Positions 1 through 30,727 of a stretch of 30,727 bases of DNA are shown here, in pieces. This DNA is from a virus. A model generated the notes under the pieces. It saw nothing but the letters and a program-made list of their open reading frames with translations, made no database searches and was not told the origin of the DNA. Where the stretch lies: positions 1 to 30,727 of the IMG/VR virus record IMGVR_UViG_3300034073_004624. One strand, 5' to 3'. The stretch's first letter is position 1, and each line of letters opens with the position of its first letter. The position numbers and the translations under genes are program-made.

Positions 1-1
1 A

Positions 2-1465
2 AATACTTTGAGTGTTACTGGTGACTTACTAGTATCTGGTGACTTTACAGTTAATGGAACTGTTTCTTATATCTATACTGAAAATTTATATGTATCTGAC
101 AACATACTAACATTAAACGCGACATATTCTTCAGGAACTCCTTTCCTTAATTCTGGTTTAGAGGTATTGAGAGGATCATCTCAGTCTGCAGCTCTCATAT
201 GGGATGAATCATTAGATTTATGGACGGCTGGATTATCCGGATCTACATCTGCTATAATAACAGAAGCTGGCGTAGGATTGACTAAATCTGGAAATACACT
301 TTCTGTTGATACTACCCAAATAGTTTCGACCTTAGCAGGTAATGGTTTAACCTCTAATGGTGGATCTTTAGATGTTAATGTTGGTAACGGTTTATCAATA
401 GTTTCTGACATAGTTTATTTGGGTGGAGCACTTTCACAAACTACAACGATTGATGGAGGATTATTCGACTTAGCACTGTCAAACGCGACAAATTTCACAG
501 TTGGTGTCACAAATTCAGGAAATATCTCATTGGATGCTACTGATGATGGTGTGAATTATGGTTCATTAGATATTACAAGTGCGTCATCTCAATTAGAAGT
601 TTCTTTTGGTGGAAGTGTTTCCTTAATCTATGCGGGATTTGATCAAATATTTTTGGAGACTAGTGATGGAATTAGCACATACGCTAATTTTAAGATGTTT
701 CAACCAGGAAATACACAACCAGCTAATGATGGTTCGGTAGGAAATTCAATGTTAATTGATGATAATATTTCTAGTAAAGGATTAGTTTACTTAAATGACT
801 ATTCTGCTAACTTTACAACCTATTCACTTGTTACCAAAGGTTATGTTGATTCTGTTTCTGTTGGTGGTAGTGGGACAAATAATTATGTTCCTTACTGGAC
901 TGGTACTAGTAGCTTATCTTCAACAAGCTCAATATTTGATAATGGTAAAGTAGGTATTTTAACCACAAATCCATCAGCAAGTTTACATATTGTTGGTGAT
1001 GGATCAAGTCCTGTATTAAAAGTAGATGGTAATTCAGGAGAATTATTCTCTATCAATGATTCACTTGTTGGTTCTTTATTTTCTGTTAATGATATATCCG
1101 GTCTTCCTATTTTAGAAGTATTTTCTGATAATACTTTGTTGATGGGTGATTTTCAATCACGTGGATTATATACAACAAAAAAGACATCTGTTATTTCTGG
1201 TAATAATCCAATTTATTACTTTGCTACTGCTTCTTATGATGGTGCATTTGTTGATTATACTGCATTTGATGGTTCGAATGCTAGAGCTGGAAGTTTGAAT
1301 GCAATTTGGTTAGGAAATCAAATTCAATATACAGAAACTTCTACTTTAGATATAGGTACAACATCGGGTTTAACTTTCTCCTTTGTTTTATCTGGAACAT
1401 ATGCTGTTCTTAGTGTAGATGCTACTTCAAATTGGACAGTTAAGTCTATAATTAGAAGTATATAA
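2..1465 (+). CDS. Tail-fibre-like structural protein (5' partial)
   Basis: The reading frame is open to the window edge (codons Asn-Thr precede the first TTG at 8), so the true start lies upstream. The protein is rich in Ser, Thr, Gly, Asn and short beta-type repeats such as GDLLVSGDFTVNGT near the visible N-terminus, and a central module with TKGYVDSV, NYVPYWTGTSSL and NPSASLHIVGDG. That organisation is familiar from long tail fibres and other receptor-facing proteins of T4-type phages. The last ~90 residues (from about TTKKTSVISG) lack the repeats and may form the tip. No catalytic motif is visible. It heads a run of four surface-protein genes on the same strand; a promoter-like box separates it from the next gene. 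The fibre class is well supported by composition; the exact position in the virion is not. Confidence 0.7.
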   Translation, partial: NTLSVTGDLLVSGDFTVNGTVSYIYTENLYVSDNILTLNATYSSGTPFLNSGLEVLRGSSQSAALIWDESLDLWTAGLSGSTSAIITEAGVGLTKSGNTLSVDTTQIVSTLAGNGLTSNGGSLDVNVGNGLSIVSDIVYLGGALSQTTTIDGGLFDLALSNATNFTVGVTNSGNISLDATDDGVNYGSLDITSASSQLEVSFGGSVSLIYAGFDQIFLETSDGISTYANFKMFQPGNTQPANDGSVGNSMLIDDNISSKGLVYLNDYSANFTTYSLVTKGYVDSVSVGGSGTNNYVPYWTGTSSLSSTSSIFDNGKVGILTTNPSASLHIVGDGSSPVLKVDGNSGELFSINDSLVGSLFSVNDISGLPILEVFSDNTLLMGDFQSRGLYTTKKTSVISGNNPIYYFATASYDGAFVDYTAFDGSNARAGSLNAIWLGNQIQYTETSTLDIGTTSGLTFSFVLSGTYAVLSVDATSNWTVKSIIRSI

Positions 1466-1472
1466 TTTTTCA

Positions 1473-1494
1473 GACTATTTTATTTTAATATATA
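1473..1494 (+). promoter_or_regulatory. Predicted late promoter with GACTATT element
   Basis: GACTATTTTATTT is followed directly by TAATATATA (1486-1494), 45 nt before the start of the giant fibre gene. The same GACTWTT-to-box spacing of 13 nt occurs before the portal and capsid genes. The leader is A/T rich. A GGAGAG at 1511 is too far from the start codon to act as a Shine-Dalgarno sequence. Confidence 0.6.
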
Positions 1495-1539
1495 AGGTAA
1501 CTTTTATTTTGGAGAGTGAAAAAATAAAATTATTTTATA

Positions 1540-4500
1540 ATGGCAAATGAATTTGTGACCAGAAAAGGTCTTATTTCTTTAGGTGGGATATCTTTTCCTT
1601 ACACCCAAAAAACATCAGATTATATTGTAACCTCTGAGGACTACTATGTAGATTGTTCCGGAACTTTCTCCGTTACTCTACCAATATCTGACTCGACTAA
1701 TGTTGGTCGACTTTATGTTATAAAAAATAGTGGTTCTAATCAGGTAACCGTTTTTGCGACCGCCTCGCAATTAATTGATGGTAGTGCTACAAAATCACTT
1801 ATTCAATATGAAAGTCTTCAAATACAGAGTACTGGTAATAATTGGGTTGCATTGTCAGCTGTGGCCGGTACAAGTGGAACTTCTGGATCTTCCGGTACAA
1901 GTGGAACTTCTGGATCTTCCGGTACAAGTGGAACTTCTGGATCTTCCGGTACAAGTGGAACTTCCGGTACAAGTGGAACTTCTGGTTCATCTGGTACAAG
2001 TGGAACTTCTGGTTCATCTGGCACTAGTGGTGTTGATGGAACTTCTGGAACCGGGTTTACTACAATTTCCAATACCGCTGATAATAGAGTATTAACTTCC
2101 GATGGTGCTACTAACTCAGCAAACGCTGAGTCTAATTTGACCTTTGATGGTAATTTACTCTCAGTTAGTGGTAAATTATCGGTTGGTCTGAATACAGTTG
2201 CTTCTGGTACATATTCTTTCGCATCTGGAAGATTCTCGGAATCAGCTGGTGATGCTTCATCAGCATTTGGTAATTCTACTTTTGCTTACGGAACCAACTC
2301 TACTACATTCGGAGAAGAAACATTGGCGTATGGTCAATCACAAATGGTTGTAGGTAAATTCAACTCTGACTTAAACTATGATGATTTATTTGTCATAGGT
2401 AATGGATTAGATAACTCAAATAGAGCAGATTTAGCAAAATTTGGAACTAATTCAATAACTTTCAACTCAAATCTAAGTCTATACTCTTTAGACTTTTCAA
2501 CTCAATCAACAACATCTCAGGAGAGAAGACTTTATTGGGATGATAAAAATAAAACTTTAGCTTTAGGATTGGCTGGTGGTAATGTTAATTTACAAATAGG
2601 TCAGGAAGAGTTTTATTTAGCTTCAAATTATACAGGAGCAACACTATCTAATGGAAAAGTAGTAGGTGCTGTTGGAGTTTCAGCTTCCGGTGATACAATT
2701 AATGCTGGTTATTACTTGGCAGATGGATCTACACCTGGTGAATTCGTAATGGGTATAGTTACCGAGGATATCGCTAATGGTGATAAAGGATACGTAACGG
2801 AATTTGGATTGGTAAGAGGAATAGATACCACAGGTAGTGAGTATAGTGAGTCCTGGCTAGAAGGAGATCTTCTTTACGCATCTCCTACAAATCCTGGAGG
2901 GTTGACTAAAGTAAAACCAACAGCTCCTAATTTGTCAATTTTGACAGCTATTGTAATATCTGCAACATCTTCAGGTTCTATCTTTGTTAGGCCAACTTTC
3001 AATGGTCGATTAGATGATTTGGACAATGTTGAATTCTACGGTGTTACTCCATCACAAGACGATATATTGCAGTATTCTGCAACATCCTCACTTTGGACAA
3101 GAAGAGAGTATAGTTATGGTGCATACGCTGCCGGTGTTATCAGTGGTGCTACAGCTTGGTCACAATCAGGTAATGGTACAATAACACTACCAACTGTCAC
3201 GGTTGCTCTTTATGATAATGAAAACTTCACACCACCTCTTAGGATTTATACTTTAAGTGGAACAGTATCTGGTACTGGTACGACACCAGCTCTAGTTGAT
3301 AATGATACTAATTACATTTCAATAGAGTATAACAATGGTTCACCTATATGGAATATAGACCAGACAGGCACAACTATAAATAACTCAAGTGTCATTAGAT
3401 ACATGATAGTTTATAGATTAGGAAACTTCATACACAATCTCGAGTTTGGAAATCAAGGTTCAGGATTGGTTGAAAAGTTAAACGCTAGAATAATACAAAC
3501 AGAGAGATTTGCTAGAGAGAGTGGTCTAACAATTGGATTAAGTGGATCTACTGGTATTTTGACAATATCAGAAGGTGTCGCATGGAACGGACCATACAGA
3601 CAAAGTTTAGCTAGTGTAAATTCAGCAGATGACTTTATATTTAAAAACTATCATGTTTCTGGAAATTGGACATACTCTGTATCAACCCCATTCACATACT
3701 CAACAACATTAGACCTAATAAATAATGAATTTTATGATGATGGTACAGATTTAGTTTCAGCATCAGCTTCAAAGTATTTAGTAAACTGGTATTATAGAGG
3801 TCAAGAAATTAATGATCACATATATGAGGTCTTTGGAAATGACCAATATGATACATTTGCTGAAGCTGAATTATCAGGAGAACCTTCGATACCTGAGTTA
3901 GTTCAATCACACGCAATTTTAGTTGGTAGAGTAATAGTTCAAGTTGGTACCTATTCAGGAGCGGCTCAGTCAGCATTTGTTTCGGTATTCCAATCCTCAT
4001 CAGTAACATCACATAATGATCTATCTGGTTTACAAGGTGGAATAACCAATGAGTATTATCATCTTTCTCAAGCTGAATATAATAATAATGCATATAAAAA
4101 CGTTGATAACCAATTTACGACAAATCAAACAGTAAATGGATATTTACTTAATACAAATACTTGGACTGAAAGTAATATTCTTATTGCTGGAACCAATTCG
4201 GTAATAGGCTCTGGGGTAACAATAACAGATAGTCTAACATCATCTAATAATTTGTGGACCTCTCAGAAGGTTTATGATTATTCTAATAGAGATACAATAG
4301 AAGGAAATAAAACCTTCTCAGGTGATATTTTAATTCAAGGAACTCTTTCAGTGTTAGATTCATTCACAGCTGGTACTCAATTTACAGTAAATACAAATTC
4401 AGTATTTAATGGTAATATACTACCTTCAATTGATGCTACTTATGACTTGGGTAGTCCTACATTCCAATGGGATAAACTATATGTTGCTTCACAATCACTA

Positions 4501-7500
4501 TATGTTGGTGGCGTGACCATCTCATCTGACAACGATGCTATCAATATTCAAAGATTAAACTTAGGAACCGAAGCTAATCCTGTTATACTTTCTGCTTCTG
4601 GAAGTGAAATTTACATCAATAATTCCATATTCTCATCAGGAGATAGTAAAACAATAATAGTGGCCAAAGATGGAGCTGATTTTACTTCAATTAAAACAGC
4701 TGTTGAGAGCATTACTGATGCGACGGCTTCAAATGTTTATACTGTTGAGGTTAGAGGTGGTGTTTATTATGAAGAACCATTCACTATACCATCCTATGTT
4801 GCGGTAGTTGGTGAGAGTTCAATTTCAACAATAATTGAAGCTACTTTCTCTAACCAAACACTAATAACACTTTCTGATCAGTCCGCTATATTTGATGCTC
4901 AAATTCAAGGATGTACAGGATCAGGAGTCGCTGCTATTGTTTATCAATCATCTACTTCACCACAAGCTCAGGCAATTGCATACGTTGAGAATGTAAGATT
5001 TGGATCTAATTACACACATGTTAAAGTAATAGCTGATGGGGCAAACATTATAGTTCAGTGTTCTAATGTAAAATATGGTGGATATCCATTTACAGAAGGA
5101 TTTGTTGCTACAAACACAGGTTCTGGACAAGGTAGAATGCAGTTAAGAAATGTGACATCCACTAATGGTGGAATAACAACAACAACAAATTTAGTTTTTG
5201 CTAGAGCTATTGCTAGTGGTTGTGGATTTATTGTACAAGGGTGTTTATTGACAAAGGCTGTTGGTGCAGCAGCAGGAACCGGATTCTTAATAGAAAATGG
5301 TGGATTCCTAAGATTAACATCGGTTAATTTCCAAAGATGGTCTAAGGGTATATATGCACCAGCTGATGGTGGATCACCTAATATAGATGCTGTTGGATTG
5401 AACTTTGAGAATAATACAATAGATGTTCAAATTGATAATCCAAATGCAATTGGTAAAATACAAGGAACGGATAATTATTCTAAGACAATAATTAGTCCAA
5501 CTGCATCACTTTATGTTGTATCAAAGGATGCTAGAAGAATACAGGTTGCTAAAAAAGGTGGAGATTTCTCAAGCATAAGAGATGCCGTTTTATCTATAAC
5601 TGACTCTTCAGAGTCGAATAGGTACACTGTGGAAGTTGGACCTGGAGTATTTTATGAAGGTCTAATCGATCTTTCAACAAGACCATATGTCAGTATAGTT
5701 GGTTCAAACATACAAACTACACAAGTTTATGCATCGGCCTCTAATCAAAACCTATTCAAAATGGGTATCGCAAATGAAATATCATTCTTATCAATTAATG
5801 ATGTTGGTACTTTAGGAAGTGGATTTGCAGGAATAATAGCAGATGATAGTGGAGACTTCTCACAAGCTCATAAATTATCTTTCTACAATTGTGATATTGG
5901 TATAAAAGTATTATCAAGTACTCAAGAGACTATTTTCTATGGAGAGTATGTAGATTTCAATGGTACATTTTCACAGGCGGTTTGTGTTGATGCACAAGGA
6001 AGTTCATTTTCAGCATTTGCTAATATAGAAAACTTCTATACATTCCCAGGGTTAACTGGTAGTTTCGCAGGTTGCGTATATGACACAAATGCATCACTAA
6101 ATGTAGCGGTTGCTACACTTGAGGGATTTGGAGATGATGTTGCTTTCTATGTTGAGAATGGTGGAAAACTTGATGTGAACGCAACTGATATTAATGGATA
6201 TCAGACAGGACTTTGGATTCCAAATATTGGAACAGCAAGTAATTTCAACTTTAATGGTGTTGTAATTAATCAGGATGTAACAATACCAATAAAGATTGAA
6301 CAACCAAATACGATTGGATTCTTTCAAGGTTCACTTTACAATCATCAATTAATTGAAAATAATTCCCAGGACATCTACTGGAGTTTCTTGGATCAATTTG
6401 ATGGTGAATTAAATATAACTAGAAAGGCGTCAGTTACATTTGCTGATGGAACTACAACTGATTTGACAACATTAGTTTTCGAGACTGCTCCGATGGGTGT
6501 TATCAGTGGTGGTATTATTTCTACTTTTTCTGGATTAACTGTAAGTATTAGTGCTGGATACGGATATCTTGAAGTTTCATCCGGTGAAGTGCATAAAAGG
6601 ATAGATTGGTCAATATCTACATTACAACTGCCGGACAATTCTTCTGAATACATATTTATCAATGAAAATGAAATTTTAACCAGTCAATCTGGGTTACCAA
6701 ATATAGAAAATAATATACTTTTAGGAAGAGTAGTTACTTTTGGAGGAGATGTTTTATTTATCGATAATACAAGAGTTGACACCAAACATGCTGATAATAA
6801 GCTTAATCTATTTAATAGAAATGCAATTGGTGCAATTTATGAATCTGGATCTATTGTAAGTATAGGTAGTGGTTCTTATTCAATTGATGTTACCGCTGGT
6901 TCATACTGGTTTGGTGATTCTAATTTCACGCCTACTGGTGGTTCTACTGTTTCTTTCACTCAATTTTATAGAGATGGCTCAGGTGAATGGATTATTGGGT
7001 CTACCAACTCTATCACCTCTCAATATGATAGTGGAACAGGTGCTTTAATTACAATGTCAGCTTCCTATTTTACTAAACATACATTGTATGTTGTTGGTGA
7101 GAGTGTAGACGAGAAATATCTACTTGTTGTTGGTCAGGTGCAGTATGAAAATTTAGTAGATGCTGAGGCCGCTTCACTTGCAACACCACCTACATATTTT
7201 GAAGATGGAGTTTCTCCAATAGCCGCTATTTATGTTCAAGAAGGCGGAAATTCAATACTACAAATAGAAGATATTAGGCCAGTATTAGGTTTCAAATCTT
7301 CTGGTGTGAATGCTACTTCTGATCATGGAAATCTGATAGGTCTATCTGATGATGATCATCAACAATACCTTTTGATATCTGGTTCTAGAGCAATGACTGG
7401 AAATTTACAGATGGGTTCTAACTCAATAACTGGAGTTTTACAAGTTAATGGAGTTACAGTAGAATCACACGCCTCAAGACATTTACCTAATGGTGATGAT

Positions 7501-8262
7501 CCAATTGCAACTGGAGCTCCGTCTACTATAGGTACTGCTAATTCAGAAGGAACGGCGAATGCTTTTGCTAGACAAGATCACATTCACGCACATGGTAATC
7601 AATCAGGTGGTAGTTTACACGCTACCGCATCAACTTCAACTGCAGGATTTATGTCTGCTGAAGATAAAACAACATTTGACGCAATTCCAACCACATACTT
7701 AAAACTCACAGGTGGTCAAATCTCAGGATATTTTGGAGTTACTGGATCTTTGGCATTTACATTTAGTAATGGATTACTAACTGATAGCTCAGTAAATGGA
7801 TTCGGACTTAGATACACAACCGATTATAAAAATACATTTACATCTAGTTCATTAGTATCTAAATCCTACGTTGATGAATTGATTACAGGTTCTGTTAGTA
7901 GACTATTAGGTGAAACTACGACTTTATCAAATAGAAGACAATTATTGGAAATTACTACTACTGGTTCCACAACAACAATAGCTACGATATCAGTGCCTCA
8001 GAATACTACTTCTATCTACGAAGTATATGTTTCAGCAACTAGCTCTACTACAGTTTGGGGAGCTTGGAAAAGAGAAATAGTAGTTACTAATCACACAGGA
8101 ACTGCAAATATCGAGTTTGTAAATTCTCAACTAGATAAACAATCTGGATTAATTCCTGCCAATCTATCATTTACATCTTCAACAAGTAACTTATTGATTA
8201 GAGTAACTGGTACATCAGGAACCAATGTCTATTGGACATCAAAACATGAAAGAATAATATAA
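1540..8262 (+). CDS. Giant multidomain tail fibre / adhesin with two beta-helix domains
   Basis: A 2240-residue virion-surface protein. Visible domains in order: an N-terminal ~105-residue domain; a Gly-Thr-Ser/Gly-Ser-Ser collagen-like stretch (about 110-164); a YadA-head-like repeat with AYG, AFG and ASG turns (about 225-277); a long beta-rich middle. Two related segments follow, starting near residues 1037 (TIIVAKDGADFTSIKTAV) and 1332 (RRIQVAKKGGDFSSIRDAV). Each reads like the entry of a right-handed beta-helix of the pectate-lyase/pectinesterase fold. The C-terminal part has HGNLIGLSDDDHQQYL (about 1928) and HLPNGDDPI motifs common in phage fibres. Such beta-helices usually bind or cut surface glycans; catalytic residues cannot be assigned here. 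The start ATG follows an A/T-rich leader behind a promoter-like box. The next gene starts 1 nt after the stop, so the fibre genes are probably co-transcribed. Confidence 0.8.
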   Translation: MANEFVTRKGLISLGGISFPYTQKTSDYIVTSEDYYVDCSGTFSVTLPISDSTNVGRLYVIKNSGSNQVTVFATASQLIDGSATKSLIQYESLQIQSTGNNWVALSAVAGTSGTSGSSGTSGTSGSSGTSGTSGSSGTSGTSGTSGTSGSSGTSGTSGSSGTSGVDGTSGTGFTTISNTADNRVLTSDGATNSANAESNLTFDGNLLSVSGKLSVGLNTVASGTYSFASGRFSESAGDASSAFGNSTFAYGTNSTTFGEETLAYGQSQMVVGKFNSDLNYDDLFVIGNGLDNSNRADLAKFGTNSITFNSNLSLYSLDFSTQSTTSQERRLYWDDKNKTLALGLAGGNVNLQIGQEEFYLASNYTGATLSNGKVVGAVGVSASGDTINAGYYLADGSTPGEFVMGIVTEDIANGDKGYVTEFGLVRGIDTTGSEYSESWLEGDLLYASPTNPGGLTKVKPTAPNLSILTAIVISATSSGSIFVRPTFNGRLDDLDNVEFYGVTPSQDDILQYSATSSLWTRREYSYGAYAAGVISGATAWSQSGNGTITLPTVTVALYDNENFTPPLRIYTLSGTVSGTGTTPALVDNDTNYISIEYNNGSPIWNIDQTGTTINNSSVIRYMIVYRLGNFIHNLEFGNQGSGLVEKLNARIIQTERFARESGLTIGLSGSTGILTISEGVAWNGPYRQSLASVNSADDFIFKNYHVSGNWTYSVSTPFTYSTTLDLINNEFYDDGTDLVSASASKYLVNWYYRGQEINDHIYEVFGNDQYDTFAEAELSGEPSIPELVQSHAILVGRVIVQVGTYSGAAQSAFVSVFQSSSVTSHNDLSGLQGGITNEYYHLSQAEYNNNAYKNVDNQFTTNQTVNGYLLNTNTWTESNILIAGTNSVIGSGVTITDSLTSSNNLWTSQKVYDYSNRDTIEGNKTFSGDILIQGTLSVLDSFTAGTQFTVNTNSVFNGNILPSIDATYDLGSPTFQWDKLYVASQSLYVGGVTISSDNDAINIQRLNLGTEANPVILSASGSEIYINNSIFSSGDSKTIIVAKDGADFTSIKTAVESITDATASNVYTVEVRGGVYYEEPFTIPSYVAVVGESSISTIIEATFSNQTLITLSDQSAIFDAQIQGCTGSGVAAIVYQSSTSPQAQAIAYVENVRFGSNYTHVKVIADGANIIVQCSNVKYGGYPFTEGFVATNTGSGQGRMQLRNVTSTNGGITTTTNLVFARAIASGCGFIVQGCLLTKAVGAAAGTGFLIENGGFLRLTSVNFQRWSKGIYAPADGGSPNIDAVGLNFENNTIDVQIDNPNAIGKIQGTDNYSKTIISPTASLYVVSKDARRIQVAKKGGDFSSIRDAVLSITDSSESNRYTVEVGPGVFYEGLIDLSTRPYVSIVGSNIQTTQVYASASNQNLFKMGIANEISFLSINDVGTLGSGFAGIIADDSGDFSQAHKLSFYNCDIGIKVLSSTQETIFYGEYVDFNGTFSQAVCVDAQGSSFSAFANIENFYTFPGLTGSFAGCVYDTNASLNVAVATLEGFGDDVAFYVENGGKLDVNATDINGYQTGLWIPNIGTASNFNFNGVVINQDVTIPIKIEQPNTIGFFQGSLYNHQLIENNSQDIYWSFLDQFDGELNITRKASVTFADGTTTDLTTLVFETAPMGVISGGIISTFSGLTVSISAGYGYLEVSSGEVHKRIDWSISTLQLPDNSSEYIFINENEILTSQSGLPNIENNILLGRVVTFGGDVLFIDNTRVDTKHADNKLNLFNRNAIGAIYESGSIVSIGSGSYSIDVTAGSYWFGDSNFTPTGGSTVSFTQFYRDGSGEWIIGSTNSITSQYDSGTGALITMSASYFTKHTLYVVGESVDEKYLLVVGQVQYENLVDAEAASLATPPTYFEDGVSPIAAIYVQEGGNSILQIEDIRPVLGFKSSGVNATSDHGNLIGLSDDDHQQYLLISGSRAMTGNLQMGSNSITGVLQVNGVTVESHASRHLPNGDDPIATGAPSTIGTANSEGTANAFARQDHIHAHGNQSGGSLHATASTSTAGFMSAEDKTTFDAIPTTYLKLTGGQISGYFGVTGSLAFTFSNGLLTDSSVNGFGLRYTTDYKNTFTSSSLVSKSYVDELITGSVSRLLGETTTLSNRRQLLEITTTGSTTTIATISVPQNTTSIYEVYVSATSSTTVWGAWKREIVVTNHTGTANIEFVNSQLDKQSGLIPANLSFTSSTSNLLIRVTGTSGTNVYWTSKHERII
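1867..2031 (+). repeat. Tandem Gly-Thr-Ser coding repeat (27-bp units)
   Basis: Three near-identical 27-bp units, starting GGTACAAGTGGAACTTCTGG at 1867, 1894 and 1921, are followed by shorter and variant copies. They encode GTSGTSGSS. The DNA repeat could change length by slippage, altering fibre length. Confidence 0.85.
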
Positions 8263-8263
8263 T

Positions 8264-8869
8264 ATGGCAACATCTAATCTGATAACTAAAAGTATTGGTA
8301 GTTCTGAACTACAAAGTGGACTAGGAACTCCAGACCATGTTTCACCTATAGGGTCTCTTTATGTTGACACCTCAACAGGAGCATTATATCAAAGTAAAAG
8401 TGGAACTGCTTCTCAATGGGAAGCATTTCAAACAGCAGGTTATGCAGAAGCGACTTATGTTGGAAATACCACCGCTACAACTATAGCATCAGCAAATACC
8501 TGGGTAATTGTTGGAAATACCTTTACACAAGGAACATCTCTTGGTTTTTCAGTTTCTACAAATTCGCTCGTGGTTGGTCCTGGTTTCAATGGATTTTATA
8601 GAGTAGAGGGAAATATGACTATCGTTTATCAAGCAGGAACAACAGTGGACATAGAAGGTGGTGTTTCGATAAATGATGCAAATCCATCCGGTGGCGAATA
8701 CAATGGTGCGACTGTAACTGCTACTACTTTGACTACACAGAATATAACTAGTAGCTTTGAAGCTTTCTTAAATGCTGGAGATACATTAAAATTAGCGGTA
8801 AGAAACTTAACATCAGCTAGTAATATATTAATAAGACATGGTCAAATACATGTTTATAGAATCGGATAA
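8264..8869 (+). CDS. Small virion surface protein, C-terminal jelly-roll-like domain
   Basis: A 201-residue protein of unknown exact role, lying within the fibre operon. The N-terminal ~60 residues (ITKSIGSSELQSGLG, then PIGSLYVDTSTGALYQSKSG) resemble attachment segments in phage structural proteins. The C-terminal ~140 residues alternate polar and hydrophobic positions, with FNGFYRVEGNMTIVYQAG and LNAGDTLKLAVRN. This pattern suggests a C1q/TNF-like beta sandwich, as seen in phage head-decoration or fibre-tip proteins. That fold call is inference from pattern only. No signal peptide or membrane segment is seen. The start is ATG, 1 nt after the upstream stop, with no Shine-Dalgarno sequence. 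Confidence 0.6.
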   Translation: MATSNLITKSIGSSELQSGLGTPDHVSPIGSLYVDTSTGALYQSKSGTASQWEAFQTAGYAEATYVGNTTATTIASANTWVIVGNTFTQGTSLGFSVSTNSLVVGPGFNGFYRVEGNMTIVYQAGTTVDIEGGVSINDANPSGGEYNGATVTATTLTTQNITSSFEAFLNAGDTLKLAVRNLTSASNILIRHGQIHVYRIG

Positions 8870-8874
8870 ATAAT

Positions 8875-10152
8875 ATGGCAATACTAAATGAAATATCAGT
8901 AGGCAGTGTAGTTTATTACTTAGTGGACTCTCAGCCAAATTTTACAGCATCAACCGGTAGTGTAGCGATATCATTAGAACCTATATATCCCACTATGAAT
9001 ACACCACTAACAAAGTATTATATTTATAGATATGGTAGTTGGTCAAAATGTCTTAAAGGTGCTGCTTATGGTGAGAGCTACTTAGAGAATTTTACAACAC
9101 TAAGAGACGCCGGAATAAATACATTCGCGGAAGTAATTTCACTAAACGCTGGAGTTTTAGATGGATTCACATTCTCCGCAACAGATAGATTAAGATATAC
9201 CGGAAATAAGATGATAAGAGGGTTTACTTCTATGTCCATGACTATTAGAAGTGGAAGTGCACAATGGATGGATTTTGAAGCAGGAGTTTCAGGTAATATA
9301 ATAGCGCCTACAGTATATCAAGGTGGAACTGGTCAAGATAACGCTGGGACAGTTCAAATAGACTCTCGAAAAATGTTCGATATATCATCAGGAACTGGAT
9401 CGCCCGCAATCATAGGGGGTACCTATCCGAACAGATTTACTGTCGGACTTAGATACATCGCTAGAGAGGGTGGTGGTGGTCCTGCAGTTAGAGAACACAT
9501 ACCTAGACATCTTGCACTTACAGTGAACAAGATAGACGAGACAGATTTATTATTTTTAGAAGATTGGAGCAGCGGTACTTCATCTACAAATGGATGGACT
9601 ATTACAAACGATACAACTAACCAATGGTTTATTGGTAGTGCAGAAAATTTCGGAAGTGGAAATAATTCAATTTACATATCTAATAATAATGGAGTATCAG
9701 CTGGTTATACAATAACTACCACCCAAGTTTCTCATTTCTGGAGAGACTTTACCTTTCCTAATACATCTGGTGATATATTTCTATCATTTGAGTGGAAATG
9801 TAATGGAGAAAATCAGGCGGGTAGTACAACAAACTATGACTATGGTCAAGTTTATGTGACTACCACCGCAACTACACCAGTGGCGGGTACTGAATTGACA
9901 CCAACAACGCTAGCAACTACACTAAGTGGTGGTCCAACTGGAAACGGAAGGATCGGAGCCAATACAACCACCAGCTTGGGAAAATTTAATTCTGGATATG
10001 GCGCAGCCGATAATATATGGAGGACAGAAGTAATAAAAATGAACAACTACAAGAATCAAACAAAAAGGTTAGTATTTACTTGGGTTAATGATACATCGAT
10101 AGGAAACAATCCGCCATTTGTTGTTGATAACATTAGAATAGAATCATATTAA
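8875..10152 (+). CDS. Fibre-tip protein with cleaved-adhesin (choice-of-anchor J-like) domain
   Basis: A 425-residue surface protein with two parts. Residues 1 to about 220 are a phage-type structural region (MAILNEISVGSVVYYLVD, then LRYTGNKMIRGFTSMSMTIR). From about 224, LFLEDWSSGTSSTNGWTI and TNQWFIGSAENFGSGNNSI lead to FLSFEWKCNGE and finish at PPFVVDNIRIESY. That order (Glu-Asp-x-x-Ser-Gly, Gly-Trp, Trp-Phe-x-Gly, a late V-D-N-I-R strand) matches the cleaved-adhesin / choice-of-anchor J jelly roll. This domain is abundant in secreted Bacteroidetes proteins and binds carbohydrate or protein. The phage may have borrowed a host-type adhesion domain for receptor binding. The domain call is from memory of the family pattern; the receptor role is inferred. 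Confidence 0.65.
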   Translation: MAILNEISVGSVVYYLVDSQPNFTASTGSVAISLEPIYPTMNTPLTKYYIYRYGSWSKCLKGAAYGESYLENFTTLRDAGINTFAEVISLNAGVLDGFTFSATDRLRYTGNKMIRGFTSMSMTIRSGSAQWMDFEAGVSGNIIAPTVYQGGTGQDNAGTVQIDSRKMFDISSGTGSPAIIGGTYPNRFTVGLRYIAREGGGGPAVREHIPRHLALTVNKIDETDLLFLEDWSSGTSSTNGWTITNDTTNQWFIGSAENFGSGNNSIYISNNNGVSAGYTITTTQVSHFWRDFTFPNTSGDIFLSFEWKCNGENQAGSTTNYDYGQVYVTTTATTPVAGTELTPTTLATTLSGGPTGNGRIGANTTTSLGKFNSGYGAADNIWRTEVIKMNNYKNQTKRLVFTWVNDTSIGNNPPFVVDNIRIESY

Positions 10153-10156
10153 AAAA

Positions 10157-10165
10157 TAATATATA
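10157..10165 (+). promoter_or_regulatory. Late-promoter box 4 nt before start codon
   Basis: TAATATATA followed by GTTA and then ATG at 10170. The spacing equals that between the box and the first base of the tmRNA, suggesting transcription starts at or next to the ATG. Confidence 0.5.
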
Positions 10166-10169
10166 GTTA

Positions 10170-10877
10170 ATGAGTTGGAAAATTGGAAAAATAAAAGTTC
10201 AAAGAACAACCTGTGTTCAACCAGGTGAGATAGTTGAACCATATATAGTTGTTACACAAGGAGACATTGATACCAATCTATATGAAGATATCACTTCAAT
10301 TGAGAATTGGTTTGGTCTATCAGAATATGATTACAAATTTAAAAGGAGAAGAATTCAGGAATTAGTTCCATCTAATGATACTGATTGGTTAAATCTTACA
10401 CAAAGTGAGAAATTTATTATCGCTTCGATAAAAGCCACAACTATTGAAAGAGTAAGAGATGTTTTGGGAAATGACATGAATTCCATCATGGTTAATTTTG
10501 ATCAAAATTCTCAAAGATGTAGAGAATCCAGATTCAATTTTTGTAGATCTATACTACTCAATAATGTTGAAAAATTTGACGCTTTATCAATTTTACAAAT
10601 ACTTGAACAGGATAATCTTTTAGATAGATACATTATTCAAGGTATAGAGGGAACAAATGATCAGGATTTGATAGAGGGTCTTTTCAACTTTATTGAATCT
10701 ACTCCATTATCATCATATAATGGTCAAACACAAGATCCTTTTGGTAATAACCTAGGAAGATATGAGAGTACTGGAATACTTGCTAGAAATATAAGCTTTT
10801 TACCAAACTCTCAGATTACAAATAAAAACGATCTTGTATCAGTTATTATGAATTGCTTGAGAGAGGGTATCTATTAA
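10170..10877 (+). CDS. Conserved-looking phage protein of unknown function
   Basis: 235 residues, not recognised. The N-terminal part (SWKIGKIKVQRTTCVQPGE) precedes a helical, charged middle with KFKRRRIQELVPSNDTDW and SQRCRESRFNFCRSILL, and a C-terminal tail with DPFGNNLGRYES. There is no membrane segment, signal peptide or known catalytic motif. It sits between the fibre genes and the head cassette, so a minor virion or assembly role is plausible but unproven. The ATG follows the AT box by 4 nt and no Shine-Dalgarno sequence is present. Confidence 0.6.
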   Translation: MSWKIGKIKVQRTTCVQPGEIVEPYIVVTQGDIDTNLYEDITSIENWFGLSEYDYKFKRRRIQELVPSNDTDWLNLTQSEKFIIASIKATTIERVRDVLGNDMNSIMVNFDQNSQRCRESRFNFCRSILLNNVEKFDALSILQILEQDNLLDRYIIQGIEGTNDQDLIEGLFNFIESTPLSSYNGQTQDPFGNNLGRYESTGILARNISFLPNSQITNKNDLVSVIMNCLREGIY

Positions 10878-10967
10878 TAGTTTCAGATAACTCTTCAACC
10901 TTTTCTATAATCATTTTAGATGTAATATTTTATTTTATTTCATGTCTAAATATAGGTTTTTCAATTT

Positions 10968-10976
10968 TAATATATA
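10968..10976 (+). promoter_or_regulatory. Late-promoter box upstream of nucleotidyltransferase gene
   Basis: TAATATATA within TTTTAATATATAC, 8 nt before ATG at 10985. It lies in a 107-nt A/T-rich gap with no other visible gene. Confidence 0.5.
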
Positions 10977-10984
10977 CTTATACT

Positions 10985-11749
10985 ATGGTAATGTATAAAT
11001 TTTATGAATTCAAATCTTCAGACTTTGATCCTATAAAATCTTTTTATCTTAAAGATGAGTTGAATCCAAAGTTGTGGGAAAATTTCAGATTGGATAAAGA
11101 AGTGAGAGAAAACTTACTTACAATCGCGCAGGATTTTTTCGAGAATGTTAAGATTGATGCTGAGGTTAAAGATATAGCACTTTGTGGATCATTATGTAAT
11201 TATAATTGGTCTGAAAAGTATTCTGATTTTGACCTACACATAATAATTAATTTTTCTGATGTTGATGAAAATTATGAACTGGTTGAAAATCTTTGTGATT
11301 ATGCTAAGAAGATATGGAATGAACAACATGATATTAAAATAAAAGGATATGAAGTTGAAATTGCTATTCAAGATGAAGATGATTTGAAAAAGGGTATTTC
11401 TCAAGGTAGAATGGGTGGTGTTTTTTCACTTATGAATAATAAGTGGATAAAAAGGCCTGAAAAAGCTGACTTTGAACCAGATGAAAAGATGATAAAAGAA
11501 AAATCCAAATCTTTAATGATACAAATTGATGATATTGAAGATGAAGTGGATGAGGATAAATATGAGTCTTTCAAAAATAAAATTGATAAAGTCTGGAAGA
11601 AAATAAAAGACTATAGACAGAGTGGTTTACTCAGTGAGAGTGGTGAGTATTCAGTTGGTAATTTAGTTTTTAAATTATTAAGACGTAATGGATACATTGG
11701 TAAGGTTATGGATCTTAAAAGATATGCTTATGATAAACAATTCAAATAA
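10985..11749 (+). CDS. Predicted nucleotidyltransferase (Pol-beta-like fold)
   Basis: A 254-residue protein. The frame is open further upstream to 10853, but that would overlap the previous gene and add a spurious hydrophobic leader. The ATG at 10985 (or 10991), just behind the AT box, is preferred. LCGSLCNYNWSEKYSDFDLHI is the signature Gly-Ser, about ten residues, Asp-x-Asp of minimal nucleotidyltransferases, and YEVEIAI downstream can supply the third acidic metal ligand. The C-terminal half is a charged helical region (DDIEDEVDEDKYESFKNKID) ending in a Lys/Arg-rich tail. Family members transfer nucleotides to RNA, proteins or small molecules; the substrate cannot be told here. It lies two genes upstream of the portal. 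Confidence 0.65.
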   Translation: MVMYKFYEFKSSDFDPIKSFYLKDELNPKLWENFRLDKEVRENLLTIAQDFFENVKIDAEVKDIALCGSLCNYNWSEKYSDFDLHIIINFSDVDENYELVENLCDYAKKIWNEQHDIKIKGYEVEIAIQDEDDLKKGISQGRMGGVFSLMNNKWIKRPEKADFEPDEKMIKEKSKSLMIQIDDIEDEVDEDKYESFKNKIDKVWKKIKDYRQSGLLSESGEYSVGNLVFKLLRRNGYIGKVMDLKRYAYDKQFK

Positions 11750-11751
11750 TT

Positions 11752-12447
11752 ATGGATATTAAAATTCAGGAAATAGAACAAACATTCAAAGATATATTTG
11801 AAGAAGAAGACGGTGTAGTAAGCTCCGTAGACACTGTTTATGAAACACCTGAAGAAGGAGACTTTCTAAAGTTGATTATTTCTATACAAGGTCTATCGGT
11901 TCAAGATATCTCAATTATTCACACGAAATTCATTTTTAAAGTTGATACTGGTAAAAAGAATCTAATAGAGAATTCTTTTATTTATCTTTATGATATAAAT
12001 TGCGTTTATCATAAAATTGAGTTTTCAAATATACTTGACTTAAAAAGTAAGATAGAAGAGATTATAGAATCGAATAATTTCGGAGAGGATCTTCAAATTT
12101 TATCTGATTTCATAGAGGCACCTGCGATGTTTTTGAATTATTACATGAGAAGGGCTAATATAACTGAGTATTCTGTTTTTGATGTTGAGTATGAACCAAA
12201 GTTCAAAATACAACCTTGTGATAAAACTACTTTTGATTTTAAAATCAATATTAATAATAATTATAATATAGAGTTGTCAATTAGTAAAGTTGATAGACAA
12301 GAGGAGGATGAGGTAGATTCATATAAATTTCAATTCAAATTTATGGATGAGATTCAAACTGTTCAAACTGATACGCTTAAAAATGTTCACTTTTTTATAG
12401 GAAATAATATAGCCAAGCTTTTGGATAAAAAATTGAAAAATAAATAA
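11752..12447 (+). CDS. Hypothetical protein, acidic
   Basis: 231 residues, not recognised. The N-terminus is acidic and helical (IEQTFKDIFEEEDG). The rest alternates beta-type stretches (FLKLIISIQGL, FKFKFMDEI-like patterns) and contains PAMFLNYYMRRANITEY near the centre. No catalytic, zinc or membrane motif is seen. It begins 2 nt after the nucleotidyltransferase stop, so the two are translationally linked and may work together. Confidence 0.6.
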   Translation: MDIKIQEIEQTFKDIFEEEDGVVSSVDTVYETPEEGDFLKLIISIQGLSVQDISIIHTKFIFKVDTGKKNLIENSFIYLYDINCVYHKIEFSNILDLKSKIEEIIESNNFGEDLQILSDFIEAPAMFLNYYMRRANITEYSVFDVEYEPKFKIQPCDKTTFDFKININNNYNIELSISKVDRQEEDEVDSYKFQFKFMDEIQTVQTDTLKNVHFFIGNNIAKLLDKKLKNK

Positions 12448-12455
12448 AATATATA
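12447..12455 (+). promoter_or_regulatory. Late-promoter box 4 nt before start codon
   Basis: AAATATATA, then CTCT, then ATG at 12460. The box overlaps the last base of the preceding stop codon. Confidence 0.5.
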
Positions 12456-12459
12456 CTCT

Positions 12460-12858
12460 ATGATAAAGAAATGGAACGAATATAACGAAGAAGTCTCTTG
12501 GTTTTCGAAAAAAGAAGAAAAACCTTCTGACATAACTCCAAAGGGTATAATGTCTACTGTTTATCCAGAAGGTGGTAAATTAACATCATATTCTGATGTA
12601 AAGGTAAATCCACCACAAAAAAATCCATTAGTTGATGATAAAGTTGATAAATCTCTAATACAAGAAATATCTGATAGACTATATGGACCTGATTCGGAAG
12701 AATATATCGCAGCTATAAAAGAACTGAATAGTAAATTCAGAAGAGCTAATGTTTTAGTGGGTCATCAAATGAGAAATCAAGATACCGTGGAAAGAGAAAA
12801 ACGTAGAGCTGAAGCTGAGCGTGAACTTGCTAACAAATATGGTAGAACTAATCCATAA
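12460..12858 (+). CDS. Small charged protein with capsid-targeting-like N-terminus
   Basis: 132 residues, no known family. The N-terminus KKWNEYNEE aligns position by position with the capsid-targeting segment of T4 internal proteins (KTYQEFIAE): Lys, x, aromatic, Asn/Gln, Glu, aromatic, x, x, Glu. The rest is highly charged, with a helical C-terminal half (RRANVLVGHQMRNQ, then VEREKRRAEAERELANKYG). Its position just before the portal gene, where T4-type phages keep small prohead-core proteins nearby, fits a core or internal-protein role; this is inference. The start codon lies 4 nt from the AT box. Confidence 0.6.
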   Translation: MIKKWNEYNEEVSWFSKKEEKPSDITPKGIMSTVYPEGGKLTSYSDVKVNPPQKNPLVDDKVDKSLIQEISDRLYGPDSEEYIAAIKELNSKFRRANVLVGHQMRNQDTVEREKRRAEAERELANKYGRTNP

Positions 12859-12870
12859 TTCAATTTTAGG

Positions 12871-12896
12871 GACTATTCATTTTTAATATATAAATA
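12871..12896 (+). promoter_or_regulatory. Predicted late promoter of portal gene (includes TATAAATA)
   Basis: GACTATTCATTTT then TAATATATA (12884-12892), overlapping an exact T4 late-promoter consensus TATAAATA at 12889-12896. The leader to ATG 12916 is about 20 nt of A/T without a Shine-Dalgarno sequence. Confidence 0.7.
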
Positions 12897-12915
12897 AATT
12901 TTTATTTAAAAATAA

Positions 12916-14613
12916 ATGGCTTCTTATAATAACTTCAATAGCTCTTCAAATACCGGTGGTTTTATTCAAAATTCAGCTGTTGAAAACAAAGGTTTATTCA
13001 GTAGAATACTAAGAAATCTATCATCATATGGTATGAATTATGATGATATGATTATTCGTAATCAAGTTGGTATTGGTGTTAATGAAGATCCATATGCTGC
13101 AAGAGGAAATTCAATGTATGATTTTTTTTCACAGAGAGCTGTAGCTTCTGTTTTGAATCGAAAATCAATTCCTTATTTAGATAAATCTTATGCTGATAAA
13201 AGAAGAATTTTAAGAGAGTATTCTATAAAAGATGAGATACGAGACTTTGTAAGTTCTCTTTCAGATGAATGTATTATTTACAATGATGAGAGAGATTTTT
13301 GTTTTCCAAAAAAAATATCAAATGAATATCCTCAGGAAATTCAAGATAAATATCAAGAATACTTTGAAAAAGTCTATATTAAGTATGGATTTAGTGATAA
13401 TATCAGTGCTTGGAGTATGATGAAAGACTTCCTTATTGATGGTTATTTAGCAGTAGAGATAGTCTATGATGATAAAAAGAAAAATATTATTGCTTTCAAT
13501 AGATTAAGACCTGAGACTTTAGTTCCAGCATATGAACCAAATGTTGGTCATCTTTGGATTCAATTTCCAGAAGATCCACAATTAAGAAGAATATTTTTAG
13601 ATTCTCAAATTGTTTTTATTTCTTACTCTTCTCAGAACGATTATAGTGAGACTTCCTATGTTGAGGGTTTAATTAAACCATATAATCAGTTAAAGATTTT
13701 AGAACAAACTAGAATTATGTTTAACGTTATTAATGCTACTATGTATCAAAAGTTTACTATACCAATTAAAGGTATGTCAAGACAAAGAGCTGAAGAGCAA
13801 ATTGGGCAATTGATACAGGATTACTCAGAGGAAGTAGAATGGGATGATACACTTGGTACGTTAAGCATCAATGGTTCAAAACATTTACCTTATAATAAGC
13901 AGATTTGGTTTCCTGATGGTGATGCTGGTACACCTAATATGGAATTAGTTAGTCAAGAAGGTCATAACTTGAATGAACAGGATATGTTGACTTGGTTTTT
14001 TAATGCTCTTAAAAGAGCGTCGAGAATACCACTTCAAAGATTTGAAAAAGAAAGTGGTGGTGGTAATTTAATTACTGATGCTGCTGAGATGACAAGAGAT
14101 GAGATTAAGTTTTATAATTTTATCAATAGAATAAGGGCTAATTTCAAAGAGTTAATAGTTAAGCCTCTTAAATTACAAATGTTAATTGAATTTCCAGAAT
14201 TAAAAGATGATGAGGTTTTCATAAATCAAATAGACATTGGATTCAATACTAATCAAGTTTTTGAAGAGTGGAAGAAACTGAATAATATGAGTAAGAAGGC
14301 CGAGATTTTTGGAACTTTAATTGGTATTATGAATGGTGAAAAGCCTTATTTCCATATCGAGTATTTAATTGATAATGTTTTCAAACTTACGGCTGAAGAA
14401 AAGGCTGAGAATCAAAAGTATTGGGCTAAGGATGCGGCCGCTGCTGGTGCCGCTGCTCCCGCTGAGGGTGGTGCTCCTGCTGAAGGTGGTGGTGAAGCTC
14501 CTCCTGCTGAGGGTGGTGAAGCTCCTCCTGCTGAGGGTGGTGGTGAAGCTCCTCCTGCTGAGGGTGGTGGTGAAGCTCCTCCTGCTGAAGGTGGTGGTGA
14601 ATTTGAATTTTAA
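12916..14613 (+). CDS. Portal vertex protein, T4 gp20-like
   Basis: 565 residues, close to T4 gp20 in length. The dodecameric portal nucleates the prohead, is the DNA entry channel and connects to the tail. Recognisable stretches are LSDECIIYNDERDFCFP, the wing/stem region with DGYLAVEIVYD and LRPETLVPAYEP, and DMLTWFFNALKRASRIPLQR, which corresponds to the conserved gp20 segment around the stem and tunnel loop. Odd feature: from about residue 510 the protein ends in an Ala/Pro/Glu/Gly repeat (units EGGGEAPPA), absent from T4 gp20 as far as I know, finishing GGGEFEF. The gene follows its own promoter and ends in a strong terminator. Synteny (portal, then protease/scaffold, then capsid) supports the call strongly. 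Confidence 0.9.
   Translation: MASYNNFNSSSNTGGFIQNSAVENKGLFSRILRNLSSYGMNYDDMIIRNQVGIGVNEDPYAARGNSMYDFFSQRAVASVLNRKSIPYLDKSYADKRRILREYSIKDEIRDFVSSLSDECIIYNDERDFCFPKKISNEYPQEIQDKYQEYFEKVYIKYGFSDNISAWSMMKDFLIDGYLAVEIVYDDKKKNIIAFNRLRPETLVPAYEPNVGHLWIQFPEDPQLRRIFLDSQIVFISYSSQNDYSETSYVEGLIKPYNQLKILEQTRIMFNVINATMYQKFTIPIKGMSRQRAEEQIGQLIQDYSEEVEWDDTLGTLSINGSKHLPYNKQIWFPDGDAGTPNMELVSQEGHNLNEQDMLTWFFNALKRASRIPLQRFEKESGGGNLITDAAEMTRDEIKFYNFINRIRANFKELIVKPLKLQMLIEFPELKDDEVFINQIDIGFNTNQVFEEWKKLNNMSKKAEIFGTLIGIMNGEKPYFHIEYLIDNVFKLTAEEKAENQKYWAKDAAAAGAAAPAEGGAPAEGGGEAPPAEGGEAPPAEGGGEAPPAEGGGEAPPAEGGGEFEF
14461..14601 (+). repeat. Imperfect 24-27-bp tandem repeat encoding EGGGEAPPA
   Basis: Repeated units of the type GAGGGTGGTGGTGAAGCTCC encode a Glu-Gly-Gly-Gly-Glu-Ala-Pro-Pro-Ala tail at the C-terminus of the portal. 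It is far more GC-rich than the surrounding sequence. Expected to be disordered. Confidence 0.85.
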
Positions 14614-14622
14614 TAGAATAAA

Positions 14623-14649
14623 AAAACCTATCATTTTGATAGGTTTTAT
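14623..14649. terminator. Bidirectional intrinsic terminator after portal gene
   Basis: Stem AACCTATC / GATAGGTT with loop ATTTT, flanked by a run of A on the left and TTTT on the right. It serves the portal transcript on one strand and, because the reverse-strand gene stops at 14646, probably that gene on the other. Confidence 0.8.
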
Positions 14650-15023
14650 TGTTTTCTGGATATATTATCAACTCCGTATTTCTCAATTAGAGTTGATTTC
14701 ATTTTGTTCAAAACTTTTTTATTTTGTATTGGATAATCAACACCAAAGTTTTTTTGTAAGGTTTTTTTCCTCTTATACTCTGAACATCTTCTACATAAAT
14801 ACTCTCCCCATTTATTATCATATTTTATGTAATTTTTGAATATTACGGATTTTTCTATTCCACAGTTATCGCATTTGCAAACTATTTTATAATGAGAACC
14901 TTTTGACATTAATTCAATCGGAATGATAACTTCTTCTCCTATTGTTACGTCATAACCTAAATCTTCGTAGTAGTGATAATTGGACTCACTTATTTTTATT
15001 GTTATTTCTCTTGTTAGAATCAT
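14646..15023 (-). CDS. Zinc-ribbon protein of homing-endonuclease type (DUF723-like), probably reduced
   Basis: 125 residues, opposite in strand to the head genes it interrupts. CKCDNCG (about residues 49-55) and, 24 residues later, CRRC give four zinc-binding cysteines. They are followed by TLQKNFGVDYPIQNKKVLNK and TLIEKYGVDNIS, the Tyr/Phe-Gly-Val-Asp repeat typical of DUF723-type DNA-binding segments of phage homing endonucleases. Nothing after the repeat resembles a nuclease domain and the frame ends at SRKQ, so this is either a truncated free-standing homing endonuclease or a DNA-binding remnant. Its placement between portal and protease genes, on the other strand, fits insertion of a selfish gene. 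DNA-binding type is fairly secure; nuclease activity is doubtful. Confidence 0.6.
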   Translation of the reverse strand: MILTREITIKISESNYHYYEDLGYDVTIGEEVIIPIELMSKGSHYKIVCKCDNCGIEKSVIFKNYIKYDNKWGEYLCRRCSEYKRKKTLQKNFGVDYPIQNKKVLNKMKSTLIEKYGVDNISRKQ

Positions 15024-15106
15024 AAAAAACCACTTAATTTCTTTTATTTATAAAAATATCTAATCTCTCTCTAAAACTTTAAGCTGTTTAATTTTTCAAA
15101 TGACTG

Positions 15107-15153
15107 TAAAAAATCCACCATTGAAAAATATACGATTTTTGAGTCAATATATA
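15107..15153 (+). promoter_or_regulatory. Promoter region with TAAAAAATCCACC element, protease-scaffold gene
   Basis: TAAAAAATCCACC (15107-15119) lies 39 nt upstream of the AT box AATATATA (15146-15153). The same 13-mer lies 40 nt upstream of the box before the capsid gene. The leader from box to ATG 15181 is 27 nt, A-rich, with no Shine-Dalgarno sequence. Confidence 0.6.
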
Positions 15154-15180
15154 ATCTACCACAAAAAATAATTATTTTAA

Positions 15181-17346
15181 ATGAAACCGGTTCTAATCGT
15201 AGAAAATTCAACTTCTTCTCTTCTCAGAGAGAATAATAGTGGCAGAAAAGATTATGTGTTAGGTGGTACTTTTACAGAGTTTGGTGTTAAAAACCGTAAC
15301 GAAAGAGTATATACAGCAGATAAATTTCTTCCAGCATTAGATGAACTTAATGAGAGAATGAAAACGCTTGGTGCAGTTTACGGAGAATTCGATCATCCAG
15401 ATGTTTTTGATACATCTTTATCAAGAGCATCACACGTTATCACAAAGGCAGAATACTTAAAAGAATCCAATAAAGTTACTGGTGAAATCAGACTACTTAG
15501 TACATATTGGGGTAAAGAAGCTAAGTCTTTGGTAGATGATGGATGTCCTGTCTTCGTATCTTCAAGAGCGGCTGGTGTTACAGAGTCTGATGGTTCTGTT
15601 TCTCTAAAAAAATTGTTCACATATGACATCGTTGCTGACCCAGGTTTTGCTTCTGCAAAAATGAGTGTTAAAAGTCTTAACGAGTCACTTGGATACAACC
15701 CAAAATCTAACTTTAGGATATATGAAATGTCCGATGAGTCCAAAATAAATGAACTATTCAATATGAATAAAGATGAATTTGTAACAAAAAAACAATTAAC
15801 TGATTACTCTAAATATTTAGTTAATGAATTAGCTTCTACAAAGAAAGAAGTTAAGAGTGCAATTTCAAAAGGGAATATGAATCCTAAGAAATTGGAGCAG
15901 TTACTTGAATACTACGAAGAATTAAATAAGACAAACGGTCAAGTTGTTAAATACTTAGACTATTTGGCTGAGAAAGTACAAGTAATGGTAAATGAAAACA
16001 AGTCTTTAAAAGCGACTACTGATAAACTTATTAAACACAATGATTATTTAGCAGAGAATTTAGAAAAAGCGGTAAACTATTCTGAATACTTAGCAGAAAA
16101 TCTTGACAAAAACATTGAGTATTCTGAATACTTAGCAGAAAACTTAGATAGAAATATTTCTTATTCTGAGTATATCGCTGAAAATTTAGATAAAAACATT
16201 TCTTATTCTGAATACTTAGCAGAAAACTTAGATAAGAATATTGCTTACTCTGAGTATATCGCAGAAAACTTAGATAAGAATATCGCTTATTCTGAGTATA
16301 TCGCAGAAAACTTAGACAAAAACATTGGATATTCTGAATATTTAGCTGAGCATGTTGACAATTCAATTGCTTATTCTGAATATTTAGCTGAGCATGTTGA
16401 AGGTAACATCGCTTACTCTGAATACATTGCTGAACATTTAGATGATAACATTGCTTATTCTGAGTATATCGCAGAAAATCTTGATAAATCAATTTCTTAT
16501 CAGTCACTAATTACTGAAAAATTAAATGGTACAAGATTAAACGAAAATAATGATCATGACGCTTTACCTGGAGTAAATGTTGTTGGTATTGAAAATGTTG
16601 AAGATGCTGACAATGATGATAATTGTGGACCAGTTAAAAATAATGATGGAGACGATGATGATGCTGACTTAGCTGGTATCAGTCATGGTAATCCAGAAAA
16701 TAAATGGAATAAAGAAAATAATGATGGAGACGGTGATGCTGATGGAGATGCTGATGCTGATGCTGATGGAGACGGAGCTTATGGACATGATGGTGCACAT
16801 AACAACGCTCACTTAGAAGGTAACTCTGATTCTGAATTATCAAAATCTATTAATAAATTAATTGAAGAAGCTAAAAAACGTAAAGTTTCTGAAACAACTG
16901 ACTTGAATTTCTTAAAGTTCTTAAACAAGTCACAAGTTGATAGCTTTTATGCACTTACAGAGAGTGAACAAGAAACTGTTAAACTTCACATAAACGAAAG
17001 AAGTTATTTCACACAAAAAGAAGTATTGTCTCTAATTGCAGAAGCTTTGTCTACAAAGAATGAATCTATCGAAGAAAGAGTAATCAGATTGATGCCTGAA
17101 AACATTAAGCCAATCTGGAATCAGTTAAATGAGTCTTCTAAAAAATCAGTGCTTTCACAAGCTAGATTATATCCAGAAGATGTATTAAAAACTGAAAATC
17201 AAGTTGAACATTTCTGGTTAACCAGAAATCTCAAAAAAAATGAGTCTGTAACTAAAAAGTTAGTAGCACACGAAAGTTTAATACAAGAAGATAAACTTTC
17301 AGATAAAGATGTGAAAGCTATTATGGAAAGATTCAAAACAATTTAA
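15181..17346 (+). CDS. Prohead protease (gp21-like) fused to scaffold/core protein (gp22-like)
   Basis: 721 residues. Residues ~25-165 are a T4 gp21-type serine protease: VKNRNERVY, then GEFDHPD with catalytic His about 72, and VFVSSRAAG with Ser 127 or 128. The rest looks like an internal scaffold. Charged helices come first, then eleven 14-residue repeats of type YSEYLAENLDKNIA (286-439), a very acidic Asp/Gly/Ala segment (about 475-545) and a helical C-terminal domain. In T4, protease (gene 21) and scaffold (gene 22) are separate. Each repeat contains LAE or IAE, the T4 protease cleavage consensus (L/I)xE; IVE8-N9 and LRE17-N18 near the N-terminus are candidate self-processing sites. It lies between portal and capsid genes, exactly where 21 and 22 belong. 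Protease identity is confident; scaffold role is inferred from position and composition. Confidence 0.85.
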   Translation: MKPVLIVENSTSSLLRENNSGRKDYVLGGTFTEFGVKNRNERVYTADKFLPALDELNERMKTLGAVYGEFDHPDVFDTSLSRASHVITKAEYLKESNKVTGEIRLLSTYWGKEAKSLVDDGCPVFVSSRAAGVTESDGSVSLKKLFTYDIVADPGFASAKMSVKSLNESLGYNPKSNFRIYEMSDESKINELFNMNKDEFVTKKQLTDYSKYLVNELASTKKEVKSAISKGNMNPKKLEQLLEYYEELNKTNGQVVKYLDYLAEKVQVMVNENKSLKATTDKLIKHNDYLAENLEKAVNYSEYLAENLDKNIEYSEYLAENLDRNISYSEYIAENLDKNISYSEYLAENLDKNIAYSEYIAENLDKNIAYSEYIAENLDKNIGYSEYLAEHVDNSIAYSEYLAEHVEGNIAYSEYIAEHLDDNIAYSEYIAENLDKSISYQSLITEKLNGTRLNENNDHDALPGVNVVGIENVEDADNDDNCGPVKNNDGDDDDADLAGISHGNPENKWNKENNDGDGDADGDADADADGDGAYGHDGAHNNAHLEGNSDSELSKSINKLIEEAKKRKVSETTDLNFLKFLNKSQVDSFYALTESEQETVKLHINERSYFTQKEVLSLIAEALSTKNESIEERVIRLMPENIKPIWNQLNESSKKSVLSQARLYPEDVLKTENQVEHFWLTRNLKKNESVTKKLVAHESLIQEDKLSDKDVKAIMERFKTI
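16036..16497 (+). repeat. Eleven 42-bp (14-residue) scaffold repeats
   Basis: Eleven in-register copies encode a consensus YSEYLAENLDKNIA (the first is HNDYLAENLEKAVN; the eleventh ends DKSIS). All eleven keep (L/I)-A-E; eight are followed by Asn and three by His. Codons vary between copies, so the protein sequence, not the DNA, is being conserved. Confidence 0.9.
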
Positions 17347-17350
17347 TCTA

Positions 17351-17398
17351 TAAAAAATCCACCTTAGTAAAAATAAGACTTTCAGGTGATAATATATA
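17351..17398 (+). promoter_or_regulatory. Predicted late promoter of major capsid gene
   Basis: TAAAAAATCCACC (17351-17363), GACTTTC starting at 17377 and TAATATATA at 17390-17398. It combines both elements seen singly at other head and fibre genes. The leader to ATG 17425 is 26 nt, nearly all A. Confidence 0.65.
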
Positions 17399-17424
17399 GA
17401 TAACAAAAAAAAATAAAAAACAAT

Positions 17425-19119
17425 ATGTCACACATTAGAATAGACAAACAAAAAGCAGTTAAGAAATGGGCTCCAGTGTTGGAGAACATGGGTGTAACTG
17501 GTGAGAGAGTTGACTGGATGGCTGAATACGCTGAGTTCCACTCAATTAATGAAAATGCATACGTAAACGCTTCTAACGTAGCGGGTATGGGTGCTGTTTT
17601 TAATCCAACTGTAGGTACATTAGCTGGTAGCCCAACATTAGGTGGAGCACTTGCTGGTTCTGGAGATGTAGGTCAAAACTTACTTCCTGTAGCTATGAAA
17701 ATTGCAGCTCAAACAATCGGTTTAGATTTAGTAGCTGTAAAACCTTCTCCAGGTCCAAAAATTGACTTACTTTATATCGATTTCCGTTATGACGATACTC
17801 GTGAAGGTAACTTAGATGAGAGACCACAAGTTTTCAAATTTAATCAAACTACTTGGTTATCTGCTATTCAAGCAGCAATCAGAGCTGATTTAACTGTTGC
17901 TGGTGGTGCTCCTGCTGCTATTAGCGAATCAACTGGTGGTTTATCAAACGGTAGAGTATGGTATAATATCAATGATGGTAGTGTAACTTATACTGATCCA
18001 GGTTCTGGTTCAAAAGCTAACTTAGTTGAGTTCTTAGGTTTCTCTCGTATTGATGGTTATCCAATGTTCAGAGCTTACAGACAAAATAATACAGCTCATA
18101 CAGCTACTAACCCAGCTGGTGGTTCTACATTATGGTCATTTGATGCTACTAGAAATACATTCAATGCAACACAGTCAATGACTGATCAAATCGTATTAAT
18201 CGCTGGTGTTACTGCTTCGGGTGGTGCTGTTGAATTAGTATCTGCTCTTGAAGATCATATCCCAGGTTTCTCTGCAAACTGGACATCTGCATCTTCTGGA
18301 AGTGCTGCTGGTTCTTATCCAATGTCTCGTCAAGATGATGATGATACATATGCAGGTGTTATTGGTCCTAAGATTTCTTCTAAAACTATCGCAGTTGGTA
18401 CTATTGAAGTATCTTCAGCTTTAAGAAGAACTGAAATCGAAGATATCAAAGCTAACACAGGTATGGATATCGTTCAAAAAATGGAATCTATCTTAGTTAA
18501 TGAATTATCTCAAACAATCTCTAAGCAAATTGTTGCTAAGATTTTTGAAATGGGTGCGTTAAACAGATCTACTGCTCCTTTAAGAAGTGGTGCATCTATC
18601 TTTGACTTAGATACAAATTATGCATATGGTGCTTCTAGTCCGGGTGGTGAAACTACACACGCGGTTCAACGTAAGTTAATCACTAAGATTGCTCACGCTT
18701 CTAACTATATCGCAACTGAAGGTCGTGTTGGTCCTGCTCAATACCTTATCACAAACGGGGGTCTTGCAGCTGCTTTATCTGATATTGCTGGTTATACAAT
18801 TAACCCTTTAAAATCTAAAATGAATACACAAGGTCAACTTTACCCAGTTGGTTCAATCGGTGATATTTCAATTTATGTTGACCCATATATGAAGTACAAC
18901 GATAACAGAATCGTTTTAGGTCGTAAAAATAATCCTGACCAACCAGGTATCATTTTCGTTCCTTACTTAATGGCTCAGTCTATTTCGGTTATCTCTGAAG
19001 CTACATTCGCTCCAAGAATGTTGTTAAGAAGCCGTTACGCTGTAGCAGAAGTAGGTTGGTTCCCACAAAAACAGTTCATGCAAATCAATGTAACTGATGG
19101 ACAAGGATTTCTTAACTAA
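17425..19119 (+). CDS. Major capsid protein, T4 gp23-like
   Basis: 564 residues, slightly longer than T4 gp23. The N-terminus KAVKKWAPVLENMGV matches the start of T4 gp23 (LLNKWKPLLEGEGL). SINE41-43 before Asn 44 is a candidate propeptide cleavage site of the (L/I)xE type, ahead of YVNASNVAGMG, which resembles T4 mature-region sequence. The C-terminal half has the gp23-like stretches TIEVSSALRRTEIEDIKANTG and YLITNGGLAAALSD. An insertion-like segment (about 170-310, Gly/Ser/Thr/Ala-rich) may be a surface domain. Codon use differs from its neighbours, with many CGT arginine and GGT/GCT codons instead of AGA/GGA, as expected of a very highly expressed gene. Strong promoter before, strong terminator after. 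Confidence 0.93.
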   Translation: MSHIRIDKQKAVKKWAPVLENMGVTGERVDWMAEYAEFHSINENAYVNASNVAGMGAVFNPTVGTLAGSPTLGGALAGSGDVGQNLLPVAMKIAAQTIGLDLVAVKPSPGPKIDLLYIDFRYDDTREGNLDERPQVFKFNQTTWLSAIQAAIRADLTVAGGAPAAISESTGGLSNGRVWYNINDGSVTYTDPGSGSKANLVEFLGFSRIDGYPMFRAYRQNNTAHTATNPAGGSTLWSFDATRNTFNATQSMTDQIVLIAGVTASGGAVELVSALEDHIPGFSANWTSASSGSAAGSYPMSRQDDDDTYAGVIGPKISSKTIAVGTIEVSSALRRTEIEDIKANTGMDIVQKMESILVNELSQTISKQIVAKIFEMGALNRSTAPLRSGASIFDLDTNYAYGASSPGGETTHAVQRKLITKIAHASNYIATEGRVGPAQYLITNGGLAAALSDIAGYTINPLKSKMNTQGQLYPVGSIGDISIYVDPYMKYNDNRIVLGRKNNPDQPGIIFVPYLMAQSISVISEATFAPRMLLRSRYAVAEVGWFPQKQFMQINVTDGQGFLN

Positions 19120-19137
19120 TTCTTAATAATCAAAAGA

Positions 19138-19163
19138 AAAAGACCCTTAATGGGTCTTTTTTC
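19138..19163 (+). terminator. Intrinsic terminator after capsid gene
   Basis: Stem AAAAGACCC / GGGTCTTTT with loop TTAAT, followed by further T residues. It insulates the capsid transcript from the NFACT-R gene. Confidence 0.85.
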
Positions 19164-19173
19164 TTTTTAAAAT

Positions 19174-19182
19174 TAATATATA
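19174..19182 (+). promoter_or_regulatory. Late-promoter box 4 nt before NFACT-R start codon
   Basis: TAATATATA, CTCT, ATG at 19187. It directly follows the capsid terminator, so this must be a new transcription start. Confidence 0.6.
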
Positions 19183-19186
19183 CTCT

Positions 19187-19603
19187 ATGAAGTATATCAA
19201 ATATTTTGAAGGTAAAAAAGATAAATTTCCTAATCTTAAAAAGATTGAAAAGGATGAATTTGTAATATATGTAGGTGGTGATGCTAAATCTAATGACTAT
19301 CTCACCTTCAATATGGCTAATGATGATGATATTTGGTTACATGCTATGGGTCTTCCAGGAAGTCATGTTGTTATCAAAATTAAAAGTTCCCAGAATATAC
19401 AAGAAAAAACTTTACCTACAGATGTAGTCTTAAGATTTGCAGCTGAGTTGGCTAAAAAACACAGTAAAGCGCCTAAAGATCAACCCTGTGATGTTAGATG
19501 GTGCCAAAGAAAGTTTGTCTATAAAACACCAAATATGAATACAGGTGAAGTTGGAATAGAAAAGCAAATAGAAATGGATCCTACCAAAAAGATTACAATT
19601 TAA
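19187..19603 (+). CDS. Stand-alone NFACT-R (DUF814) domain protein
   Basis: 138 residues. VGGDAKSNDYLTFNMA, then DDIWLHAMGLPGSHVVIK (about 47-64; DIWLH 48-52, GSH 58-60), then AAELAKKHSKA (85-95) and RKFVYKTPNMNTGEVGI reproduce the order of the NFACT-R domain of RqcH/Rqc2/NEMF proteins. In the family those proteins bind split 50S or 60S subunits carrying stuck nascent chains and add C-terminal Ala tails. The NFACT-N, helix-hairpin-helix and coiled-coil parts are absent, so tailing by this protein alone is unlikely; RNA or ribosome binding is the plausible role. The N-terminus MKYIKYFEG resembles short leaders on other proteins of this phage. It is followed 20 nt later by a peptidase gene and then, after one more gene, by a tmRNA. 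Confidence 0.8.
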   Translation: MKYIKYFEGKKDKFPNLKKIEKDEFVIYVGGDAKSNDYLTFNMANDDDIWLHAMGLPGSHVVIKIKSSQNIQEKTLPTDVVLRFAAELAKKHSKAPKDQPCDVRWCQRKFVYKTPNMNTGEVGIEKQIEMDPTKKITI

Positions 19604-19605
19604 TT

Positions 19606-19614
19606 TAATATATA
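19606..19614 (+). promoter_or_regulatory. Late-promoter box upstream of peptidase gene
   Basis: TAATATATA overlapping the stop region of the NFACT-R gene, 8 nt before ATG 19623. Confidence 0.5.
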
Positions 19615-19622
19615 CTATTATT

Positions 19623-20963
19623 ATGGCTGAAATTAAACCCATCTTCACAGAAGAATTACAAAAAATTCTAAAAGAATTAGAATCAGAAAATAACTATGTT
19701 GCTTTTGAGTTGATGTGGATGTCTGAACCAGATTCTAAATTTCATAACGGATTAAGAATATCAAAAGTAGATGTTTCTAAGCAGGATTATTGCTTTGATG
19801 TTACTATTGATGGTAAAACACATCCAATGAAAATTGGAAAGTTTATAAGATACTTTTTAGCTAATATTATAAAGGATAATGAGGCTGTTGAATTTTCAAA
19901 ACTTTATAATAATCTTAAAAAAGGTGAAAAGATACAATCCGGAACTCCTATTACTATTGATAAGTTTTCTTACAATCCAAGAGATGTTAAAGCAACTTTT
20001 CTTTCTTTGGTTACAAAAACTTATCCTCATGGACATGAAGAAGAAGTATTACAATTTTTACCGGGACTTAAAAAAGATCAATTTGGTAACTACTATAAAA
20101 TAATAGGTAATATACAACCTCAAACTATGTTTACCTCGCATTTAGACACCGCAGATAGACAGCAAAAAGTTACAAAACTTTTTTCTATGGTTGAAGATGG
20201 TGAAGAATATATTTATACTGATGAAAGTACTATATTAGGCGCTGATGATAAGTCTGGTGTTGTGGTGATGTTATATATGATGACATATAATATACCAGGT
20301 CTTTATTATTTCTTTATTGGTGAAGAAAGAGGTGGAATCGGTTCTAATGCATTGGCTTCTATTTTTGACCAAATTGATTATTTGAAGAATGTCAAAAGAT
20401 GTATATCTTTTGATAGAAGAAACTATCACTCTGTTATCACAAGTCAATTAGGAAGAACTTGTTGTTCTAATGAGTTTGGAAATGCACTTTGTGATGAATA
20501 TAATAGAAATGGATTAAGTTTATCTTTAGATAATACAGGTATTTACACAGATTCTGCATCTTTTATGGATGATATTAGAGAATGTACTAATATATCTGTT
20601 GGTTATTTTAATGAACATACTGGAAAAGAATATCAAAATATAACTTACTTAAAGAATCTTTGTGAAGCTTCTGTTAAGGTTAATTGGAATTCTTTGCCTT
20701 CTGTTAGAAAGGCTGGATTAAATGAGGAAGTTATGAAAAAACACAGATTGCTTATCCAAGATATAAAAAAATCTGTTTTTGACTTAGAAACAAAAATAGT
20801 TGGTGAAGAAGGTAGAGTGTTTATCAGAGTTGATTTAGATGAGACTGACGTTGACGCTATTTCCAATGGCTTAAACATGGTTGATAGTATTCTTACTAAA
20901 CATAAAATTAACAACAATGATGTAGTATTTACCAATACTTACATGAAAATAGAATTAAGATAA
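19623..20963 (+). CDS. M20/M28-family-like zinc metallopeptidase
   Basis: 446 residues. The catalytic part starts near residue 120. SHLDT (172-176) supplies the first His and Asp, GADDKSG (206-212) the bridging Asp, GEERGG (233-238) the catalytic Glu and a zinc-ligand Glu, SFDRR (about 262-266) a further Asp, and NEHTGKEYQN a late His. This is the full metal-ligand order of di-zinc M20/M28/M42 peptidases, typically amino- or carboxypeptidases acting on short peptides. An N-terminal ~118-residue extension (VAFELMWMSEPDSKF) is unrelated to the peptidase core and unidentified. No signal peptide, so cytoplasmic. The next gene begins 1 nt after the stop. Peptidase class is secure; subfamily and substrate are open. 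A role in trimming rescued nascent peptides is only inferred from neighbours. Confidence 0.8.
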   Translation: MAEIKPIFTEELQKILKELESENNYVAFELMWMSEPDSKFHNGLRISKVDVSKQDYCFDVTIDGKTHPMKIGKFIRYFLANIIKDNEAVEFSKLYNNLKKGEKIQSGTPITIDKFSYNPRDVKATFLSLVTKTYPHGHEEEVLQFLPGLKKDQFGNYYKIIGNIQPQTMFTSHLDTADRQQKVTKLFSMVEDGEEYIYTDESTILGADDKSGVVVMLYMMTYNIPGLYYFFIGEERGGIGSNALASIFDQIDYLKNVKRCISFDRRNYHSVITSQLGRTCCSNEFGNALCDEYNRNGLSLSLDNTGIYTDSASFMDDIRECTNISVGYFNEHTGKEYQNITYLKNLCEASVKVNWNSLPSVRKAGLNEEVMKKHRLLIQDIKKSVFDLETKIVGEEGRVFIRVDLDETDVDAISNGLNMVDSILTKHKINNNDVVFTNTYMKIELR

Positions 20964-20964
20964 T

Positions 20965-21435
20965 ATGAATCTAAAAAAGTTTAATCAATTTGAAAAATAC
21001 GAAAGTCCTTGGGATGAAGAAGATGAGTCATATTATAACGATGATCAATATCTTTTTGGAAGACCATATCATTCAAATAAAGACAAAGGCAAATCTGAAG
21101 AAGAAGAGGAGGAAGATGAGTATGAAGATATAGATGATGATCAGAATGAGGATATTCAACACTTGATGGATTTATTGAGAACCTATTTTGAAAACCAAGG
21201 TGTAGAAGTAGATATAGAAAATAAAGGATTAGATATCACAATATCAACTTATCTTAATAAAGTAGAGAAATTAAAAAATATCATTAAAGTTTTTAACATA
21301 GTTAAAAAAGTTAAAAAAGATATTTTACCACAATATGAATCTGAGTTTGAACTATGGGAAACAAAGGATAAAAGTCCTGTGCTTTATTTTAGTTTTTACT
21401 ATGAAGGTGATTTCGATGATGAAAAACCATTCTAA
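20965..21435 (+). CDS. Acidic hypothetical protein with capsid-targeting-like N-terminus
   Basis: 156 residues, not recognised. The N-terminus LKKFNQFEKYE resembles both the start of the 132-residue protein before the portal and the T4 capsid-targeting segment. A central run of Glu and Asp (about 43-63) is followed by a folded-looking C-terminal domain (IQHLMDLLRTYFENQG, VEVDIENKGLDITI, YLNKVEKLKNIIKVF) and a beta-type end. It starts 1 nt after the peptidase stop, so the two are co-translated. It could be an internal or core protein, or a partner of the peptidase; the sequence does not decide. Confidence 0.55.
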   Translation: MNLKKFNQFEKYESPWDEEDESYYNDDQYLFGRPYHSNKDKGKSEEEEEEDEYEDIDDDQNEDIQHLMDLLRTYFENQGVEVDIENKGLDITISTYLNKVEKLKNIIKVFNIVKKVKKDILPQYESEFELWETKDKSPVLYFSFYYEGDFDDEKPF

Positions 21436-21456
21436 ACTTTTCTTAATTTTTTAATA

Positions 21457-21465
21457 TTATATATA
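21457..21465 (+). promoter_or_regulatory. Late-promoter-like box of tmRNA
   Basis: TTATATATA, then CTTT, then G1 of the tmRNA at 21470. Mature tmRNA cannot begin upstream of its own transcription start, so if this box is used, transcription begins no more than about 5 nt downstream of it. Confidence 0.55.
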
Positions 21466-21469
21466 CTTT

Positions 21470-21845
21470 GGGGAAGTGATAGAATAGATTCGCAGAGTGA
21501 GATCAATTATGCAGACATCGGTTGGTAAAATATCCGATTAATAAATTAGGTTACATCTGTCTTAAATGGCAAAACAAATGAAGTAGGAACCCGTGAAGAT
21601 TTAGTAGCGGCTCTACAAAACAACCTGTTCTTGGTAGAAGAACTAGAGACAGCTTAACAAAGCATCTCTAAAAAATTCTCCAACTGAATCACAACAGTTC
21701 ATAAAATAGTGAAACCTGAGTTGTTAGAATGGCGGGTAATTCAACTAACTATTTTGTGAGTTTAGAAAAACTTTCTAAGTCTGTGAATGAATAGTTTATT
21801 TTAACTGAGGAAGACACCAGGGGCGGTTCCTGGTCTTCTCCACCA
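21470..21845 (+). ncRNA. ssrA: Transfer-messenger RNA (tmRNA)
   Basis: 376 nt. The 5' GGGGAAG (21470-21476) pairs fully with CTTCTCC (21835-21841), followed by A and an encoded CCA. GATAGAATAGATTCGCAG matches the conserved 5' tRNA-like region of ssrA. TTCGCAGA (21489-21496) pairs with TCTGTGAA (21780-21787), giving the long helix joining the 5' and 3' domains. ATCGG/CCGAT (21517/21534) fits the first pseudoknot; TTAGAAA/TTTCTAA (21762/21772) a late hairpin. The tag frame probably starts at GGC 21568 (GKTNEV, compare Bacteroidetes tags starting GETN or GENN) and stays open for 29 codons to TAA at 21655, ending LETA rather than LAA. It frees stalled ribosomes with host SmpB (no smpB here). Odd: the T-arm stem ACCAGG/CCTGGT closes a loop GGCGGTT without the usual TTCRA. 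Confidence 0.88.
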
Positions 21846-21850
21846 CATTA

Positions 21851-21875
21851 AAAGTCCACTTTGGTGGACTTTTTT
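21851..21875 (+). terminator. Intrinsic terminator of tmRNA
   Basis: Stem AAAGTCCAC / GTGGACTTT, loop TTTG, followed by TTT, 5 nt after the encoded CCA end. Confidence 0.85.
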
Positions 21876-21896
21876 AGTTTAAAACATATAAATTAA

Positions 21897-22379
21897 ATGA
21901 TAGATAAATTTGACGGTAAATACCGATTCTTAAGTAACTTTTATCCCTGTAAAATAGAACATCAGGGAATCACTTATCCAAGTGTGGAACATTATTATGT
22001 TGCAATGAAAGTCAATGATGAACAACTTATTAATGGTAAATATTACACTCCTGGTGATTTTAGAGAAATGATAAGTAGAGTAAAAGAAGCTGCCTTAGTT
22101 AAAAAAATTGGAAATAAAATTAAATTAAGATCTGACTGGGATAATAAAAAGTTAGATGTAATGAATTGGGCAATTAGAGAAAAATTCAAAGATGAGAATC
22201 TGAAGGAATTGTTACTTGGTACCGGTGATCAGGAACTTATTGAGGGAAATTTTTGGAAGGACTTTTTCTGGGGAGTTTGTAACGGTAGGGGCCAAAATCA
22301 TTTAGGTAAAATCTTAATGATAGTTAGAGATGAGATAAGAGGAATCAAAAAGACTGGATTGGAAGAGTTTCTTAAATAG
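21897..22379 (+). CDS. NADAR-family protein (YbiA-like ADP-ribose / N-glycosidase fold)
   Basis: 160 residues, the usual length of a single NADAR domain. FDGKYRFLSNFYPCKI (5-20), ITYPSVEHYYVAMK (25-38), RSDWDNKKLDVMNW, LLLGTGDQELIEGNFWKD and FFWGVCNGRGQNHLGKILM follow the family order, with the Glu of VEH and the Trp/Gly-rich end intact. NADAR proteins include YbiA and the partners of DarT-like toxins, which remove ADP-ribose from guanine bases in DNA. The family is also tied to NAD metabolism. In a phage it could undo host ADP-ribosylation defences or handle NAD breakdown products; this is inference. The gene follows the tmRNA terminator, has CATATAAATT upstream and lies 49 nt before the methylase gene. 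Confidence 0.85.
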   Translation: MIDKFDGKYRFLSNFYPCKIEHQGITYPSVEHYYVAMKVNDEQLINGKYYTPGDFREMISRVKEAALVKKIGNKIKLRSDWDNKKLDVMNWAIREKFKDENLKELLLGTGDQELIEGNFWKDFFWGVCNGRGQNHLGKILMIVRDEIRGIKKTGLEEFLK

Positions 22380-22401
22380 AAACTTTATTACTATTGTATG
22401 A

Positions 22402-22409
22402 TATAAATA
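22402..22409 (+). promoter_or_regulatory. TATAAATA late-promoter consensus before methylase gene
   Basis: Exact T4 late consensus TATAAATA, 19 nt before ATG 22429, in an A/T-only leader. Confidence 0.6.
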
Positions 22410-22428
22410 AAAATTAAAATTAAATAAA

Positions 22429-23373
22429 ATGGCGGCAATAAGTTATTTTGGAGGCAAAAGCTCAAATGTATTCATAGAATTCATTAATAAAAAAATACCT
22501 AAAACAGGAATAAAGACCTATTTAGAACCATTCTCTGGTTCAATGGGAACATATATGGATGATGATAATCTTAAGTTTGATATTGTTATCTATAATGATA
22601 AAAATCGCCACCAGGTTAACCTATATAAGTGTTGTTCACAACCTGATAAGTTCTTACCTTATTTAGATAATCTAAAAAAGACATTATTATATACAACAGA
22701 AACAGATCCATTGAAAAAATGGGACTTCTACAAAAAAATTTATAAAGATTATCAAAAGAATAATTTCCTAGATGATATGAATTTTGAAATTGGTGATTTT
22801 GAGAAAGCTTCAATTTATGCTTTTCTTATCACATCTGCTCATAATTCTGTTTATCCTCGTGGTGCGGGATTCAATGGGTATAAAAAAGATAAAGATAAAC
22901 TTAAATTAGAAGTCCTTATTGATAAATTAAAGAAGAATAAATATACTTCAAAACTTCAGTCTATTACTGATTTCTTTAATGAAGATTTTGAATCTCTTAT
23001 TAAGAGATATGATTCGGAAGATACTTACATATATTTAGATCCTCCGTATGCTAGATTTGATGATAAAAAGGGAGAAGATGATGCTAAAAGATTATTCTGG
23101 TATGGCGCTGATGCTGATGGTGTATTTGGACCAGCTTCTCATAGAAGACTTTTGGAGTTAATTAAAACAACAAAATCTCGTTGGTCACTTTCTTATTATT
23201 ATTTTCCTTTATTGGAAGAATTATTACCGAAAGACAAATATATTTGGACTGAAAAAGAGGTATTTAGAAGTTCTGCTCAAGGTGGTAATAATGCTGATAC
23301 CAAAAAAGAACAATCCAAAGGTGTTGAACTTTTAATTTTGAATTATGATCCACAGACCGGTAAAAAATTATAA
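22429..23373 (+). CDS. DNA adenine-N6 methyltransferase, Dam/D12 class
   Basis: 314 residues. ISYFGGKSS (4-12) and YLEPFSGSMG (about 31-40) form the AdoMet-binding motifs X and I of the D12 class; YNDKNRHQVNLY matches the conserved Asn-Asp segment; YLDPPYARF (DPPY at 204-207) is catalytic motif IV. PRGAGFNGY sits in the expected target-recognition region. It transfers methyl from AdoMet to the N6 of adenine in a short site (GATC in Dam; the site here cannot be read). T4 also has a Dam; in phages such enzymes block host restriction or mark phage DNA. The insert around FDDKKGEDDAKRLFWYG after motif IV is longer than I remember for Dam. No cognate nuclease gene is nearby, so it appears to be an orphan enzyme. 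Confidence 0.9.
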   Translation: MAAISYFGGKSSNVFIEFINKKIPKTGIKTYLEPFSGSMGTYMDDDNLKFDIVIYNDKNRHQVNLYKCCSQPDKFLPYLDNLKKTLLYTTETDPLKKWDFYKKIYKDYQKNNFLDDMNFEIGDFEKASIYAFLITSAHNSVYPRGAGFNGYKKDKDKLKLEVLIDKLKKNKYTSKLQSITDFFNEDFESLIKRYDSEDTYIYLDPPYARFDDKKGEDDAKRLFWYGADADGVFGPASHRRLLELIKTTKSRWSLSYYYFPLLEELLPKDKYIWTEKEVFRSSAQGGNNADTKKEQSKGVELLILNYDPQTGKKL

Positions 23374-23375
23374 TC

Positions 23376-23597
23376 ATGTCCTATAACACATTTCAAATAA
23401 ATAATGGATCTGGTTCAAATTCATTGTCTGTTGATCCATCTGGTTTAGTAGTAATTTCGAATTTAGCTTTAATTGATGAAAAAACCGGTAATAAATGGTT
23501 AATTAAAATAGTTGATGGTGAATTGACTATTGTTCCAGTTGAGTTAGAAGATAAAAGGAATTTTAAAATTAATTCATTGTTAAATGGTGGTATCTGA
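23376..23597 (+). CDS. Small hypothetical protein
   Basis: 73 residues, unrecognised. The pattern MSYNTFQINNGSGSN, then SLSVDPSGLVVISNLALID and KWLIKIVDGELTIVPVE is beta-rich and resembles short structural domains in virion proteins. It starts 2 nt after the methylase stop and its end overlaps the next start by 14 nt, so all three are one unit. Real gene likely from tight packing; function unknown. Confidence 0.55.
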   Translation: MSYNTFQINNGSGSNSLSVDPSGLVVISNLALIDEKTGNKWLIKIVDGELTIVPVELEDKRNFKINSLLNGGI

Positions 23598-23967
23598 TAA
23601 ACTTGATGAAATATTTAAATTGGGATTCTGGATTACTATAAATTGGAAAGAGGAATTTGGTATTTACTATAATGCTAATGATGTTTTTCCAGCTACGGCT
23701 TACTCAATTAGAATAATGGATTGTTCTTATTATACAAGTAAAACTAATCCTTATAGTTTTGAAAAAATGATTGAGGTTTGTTGTGATATGTTTTTCAATT
23801 GGTATAACAAAAATTTAAGTGTTATTAACGATTTTGACAAAAATTATAATAAGGACTCGATGTCTAAGTTAGAAGATGTTTGTTTAGGTGATGTTACTAA
23901 AGTTGTTGCTAGAGAACTTAATTTGGAAGATGTACTTAAAGTTATTATTCGTCACTATCCAGATTAA
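23584..23967 (+). CDS. Hypothetical protein
   Basis: 127 residues, unrecognised. FKLGFWITINWKEEFGIYYN and IRIMDCSYYTSK suggest a beta sheet followed by helices (FEKMIEVCCDMFFNWYN). Three cysteines in the first 65 residues are not spaced like a zinc site. The start ATG overlaps the end of the previous gene by 14 nt; GTG at 23587 is an alternative. It converges with the reverse-strand gene ending at 23972, leaving only 4 nt between stops and no clear terminator. Confidence 0.55.
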   Translation: MVVSDKLDEIFKLGFWITINWKEEFGIYYNANDVFPATAYSIRIMDCSYYTSKTNPYSFEKMIEVCCDMFFNWYNKNLSVINDFDKNYNKDSMSKLEDVCLGDVTKVVARELNLEDVLKVIIRHYPD

Positions 23968-23971
23968 GAAT

Positions 23972-24649
23972 TTATAAATTTCTTCTTATTCTCATTATAT
24001 GATTTTTGAGAGCATCATATTTACCATTAATATCTTTTTGAATATTGTATAGGTCTTCTAAAATAACTTTTTGCATTTCTTGATCTCTTTGCTTACTTGT
24101 TTCTATTTTAGTTTTCCAGATATCAAATAATTTTTTAGGATCATATTTATTTGTTGGATGTGCTGAAATGAGAAACTTTGGTAGCATATACATAGATATT
24201 TTATGTGCAAATATTATTTTTGATGCATCAAATTCCATAAGTGCATATTCAAATCCTATCGATTTTAATTCACTATACACCCCATCAAATGTTGCCTTTA
24301 TAAAGTTATTTTTTTCATAATCCTTCTCTGATATAAACTTATCAAAGAATAGTATTCTTACTTCCAGTGGAATAAAATTAAGATTCACCCCAAAGAAAAT
24401 AATTTTATCAGATACTTTTCTATAGTCAACTATAAATACCGGTGAGTTTCTCATCCAATTTGATTCATTAACACAGGTGAGGTGATAAAATCCTCCAGAT
24501 TTAATATTTGCAATTCTCACATTTTGCACATCATCTGATGATTTTGAATACATTCCAACCAATTCAATTGAGTTTTTTTTGAAATTTTCTGCAAGTCCAT
24601 CGCCATTAACAAGTAATTTCAAAGCTGTTTTTTCTATTAAATATCCCAT
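23972..24649 (-). CDS. Phage protein, possibly gp2-like DNA-end protector
   Basis: 225 residues. The middle section GGFYHLTCVNESNWMRNSP followed by IFFGVNLNFIPLEVRILFFD resembles a pattern I associate with T4-type phage proteins sometimes annotated as gp2 DNA-end protector (G-x-N-x-x-Y/F-x-P ... R after a Tyr-rich strand). In T4, gene 2 is adjacent to gene 4, and here a gp4-like gene starts divergently 43 bp away, which supports the idea. The C-terminus is a charged helix (IETSKQRDQEMQKVILEDLY). The gp2 link is tentative; without a search it should be treated as hypothetical. Confidence 0.4.
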   Translation of the reverse strand: MGYLIEKTALKLLVNGDGLAENFKKNSIELVGMYSKSSDDVQNVRIANIKSGGFYHLTCVNESNWMRNSPVFIVDYRKVSDKIIFFGVNLNFIPLEVRILFFDKFISEKDYEKNNFIKATFDGVYSELKSIGFEYALMEFDASKIIFAHKISMYMLPKFLISAHPTNKYDPKKLFDIWKTKIETSKQRDQEMQKVILEDLYNIQKDINGKYDALKNHIMRIRRNL

Positions 24650-24653
24650 AAAC

Positions 24654-24662
24654 TATATATTT
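24654..24662 (-). promoter_or_regulatory. Late-promoter box, reverse strand, 4 nt before start codon
   Basis: On the reverse strand AAATATATA, GTTT, ATG (24649). It is back to back with the forward box at 24680. Confidence 0.5.
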
Positions 24663-24679
24663 AGAAAAACATTACAGAT

Positions 24680-24688
24680 AAATATATA
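24680..24688 (+). promoter_or_regulatory. Late-promoter box 4 nt before gp4-like start codon
   Basis: AAATATATA, ATCT, ATG at 24693. With the reverse box it makes a 43-bp divergent promoter region. Confidence 0.5.
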
Positions 24689-24692
24689 ATCT

Positions 24693-25220
24693 ATGATAAA
24701 CTCTAAGCCAAATAATTCAAATTACCATCAAGGTAATTATATACCAAAAAATAAAGATAAAGTCATCAAATTAAATAATTATGGTGGTGTTCACTTCAGG
24801 TCTTCTTGGGAAAAGAAAATTATGACCTGGCTTGATTACAATACTTCTATCACAAAATGGGGATCTGAATGTTTACGGATACCTTATCAAATGACACATT
24901 TTGATAATGGTGATACAAAAATTAAAGAACATTCTTATTATCCGGACTTTTACTATGAGATGAGACTTCCGGATGGTAGTTTAAGACAGGTTGTAGTTGA
25001 GGTTAAGCCAATGAAAGAGTATAAAATGGTTCAGAGTCTAAATGAAGGTAGTTTACAAGTTCCTCAGAATGGTGCGAAAAAACTTAAGAACTTTGAATAC
25101 GACTTAAAGATGGCTTATAAGAACAAGCAAAAATGGGAAACAATGATAAACTGGTGTAATAAAAAGGGTTACGATTTTATCATCATAACAGAGGAACATC
25201 TTAAAAAGTTCAACTTATAA
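24693..25220 (+). CDS. Head-completion protein, T4 gp4 (gp50)-like
   Basis: 175 residues, near the length of T4 gp4. YHQGNYIPKNKDKVI, then GVHFRSSWEKKIMTWLDYN, WGSECLRIPYQM, YYPDFYYEMR, VVVEVKPMKEY and a C-terminal KWETMINWCNKKGYDFIIIT with final TEEHLKKF follow the gp4 family order. PDFYY...EVK is a PD-(D/E)xK nuclease-type active site (Pro-Asp, then Glu-x-Lys). In T4, gp4 acts after DNA packaging to make heads competent for tail joining. The last 11 bases overlap the end of the reverse-strand membrane-protein gene. Confidence 0.85.
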   Translation: MINSKPNNSNYHQGNYIPKNKDKVIKLNNYGGVHFRSSWEKKIMTWLDYNTSITKWGSECLRIPYQMTHFDNGDTKIKEHSYYPDFYYEMRLPDGSLRQVVVEVKPMKEYKMVQSLNEGSLQVPQNGAKKLKNFEYDLKMAYKNKQKWETMINWCNKKGYDFIIITEEHLKKFNL

Positions 25221-25557
25221 TAAATTTTATAACAAAAATTGTTAGAATTAATGCCGATGATATCAATGGTAAAAAGTTTTCGTAATAAATGAAAAACTTT
25301 CTACTAATGTGATAAATTGGAAATTGTAAAATTTTAATTAAAAATAAAATCCAGAAAAACAAGCTCATAGTTGAAAAAAGACCTATGATTATACTCAACC
25401 AATAGATAATTCGTATAAAATAAAAAAGTCTATCTATCTTGGTTAGTGACTCAATTGGTCTAAGTTTGAAATTAGAATCTAATTTTTTTTTGTTTTTTAT
25501 ATAATAGATTTCACTCCAGATAAAAACCAATAAAAATATATAAAATATTGATGTCAT
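25210..25557 (-). CDS. Small four-helix membrane protein
   Basis: 115 residues with about four hydrophobic segments: 3-20, 44-62, 64-80 and 95-114, joined by Lys-rich loops (KNKKKLDSNFKLR between the first two). No catalytic motif. Likely an inner-membrane protein. Candidates include superinfection exclusion or lysis control, neither of which can be shown. Its start overlaps the upstream gene's stop by 4 nt, so the two are co-translated. Confidence 0.5.
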   Translation of the reverse strand: MTSIFYIFLLVFIWSEIYYIKNKKKLDSNFKLRPIESLTKIDRLFYFIRIIYWLSIIIGLFSTMSLFFWILFLIKILQFPIYHISRKFFIYYENFLPLISSALILTIFVIKFIIS

Positions 25558-25865
25558 TTTGTTATTAGCTCTTCAAATTTTATTAAATTATTTAATTCTA
25601 CTTGTGATAGTTTGATATTTTTTTCAACAATTAATTTTTGATAAACCTCATCTTCAACAAATGCTTCTATAGACTGCCCCACTATTCTTTCGTAACGATC
25701 AGGTATTTCTTTTCCAATTCTTATACTATAAATATTTTCTATGTATTTATCTTTTTCAATGGAATCAATGTGAATTGTACATCCGTCTGGAATTGGATTA
25801 CTTCCCTTAATTGATTCTTCCCAAAGTTGTAAGATGACTTTATTCATTTTTATAATTTTATGCAT
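25554..25865 (-). CDS. Hypothetical protein co-translated with membrane protein
   Basis: 103 residues (97 if the second Met, MNKVIL, is the start). Mixed alpha/beta composition with CTIHIDSIEKDKYIENIYSI and a helical, Glu/Lys-rich C-terminus (VEKNIKLSQVELNNLIKFEE). Not recognised. An AT-rich TTAATATAAAATATGC precedes the start on the reverse strand. It overlaps the downstream membrane-protein gene by 4 nt, suggesting a joint function. Confidence 0.5.
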   Translation of the reverse strand: MHKIIKMNKVILQLWEESIKGSNPIPDGCTIHIDSIEKDKYIENIYSIRIGKEIPDRYERIVGQSIEAFVEDEVYQKLIVEKNIKLSQVELNNLIKFEELITK

Positions 25866-25925
25866 ATTTTATATTAATTTTTCAACAAAGTTTATTTCAA
25901 TTTATAAAATAAAAAAAAACAACTT

Positions 25926-27062
25926 ATGAAAATTAAACTTGAATACATTTGGTTAGATGGATCTAATCCCCAACAATTGCGAAGCAAAACTAAAATAACA
26001 AATCAACAGCATGGATTGGATGCAACAAAATATGATATCTGGTCTTTTGATGGTAGCTCAACAAATCAGGCTAAATCCGGTAAAGGAAAAAATACAGATT
26101 GTTTACTAAAACCAGTTTTTGTATCTGATGATCCATTCAGAGGAAGTCCACATAAATTGGTCCTTTGTGAGGTTCTTACTCCAGAAGGAAATCCACATCC
26201 TTCAAATCACAGAAGATCATTAGAAGCACTTTTAAACGAGTTGAATCTTGGAGGTGCAGATAAGTTTGCAGGAACTGATTGGTCAAATATATATGAATCC
26301 TTCAAAAAAGATTCGCCTTGGTTTGGATGGGAACAAGAATATACACTAACTCATAAACCAAATTCACCATTTTCGGCTGGTATTGGAATTCCTTTAGGAT
26401 TCTCATCAGACTATCACAATCCTATTAAGACACCTCGTCCTCAAGGCGATTATTATTGTGGTGTGGGTGCTGATACGGTTGTAGGTAGAGAAATCGTTGA
26501 GGAGCATATGGATAAATGTATAGAAATTGGTCTATGTATTTCTGGAATTAATGCTGAGGTGTTATTAGGTCAATGGGAATATCAAATTGGACCGGTTACT
26601 GCATTGAACGGATCTGATCAATTATGGATATCTCGATATATTCTTCAGAGAGTCGCTGAAAAGCACAATATAAATGTGTCTTTGCATCCAAAACCAATTA
26701 AAGGAGATTGGAACGGAACTGGTTGTCATGTCAATTTCTCAACAAAAGAAATGAGAGAAAAAGGTGGTTTATCTTTAATAAAAGAAACTATGGAAAAACT
26801 TAAAGAAAATCATAGAAATCATATCGAAGTTTATGGTCTACATAATGAAGAAAGATTGACTGGTGAACACGAGACCTCTGGTATTAATGATTTTAGCTTT
26901 GGATTTTCAACTCGTGATACTTCTATACGTATACCAGCTCAATCAATTATTGATGAAAGAGGATATTTTGAAGACAGGAGACCAGCCTCAAACTGCGATC
27001 CATATTTAGTTGCAGCTAGAATGTTAAAAACTGTTTACTCTGAAGTAAATCAAGAGGCTTAA
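25926..27062 (+). CDS. Glutamine synthetase, type II (GSII)
   Basis: 378 residues, full length for GSII. Makes glutamine from glutamate, ammonia and ATP. The N-terminal beta-grasp region has LEYIWLDGS, LRSKTK and WSFDGSSTNQAKS. The catalytic part has WFGWEQEYTL, YYCGVGADTVVGREIVEEH, GINAEVLLGQWEYQIGP, GDWNGTGCHVNFST, RLTGEHET, STRDTSIRIPA and FEDRRPASNCDPY. Metal-binding Glu residues, the His of the NGTGCHVN segment and the Arg residues of the phosphate site are all present, so it should be active. The type I adenylylation loop is absent, as expected for GSII, so regulation would differ from enteric GS. It is monocistronic, with an A-rich leader and strong terminator. An auxiliary metabolic gene that could raise glutamine supply for nucleotide synthesis during infection; host origin is likely but not tested. 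Confidence 0.95.
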   Translation: MKIKLEYIWLDGSNPQQLRSKTKITNQQHGLDATKYDIWSFDGSSTNQAKSGKGKNTDCLLKPVFVSDDPFRGSPHKLVLCEVLTPEGNPHPSNHRRSLEALLNELNLGGADKFAGTDWSNIYESFKKDSPWFGWEQEYTLTHKPNSPFSAGIGIPLGFSSDYHNPIKTPRPQGDYYCGVGADTVVGREIVEEHMDKCIEIGLCISGINAEVLLGQWEYQIGPVTALNGSDQLWISRYILQRVAEKHNINVSLHPKPIKGDWNGTGCHVNFSTKEMREKGGLSLIKETMEKLKENHRNHIEVYGLHNEERLTGEHETSGINDFSFGFSTRDTSIRIPAQSIIDERGYFEDRRPASNCDPYLVAARMLKTVYSEVNQEA

Positions 27063-27068
27063 AAAAAT

Positions 27069-27096
27069 AAACCCACTCAATTTGAGTGGGTTTTTT
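27069..27096 (+). terminator. Intrinsic terminator after glutamine synthetase
   Basis: Stem AAACCCACTC / GAGTGGGTTT, loop AATTT, then TTT. It may also stop reverse-strand transcription leaving the sigma gene. Confidence 0.85.
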
Positions 27097-27116
27097 AATA
27101 TATTTTCTATTATTGA

Positions 27117-27443
27117 TTATAAAGAGTGAAGACCTTGTCCGTCATTACTTCCTTCTATTGATATCAACCTTATTAAGTGTTCATTGTCTCCTTTTTTCTT
27201 GTATATTTCGTTATATCCTTTAGCAATTCCTCTTTTGAAGACCTCGGTAAAATAGGCAAAAGCATTTACTGATTTTTCCTCATTAAAATTATACCAATTT
27301 TGGAACATATCTAAAAGACCTGACTGGTAGCAATCTAACTTATCATCATTTGACCAGTATCTCATTTTTTTGATTGTTTTTTTAGCTAGTAATTCTAGCA
27401 TTTTTTCTGCGTTTCTTGTAAGTTTTCCCTGTGCTTTAGACAC
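27117..27443 (-). CDS. Late-transcription sigma factor, T4 gp55-like
   Basis: 108 residues from the GTG at 27443, the first usable start in this frame. FNEEKSVNAFAYFTEVFKR and GIAKGYNEIYKKKGD match sigma-70 region 2 (core binding and -10 recognition) as found in gp55-type late sigma factors; the preceding DKLDCYQSGLLDMFQNWYN is the matching helix. T4 gp55 directs RNA polymerase to TATAAATA boxes, and boxes of that type are common in this window. The frame stays open upstream of the GTG and encodes NNPTPIYLNNKDLY, which resembles a gp55 N-terminus, but no ATG occurs in that frame (see the separate entry). The gene is therefore probably longer than annotated, through a rare start, a frameshift or a sequence error. 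Confidence 0.75.
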   Translation of the reverse strand: MSKAQGKLTRNAEKMLELLAKKTIKKMRYWSNDDKLDCYQSGLLDMFQNWYNFNEEKSVNAFAYFTEVFKRGIAKGYNEIYKKKGDNEHLIRLISIEGSNDGQGLHSL

Positions 27444-27526
27444 TATGACCTCGACGTAGAGGTCCTTATTATTTAAGTAAATAGGCGTTGGATTATTTTT
27501 TGAATAAAAAACAATTTTTGTTTCAT
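27444..27526 (-). other. Probable missing N-terminus of the sigma gene (frameshift at a T6 run or rare start)
   Basis: On the reverse strand ATG at 27526 begins MKQKLFF and soon meets a stop in its own frame. Adding one base to the T6 run (27506-27511) would read MKQKLFFYSKNNPTPIYLNN straight into the sigma frame. Alternatively ATT at 27515 could start the sigma frame directly. The in-frame stop lies at 27531-27533. A short leader ORF (MKRIKS) lies just upstream. Confidence 0.5.
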
Positions 27527-27586
27527 ATTTTTAACTTTTAATTCGTTTCATGTTATAGATTTTACTAATTAAAAAGTTTTAAAATA

Positions 27587-27611
27587 AAAAACCCTCCAGT
27601 GGAGGGTTTTT
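27587..27611 (-). terminator. Intrinsic terminator after 427-residue gene
   Basis: Stem AAAACCCTCC / GGAGGGTTTT with 3-nt loop. On the reverse strand it is followed by TTATTTT and lies just beyond the stop at 27615. The sigma gene downstream must therefore have its own promoter, though no clear AT box is seen in 27527-27586. Confidence 0.85.
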
Positions 27612-27614
27612 AGA

Positions 27615-28898
27615 TTAGTATTTTATTCTTTCTTTGTATTGAAGTTCTTTAATTGCTTTTAGTTCAGCATCTAAATTTGATTTTCTTTTCTCAAGATTAC
27701 TCAGAGCTGTTTTTAATACATTTGATTCTCCAATCATTTGTATTGAACCTTTAACTTTTTCAATGTTGAATTCAACATCCTCAAGTTTCAAAGTTACTTC
27801 TCTTTCTTTATCTTCTAATTTTCTTTTCACGATTAATTCTTTTCCTAGTTTATTTTCGTAGAAAAAAGTTAAGTCGTAATTCAATTCGTTTCTTACTTCA
27901 TTAACCAATTCAATAGCTGATTCGTATTTGAAGAATGAGTTACCATATCTTTCATCACATCTATAAACAAAAGTGTTATTTTTGTAATTGAATGCAAAAA
28001 CTTCTAAATAAGGATTTATAAGGTTGTTAACTTTTTTAACAACATCTAACTCAACAAACTTATCAATATTTTTATTAACTTCTAAAAGGATTGGATAAAA
28101 GTTCTTATTTACAATTGGAACAATTGGAGAAGAGAATAAACTTTCTAAAGTTGTTTCCTCATTCATTTCGTCATCATTTATGAAAATTGAACCTTTTTTG
28201 CTAACTGAAAGACCAATAGTCAAATATTCAGAAATTCTGAAATTTACTCTATCTTCATTGATTGTTGCATATTTCATAGCTGACTCTAACATTCTCATCG
28301 TTCTTAAGTCTTCTTCAGATTTAATGTTATTTTCTAATAATGTTTTTTCTATGATATTTTCAGTTAAAAGAAACCAAGAATCTTTCACTAAGGCGATGTG
28401 TCCATTTTCAACTTGCTCTACTATAGTAAAAACTGACTCACCTTTACCACCACTTAATAGATTTGTTCTTTGTTCAGGTGATTTAGTTAGATTATGAACA
28501 AATAATTTTACCTCTGGAACCCAATCATAAATAGCTAATTCATTCAGAATCTTAGACATTCTGTCTTGGTCATTCTCTAAATTAATTGTCTGAAGTAATA
28601 CATTTATTGGCTGTCTATATAATTCTCCTTGATTTTTGGTATTAAGAACGCTGTATAAATTCTTCAATTCATATAGAAGTTCGTAATTTTTCATATCATC
28701 ATTCAAATTTTCCAACAGCTTTTTAACACTCTTATCATAAGAGTAAGCTTTTAATCTTTCATTAAGTGAACCGATAATTGCTTTTTCGGGTAATTCGTTG
28801 CAAGCATTCATATGTCCTTCAATTACATAAGCAATTTCTTCTTGTTCAAGAGACAGATTTTTCTTGAAATTATAGAGTTCAAGTTTAAGATTCTTCAT
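27615..28898 (-). CDS. Hypothetical protein with C-terminal coiled coil
   Basis: 427 residues, not recognised. The N-terminal half is helical and Leu/Asn-rich (LNDDMKNYELLYELKNLY); the middle has LSGGKGESVFTIVEQ and HIALVKDSWFLLTENIIEKT; the last ~80 residues (KRKLEDKEREVTLKLEDVEF, then SNLEKRKSNLDAELKAIKEL) form a likely coiled coil. No signal peptide, membrane segment or catalytic motif. It lies between the gp15-like gene and a terminator, has a promoter box of the structural-gene type, and so may be a virion protein; that is inference. Confidence 0.6.
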   Translation of the reverse strand: MKNLKLELYNFKKNLSLEQEEIAYVIEGHMNACNELPEKAIIGSLNERLKAYSYDKSVKKLLENLNDDMKNYELLYELKNLYSVLNTKNQGELYRQPINVLLQTINLENDQDRMSKILNELAIYDWVPEVKLFVHNLTKSPEQRTNLLSGGKGESVFTIVEQVENGHIALVKDSWFLLTENIIEKTLLENNIKSEEDLRTMRMLESAMKYATINEDRVNFRISEYLTIGLSVSKKGSIFINDDEMNEETTLESLFSSPIVPIVNKNFYPILLEVNKNIDKFVELDVVKKVNNLINPYLEVFAFNYKNNTFVYRCDERYGNSFFKYESAIELVNEVRNELNYDLTFFYENKLGKELIVKRKLEDKEREVTLKLEDVEFNIEKVKGSIQMIGESNVLKTALSNLEKRKSNLDAELKAIKELQYKERIKY

Positions 28899-28928
28899 AT
28901 TTTTAAAGTAATTTTTTTTCTTATGGTA

Positions 28929-28950
28929 TATATATTATTAAATAAAACTC
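28929..28950 (-). promoter_or_regulatory. Predicted late promoter, reverse strand, with GAGTTTT element
   Basis: On the reverse strand GAGTTTTATTTAA then TAATATATA, the same 13-nt spacing as at 1473, 12871 and 17377. It is 30 nt before ATG 28898. Confidence 0.55.
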
Positions 28951-28964
28951 ATTTTTTACCATTT

Positions 28965-30074
28965 TCATATTGTTGGTGATTCTCCATCATTTTGTGTGTT
29001 TGGATCTTGTGAGTTGGGGTTATTAATATTCCCAGAAGCTCTTTCACGAGCTCTAAGTATATTATTGAACCATCTTGTTCTCTTTGGAGACACTGATTGA
29101 TACTCGTCATTTATAAATTGACCATACTGACTATTTGCTCCTACATTCTGATTATCAAAGAATGATAATGAGTTTGTTCCAGAATTTTCAATTCCTCCTG
29201 TTGAAGAGAATTGACTTGGTATGTTGTTTTGATTTTGAGCGAGATTATCATAACTTTGACCAATGTTCTGAGTAGTTAGATTTGCGGTTTGTGTGTTATA
29301 AGAATTTCCTGATAAATTCTGACTGCTTCCAGGTATAATAACATCGTTATTAAAGAAAGATGAAAACCCACCTGTCATCGTATGACCGTTTGAATCTTTC
29401 ATACCACTTCCGAATGGTCTTGGATATCCAGTTTGAACAACTCTATCTCTTCTAAACGAAGGGTAATAAGTTTCTACGGTAAATGAGCACTTTAATTTTA
29501 TATTATTGTCACTGGTGAGATTTTTTTCTCTTGACATTTCTATACTATTTGTATCTGGCATCAGAATTACAGCATCGATATTCATAAAATTATGCTCAAA
29601 ATACATATATTTGTAAATCCACATAGTATCCATAAGAGCTTGGCTACATTTAAAAGTATCAATTTCGTTATTTAGTAATATATCTAGTTCGTAGTTTACT
29701 GTTATTGGAATCGCTCTTACTCTCGCTAGAACTTTTCTAATCTCTATTTCATTTTCAACAACCATTCTGAGCCAAACATTTGGATTTGCAAATTCATCTG
29801 ATTTTATATTAAATCCAGTCATAGTTAGATGACCTCTAGGTATTTGATCTGTATTTAGTTCTATAAATCTATTTTCCGAAACTATATCATCCGAAAATGA
29901 GTCTAGAAGAAATCTTTCGTCTCCGGTTAGTGAATAATAAAAAGGAACCTGAACAAACCTATCTCCTGATGAAAATCTGTTTATCCATTTGACTTGCCCT
30001 TCTAATGTGTCTAAAACACAAACCGTTAAATCTCTGAAAAATACGTCCTCAAAATTAAATCTTTCTCCAATCAT
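28965..30074 (-). CDS. Probable tail-completion / sheath-stabiliser protein, gp15-like
   Basis: 369 residues. The N-terminal ~230 residues read FFRDLTVCVLDTLEGQ, VQVPFYYSLTGDERFLL, IPRGHLTMTGFNIKS, VRAIPITVNYELDILLNNE, FKCSQALMDTMWIYKYMYF, then a late CSFTVETYYPSF. That order (VP-x-x-Y, ERF, LPR/IPRG-x-x-x-x-x-G, P-x-x-x-x-Y-E-L, then a final beta strand) resembles gp15-type tail terminators of T4-like phages, which cap the tail tube and sheath. Residues from about 240 on are a low-complexity Asn/Gln/Ser/Gly tail, then RTRWFNNILRARERASG. The gp15 assignment is from pattern memory, moderate only; a baseplate or other tail component is possible. The start codon lies 5 nt from an AT box. Confidence 0.55.
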   Translation of the reverse strand: MIGERFNFEDVFFRDLTVCVLDTLEGQVKWINRFSSGDRFVQVPFYYSLTGDERFLLDSFSDDIVSENRFIELNTDQIPRGHLTMTGFNIKSDEFANPNVWLRMVVENEIEIRKVLARVRAIPITVNYELDILLNNEIDTFKCSQALMDTMWIYKYMYFEHNFMNIDAVILMPDTNSIEMSREKNLTSDNNIKLKCSFTVETYYPSFRRDRVVQTGYPRPFGSGMKDSNGHTMTGGFSSFFNNDVIIPGSSQNLSGNSYNTQTANLTTQNIGQSYDNLAQNQNNIPSQFSSTGGIENSGTNSLSFFDNQNVGANSQYGQFINDEYQSVSPKRTRWFNNILRARERASGNINNPNSQDPNTQNDGESPTI

Positions 30075-30079
30075 GCAAT

Positions 30080-30088
30080 TATATATTA
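30080..30088 (-). promoter_or_regulatory. Late-promoter box, reverse strand, 5 nt before start codon
   Basis: TAATATATA, ATTGC, ATG (30074) on the reverse strand, within the 62-bp divergent gap to the clamp-loader gene. A small TCTCTC/GAGAGA hairpin follows at about 30098-30112. Confidence 0.5.
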
Positions 30089-30136
30089 AATAAACTTTCT
30101 CTCAAAGAGAGATATAAAAAATGTAAAAACAAATCT

Positions 30137-30727
30137 ATGTCAGTAAAGTCATTATTACTTTGGGAAAAATGGAGACCAAAAAAATTCGAAGATATTATTC
30201 TTATTCCGAGAATAAGAAAGCAATTTGAGTCTGGGATATCTCAACACTATATTTTCTATGGACACTACGGGTCTGGCAAAACATCATTGGCTAGAATATT
30301 AATAGGTAAGTATAGTAAAGATACACCTTATTTGGAACTTAATTGTTCTATGGATACATCTATAGATGTTTTGAGGTCTGAGATAGATACTTTTTGTAAA
30401 GTTAGACCTATGATGGATGTTGAATCTGAAATTAAATACGTTTTTCTGGATGAATTCGAAAGAGTTTCTCCACAATTTCAAGATGCATTCAAAGCCTTTA
30501 TCGAAAAGTATAATAACAAAGTTAGATTCATAATCTGTACTAATCACATAAACAAAATTTCTGAAGGAATAAAATCCAGGATAAAATCAATAAACTTTGA
30601 TTGTATCGATTTATCAGAAGAAAAATTTATAAAAATTGAACTTTTTAAGAGAATTTCTAATTTGATATTACCATCTGAGAAAAAACAAATATCAAAAGAA
30701 AATTTAATTAGTATAATAAATAAAACT
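30137..30727 (+). CDS. Sliding-clamp loader large subunit, T4 gp44-like (3' partial)
   Basis: 197 residues to the window end, no stop reached. An AAA+ ATPase. LLLWEKWRPKKFEDIILIP is the usual clamp-loader start; GHYGSGKT (42-49) is Walker A; VFLDEFERV (102-110) is Walker B with the DEF seen in T4 gp44 (IDEFD); FIICTNHINKI is sensor 1; IKSRIKSINF corresponds to the SRC arginine-finger motif, here with Ile in place of Cys. It would work with a gp62-like subunit to load the gp45-type clamp, needed for replication and, in T4, for late transcription with gp55. A preceding ATG at 30121 stops at once, so 30137 is chosen. Confidence 0.88.
   Translation, partial: MSVKSLLLWEKWRPKKFEDIILIPRIRKQFESGISQHYIFYGHYGSGKTSLARILIGKYSKDTPYLELNCSMDTSIDVLRSEIDTFCKVRPMMDVESEIKYVFLDEFERVSPQFQDAFKAFIEKYNNKVRFIICTNHINKISEGIKSRIKSINFDCIDLSEEKFIKIELFKRISNLILPSEKKQISKENLISIINKT

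Follow-up and report, generated by a model that had tools for sequence, protein, structure and literature searches.

Does this phage build a head scaffold that is cut up, repeat by repeat, by a protease carried on the same polypeptide? The question comes from a stretch of 30,727 nucleotides of viral DNA (here called the window), in which a sequence-only reading had taken a run of 14-residue repeats to be a built-in shredding device. We consider it probable, and the best reading of this locus, that the repeats form a helical scaffold rod that is cut by its own fused protease. The ORF that holds them appears to join a prohead protease to a scaffold in a huge T4-like phage, with regularly placed predicted cut sites, and so a form of the T4-like scheme. 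The portal gene lies upstream of this ORF and the capsid gene downstream, as follows:

12916..14613, plus strand: portal (gp20-like; Pfam Portal_T4, 1.7e-54)
15181..17346, plus strand: fused prohead protease-scaffold ORF (T4 gp21 plus gp22-like), 721 aa
15181..15660, plus strand: protease domain, residues 1-160, with invariant H72, S127, and D149 (phrog_207, fold, and alignment)
17425..19119, plus strand: major capsid protein (MCP; gp23-like; Pfam Gp23, 5.8e-28)

That a protease shares the polypeptide with the repeats was borne out. The ORF matches phrog_207 (head maturation protease, a profile of 519 positions) with E=2e-30, the match reaching residue 296. The best fold for an AF2 model of residues 1-200 (pLDDT 77) was that of T4 gp21 (5JBL; Z 15.6, rmsd 2.3 over 132 residues), followed by herpesvirus proteases, the best of them with Z 10.3 and the others lower; Foldseek matched the same model to the T4 gp21-type fold at E 5e-6. 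Pfam S77 scored 2.9e-5 and 24.1 bits on the window protein, below the gathering score of 27, and reached E<=0.001 in 23 of 30 relatives (best, 1.3e-15). Alignment to T4 gp21 and to the corresponding proteins of GAP32, PA5oct, P-TIM40, pT24, PAU, and Lak-A2 shows His72, Ser127, and Asp149 to be invariant. The phrog_207 match, the fold match, and these invariant residues support a T4 gp21-like domain (S77/S80 clan) with a predicted herpesvirus-protease-like fold. Prohead proteases differ in specificity, with S/A-x-E used in phiKZ and A-x-E in SPN3US (PMC9026906, PMC5694885), and for that reason we can only infer, from the conserved sites described below, that the window protease would cut after L/I-x-E.

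Only six of 50,697 phage records carry the array, all from uncultured phages of 462-735 kb, and our literature search turned up nothing on the repeats or on proteolysis of the head in phages of this kind. The comparison drew on eighty close relatives from IMG/VR and 62 further loci; those with the full gene split into clade A (the window's own), clade B (its sister, resembling a 735-kb phage), and clade C (diverged, with 33-37% identity, and resembling a 462-kb phage). The close relatives of the window are phages of 634-735 kb. In the window, the array and its upstream flank are laid out as follows:

15952-15993, plus strand: upstream degenerate unit with LAE264, a twelfth LAE unit (YLDYLAEKVQVMVN)
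15994-16035: degenerate unit without the motif (ENKSLKATTDKLIK), between the twelfth LAE unit and the array
16036..16497, plus strand: array of eleven 14-residue units, consensus YSEY(L/I)AENLDKNIx, with one [LI]AE per unit

The eleven units fill 16036-16497 (plus strand) exactly. Units 1-6 are HNDYLAENLEKAVN, YSEYLAENLDKNIE, YSEYLAENLDRNIS, YSEYIAENLDKNIS, YSEYLAENLDKNIA, and YSEYIAENLDKNIA, and units 7-11 are YSEYIAENLDKNIG, YSEYLAEHVDNSIA, YSEYLAEHVEGNIA, YSEYIAEHLDDNIA, and YSEYIAENLDKSIS. Every one contains LAE or IAE (11/11), and the next residue is Asn in eight units and His in three, just as the sequence-only reading had counted. The array extends slightly past these limits on both sides; downstream it is trailed by a half-unit carrying ITE446, after which LNE455 follows. 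As a repeat it exceeds chance and is real at the DNA level (TRF period 42/84/126, 73-79% matches). The His-type units, HVDNS, HVEGN, and HLDDN (16330-16455), are tied to particular positions and are conserved in most of clade A, whereas the Asn-type units are interchangeable; this hints at a distinct role or slower cleavage for the His type. An antisense ORF at 16031-16507 (158 aa) was read as a by-product of the repeat. Matches of the repeats to Pfam PSCyt2 and DUF7603 were below the gathering score and were set aside as coiled-coil noise, and PDB sequence matches to the designed coiled coils 8qkd and 4tql reflect a helix pattern common to both rather than homology.

Whether the motif within these units means anything is a separate matter. 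Counting motifs inside the array is not informative, since the mirror motif, Ex[LI], is commoner there than [LI]xE (19 versus 11). When a single unit is shuffled and repeated in tandem, [LI]xE appears in about 43% of cases (P = 0.43), and the motif in the array alone exceeds chance only weakly. One can therefore envision that one ancestral unit had LAE by chance and was then copied, and the presence of the motif in one unit is indeed easily due to chance. However, the units have diverged in their DNA to the 73-79% matches given above, both Glu codons are mixed among them, and the Glu at position 7 of the unit (Glu7) is kept while other positions vary. We have rejected a chance origin as a full account of the array, given that Glu7 persists amid this divergence, and we regard such a coincidence as very improbable.

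Support for a cleavage function comes instead from the comparison of relatives. Of 634 proper units in clade A, 633 have Glu7, encoded by GAA in 409 and by GAG in 224, and it is kept in all 173 units that lack Lys or Arg at position 11. Neither recent duplication, given the mixed codons, nor an i,i+4 salt bridge, given its retention without Lys/Arg11, explains Glu7. At 3.5 residues per helical turn, position 14 comes to lie at the same angle as Glu7 (257 degrees), across from the hydrophobic face. In clades A and B, entropy within the unit peaks at position 14 and is among the lowest at Glu7; these values are biased at positions 1 and 4 and mildly biased at 7 because proper units were picked by their residues at positions 1 and 4 together with a profile that includes position 7.

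A purely structural array is the rival that these data bear on most directly. Here Glu7, Tyr4, and Ala6 would pack the rods together or against the shell, and the likeness to L/I-x-E would be incidental. The period of 14 residues is exactly two heptads, and hydrophobicity in the array is periodic at 3.5 (strong) and 4.67 residues, which favors this rival; in clade A, conservation of Ala6 and Ile13 comes close to that of Glu7. The enrichment of the mirror motif, and the ease with which chance supplies one motif per unit, also suit a structural role. We agree that, in addition to any role as a substrate, the array most likely serves as a helical rod. A full-length AF2 model places helices at residues 203-449 with low confidence (array pLDDT about 50); because it is of low confidence outside the protease, this model was not used for rod structure. 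Nevertheless, packing alone does not readily account for a Glu7 that faces away from the hydrophobic side while its partner on the wheel is the most variable position, nor for what is seen in clade C and just past the end of the array, and we think it unlikely that the array is structural only.

In clade C, position 5 (P3) is only Val, Ile, or Leu, position 6 (P2) is free (2.7 bits), and position 7 (P1) is Glu in 56 of 77 units (73%). A hydrophobic P3, a free P2, and a P1 that is mostly Glu have the shape expected of a hydrophobic-x-Glu protease site, which argues for more than structure. The same clade sets a limit on the original proposal, which had a site in every unit. The remaining 27% of clade C units lack Glu (for example, YAEYVGLKTDQNIE; one relative, L083, has units with YVAN, YIAN, and HIAN), and strict [LI]xE is found in only 44%, compared to [LIVM]xE in 99.8% of clade A units and 95% of clade B units. 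A site per unit thus characterizes clades A and B but does not hold for the whole family. The units without Glu retain Tyr/His1, Tyr/His4, and a hydrophobic residue at position 5, and so the Glu is dispensable for the structural signature of the unit. One check named in the sequence-only reading was whether repeat number varies among relatives while the Glu motif stays. Unit number does vary, from about 5 to 16 by automatic count, and Glu is nearly invariant in clade A and its sister, but not in clade C.

Outside the array, four candidate cut sites (the arrow marks the predicted cut) are conserved:

15223..15231, plus strand: LRE17↓N, N-terminal candidate self-cleavage site (compare T4 gp21 residue 9)
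15676..15684, plus strand: LNE168↓S, protease/scaffold junction, with N167 and E168 invariant in 29/29
16537..16545, plus strand: LNE455↓N, directly after the array, with E455 invariant in 29/29
17545..17553, plus strand: INE43↓N, predicted maturation site of the major capsid protein, [IML]xE↓[NS]

The first of these reads [LIV]xE↓[NSAE] in each of the 21 sequences from clades A and B (alignment A3) and is absent from clade C; in T4, a nine-residue N-terminal self-cleavage of gp21 has been proposed (PMC9958956). E168 is invariant also in T4 (ITE↓S), GAP32, PA5oct, P-TIM40, pT24, PAU, and Lak-A2. The proteases of phiKZ and SPN3US have been shown to process themselves at the C terminus, and T4 gp21 has been suggested to do the same (PMC9026906, PMC5694885). 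If E168 is the conserved position for such processing, the fusion puts the scaffold right behind the enzyme's own exit site. E455 sits in an otherwise poorly alignable linker, with L/I/V at P3 and S/N/A/G/T at P1′; at both E168 and E455, P3 is always L, I, or V. The capsid site recurs as [IML]xE↓[NS] near residue 43 in every recognized MCP N terminus in the three clades, and would be the counterpart of the cleavage by which T4 gp23 loses its 65-residue propeptide (PMC9958956). The conserved sites outside the array have Val or Met besides Leu/Ile at P3. With Val occurring there, the units with VAE, about 10% of those in clade A, are plausible substrates. His at P1′ is found in none of the presumed natural sites, and this counts against cleavage at the three window units that have it. 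With a gp21-like protease fused to the repeats and the same hydrophobic-x-Glu at the capsid protein, the junction, and the end of the array, the shredding proposal is partly supported; a site in every unit, taken as a rule of the family, is not.

The boundary sites could also be the whole story, with cuts only at E17, E168, E455, and the capsid protein and the array released as one or a few pieces that leave the head or stay in it. The sites kept in all clades are indeed E168, E455, and the MCP site, and the segments around E17 and E168 have pLDDT under 50 (AF2), while the units are predicted to be helical. Helices are poor substrates for proteases as long as they stay intact and packed, and for this reason the helical prediction for the array, of low confidence as it is, counts against cleavage within it. 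Against so restricted a pattern of cutting, however, stand the near-invariant Glu7 of clade A, which it leaves unexplained, and the degradation of T4 gp22 to small peptides (PMC9958956). We find cutting at the boundaries alone quite improbable, and less so the purely structural array.

Cleavage of the rod by the fused protease also fits with what is seen in other T4-like scaffolds. T4 gp21 cuts after L/I-x-E, and the breakdown of gp22 into small peptides, to which the sequence-only reading had likened the repeats, was already known (PMC9026906, PMC9958956). T4 gp22 (269 residues) contains 16 [LI]xE compared to 5.8 expected, and 6 Ex[LI] compared to 5.6 expected, with [LI]xE spacings of 5-29 residues and a mean of about 15. 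The same directional excess is present in the scaffolds of GAP32 and pT24 and is weaker in PA5oct, P-TIM40, and AG-345. The window scaffold has 27 [LI]xE sites versus 10.3 expected; outside the array, the counts are 16 versus 5.9 expected for [LI]xE and 9 versus 6.0 for Ex[LI]. Enrichment is absent or weak in the portal and capsid proteins (portal, 4 versus 7.9 expected). A high density of cut sites is thus general in T4-like scaffolds, and what sets the array apart is its regularity, at almost the same mean spacing. The array is the less novel for this, and the likeness supports reading it as a cleavage substrate. Residues 297-721 had no match among the scaffold families of Pfam or PHROG. The scaffold occupies the position of T4 gp22 between protease and capsid protein, here in the same ORF as the protease and followed by the gp23-like MCP. 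The remainder of the scaffold consists of two parts:

16546..16857, plus strand: low-complexity acidic linker, with no [LIVM]xE between E455 and E562
16828..17346, plus strand: C-terminal helical domain, AF2 helices at residues 550-720, conserved in all three clades

The linker (pLDDT under 50 at residues 448-550) bears on the claim that the core would be cut into 14-mers. With an acidic stretch of about 107 residues lacking a site, the protein would not become 14-mers throughout.

In the reading that we favor, the repeats would build a long amphipathic helical rod, two heptads per unit, as part of the prohead core, and Glu7, with the hydrophobic residue two before it, would be the cut site of each unit for the fused protease. 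Once the prohead is complete, the protease would free itself at LNE168↓S, where gp21 enzymes encoded on their own have a conserved C-terminal site, and, in most of the family, also at E17. It would then cleave at E455 and within many units of the array, letting the core exit as small peptides, and trim the capsid protein at INE43↓N. The acidic stretch from E455 to E562 would stay in one piece.

In its gene order of portal-protease-scaffold-capsid protein, its 5JBL fold, and a scaffold dense in [LI]xE, the locus resembles T4, and candidate self-processing sites are conserved at both ends of the protease, as in gp21. The differences are that T4 protease and scaffold are separate genes, made in about 55-100 copies of gp21 and about 580 of gp22 (PMC9958956, PMC5694885), and that the gp22 sites are irregular, with no 14-residue array. 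Closer in layout are Tenacibaculum phage pT24 and Prevotella phage Lak-A2, in which a single ORF has a gp21-like domain and then a scaffold-like tail; both lack the 14-residue repeat array, although [LI]xE is enriched in the fused ORF of pT24, and the Lak tail is mostly acidic. Herpesvirus UL26 assemblin, lambda C/Nu3, and P2 gpO likewise combine protease and scaffold in one polypeptide, from which the protease is released by self-cleavage, but their cut sites are few and they have no array. In the herpesvirus and lambda systems, a nested gene additionally supplies scaffold without the protease. A nested start comparable to that of lambda Nu3 was not recognizable in the window ORF, which has in-frame ATGs at residues 161, 183, 195, and 233. 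The starts of the 14 ORFs inspected lack Shine-Dalgarno leaders and have A+T-rich leaders instead, so that an internal start may yet exist. The T4 late promoter core, TATAAATA, was not above chance (8 versus 6 expected).

To our knowledge, only the outlines are known of how phages clear a very large protein core ahead of packaging, and these come from T4 and phiKZ-like phages. A more specific idea, which we put forward tentatively and would not call probable, is that the array is a programmed disassembly element, made of 14-residue modules that are each a structural step with a single cut site and that would yield uniform 14-mers. If so, adding or removing modules would change the length of the rod but not the size of the waste product, an arrangement that might benefit very large heads. 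If each module has one cut site and shares a chain with the protease, the link between core length, site density, and clearance would become directly testable. The comparison also provides predicted head cleavage sites for uncultured phages of 462-735 kb.

Other features of the window were seen along the way. Between the portal and protease-scaffold genes lies a 125-residue ORF (14646-15023, minus strand) with a partial DUF7487 match (8.9e-7), and the gap between these genes in relatives ranges from 37 to 2237 bases, a variation that suggests mobile insertions in the head gene cluster. The C-terminal tail of the portal (14445-14601) is repetitive, with about six copies of APPAEGGGE, and the portal of one relative (L081) has a different, Gly/Gln-rich tail. 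Shortly past the capsid gene, 19623-20963 encodes a peptidase-like protein (phrog_4191, 2.6e-67; weak Pfam M28), and a D12-class adenine methyltransferase (Pfam, 5e-14) is found at 22429-23373. A 2240-residue ORF at 1540-8262 is probably a tail or fiber protein; it contains a collagen-like repeat (Pfam, 5.1e-7) and, close to the start, tandem repeats of 27 bases. The ORF at 25926-27062 has both glutamine synthetase domains (Pfam, 7e-18 and 2e-8), an unexpected cargo near head genes.

Follow-up and report, generated by a model that had tools for sequence, protein, structure and literature searches.

The DNA analysed here (the window) is an IMG/VR fragment of 30,727 bases, and it comes from the late head genes of a huge, Mahaphage-like phage. 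A T4-type head set, made up of the portal gp20, a protease/core protein and a gp23-like capsid protein, is followed downstream by genes for an NFACT-R protein, a peptidase, an acidic protein, a tmRNA, a NADAR-domain protein and a Dam-like methylase; the first four of these lie between the capsid gene and NADAR, just as an earlier note on this DNA had described (Table 1). The closest named relatives, LR745206 (634,780 bases) and LR756502 (642,428 bases), share 78-81% DNA identity with the window across the head genes; both are uncultured huge phages. Five genomes larger than 634 kb have been assigned to Mahaphage, with predicted Bacteroidetes hosts (Al-Shayeb et al. 2020, PMC7162821), and the host of the window phage is probably a Bacteroidota bacterium as well.

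Table 1. Features of the locus, with positions in the window and the evidence for each.
Feature	Position	Strand	Evidence
T4 gp23-like major capsid protein; anchors the conserved gene order on its upstream side	17425..19119	+	PF07068, E 5.8e-28
Stand-alone NFACT-R protein, 138 aa	19187..19603	+	PF05670, RqcH profile match, AlphaFold/Foldseek
Putative capsid-targeting leader MKYIKYFE of the NFACT-R protein	19187..19210	+	leader pattern, N-terminus enrichment, low pLDDT
PepT/M28-like di-zinc peptidase	19623..20963	+	phrog_4191, PDB PepT, invariant ligand residues
Acidic protein	20965..21435	+	putative leader; N half acidic and disordered; C-terminal domain of alpha/beta type
tmRNA, 376 nt with encoded ACCA	21470..21845	+	homology to ARAGORN/Rfam-called tmRNAs, alignment pair counts
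Acceptor stem, 5' strand GGGGAAG (G3 pairs with U70)	21470..21476	+	48/48 fully paired
Pseudoknot-1 first stem ATCGG/CCGAT	21517..21538	+	99% of cells paired, double-sided changes
Tag frame: resume codon GGC, peptide GKTNEVGTREDLVAALQNNLFLVEELETA, stop TAA	21568..21657	+	open in 48/48
T arm ACCAGG-GGCGGTT-CCTGGT, non-canonical loop	21816..21834	+	6/6 stem pairs with double-sided changes
Acceptor stem, 3' strand CTTCTCC and ACCA end	21835..21845	+	acceptor-stem pairing counts
Intrinsic terminator hairpin 3' of the tmRNA	21850..21876	+	sequence
NADAR-domain protein, downstream neighbour	21897..22379	+	PF08719, E 7.8e-26

A Pfam search, which the earlier note had proposed as a check on its NFACT-R assignment, matched the 138-residue protein to PF05670 over residues 21-125 (E 3.5e-14, 53.7 bits against a cut-off of 29.8). 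Among solved structures, a profile of six relatives found RqcH (1.5e-20) and CCDC25 (3e-10), and also a streptococcal fibronectin-binding protein, while a Foldseek search with the AlphaFold model (pLDDT 87, pTM 0.80) led to RqcH, FBPS and CCDC25. The D-I-W-L-H ... G-S-H motif, which the same NFACT-R domain carries in RqcH, Rqc2 and NEMF, had been recognised from the start, and its residues D48, W50, H52, G58 and H60 prove to be invariant in 42 homologues. Each of four related records has a single NFACT-R match, the counterpart of this protein. The nearest cellular relatives that we found are mostly from Bacteroidota, plus Firmicutes, with Cytophagales NFACT proteins among them; the one from Pseudarcicella, at 44% identity, belongs to an NFACT gene product of 512 aa. 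An NFACT protein match was obtained in 153 of 198 sampled Bacteroidota genomes, where the open frames among the matches listed are mostly full-length, of about 550 aa.

RqcH, Rqc2 and NEMF have, in addition to the shared domain, NFACT-N, HhH, coiled coil and M domain, whereas the phage protein has none of the four; in Pfam only NFACT-R was matched in the 138 residues, and none of NFACT-N (with its DR motif), HhH or coiled coil. Judged by its sequence, then, this is an R domain that the phage has captured without the NFACT-N, HhH and coiled-coil parts. In RqcH the DR motif that selects tRNA-Ala is located in NFACT-N (PMC8373112), and in RqcH-50S structures NFACT-R is relatively poorly resolved and lies close to the A-site finger (PMC8012679), the main contacts being those of NFACT-N, the coiled coil and the M domain (PMC8012679, PMC8373112). 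The identification of the domain as that of RqcH stands, by profile and by fold, but because of the position of the DR motif and the poor resolution of NFACT-R on the 50S, the earlier wording that this is the part of RqcH that handles obstructed subunits was too strong. A protein without the DR motif of NFACT-N, HhH and coiled coil is therefore unable to carry out Ala-tailing itself, and the proposal that the phage controls both rescue routes is unsupported, since the tRNA-Ala-selecting half of RqcH is missing. We regard the protein as a probable RNA- or 50S-binding factor separate from the tmRNA. CCDC25/Jlp2 is likewise a small protein with NFACT-R as its main folded domain (in the case of CCDC25), and prasinoviruses likewise encode an NFACT domain, NFACT-type genes having already been reported from algal viruses (PMC11467894); the window protein differs from both in its phage origin, its putative capsid leader and a sequence that is far apart from theirs.

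The first ten residues of the NFACT-R model have low pLDDT, and it is here that the putative leader lies. Nearly all NFACT-R relatives show the pattern M-K-x-x-x-F-x-E/[SG], a typical start being MIKKFNSFNE/SKKDKFPN; the acidic protein starts similarly, and the peptidase, unlike these two, has no capsid-type leader. A pattern for such N-termini was derived from LR745206, where it occurs at 42 of 895 N-termini versus 2 of 2899 internal methionines, and when applied unchanged to LR756502 it was found at 36 of 923 versus 5 of 3056 (p 1.8e-18). The internal proteins of T4 (IPI-III, Alt) share with these proteins a basic/aromatic leader of about 10 residues, which here ends in (L/I/F/Y)-x-E, and a gp20/21/23-type head gene set likewise adjoins the leader genes here. 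In T4 the 10-residue capsid-targeting sequence is cut at L/I-x-E (PMC9026906), whereas the putative leader in the present phages is a sequence pattern. By analogy, the NFACT-R protein would be cleaved after E8, packaged in the capsid and ejected, and the acidic protein, which also bears a leader, may be packaged and ejected together with it.

The peptidase matches phrog_4191, annotated "peptidase" (E 2.6e-67), and tripeptidase/PepT in the PDB, with an M28 match below the Pfam threshold. Its candidate metal ligands (H173, D208, E234/E235, D264 and H332, positions that we assigned by comparison with PepT) are invariant in six relatives, in agreement with the di-zinc ligand series originally read from the sequence. 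A role as a dedicated recycler of tagged peptides, which had also been suggested, is weak, because each genome carries 4-5 paralogs and relatives of the family occur in 375 phage records. For the acidic protein no family was matched in Pfam and profile searches, and no fold relative was found in the PDB below E 0.001. In L169, L170 and L176 the peptidase and the acidic domain are fused, so these two make the better supported functional pair.

The tmRNA gene escapes the standard searches. In the window Rfam reported no tmRNA at its gathering score, the best local RF00023 match scoring 9.6 bits of 47 over 26 bases, so that the covariance-model search suggested for this stretch came back without a match; ARAGORN also called no tmRNA in the window, and matches to other RNA families at low threshold were at chance level. 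The RNA stretch is, however, 70-75% conserved at the equivalent position in relatives. A 19-base pattern taken from its 3' region picked out 49 IMG/VR stretches, all 49 of which contain the RNA, and profile searches yielded about 60 distinct full-length copies. Among these homologues ARAGORN calls a tmRNA in L088, L181 and L170, and Rfam does so in L070 (68.2 bits) and L088 (50.4 bits). Since homologues in the same place are recognised by these programs, the window RNA is a tmRNA as well, with the boundaries that the earlier note had proposed correct to the base and with ends that do pair, GGGGAAG with CTTCTCC, followed by ACCA.

An alignment of 48 sequences was the basis for the stack scan, the covariation test and all loop and tag counts. 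When all possible 4-bp stacks were scanned, the acceptor stem and H2 ranked first. Double-sided changes were observed in 46 of the 75 pairs of the named structure, and the covariation score was 0.345, versus 0.162 for shuffled alignments (0 of 500 shuffles) and at most 0.103 for slid ones. The acceptor stem forms 7/7 pairs in every sequence, and its G3:U70 pair, the alanine signal read by AlaRS, is kept in 48/48 while neighbouring pairs vary; H2 and PK1 are both present as covarying helices. Folding of single sequences gave a z of only -2.56 and was left out of the proof. With standard tmRNA (RF00023) these RNAs share the acceptor stem with G3:U70, H2, PK1, the CTAAGC(C/T)TGT segment, a resume codon after U-A, a tag frame with a stop, and SmpB in the same genomes. 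The window is best described as encoding a derived type of tmRNA that is part of a phage trans-translation system. No second, canonical tmRNA was found in LR745206 or LR756502, which gave short or sub-threshold matches, mostly in tRNA-rich regions. Phage tmRNAs are known from Bacillus phage G, mycobacteriophages and huge phages, in the last case with SmpB (PMC4131195, PMC7162821), but earlier surveys relied on ARAGORN and related searches, whereas the tmRNAs of LR745206 and LR756502 are invisible to ARAGORN, which calls none in either genome.

What defeats ARAGORN and Rfam is a rewritten T-loop, changed from TTCGANT to GGCAGTA. Standard tmRNA has a TTCRANY T-loop and G18 in the D-loop; in contrast, 37 of the 48 sequences have GGCAGTA or a similar loop (GGCGGTT in the window), and G18 is lost. 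Canonical loops are found only in L088 (TTCGAGT), L181 (TTCGAAT) and L070 (TTCGATT), and TTCGTTA, TTCGTC and AGCGATA represent intermediates. U54 and U55, the usual m5U and pseudouridine sites, are absent from the derived loop, and in step with it AGG becomes AGA in the D-loop. As the 6-bp T stem varies on both sides while the loop stays similar, this is a conserved element and not decay. Contacts between D-loop and T-loop have been described as required for SmpB binding/function (PMC3968760), and the altered loop could mean reduced tmRNA function.

The window being a fragment of 30.7 kb, the evidence on SmpB comes from related genomes and contigs. SmpB is encoded away from the tmRNA in both complete relatives (634 and 642 kb), and it was also found in phages of 636 and 735 kb and in six further IMG/VR contigs that hold the RNA. 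Four SmpB proteins from phages with the derived loop, when compared with nine others, all have K for R before KLLL and, further on, N for G, at sites that do not vary among the others, and all have lost a near-constant N. These changes would fit co-adaptation with the derived T-loop, or the four proteins may simply be one clade. The loop series from TTCGAAT to GGCAGTA, with SmpB on the same contig, represents a natural experiment on elbow recognition by SmpB.

In 48/48 sequences TAAAY or TAACC precedes an open tag frame of 24-30 codons that closes with a stop; the window tag has 29 residues, with a small non-polar residue at its end. For 31 tags of 29 codons a crude dN/dS, calculated from pair counts that are phylogenetically non-independent, was 0.39 in frame (0.30 for codons 1-19) versus 0.99 and 1.52 in the other two frames, both of which contain stops in 31/31. 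By this measure the tag frame is under purifying selection. A search for a copy of the tag peptide elsewhere in the phage proteome gave no match. While the standard tmRNAs of eight sampled Bacteroidota encode tags of 9-10 aa, as opposed to 24-30 aa in this phage family, the 636 and 735 kb phages are apparently long-tagged too (24 and about 33 aa, as read by eye), and tags of 8-35 residues have been recorded (PMC3968760), so tag length alone is not new. Long conserved tags make one ask what benefit a phage draws from a tag of its own.

Upstream of the RNA a TAnnTTTG element, which we take to be the Bacteroidota-type promoter consensus, is present in 34 of 47 cases, versus 5% in shuffles, and a terminator-like hairpin lies 3' of the RNA in 43 of 47 relatives. 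The window copy has about 30 nt less between an AT-rich promoter-like element and the RNA than its relatives do, which counts against a working tmRNA. These signals suggest that the tmRNA is its own transcription unit.

NFACT-R and tmRNA do co-occur in related phages, as the note had asked: both are present at all 56 peptidase loci whose flanks are long enough to tell, and the capsid protein, NFACT-R, peptidase, acidic protein and tmRNA are found together in 56/56 testable relatives. Nevertheless, since these loci were picked by peptidase homology and are mutually related, and since NADAR and the Dam-like methylase likewise remain nearby, the linkage appears to reflect a conserved order of genes rather than to prove specifically that they act together. 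Moreover, SmpB occurs with a clear tmRNA in the 636 kb phage (65.2 bits) and with a weaker tmRNA match in the 735 kb one (21.1 bits), and no NFACT-R was found in either; NFACT-R is therefore not needed for tmRNA. Of the ribosome-rescue module originally envisaged, what survives is a tmRNA and an NFACT-R protein kept together, with SmpB in every complete relative examined, but not joint control.

For the RNA, one may also consider explanations other than a working tmRNA. The derived T-loop and the failure of standard models might indicate a decayed, non-functional remnant, but this is hardly credible when compensatory changes run throughout the structure, G3:U70 is universal, the tag appears to be under selection, and terminator and promoter are retained. 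Alternatively, the RNA might be a decoy that captures SmpB or AlaRS and so blocks host trans-translation, in the manner of the TLD-only tmRNA of phage DS6A (PMC4131195), and a T-loop unlike the one that SmpB function normally requires would agree with this. We consider it improbable, given that the tag frame is open throughout and apparently under purifying selection, that resume context and stop codon are retained in all sequences, and that these phages encode an SmpB of their own.

The NFACT-R protein leaves more room for disagreement. That it, the peptidase and the tmRNA travel in a conserved late block without being related in function, with NFACT-R binding nucleic acid inside the virion much as CCDC25, a solved NFACT-R protein, binds DNA, is a genuine possibility, if short of an even chance: NADAR and the methylase have also remained in the block, and capsid-type leaders are found on NFACT-R and the acidic protein and not on the peptidase, yet the invariance of the five motif residues looks as if a cellular-type interaction had been kept. 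A dominant-negative role, in which the protein fills the RqcH site on the 50S, halts host Ala-tailing and leaves stalled chains to the phage tmRNA, is unlikely but worth keeping in mind. It would be consistent with an R domain of RqcH type, with the frequency of NFACT proteins in Bacteroidota and the presence of Cytophagales ones among the closest cellular relatives found, and with a leader that suggests early delivery; on the other hand, RqcH makes its main contacts through parts that the phage protein lacks, its R domain, close to the A-site finger, shows up poorly in the structures, and two other huge phages manage without NFACT-R.

Thus the best explanation, and one that we hold to be quite probable, is a working derived tmRNA with phage SmpB, plus a separate and probably packaged NFACT-R factor. 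The RNA would be processed and then alanylated by host AlaRS via G3:U70, bind the phage-encoded SmpB, whose changes would match the rewritten elbow (T-loop and D-loop G18) to which it binds, and enter with it ribosomes stalled on broken mRNA. There the 29-residue tag, with its small non-polar end, would be added to the stalled chain, making the chain degradable and allowing the ribosome to be reused while host mRNA is destroyed, and NFACT-R, packaged by its T4-type leader and ejected early, would bind RNA or the 50S; of all this, the identity of the parts, the conserved RNA structure, the tag frame, G3:U70, SmpB in related genomes and the gene order are observed, while the activity of the tmRNA, the co-adaptation of SmpB, the fate of the tag, the packaging and the target of NFACT-R are what we infer. 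A bolder version, in which rewired-elbow tmRNA and phage SmpB form an orthogonal pair whose 29-residue tag leads to a fate chosen by the phage, and NFACT-R ejected from the capsid displaces host RqcH as infection begins, seems to us rather far-fetched.

While tmRNA and SmpB of huge phages have already been reported (PMC7162821), the rewritten elbow that hides the gene and the SmpB changes matching it, a tag that is long as well as conserved, and a leader-bearing NFACT-R in the head cluster appear to be new. Since tmRNA genes can shed the T-loop consensus on which gene finders depend and yet remain under selection, phage trans-translation has probably been undercounted, and the lone leader-bearing NFACT-R offers a route to asking whether phages act on RqcH-type quality control.

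Across the proteomes of the two complete huge-phage relatives, LR745206 (stretches L017-L048) and LR756502 (L273-L305), dozens of otherwise unlike proteins begin with a common type of leader, for example MKYLKSYKIFES or MIKKYLQFIKEA. These leaders carry an (L/I/F)-x-E site and resemble the T4 capsid-targeting sequence, and judging from sequence their bearers may form a large group that is packaged and then ejected. In the NFACT-R gene of LR756502 (stretch L002, 15404-15430) ATG is absent at the expected start, and the same leader, MIKFDKFNE, would result from an ATT codon 3' of AAGGAG.

Other features of the window are listed below. The prohead-protease product probably combines protease and scaffold in a single chain. 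Since certain anti-phage toxin systems contain NADAR domains that strip off ADP-ribose, the NADAR gene may, by analogy, serve in counter-defence. The glutamine synthetase homologue is conserved in both complete relatives (66-70% identity), and the TnsA-like gene is conserved in its vicinity.

Further features of the window
Feature	Position	Pfam match	Remark
Prohead-protease protein	15181-17346		with numerous tandem repeats of the YSEYLAENLDKNI type after it
NADAR protein	21897-22379		directly 3' of tmRNA
TnsA-like endonuclease domain protein	24693-25220	PF08722, 1.8e-14	
Glutamine synthetase homologue	25926-27062	PF00120, 7e-18	phage-encoded

In three relatives (L169, L170 and L176) the peptidase and the acidic protein are fused in one ORF of about 611 aa. 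The 735 kb phage LR756501 (stretch L270) holds a divergent tmRNA match, which at 21 bits lies under the cut-off and was not called by ARAGORN; its apparent tag, as read by eye, is about 33 aa long.

Follow-up and report, generated by a model that had tools for sequence, protein, structure and literature searches.

A virus record of 30,727 bases, referred to here as the window, raises a testable question: when a virus takes over a cell, does it also decide the fate of unfinished proteins? The window contains a one-piece tmRNA-like gene on the plus strand (positions 21470 to 21845), belonging to a class of phage tmRNAs missed by the standard search programs. Its tag is built unlike the usual degron, and the frame that encodes it contains a paired RNA element. 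With improved models of such genes, tmRNA counts in large phages would be expected to change.

Identification of the tmRNA gene

Read from the acceptor 5′ end to an encoded ACCA, the gene has the architecture of a tmRNA. The acceptor 5′ strand GGGGAAG (21470–21476) forms 7/7 pairs with 21835–21841, and the 3′ strand CUUCUCC is followed by A73 and an encoded CCA (together 21835–21845). The 5′ side of an H2-type helix (21489–21516) consists of two helices pairing with 21805–21812 and 21779–21784, and is followed by a pseudoknot 1 (PK1)-like element (21517–21538) with the first stem AUCGG/CCGAU. Across 25 distinct copies, 98.1% of cells in the acceptor, T-stem, H2 and PK1 were paired, and 97 cells in these elements carried double changes, compared with 31.1 after shuffling. 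The two H2 helices were 99.3% and 100% paired, with double changes in 8 of 12 pairs, and the first PK1 stem was 97.6% paired; the long H2 and the PK1 expected of a tmRNA were recognised on the H2 helices and this first PK1 helix. A wider set comprised 45 distinct full copies with at least 6/7 acceptor pairs and with GGGG and TCCAC at their ends; in this set, picked in part on that very stem, all 45 had 7/7 acceptor pairs, G3.U70 and A73, as required for alanine identity. Their 3′ ends were ACAA (34 copies), ACTA (10) and ACCA (1, that of the window).

The T-arm (21816–21834) has a six-pair stem, ACCAGG/CCUGGU, and a seven-nucleotide loop, GGCGGUU, instead of UUCRANY. Four of the six pairs were doubly changed among the copies, and a fully paired stem with a seven-nucleotide loop was found in 37 of the 45, the loop being mostly GGCRGUN. 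An acceptor-T stack usually comprises 12 pairs; the seven and six pairs here would give 13, one above the usual, though the extra A-U pair of the T-stem is not proven because it never changed to another pair. The UUCRANY loop is present in a single copy of the 45, that of the relative L027 (GAGGG-UUCGAAU-CCCUC). We regard this loop as typical rather than defining, because the mitochondrial tmRNA of Reclinomonas americana, which differs from the window gene in being organellar, likewise opens its T-loop with GG where UU is usual (PMC1168896). With a non-canonical T-loop, charging and the binding of SmpB or EF-Tu are not guaranteed.

The six-pair T-stem and GGCRGUN loop explain why software misses this family. 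ARAGORN called a tmRNA in none of 67 family loci (of 69, with L079 and L080 left out and some copies cut by the end of the stretch), and the window gene was called neither by ARAGORN nor by Rfam at its gathering threshold. A low-threshold Rfam search of the window returned chance-level matches and the tmRNA model RF00023 at 9.6 bits, which covered the 3′ end and skipped most of the model. Among nine family loci the RF00023 gathering cut-off, which is a detection threshold and not a biological feature, was reached solely by L027 (59.9 bits), and no other tmRNA exceeded the cut-off in ten records searched. L027 shares the tag, has a canonical T-loop and aligns along the whole gene (nhmmer, 2.3e-66, L027 itself being a row of that profile), whilst the copy in L041 gave a full-length, sub-threshold RF00023 match of 33.4 bits. 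On the grounds of the covariation, of L027 and of L041, the window gene is almost certainly a tmRNA, and in this the initial annotation was borne out.

Homologous loci

BLASTN searches of phage records retrieved LR756502 (642 kb) and LR745206 (about 635 kb) at 73–75% identity, and together with pattern scans of viral contigs (IMG/VR) yielded 34 homologous loci including the window. Part of these 34 had been gathered by tag-based patterns, which biases any estimate of core conservation; two further scans were therefore run with patterns lying outside the tag, and these returned 35 new loci, all 35 of which were homologous. The complete tag frame could be read in 64 of the resulting 69 loci, the other five being unreadable, with matches over part of the gene only. 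The loci are not independent viruses, since two pairs are pieces of one contig each and several contigs are near copies. TBLASTN searches of phage records with the tag peptide added no relatives to LR756502 and LR745206, and genome contigs scanned for the tag core gave no match. A literature search, limited in its full-text coverage, returned no paper describing this long tag.

The tag reading frame

The tag frame begins at GGC (21568–21570), as initially annotated, and runs for 29 codons, encoding GKTNEVGTREDLVAALQNNLFLVEELETA, to a first in-frame UAA at 21655–21657 (21568–21657 in all, plus strand). Alignments and the resume sites placed by ARAGORN in other tmRNAs converge on the same codon, and the sites are near identical (slash before the resume codon): TTTAAAT/GGCAATAC in Chitinophagales, TTAAAT/GGCAAAAC in a viral tmRNA (L004) and TTAAAT/GGCAAAAC in the window. 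U at -5 and A at -4, the positions named U85/A86 in the E. coli tmRNA (PMC2481249), were present in every row of two alignments, so that the gene has the conserved upstream UA and the frame open to a stop that are expected of a tmRNA. Because the frames in relatives were found with a pattern containing the upstream motif, the other copies support the resume codon through the alignments and through the lack of unreadable complete copies. That translation resumes elsewhere and the true tag is short is scarcely credible, and nothing was found in its favour: the upstream motif and first codons match those of Bacteroidota tmRNAs, and the frame is open in 45/45 distinct full copies, with the alternative frames open in 0/45 and 1/45, that is, closed in 44 to 45 of the 45. 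We are as good as sure that this is the correct frame.

All gaps within the tag were multiples of three in these 45 copies, which also bears on the suggestion that the gene is a decoy or pseudogene, a diverged and untranslated tmRNA that titrates SmpB or ribosomes. The unusual T-loop would suit such a role, and there is a precedent in the RNA of phage DS6A, consisting of a tRNA-like domain (TLD) only, for which it has been proposed (PMC4131195; PMC11915505). Against it stand the universally open frame with its in-frame indels, the compensatory changes throughout the RNA and the SmpB encoded by the same phages, and we consider a decoy very improbable.

The unusual length of the tag and the absence of an LAA end, both pointed out in the initial annotation, proved to be conserved traits of the family. 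The 64 complete frames gave 35 distinct tags, all of 27–30 residues (29 residues in 20, 27 in 11, 30 in three and 28 in one), and the tag-independent scans agreed, with 30/30 new complete frames being long as well. The commonest length of a tmRNA tag is 10 (PMC11915505), and that of the window is approximately three times the usual. The last residue was V in 21 distinct tags and A in 14; none of the 35 ended in AA, hence none carries a ClpXP degron of the LAA type, whilst eight tmRNAs called in the genomes searched from Bacteroidota and other bacteria had tags of 9–10 residues ending in LAA, MAA or AAA. The start of the tag, GNT or GKT, resembles that of Bacteroidota tags.

A hairpin within the tag frame

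Within the frame lies a hairpin (21585–21614) in which 21585–21587 pair with 21612–21614 and 21591–21594 with 21607–21610. Of the cells for its seven pairs, 97.5% were paired and 43 showed double changes, compared with 12.3 after shuffling, and its covariation score was 0.518 versus 0.212 shuffled and at most 0.147 for slid versions of the hairpin. All seven pairs were formed in 31 of 40 distinct tag DNAs, and five or six pairs in the other nine, which include all six tag DNAs of the Lys/Asn-Phe type. The hairpin links the codons CGU/GCG, AGU/GCU and AAA or AAU/UUU, so that Arg-Ala, Ser-Ala, Lys-Phe and Asn-Phe vary together in the tag peptide. Covariation of this strength means that these residues are fixed in part by RNA pairing, and that the conservation of the tag core is partly that of an RNA.

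It could accordingly be argued that the length of the tag is a matter of RNA entirely: the extra hairpin would stabilise the mRNA-like region or tune the passage of the ribosome, the added residues would have no function, and host proteases would still degrade tagged proteins through their small hydrophobic C-terminus. Apart from the residue changes driven by the hairpin, this reading draws on the C-terminal part of the tag, which is variable among copies and weakly constrained as a peptide (synonymous fraction 0.404 versus 0.260 when permuted, with 16 of 300 permutations as high), and on the hydrophobic last residue of usual tags (PMC4131195). The tag core answers differently, in that third codon positions varied more than second positions (0.143 versus 0.028 in the first 25 copies, a set partly collected by tag) and the E, D and V of an xED.V motif were unchanged in 35/35 distinct tags. 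An explanation by RNA alone is possible, although we give it a clear minority of the weight, and we infer that the long tag has been selected partly as an RNA, through the hairpin, and partly as a peptide.

Position of the stop codon and origin of the extension

In ordinary tmRNAs the stop codon lies in the loop of helix 5 (PMC1168896). Folding placed the stop of the window gene at the loop of a similar hairpin (21644–21670), with 21644–21655 pairing with 21660–21670. In single-sequence folding, 43 of the 45 copies had five or more pairs around the stop, compared with 28.4 of 45 expected from shuffling, a modest excess; because shuffles often enclose the stop, the test discriminates weakly. 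The extra codons lie upstream of this stop hairpin and carry the covarying hairpin described above.

These positions bear on how the extension arose. LVAA does occupy codons 12–15 of the window tag, as had been noted, and it had been proposed from this that the tag originally stopped there and that loss of this stop left the degron inside it. That history was not supported and was dropped, the stop being still at the helix-5 position with the extension upstream of it, and LVAA being found in 17 of the 35 distinct tags, with LVFA, LVAT, LVAC, IVSA and others elsewhere. The simplest history appears to be that codons were inserted after the tag start, ahead of helix 5. The same observations weaken the idea that the tag, its degron having become internal, spares tagged proteins from host proteolysis. 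In its favour, no distinct tag ends in LAA or AA, as the short bacterial tags with LAA, MAA or AAA ends do, and the long tags of Mesoplasma are described as evading most E. coli proteases (PMC9382460). However, LVAA is not conserved, and every tag has A or V as its last residue, with both LVA and AAV appearing in a review's list of degradation-tag variants, AAV as a slower one (PMC9382460). We judge sparing to be improbable.

SmpB and Clp partners

A search of 39 records of relatives, the window record not among them, found SmpB, the protein partner of tmRNA, above its cut-off in five, including all four over 300 kb. Four of the five formed one phage clade in the SmpB tree (support 100/99; the fifth was left out of the tree), and the best matches of the phage proteins were to Marinimicrobia, at up to 53%. 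No bacterial donor is claimed, since the phage clade is on a long branch and its neighbours are weakly resolved. Two genes from a phage SmpB, a frame in L078 (2456–2938) carries a WCGPCK thioredoxin-type motif, read from the sequence.

A Clp ATPase (AAA_2) was encoded in 4 of 15 records, these being all four over 300 kb. The nearest solved structure to the ATPase of LR756502 (L169) was ClpC, with a match starting after the ClpC N-domain, and the protein stayed below the cut-off of each of the 25 NCBIfam families listed. ClpP was found in 9 of the 15 records and in three of the four over 300 kb, one copy (L161) scoring above the equivalog cut-off that NCBIfam sets for ClpP. Three records, LR756502, LR745206 and one of 476 kb, had ClpP together with a Clp-type ATPase. 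The ClpP-family genes L161–L167 derive from LR756502, LR745206 and two contigs, with three and two genes in the huge phages, and the head maturation protease of the window (15181–17346) is separate from them. Searches of seven phage records found neither the ClpX zinc domain nor Lon (PF05362, 0/7, phage genomes only), and no Clp gene was found among the scanned ORFs of the 30.7-kb window. In LR756502 more than 100 kb separate the tmRNA gene from those for SmpB, ClpP and the Clp ATPase, and the tag is linked to the SmpB and Clp genes by co-occurrence alone.

Proposed fate of tagged proteins

Taken together, the window gene is best explained as ssrA, the tmRNA gene, of a huge phage like LR756502 and LR745206, with a long tag that most likely directs proteins to an altered proteolytic route, an explanation that we consider quite probable as a whole. 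The RNA would be charged with alanine, bound by the phage's own SmpB and admitted to stalled ribosomes, which would read on across the internal hairpin as far as the UAA and release proteins ending in A-GKTNEV...ELETA. Working ribosome rescue of this kind is, as predicted from sequence, very probable.

Past that step the tag would send proteins to a route other than host ClpXP, or one less efficient in it, and possibly to a phage Clp machine. This is proposed because the end is not of the AA type and because the large relatives encode SmpB, a ClpC-like ATPase lacking the N-domain, and ClpP. We lean towards altered or slower proteolysis because of the small hydrophobic, non-LAA C-terminus, its weak sequence constraint and the Clp ATPase and ClpP of the large relatives, and because LVA and AAV serve as degradation tags, the latter slower, and Lon reads the long tags of Mesoplasma. 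For an altered fate itself we put the chances as evenly balanced, whilst a phage Clp machine as the receiver of the tag is a tentative and rather doubtful prediction. The weak peptide constraint argues against a precise C-terminal degron; a weakened one may still be present, because the last residue is always A or V. Rescue with redirected proteolysis is thus the reading that we would favour over sparing. In its fullest form, the prediction would be a private line of rescue and disposal in huge Bacteroidota phages, in which a tmRNA with a rebuilt T-arm is read mainly by phage SmpB, and its tag, poorly read by host ClpXP, is read by the phage ClpC-like ATPase with ClpP, the tag frame serving also as an RNA element whose hairpin links distant residues; that every part of this would hold is unlikely.

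Comparison with other tmRNAs

The closest bacterial likeness was to the one-piece tmRNA of Chitinophagales in the Bacteroidota (L176, L177 and L179; tag GNTQYAMAA), which shares the GGGG acceptor start and CTCC end, a resume context of TAAAT/GGC or close to it, first residues of the GN/GK-T type and, in single-sequence folding, a stop in the hairpin after the tag. It differs in its nine-residue tag ending in MAA, in a canonical UUCGACU T-loop and in having no extra in-frame hairpin with codons beyond. Another viral tmRNA (L004, 3842–4167; L006, 2024–2349), for which ARAGORN gave the 19-residue tag GKTKNVPVIEMITEMRAAA, has the PK1 motif, the resume context and a lengthened tag in common with the window family, but has a canonical T-loop, passed Rfam at 77.7 bits, ends in AAA and is without the NEVGTxED core.

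Mycobacteriophages of the Bxz1 group have a tmRNA with a long tag ending in ALV. Theirs is likewise a phage-borne ssrA (PMC4131195), in another phage and host group. The tags of Mycoplasma and Mesoplasma are also lengthened and changed at the C-terminus, together with a switch of protease, Lon being their reader; that of Mesoplasma ends in NYAFA (PMC9382460). The window family differs from this type, since none of its 35 distinct tags has a YAFA-type end and Lon is absent from the seven records searched. In huge phages, tmRNA and SmpB have been reported by Al-Shayeb et al. 2020, who called tmRNAs with ARAGORN, the program that misses the window family; the main text of that paper has no occurrence of Clp, and no description of the long tag was found in its available text (PMC7162821).

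Genomic setting

The tmRNA gene is followed by an intrinsic-terminator-like hairpin, AAAAGUCCAC-UUUG-GUGGACUUUU (21850–21873, plus strand), and a similar hairpin with a T-run lies 3′ of 24 of 25 copies. A TANNTTTG motif, which we take to be the Bacteroidota -7 promoter motif, was found upstream of 17 of the 25 copies compared with 2.17 after shuffling, and is absent at the window copy. Based on these flanking signals, the gene is probably its own transcription unit. The huge-phage paper assigns predicted hosts in the Bacteroidetes to all five of its genomes longer than 634 kb (PMC7162821).

Directly downstream of the tmRNA gene is a NADAR-domain gene (21897–22379), a homologue of which was found in 18 of the 26 related loci searched, and the portal protein and head protease encoded in the window also had close matches in relatives. 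In L008 (1391–4086) there are two neighbouring homologues of the 446-residue window protein upstream of the tmRNA. Elsewhere in the window, 24693–25220 encodes a protein with a TnsA-like endonuclease N-terminal domain, homologues of which occur in L033 and L020, and 25926–27062, downstream of the phage structural genes, encodes a glutamine synthetase-like protein (Gln-synt_C, Gln-synt_N).
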